DNA from: JACPSX01 sp035288405 [NCBI: bacterium]
GTDB taxonomy: Bacteria; JACPSX01
NCBI GenBank assembly: GCA_035288405.1
Contig: DATEAK010000331.1
Span: forward strand, 1 to 5,691
Direction: 5' to 3'
DNA length: 5,691 bases
The first letter of the stretch is position 1, and every line of letters begins with the position of its first letter. Made by a program: the position numbers and the translations under genes. Positions 1 through 5,691 of the stretch are shown in pieces. Below the pieces are notes generated by a model. The model ran no database searches, had not been told where the DNA came from, and saw nothing but the letters and a program-made list of their open reading frames with translations.

Positions 1-140
1 AGGGAAACCCAGACGACGCACCAGGCGAGGGCCTCGCGGAGGGACAGCACATGGGGTCTCCGGTGAAACACGGCGAGGTCGATGATGAGCATCACCGATA
101 CCATGACGCCGAAGGCCACCCATAACCACAAGTTCTCCAT
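1..140 (-). CDS. TerC/Alx family integral membrane protein (N-terminal part, cut by window edge)
   Basis: The ATG at 140-138 opens a frame of 46 codons that runs off the left edge. The peptide begins MENLWLWVAFGVMV, continues through a hydrophobic segment ending in LIIDLAVFHRR, and then reads HVLSLREALAW followed by a second hydrophobic stretch. This pattern (first helix ending in a D-L-x-V-F-H turn, then S-L-R-E-A-L-x-W) is typical of the TerC family N-terminus. Family members are multi-pass inner-membrane proteins linked to tellurite resistance and, in the Alx/MntP-associated branch, to manganese or other metal-ion handling. A strong GGAGG at 149-145 sits 4 nt before the start. The gene follows a candidate terminator and promoter, so it is probably a separate transcription unit from the two-component operon upstream. 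The substrate cannot be told from the N-terminus. Confidence 0.85.
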   Translation of the reverse strand, partial: MENLWLWVAFGVMVSVMLIIDLAVFHRRPHVLSLREALAWCVVWVS

Positions 141-241
141 CTTTCCTCCCTATGGAGAAGGCTCCTCCTCCACAGCCTGAAGCATTTTGGCAATGCGATC
201 GATCTCCGCGCTTCCTCTCCTTTACGGCAGGAAACAGTCCC

Positions 242-270
242 AAAAAGACAGGCGCCATTATAGACGCCTG
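242..270 (-). terminator. Candidate rho-independent terminator after the response-regulator operon
   Basis: Read on the minus strand, CAGGCGTC at 270-263 pairs with GGCGCCTG at 256-249. This gives an 8 bp stem with one G-U pair and a 6 nt loop (TATAAT), and it is followed by TCTTTTT at 248-242. It lies 44 nt after the regulator's stop codon and before the terC-like gene. This is the expected place and form for an intrinsic terminator, although the T run is short and begins TC. Confidence 0.6.
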
Positions 271-284
271 CGGCGCTCTGCGAA
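257..284 (-). promoter_or_regulatory. Candidate sigma-70 type promoter for the terC-like gene
   Basis: On the minus strand there is a perfect -10 TATAAT at 262-257. A partial -35 TTCGCA (4 of 6 matches to TTGACA) lies at 284-279, with a 16 bp spacer. It would start transcription about 110 nt before the terC-like start codon. The -10 box is the loop of the candidate terminator hairpin, so either or both readings may be true. The call rests on consensus matching only. Confidence 0.4.
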
Positions 285-314
285 ATAGGCCAAACGAACT
301 AGTACAGGTGTCTC

Positions 315-1679
315 CTAAGAAACGGCTCGTTCAGGCTTCAACCCATACCGTTTGATCTTGTGGTAGAGAGTCACCCGATCGATCCCCAGGGCACGGGCGG
401 ACCGGGAAATGTTCCAGTGATTCTGCTTGAGAACCTCCAGAATGTGATGGCGCTCGATCTCCTTCAAGGATTCCATCCCTGTCCTCTCGGAGCCATCATC
501 CCCTTCCACCGTGAACAGGCCTAAATCACTGGGCTGCAAAATGCCGCCCGAGCCGACTACGGCACCTCTCTCCAGGACGTTTCGCAGCTCGCGTACGTTT
601 CCAGGCCAGTCCCGGGACAGGAGAAGGTCCATGGCTTCCCTGGAAACTCCTTCCAGATTTTTTGCCATCTCCACGCTGAGTTGACCGAGAATATGTTCCA
701 CCAGCAGGGGAATATCCTCTTTGCGCTCCCGCAGTGGAGGAAGAGTGATGGCAATGACGTTCAGGCGGTAGTAGAGGTCTTCCCGGAATGTTCCTTCTTC
801 CACGAGCTTCTTTAGGTTGCGGTTCGTTGCGGCAATGAGGCGCACGTCGACCTTGATCAGCTCGCTCCCCCCGACGCGCCGGAATTCTCTCTCCTCGATA
901 ACGCGCAGCAAGTCAAGCTGGAGCTTGGGGCTGATATCCCCGATCTCGTCCAGGAAGAGCGTTCCCCCGTGGGCCATTTCGAATTTCCCCTTGTTGCGGC
1001 TCACGGCGTCCGTAAAGGCTCCTTTCTCGTGGCCGAAAAGCTCGCTCTCCAGCAGTGTTTCCGTGAGCGCTGCGCAGGAGACTTCCACAAACGGGCCGTT
1101 GCTACGGGGGCTTTCCGCATGGATCGCTCGGGCCAGAAGTTCCTTTCCGGTACCGCTTTCCCCCAGGATCAGGACCGTGGAGTTACTCTTGGCCGCTGTT
1201 TTGGCCAGTTCGAAGAGTCCCTGCATTCGGGGACTCTTGCTCAGCAGATCCCGGAACCGGTACTGGCGCTTGAGTGCTTTGCGCAGAAGGATGTTTTCCC
1301 TGAGGAGATTTTGCTGGTTCACCAGCTTCTTGATCATGAGGGAGAGCTCTTCCGGCTCAAAGGGCTTGACCAGATAATCATAGGCCCCCATTTTCATGGC
1401 CTGCACGGCCGTATCCACCGTGGCGTACGCCGTCATAATCACAATGGCCGCCTCGGGTTTGATTTTCCGGGCGTTTTCCAGAACTTGCAGTCCATCCATT
1501 CCGGGCATCTTCAAATCCACGAGGAGGATGTTCCATTCACTTTCCTTAAGCTTGCCGATGGTGGTGGGGCCGTCGGGTGCCACATCGACAGTGTAGCCGT
1601 CTTCCTCCAGCCACCCCGAGAGCGACTCCCGCACAATCTCCTCATCGTCCACCACCAGGATCTTTACTTTCTCTCTCAT
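315..1679 (-). CDS. Sigma-54-dependent response regulator, NtrC/AtoC/ZraR class (REC-AAA+-Fis)
   Basis: This is the output half of a two-component system, a cytoplasmic activator that remodels sigma-54 RNA polymerase when phosphorylated. It has about 454 residues, normal for the class. Domains in order: a receiver domain (about 1-120) with acidic pair D11/D12, phospho-acceptor D55 in LLVDLKMPG, T83 and K105; a linker; an AAA+ domain (about 145-380) with Walker A GESGTGKE near 174-181, sigma-54 contact loop GAFTDA near 221-226, Walker B GGTLFLDEIGD near 239-249, a RLNV motif and WPGNVRELRN; and a C-terminal Fis-type helix-turn-helix (about 403-450) containing NISRSARALGIDRVTLYHKI. The loop departs from the usual GAFTGA. 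The start at 1679 is preferred over an upstream in-frame ATG near 1730 because the receiver domain begins there and GGAGG (1691-1687) lies 7 nt upstream. Its ATG overlaps the protease gene's TGA (ATGA), so translation is probably coupled. Its cognate kinase is almost certainly the heme sensor two genes upstream. The target promoters are unknown. Confidence 0.95.
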   Translation of the reverse strand: MREKVKILVVDDEEIVRESLSGWLEEDGYTVDVAPDGPTTIGKLKESEWNILLVDLKMPGMDGLQVLENARKIKPEAAIVIMTAYATVDTAVQAMKMGAYDYLVKPFEPEELSLMIKKLVNQQNLLRENILLRKALKRQYRFRDLLSKSPRMQGLFELAKTAAKSNSTVLILGESGTGKELLARAIHAESPRSNGPFVEVSCAALTETLLESELFGHEKGAFTDAVSRNKGKFEMAHGGTLFLDEIGDISPKLQLDLLRVIEEREFRRVGGSELIKVDVRLIAATNRNLKKLVEEGTFREDLYYRLNVIAITLPPLRERKEDIPLLVEHILGQLSVEMAKNLEGVSREAMDLLLSRDWPGNVRELRNVLERGAVVGSGGILQPSDLGLFTVEGDDGSERTGMESLKEIERHHILEVLKQNHWNISRSARALGIDRVTLYHKIKRYGLKPERAVS

Positions 1680-2299
1680 TTCCCTTCCTCCCGTAGTAAA
1701 TCCCCGAGAAGTACGGCGCAGTCCTGACAAAAAGCGCGGTTCTTGCGATCGACGTCAAAGACCGTGTTCGAGCGCTCCATGACACACCCACTGTTCGCGC
1801 AGTGAGTCAGTCCGAAGGTGTGGCCCAATTCGTGGAGACACTCCTTGAGCAACCGGTTCAGAAAGAGTCCGGGATTCCCGGATCGCCCGCCGGACTCTTC
1901 CCGCAGACGGGCCGTGGAAACAACCGCCCCTCTTCCTCCCAGTTGAGCTTCCCCGAAAACGAAGGTCAAAATCGGGATAAACAAGTCCCGGTCGGTAACC
2001 GCCAGGACTTTACGAGCATCACGGGGAAGACCTTCCAGAAGCCAGCGCAGGATGACCGTGGAAGAATGCTGTTTCCGGTTGGGATCAAAGGCCAGGGGAA
2101 TACTCCCCTTCCGGATCCGGACGCGGGTGCGGCAGTGAAATACCTTTTCGATGTGGGTTTGGACTCTGTTCAAGAGGCTGCCATCCATTTGCCCTTCTCC
2201 GATCCACTCCAGGTAGATGGCCCCCTCCAACCATGGAAGAGGAAAGGAGACCGACCGGGATGGATCATAGGACAAGTCGGTCGTACTGGGATTCTTCAT
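1676..2299 (-). CDS. amzA: Archaemetzincin family zinc metalloprotease
   Basis: A 207-residue predicted soluble cytoplasmic protein with no signal peptide or membrane segment. It carries the archaemetzincin signature: HELGHTFGLTH at 156-166 (three zinc-binding histidines 156, 160 and 166, catalytic E157), then C167, C172, M174 (the Met-turn) and C191-x-x-C194. The four cysteines fit the second, structural zinc site of the family. Upstream, VTDRDLFIPILTFVFGEAQ (about 101-119), then LGGRGAVVSTARLR, also matches the family core. Substrates of bacterial archaemetzincins are not established. The ATG at 2299 has AAGGA (2309-2305) 5 nt upstream. The gene overlaps the end of the kinase gene by 35 nt and shares ATGA with the regulator gene, so it is built into the two-component operon rather than merely adjacent. 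All catalytic residues are present, so it should be active. A role in signalling is inferred from position only. Confidence 0.92.
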   Translation of the reverse strand: MKNPSTTDLSYDPSRSVSFPLPWLEGAIYLEWIGEGQMDGSLLNRVQTHIEKVFHCRTRVRIRKGSIPLAFDPNRKQHSSTVILRWLLEGLPRDARKVLAVTDRDLFIPILTFVFGEAQLGGRGAVVSTARLREESGGRSGNPGLFLNRLLKECLHELGHTFGLTHCANSGCVMERSNTVFDVDRKNRAFCQDCAVLLGDLLREEGK

Positions 2300-3911
2300 C
2301 TTGTTCCTTGCCCGGCCGGCTCACCGGTAGATGGACAATCATCGTAGTCCCCCGGCCCGGCTCGGTCTGGATTTCCAGCTTCCCTCCATGACGCTCGATA
2401 ATCCCATAGACCACGGAGAGTCCCAGGCCGGTACCTTTTTCCTTAGTCGTAAAAAAGGGGTCAAAAATCTTGGAGAGGATCTCCGGTGGTATTCCGACCC
2501 CCGTATCGGTCAACCGGACTTGAACCCCCTCCTCCCCCTCGGGTGCCGACTCGATCGTAAGCGACCCTCCCTTATCCATAGCCTCGCAGGCATTCATAAT
2601 GACGTTGAGGAAAGCCTGCCGCAGCTGCGCAAAATCCGCCTGAATCGTTGGCAATGGGGAAAGGTTCTTCTGCAGGTGGATTTCCTGGATGATGAGCTGG
2701 TTACCCAGGAGGGAGAGGGCCTCCTCGATCACTTGGTTTACGTCTACATCGGCGAAGGAAAGATCCCGCTGCCTGGAAAAATCCAGAAGGTTGCGCACAA
2801 TTGTGCTGCAGCGCTGGGTCTCCCGCTCGATCAGGGAAAGATTCTTGAGAGATCCTCGCACAGCCTTCTCATCGGGCTGGCCGCGACTGAATTGCCGGAT
2901 CATGAGCTTGGCGTAGGTCAGAATCCCTGAAAGGGGGTTGTTGATCTCATGAGCAATGGAAGCCGCCAGCTTTCCCAAGGAGGCGAGTTTTTCCGATTGG
3001 ACCAGTTGCGCCTGAGCTTCTTCCAGAGCTCGGGTTCTCTCCCGTACTTTTTCTTCCAGTTTCTCCATAAGGCTCTGCAGATCTTCGTGTGCCCTTTTGA
3101 GAGAGCGGGTCATGCGGTTAAAGGCTTCTGCAAGAGATCCCATTTCGTCGGAGCGATCGACCGGGATCATGTGATCCAAGTCCCCCTCGGCGATCCGCTG
3201 CGTGCCCATCACGAGCTCTTGCACGGGACGGCCCACGAAGTGCCGGACCAGGAGCCAGACGAGCAGCGAAATCAACAGGACCGCTCCGGCCGCCAGGACG
3301 GCCGTCCGTCTTTGAATGGCGCCAATTTCCCGATCAATGTCCGCCAGGGAGATGCCGATATCGACCACCCCGAGGACCCTCTGGCTCGCCGGATGGACAT
3401 GGCAACTGCTCGTGTAGCAACTCTTCTCGTTGTAAATGGGGGTGATCATCCCGAGGATGCGGTGTCGATTTCCATTCCTCCCCTCGTAAATGCGCGCTCG
3501 GGCCTGAGTGACAAGACTGACAGCCGGCCTGGTCATGCCCGGCCCGTGGCAGGCGTAGCACGCCTCGGCCTGTTTATCCACCAGCTCATTGATTTCGGAC
3601 TTGCTGGTGGAGAAAGTGATCTTCCCTTCTTTGTTGAAGATCCTGACTTTCTCGATCCCCTCCTGCCGGCCGATGGTTTCCATGACCAAGTAAGCGTCTT
3701 GCCGGCGATCCTCGAGCATGTCCCGATAGGTGCTGCTTTTTACCGTGTCGCTAAAGAGGCTTGCCCCTCGCACCACTTCACTGATCAGGTGCTGGCGCTG
3801 AGTGCGAATCGAGACGTAGGAGAAAGCCAGAACCACGATGACGTTCACAATTCCGACGGCGATGACGACCTTTGTGCTTAAGTTGTTCCAGCCACCGGGC
3901 TTCAGGCGCAC
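2265..3911 (-). CDS. Membrane sensor histidine kinase with periplasmic c-type heme motifs (HAMP-HisKA-HATPase)
   Basis: Predicted inner-membrane sensor kinase of about 548 residues. Order: TM1 (about 15-34); a periplasmic PAS/Cache-like domain (about 35-203) with CYACH (CXXCH, 118-122) and CYTSSCH (CX4CH, 165-171) followed by VHP; TM2 (about 204-226); HAMP (about 227-278, ending [16 protein letters not shown]); a coiled coil; HisKA with phospho-acceptor H321 in [10 protein letters not shown]; and a HATPase_c domain with N box [11 protein letters not shown]1 DTGVGIP, F box FDPFFTT and G2 GTGLGL. The two motifs imply one or two covalent hemes, so redox state, O2, NO or another heme ligand is the likely signal; this is inference. 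The start is ambiguous: an in-frame TTG at 3923 also opens the frame, but GGAGG (3921-3917) overlaps it and stands 5 nt before GTG 3911, so GTG is preferred. The gene is the first of a kinase-protease-regulator operon and overlaps the protease gene by 35 nt. Confidence 0.94.
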
Positions 3912-3916
3912 GAGCA

Positions 3917-3921
3917 CCTCC
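3917..3921 (-). promoter_or_regulatory. Shine-Dalgarno that decides the kinase start codon
   Basis: On the minus strand GGAGG at 3921-3917 is followed by a 5 nt spacer and GTG at 3911-3909. The alternative TTG start at 3923-3921 shares its final G with this sequence and so could not use it. The difference is four N-terminal residues. Confidence 0.6.
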
Positions 3922-3924
3922 AAG

Positions 3925-4038
3925 TTACCGGAAGGTCAGCGACACACACTGAACCGGGATTTCGAGGAATCCGTGTGAATGGAGAATGGGAGCGAATGCG
4001 AAGGGCAGCTCCTGACAGGATCGGGGGTTGCAATTCAT
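3925..4038 (-). CDS. Possible 37-residue leader or small protein upstream of the sensor kinase
   Basis: The ATG at 4038-4036 opens 37 codons ending with TAA at 3927-3925. AGGAG (4050-4046) lies 7 nt upstream, an ideal ribosome site. The peptide starts MNCNPRSCQELPF and ends IPVQCVSLTFR, with three cysteines (3, 8, 31), two histidines (20 and 22), and no clear membrane segment or known domain. About two thirds of third codon positions are G or C, which does not argue against coding. Its stop falls 13 nt before the preferred GTG of the kinase, so ribosomes finishing here could feed the kinase start. The start codon and ribosome site lie within a hairpin. I do not recognise a homolog. It may be a real small protein, a translated leader that couples to the kinase, or a chance frame. 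Confidence 0.4.
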   Translation of the reverse strand: MNCNPRSCQELPFAFAPILHSHGFLEIPVQCVSLTFR

Positions 4039-4058
4039 GGTCCTTCTCCTGAACCATG
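4036..4058 (-). promoter_or_regulatory. Hairpin holding the ribosome site and start codon of the 37-codon frame
   Basis: On the minus strand CATGGTTC (4058-4051) pairs with GGACCATG (4043-4036). This makes an 8 bp stem with one G-U pair and a 7 nt loop AGGAGAA. The loop holds the Shine-Dalgarno sequence and the 3' arm holds the AUG. In RNA this could limit or switch initiation; as DNA the same inverted repeat could be a protein-binding site. The structure is visible, its use is inferred. Confidence 0.45.
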
Positions 4059-4089
4059 ACGCCCGCGTTGCTTAATTCAACGACAGATG

Positions 4090-4116
4090 AAAAAAGCTAC
4101 ATGGGCGTTGCCGCCC
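4090..4116 (-). terminator. Weak candidate terminator downstream of the arsenic operon
   Basis: On the minus strand GGGCG (4116-4112), loop GCAA, then CGCCC (4107-4103) forms a 5 bp GC stem closed by a GNRA-type tetraloop. Six T follow at 4095-4090, but 7 nt separate the stem from the T run, which is longer than usual. It lies 63 nt after the stop of the cysteine-rich small gene and before the kinase operon, where a terminator is expected. Confidence 0.35.
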
Positions 4117-4118
4117 CC

Positions 4119-4144
4119 CTGTTTCAAAATATAACACTGTTTCA
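4119..4144. repeat. Two direct copies of an octamer, 18 bp apart
   Basis: CTGTTTCA occurs at 4119-4126 and 4137-4144 on the plus strand (TGAAACAG on the minus strand). The copies are separated by 10 AT-rich bases. The 18 bp period is a little under two helical turns. The pair is in the intergenic region upstream of the kinase operon and could be a binding site for a regulator, though two octamers are limited evidence. Confidence 0.35.
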
Positions 4145-4179
4145 TTTTTTCGCCATAGGACCGAGAACAGGGCGCGTCT

Positions 4180-4380
4180 CTACTCGCTTTCCTGGATCTC
4201 CTTAATCTCCTCCTCGACCTCAGCGAGCTCAGCTTCCAGGTGCTCTTTGTGCAACTCAAGGTCCTTTAGGGCTTGCTCCTTTGTGACCACAAAGCCCGGA
4301 CAGCCGCAGCAAGGACAGCCGTGGCCACGGCTCTGAAAAATCCCCCAGCCAATGCGAGCCGCATGGAAATGCCTTCTCAT
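4180..4380 (-). CDS. Small cysteine-rich coiled-coil protein of unknown function
   Basis: A 66-residue protein. The N-terminal third is basic and His-rich (MRRHFHAARIGWG), followed by a tight cysteine cluster GCPCCGCPGF (C22, C24, C25, C27) with H20 just before it. From residue 33 to the end it is a charged helix with leucine-rich spacing (TKEQALKDLELHKEHLEAEL and onward), likely a coiled coil. The layout resembles small metal-binding-head plus coiled-coil proteins found widely in anaerobes, including DUF5320-like ones, but I cannot assign a family with certainty. The ATG at 4380 is chosen because AAGGAG (4394-4389) stands 8 nt upstream; further in-frame upstream codons lack this. It follows the arsC gene after a 62 nt gap and may be co-transcribed. 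A role in binding a metal or metalloid, or in assembly with a partner, is a guess from the cysteine cluster and context. Confidence 0.75.
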   Translation of the reverse strand: MRRHFHAARIGWGIFQSRGHGCPCCGCPGFVVTKEQALKDLELHKEHLEAELAEVEEEIKEIQESE

Positions 4381-4413
4381 CTCCGTTACTCCTTCCCCCC
4401 GAGAATTTACAAT

Positions 4414-4434
4414 GTTCCAGGAGCGATCCTGAAC
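4414..4434 (-). repeat. Inverted repeat (hairpin) between arsC and the cysteine-rich small gene
   Basis: On the minus strand GTTCAGGA (4434-4427), loop TCGC, then TCCTGGAAC (4422-4414) gives an 8 bp stem with a single bulged G. It starts 8 nt after the arsC stop codon. No T run follows, so it is not a standard intrinsic terminator. It could protect the 3' end of the upstream message or lower read-through into the small gene. Confidence 0.4.
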
Positions 4435-4442
4435 CGTTTGAA

Positions 4443-4862
4443 TCAACCTGCTAAGATTTCAGAGATCAGAGCGTGCACGGCAGTCTCGATTTGGTCGCGA
4501 ATCTCCCGAAACTTGGACAAGATCTCTGAGTCGGTCCCTCTCGCAGCAGCCGGATCCTCTAGAGGCCAATGTAGCCTCTTGACCTGGGGCGGCAGGACGG
4601 GACAGCGCTCCTCGGCGCTGCCGCAAACGGTAACTACCAGATCCATCTTCCGAGCCAGGGATTCGTCAAACGCCTTGGACTTCTGCCCCGAGATGTCAAT
4701 CCCCTTCTCTTTCATCACCTGCACGGCGTAGAAATTTAACTGACTCGGTTCCATGCCAGCGCTGGAGGCTTCTACCTGTCCCCGGCTGAAATGACGGGCA
4801 AATCCTTCGGCCATCTGACTGCGGGCAGAGTTTCCAGTGCACACGAACAAGATTCTCTTCAT
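4443..4862 (-). CDS. arsC: Arsenate reductase, thioredoxin-coupled type (LMW protein tyrosine phosphatase fold)
   Basis: Reduces arsenate to arsenite in the cytoplasm so that it can be exported. 139 residues, normal for the family. The phosphate/oxyanion loop is C8-TGNSA-R14-S near the N-terminus. C80 and C87, in VCGSAEERCP, match the spacing of the two extra redox cysteines (Cys82 and Cys89) of the staphylococcal pI258-type enzyme, in which Cys10, Cys82 and Cys89 form the relay to thioredoxin. D103 in WPLEDP is the expected general acid. These cysteines separate it from plain tyrosine phosphatases. The ATG at 4862 is preferred; a TTG two codons upstream (4868) is in frame but would overlap the permease stop. 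The start lies 2 nt after the permease stop and lacks a strong ribosome site, so translational coupling to the permease is likely. Confidence 0.93.
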   Translation of the reverse strand: MKRILFVCTGNSARSQMAEGFARHFSRGQVEASSAGMEPSQLNFYAVQVMKEKGIDISGQKSKAFDESLARKMDLVVTVCGSAEERCPVLPPQVKRLHWPLEDPAAARGTDSEILSKFREIRDQIETAVHALISEILAG

Positions 4863-4864
4863 GA

Positions 4865-5691
4865 TCAAAGTACCCAGTTGAAAAGATAACCCGTGAAAAC
4901 AATTCCCGCCCCGACAACTCCGATGAAGACAGCAAGCAGACGGGGCTTGAGGACTTTTCTCAAGATCACCATCTCGGGAAAGCTCAGAGCCGTGACGGCC
5001 ATCATGAAAGCGAGTGCGGTTCCCAGCGGGAGACCTTTCTCGATCAGGGATTGAACAATCGGGATTGTACCGGCCGCGTTGGCATACAGTGGGATACCGA
5101 TAAGGACGGCAACAAGCACTCCGAATGGATTCTCCTTGCCGGCATACTGGGCCAGAAGACCCTCGGGGGCGTAACCGTGGATGAAGGCTCCCACACCTAC
5201 TCCGAGAAGGACGAAGAGCCCCACCCGCTTGAGGATTTCCCGGCTATATTCCGCGCTGTCAAAGAGGCGCTGCCGAAAAGATGGAGAAAGGATTTCCGGG
5301 GACCTGCCCGTTTTGATTTCCCAAACATAGTCCTCCACAAAGCGTTCCAGGCGAAGGCGGCCAATCACGATTCCAGCTACGATGGCGATGAGAAGCCCCG
5401 ACCCAATGTAGAGAAGCGCGATCCTGACGCCAAAAAGCCCCCAGAGCAAAGCCAACGCGACTTCATTTACCATGGGGGAAGAAACCAGGAATGAAAACGT
5501 GACACCAAGCGGGATACCGGACTCCACAAAGCCGATAAACAGGGGAACTGCCGAACAGGAACAAAACGGCGTCACAATGCCCAAGGCGGCGGCCAGGCCG
5601 TTTCCCGTATATTCCCGCTTCTGCACTAAGAGCTGTCGGGCGCGCTCCGGGGGAAAGTACGAGCGAACCATCGAGACAGCAAACACGATGA
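4865..5691 (-). CDS. ArsP/DUF318 family permease (5' end outside the window)
   Basis: An inner-membrane permease; 275 residues are visible, and the frame stays open to the right edge (I-V-F-A-V at the edge), so the true start is outside. The visible part has about seven or eight hydrophobic segments and a large hydrophilic loop in the middle (around ERFVEDYVWEIK to EYSREILKR). The motif TPFCSCSAVPLFIGF, followed by SGIPLGVTFSFLVSSPMVNE, is the hallmark of this family, as is IPLYANAAGTIPI in the second half. Characterised ArsP members export trivalent arsenicals, including organic forms, and the CxC in the motif may help bind the metalloid. The direct link to arsC, 2 nt downstream, supports an arsenic role. 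Other DUF318 proteins have no known substrate, so export of arsenite or methylarsenite is inference. Confidence 0.88.
   Translation of the reverse strand, partial: IVFAVSMVRSYFPPERARQLLVQKREYTGNGLAAALGIVTPFCSCSAVPLFIGFVESGIPLGVTFSFLVSSPMVNEVALALLWGLFGVRIALLYIGSGLLIAIVAGIVIGRLRLERFVEDYVWEIKTGRSPEILSPSFRQRLFDSAEYSREILKRVGLFVLLGVGVGAFIHGYAPEGLLAQYAGKENPFGVLVAVLIGIPLYANAAGTIPIVQSLIEKGLPLGTALAFMMAVTALSFPEMVILRKVLKPRLLAVFIGVVGAGIVFTGYLFNWVL

What the first reader, a model, noticed from the sequence alone, without database searches (positions are those of the whole stretch)
315..3911. Archaemetzincin encoded inside a heme-sensor two-component operon
The zinc protease gene lies between the kinase and its response regulator, overlapping the first by 35 nt and the second by the ATGA. 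Such tight packing suggests the three products are made together in fixed ratio and work in one pathway. Archaemetzincins have no settled role in bacteria, so a fixed link to a redox/gas-sensing sigma-54 system would be a functional clue. The protease might trim the regulator, degrade a target under the sensed condition, or itself respond through its four-cysteine zinc site. None of this is shown by the sequence. The motifs and overlaps are.
Basis: partly seen in the sequence, partly recalled or inferred. Interest (0 to 1): 0.75.

Follow-up and report, generated by a model that had tools for sequence, protein, structure and literature searches.

The report
Protease wired into bacterial redox switch
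A zinc protease of unknown role sits, in many distantly related bacteria, inside the gene set of a sensor-regulator pair that appears to switch on a membrane electron-transfer complex, which makes the role of this orphan protease testable.

Summary
In detail: on the minus strand a two-heme-motif histidine kinase, an archaemetzincin (AMZ, M54) and an NtrC-type sigma-54 regulator lie in one tight run; AMZ and regulator share ATGA. The 35-nt kinase overlap depends on an uncertain AMZ start. Linked AMZs group on the tree, apart from most solo, archaeal and CarG forms (5 changes, 170 rows), and 186 of 186 keep HExxHx5HC. The link is to the regulator rather than to heme: many Deltaproteobacteria-type loci have kinases without heme motifs. 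New: the regulator's likely target is an operon for an Hmc-like redox complex with GcvH-like subunits, with sigma-54 sites (19 of 35 gaps, 0 of 35 on the reverse strand) and a dyad YGTTGAN5TCAACR (22 of 52 promoters, 0.05 expected). In the window's nearest relative that operon is on another contig, with both elements. I read AMZ as a third, regulatory component; what it cleaves or binds is not shown.

The parts
2265..3911 (-). Sensor histidine kinase with periplasmic domain, two c-heme motifs, HAMP, HisKA, HATPase_c (start GTG 3911, or TTG 3923)
   Evidence: sensor model mean pLDDT 89.8, folds alike include WalK 4ywz and heme sensor GSU0935 3b42
3546..3560 (-). CYACH c-heme motif
   Evidence: sequence; both motifs invariant in the 52 kinases aligned, which were picked for holding CXXCH
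3399..3419 (-). CYTSSCH (CX4CH) c-heme motif
   Evidence: sequence
1676..2299 (-). Archaemetzincin (peptidase M54), 207 aa; true start may be up to about 24 codons further in
   Evidence: PF07998, NF033823 above cut-off; fold match 3zvs E 1.4e-19; dN/dS
1718..1834 (-). Catalytic zinc and Cys4 motif HELGHTFGLTHC-X4-C-V-M...C-X2-C
   Evidence: H156, E157, H160, H166, C167, C172, C191, C194 invariant in 67 aligned linked AMZs; HExxHx5HC in 186 of 186 regulator-adjacent rows
2265..2299 (-). 35-nt kinase/AMZ overlap, if ATG 2299 is the start
   Evidence: doubt
1676..1679 (-). ATGA: AMZ stop and regulator start overlap
   Evidence: the same spacing in L001
315..1679 (-). NtrC-type sigma-54 response regulator (receiver, AAA+, Fis HTH), 454 aa from ATG 1679
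4066..4082 (.). Dyad CGTTGCTTAATTCAACG, 1 mismatch to YGTTGAN5TCAACR, upstream of the kinase operon; suggestive only
   Evidence: one in 3.3% of 300 shuffled windows; not kept within 1 mismatch in the relative L265

Best explanation
The three genes are one regulatory unit: a kinase with a c-heme periplasmic sensor (redox state or a gas such as NO, inferred) phosphorylates an NtrC-type activator; the activator binds dyads YGTTGAN5TCAACR and fires sigma-54 promoters of an operon for an Hmc-like membrane redox complex (Tat-type Fe-S protein, NrfD-type membrane subunit, c7 cytochrome, GcvH-like subunits, small Cys-rich protein). The archaemetzincin is a dedicated third component on the regulator side. 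Most likely it acts on the regulatory proteins themselves, binding the regulator (as its relative CarG binds CarD) and, since its catalytic residues are kept, cutting the regulator, the kinase or a partner to set or reset the response. Shown by sequence: gene linkage, AMZ grouping, intact catalytic residues, promoter and dyad patterns, target association. Inferred: the signal, AMZ-regulator contact, proteolysis.
For: Regulator adjacent in 70 of 80 loci found by AMZ alone: HK-AMZ-RR 34, RR-AMZ 32, AMZ-RR 4. In 247 genomes of the phylum of G008, all 115 AMZ places were classified: 61 regulator-adjacent, 9 beside target genes only, 37 solo, 8 at contig ends. Linked AMZs group with 5 changes in 170 rows. 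AMZ-regulator distance correlation 0.71 over 95 loci, 0 of 500 permutations as high. Sigma-54 sites of 14 bits or more in 19 of 35 regulator-to-target gaps, 0 of 35 on the reverse strand. Dyad within 1 mismatch in 22 of 52 promoters, 0.05 shuffled; 66 of 91 such dyads in 209 loci lie upstream of target genes. Strong GcvH-like profile matches in 59 of 60 genomes with linked AMZ, 2 of 31 with other AMZ, 4 of 156 without. AMZ upstream or on the other strand for 55 of 56 target promoters. HExxHx5HC in 186 of 186. CarG, coupled to carD, binds CarD (PMC8156234, passages). A Thermococcus AMZ cuts casein (PMC4681839, passages).
Against: No experiment, substrate or contact. The 55 of 56 is limited by what was fetched: in 17 of 120 loci target genes lie upstream of AMZ on the same strand, only one of which (L077) had its promoter in view, so read-through from the target operon into AMZ is possible there. 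Four genomes (G286, G336, G412, G420) have the GcvH-like gene without AMZ; 12 of 33 linked Acidobacteriota genomes lack a strong GcvH-like match. Nine places have target genes but no regulator within my distance rule, though L241 has one a little further off. Archaeoglobus AMZ had an occluded site and no activity on tested substrates (PMC3427221, passages). CarG lies with solo and archaeal forms, so it is an analogy. Distance correlations are not corrected for species history.
Confidence: 0.45

Rival explanations
1. AMZ acts on the output: a cytoplasmic maturation or quality-control protease for a subunit of the Hmc-like complex (GcvH-like, Cys-rich or Fe-S protein before export).
For: The GcvH-like profile tracks linked AMZ in 59 of 60 genomes; 9 of 115 places have AMZ beside target genes and no regulator within the distance rule; in 17 of 120 loci target genes lie upstream of AMZ on one strand; AMZ-HmcB distance correlation 0.66 over 48 loci.
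Against: AMZ is upstream or on the other strand for 55 of 56 target promoters in view. In the window's relative AMZ stays with the regulator while the target operon is on another contig.
Confidence: 0.28
2. AMZ is a non-proteolytic zinc-bound co-regulator of the activator, as CarG is for CarD.
For: CarG precedent (PMC8156234, passages); ATGA coupling to the regulator gene in the window; Cys4 site invariant in 67 aligned.
Against: CarG-like rows have HQ in place of HE, whereas 186 of 186 regulator-adjacent AMZs keep HE.
Confidence: 0.2
3. The proximity is accidental or simple hitch-hiking of a housekeeping protease gene.
For: Solo AMZ genes exist in the same phyla: 37 of 115 places.
Against: Two gene orders, many phyla, one tree group, association with the target.
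Confidence: 0.03

Closest known systems
Archaemetzincin AmzA (Archaeoglobus 3zvs/4axq, Methanopyrus 2x7m), peptidase M54
   Same: Fold and zinc/Cys4 motif
   Different: The window AMZ belongs to a bacterial group tied to an NtrC-type regulator; the archaeal forms and 44 of 50 solo rows lie apart
CarG (Myxococcus xanthus), partner of CarD
   Same: AMZ-like zinc protein, translationally coupled to and binding a transcription regulator (PMC8156234, passages)
   Different: CarG has HQ for HE and no protease activity (same passages); CarG-like rows lie elsewhere on the tree; its partner is not an NtrC-type regulator
c-heme periplasmic sensors: sCache_heme/DUF3365 family; sensors with two motifs Gsu0591, Gsu0599, Adeh_2011, Adeh_3383
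   Same: PAS/Cache-like fold with CXXCH; a further heme motif is reported for these four (PMC3831638, passages; PMC12889525, abstract and passages); fold match 3b42
   Different: No DUF3365 Pfam hit at 1e-3; here the second motif is CX4CH and the operon holds a protease
Hmc complex of sulfate reducers (HmcB, HmcC, HmcD)
   Same: Target Fe-S and membrane subunits of L009 match HmcB (343.9 bits) and HmcC (512.2 bits)
   Different: Both below the curated cut-offs (420, 550); several GcvH-like subunits are present, which by eye lack a lysine at the lipoyl place
Geobacter BccR (GSU0598) control of CbcBA (recalled; one search found no held paper)
   Same: Recalled as a sigma-54 regulator of an inner-membrane electron-transfer complex; Gsu0599 has two heme motifs (PMC3831638, passages)
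   Different: No archaemetzincin is known to me there; not tested

Membership tests
Archaemetzincin (M54) | HEXXHXXGXXHC-X4-CXM-X17-CXXC signature (as given in PMC3427221) | tested here: met
   spacing checked by eye
Archaemetzincin (M54) | NCBIfam NF033823 above curated cut-off | tested here: met
   170.8 bits against 145
Archaemetzincin (M54) | Archaemetzincin fold | tested here: met
   model pLDDT 90.0; 3zvs TMt 0.90
Archaemetzincin (M54) | Proteolytic activity | not testable with these tools
   needs the protein
CarG-type non-proteolytic protein (NF033824) | Above family cut-off and catalytic Glu lost | tested here: not met
   96.3 bits against 250; Glu present
NtrC-type sigma-54 response regulator | Receiver, AAA+ with GAFTGA-type loop, Fis HTH | tested here: met
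   loop GAFTDA, as in 8 of the 95 regulators nearest AMZ
sCache_heme (DUF3365) | Pfam PF11845 match | tested here: not met
   no match at 1e-3, though the fold resembles 3b42
c-type heme sensor | Covalent heme bound | not testable with these tools
   motifs only
Hmc complex (target operon) | HmcB and HmcC above curated cut-offs | tested here: not met
   L009 proteins 343.9/420 and 512.2/550: Hmc-like only

The most novel reading that the evidence does not exclude
A proteolytic three-component signalling system: a dedicated archaemetzincin lineage is a catalytically active member of an ancient sigma-54 two-component module and cleaves its activator or kinase to gate an Hmc/GcvH-like electron-transfer complex. 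This would be, as far as I know, the first defined role for a proteolytic bacterial archaemetzincin.
Probability: 0.3. Interest if true: 0.87.

Novelty: new variant of a known kind. Interest (0 to 1): 0.72.

Why it matters
Archaemetzincins have no settled biological role. Here one group is tied to a pathway with a predicted regulator, binding site, promoter and target operon, so its role can be tested in a culturable host. It also points to an Hmc-like redox complex with GcvH-like subunits, which my searches of the held papers did not find described.

Tried and rejected
Rejected: chance or strain-specific order. Rejected: that the heme sensor is the constant partner. Not established: that CarG arose inside the linked group; it lies with solo and archaeal AMZs. 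A strong sigma-54 site in the window itself: none (best 10.3 of 18.1 bits; consensus scan 1 weak match against 4.68 expected). Rfam: no match. Lipoyl lysine in the GcvH-like proteins: E[ST]xK occurs in 15 of 132 ORFs, by eye mostly not at the lipoyl place. The regulator tree has only 5 true outsiders (L241 was mislabelled by my distance rule), too few for a strong statement.

Method limits. The sigma-54 matrix is from a recalled consensus, and its 14-bit line was set after a first pass (21 of 35 at p 0.01 or less); over 343 loci 59 of 97 sites of 13.4 bits or more lie near target genes, 38 do not. The dyad was found and counted on the same promoters. The AMZ-to-regulator gap choice favours -4, so its overlap counts are not used. 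The 1e-50 line was set after seeing a gap between about 1e-53 and 1e-44; for Acidobacteriota the line was 1e-44. Fisher values ignore kinship. In Acidobacteriota 50 AMZ places of those listed were fetched; the rest counted as unlinked. A few contigs occur twice among the loci. Only 66 loci of the 108 linked tree rows went into alignment A1. Literature: searches found no held paper joining these parts (open-access library only).
Full report
What is in the window. The minus strand carries an ArsP-family permease, an ArsC-like reductase and a small ORF, then the kinase, the archaemetzincin (AMZ) and the regulator. AMZ passes its curated NCBIfam cut-off, matches solved archaemetzincins and keeps the catalytic and Cys4 residues. 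AMZ and regulator share ATGA. The 35-nt overlap with the kinase holds only if AMZ starts at 2299; residues 13-24 vary freely against L001 while the rest is under purifying selection.

How widespread it is. One scan of the genome collection with the AMZ protein gave 312 relatives, of which the best 80 were kept. They were chosen by AMZ alone. In 70 of 80 the NtrC-type regulator is adjacent: 34 HK-AMZ-RR, 32 RR-AMZ and 4 AMZ-RR where the script found no same-strand kinase (L003 begins inside it); 1 has only the kinase before a contig end and 9 have neither in range. Both heme motifs were found in 55 of 80. Titles of regulator-adjacent records include Tectomicrobia, Methylomirabilota, Rokubacteria, Nitrospinae, Deltaproteobacteria, Acidobacteria, Myxococcales, Actinomycetota, Gemmatimonadota, Neomarinimicrobiota, Bacteroidota, Zixibacteria, Stahlbacteria, Bacillota, Krumholzibacteria, Latescibacterota and Ignavibacteria (most are labels of metagenome-assembled genomes). 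In a sample not ranked by likeness to the window, 91 of 247 genomes of the phylum of G008 (its locus is labelled Deltaproteobacteria) hold AMZ at 1e-15; all 115 places were fetched and classified: 61 regulator-adjacent, 9 beside target genes only, 37 solo, 8 at contig ends. In the phylum of G007 (Acidobacteria by its locus) 20 of the 30 best-scoring loci are regulator-adjacent and 10 are solo.

One group. A tree of 170 AMZ rows (167 kept from 278, the window and two archaeal stretches; quick method) needs 5 changes between linked (RR or hmc) and other rows; the label RR alone needs 7 against a shuffled mean of 50.0 (0 of 500 as low). The window lies in a 97*-supported set of 21 regulator-linked rows. 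Archaeal rows, CarG-like rows (HQ) and 44 of 50 solo rows lie on the other side of the midpoint root; 6 solo rows fall on the linked side, and 6 RR rows and 1 hmc row fall on the other. All 186 regulator-adjacent AMZ rows (not dereplicated) keep HExxHx5HC.

The target. Near the module lie a small Cys-rich protein, GcvH-like proteins, an HmcB-like Tat-type Fe-S protein, an HmcC-like NrfD protein and a c7 cytochrome. Some such gene lies in the fetched flank of 63 of 80 loci; HmcB and HmcC both in 41 of 80. A sigma-54 matrix from the recalled consensus scores at least 14 in 19 of 35 regulator-to-target gaps and in 0 of 35 on the reverse strand; of 44 such sites in 2,524,034 scanned positions, 37 have a target-gene start near by on the same strand (counted from its list). 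Over 343 loci at 13.4 bits, 59 of 97 sites lie near target genes and 38 do not. Upstream of 52 dereplicated promoters the dyad GTTGA-N5-TCAAC occurred exactly in 8; no dyad reached more than 3 in 30 shuffles. As YGTTGAN5TCAACR it occurs within 1 mismatch in 22 of 52 (0.05 expected), within 2 in 33 of 52 (1.35 expected) and within 3 in 44 of 52 (9.7 expected). Over 209 loci, 66 of 91 sites within 1 mismatch precede GcvH, Cys-rich or HmcB genes.

The window's own lineage. Its closest relative (L001, genome G001) has the same kinase-AMZ-regulator run, with ArsC and ArsP-like genes upstream. The target operon is on another contig of that genome, C274 (L262): Cys-rich, two GcvH-like, HmcB, HmcC, c7, with a 14.4-bit sigma-54 site and a dyad within 1 mismatch upstream. 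Another kinase/regulator pair without AMZ lies divergent beside it, so its control may be shared. The window has one dyad within 1 mismatch upstream of the kinase (4066-4082), seen in 3.3% of 300 shuffles and not kept within 1 mismatch in the relative; I treat it as suggestive.

Genome-wide association. With the GcvH-like profile A3, strong matches occur in 59 of 60 genomes with linked AMZ, 2 of 31 with other AMZ and 4 of 156 without AMZ in the 247-genome sample. At least 17 of the 60 gave rows to the profile; without them it is 42 of 43. In the Acidobacteriota sample 21 of 33 linked genomes match strongly and 3 of the other 166, all three with an AMZ match. Further caveats stand under Tried and rejected.

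Mechanism. For 55 of 56 target promoters in view AMZ lies upstream (36) or on the other strand (19), so outside the sigma-54 operon; L077 is the exception. This is limited by the DNA fetched: in 17 of 120 loci target genes lie upstream of AMZ on the same strand and only L077's promoter was in view. Kept catalytic residues suggest that zinc chemistry is selected. CarG shows that an AMZ-like protein can be a transcription regulator's partner (PMC8156234, passages). I therefore favour AMZ acting on the regulator or kinase, most likely by proteolysis. Substrate, contact and signal are inferred. The sensor model resembles the WalK domain and the heme sensors GSU0935/GSU0582; heme Cache domains fused to signalling modules have properties of NO sensors (PMC12889525, abstract and passages).

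What is known. Sensor domains with two heme motifs are reported in Geobacter and Anaeromyxobacter (PMC3831638, passages), so the sensor is of a known kind. In two archaemetzincin papers (PMC3427221, PMC4681839; passages) the words operon and kinase do not occur. No held paper holds both archaemetzincin and histidine kinase.

Noticed in passing
window 4443-5686 (minus): ArsP-family permease and ArsC-like reductase (166.8 bits, under the 174.3 cut-off) upstream of the module; ArsC, ArsP-like and SBF-family genes also lie upstream in the relative L265.
   Followed up: partly
window 4180-4446 (minus): 88-aa ORF with clustered Cys and a charged, possibly coiled-coil tail; only sub-threshold Pfam matches (OapC, DUF5320).
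   Followed up: partly
window 1-140 (minus): Start of a membrane protein that looks TerC-like by eye (recalled); no Pfam match on the 46-aa fragment.
   Followed up: partly
L009 10600-11394, L005 5210-5878, L031 1184-2807 and others: GcvH-like subunits, DGG in 102 of 117 ORFs, that by eye lack the lipoyl lysine: perhaps a structural use of the GcvH fold.
   Followed up: partly
L036 738-7250: Two modules in tandem in one record labelled Bacteroidota: HK-RR-AMZ then HK-AMZ-RR, both gene orders side by side.
   Followed up: no
L262 6488-9287: A second, AMZ-free kinase/regulator pair divergent from the target operon in the nearest relative's genome.
   Followed up: no
L167, L169-L171, L173, L175, L176: Solo AMZs in longer open frames (282-335 aa) in the sample around G020; L167 and L176 sit on a long separate branch of the tree.
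   Followed up: no
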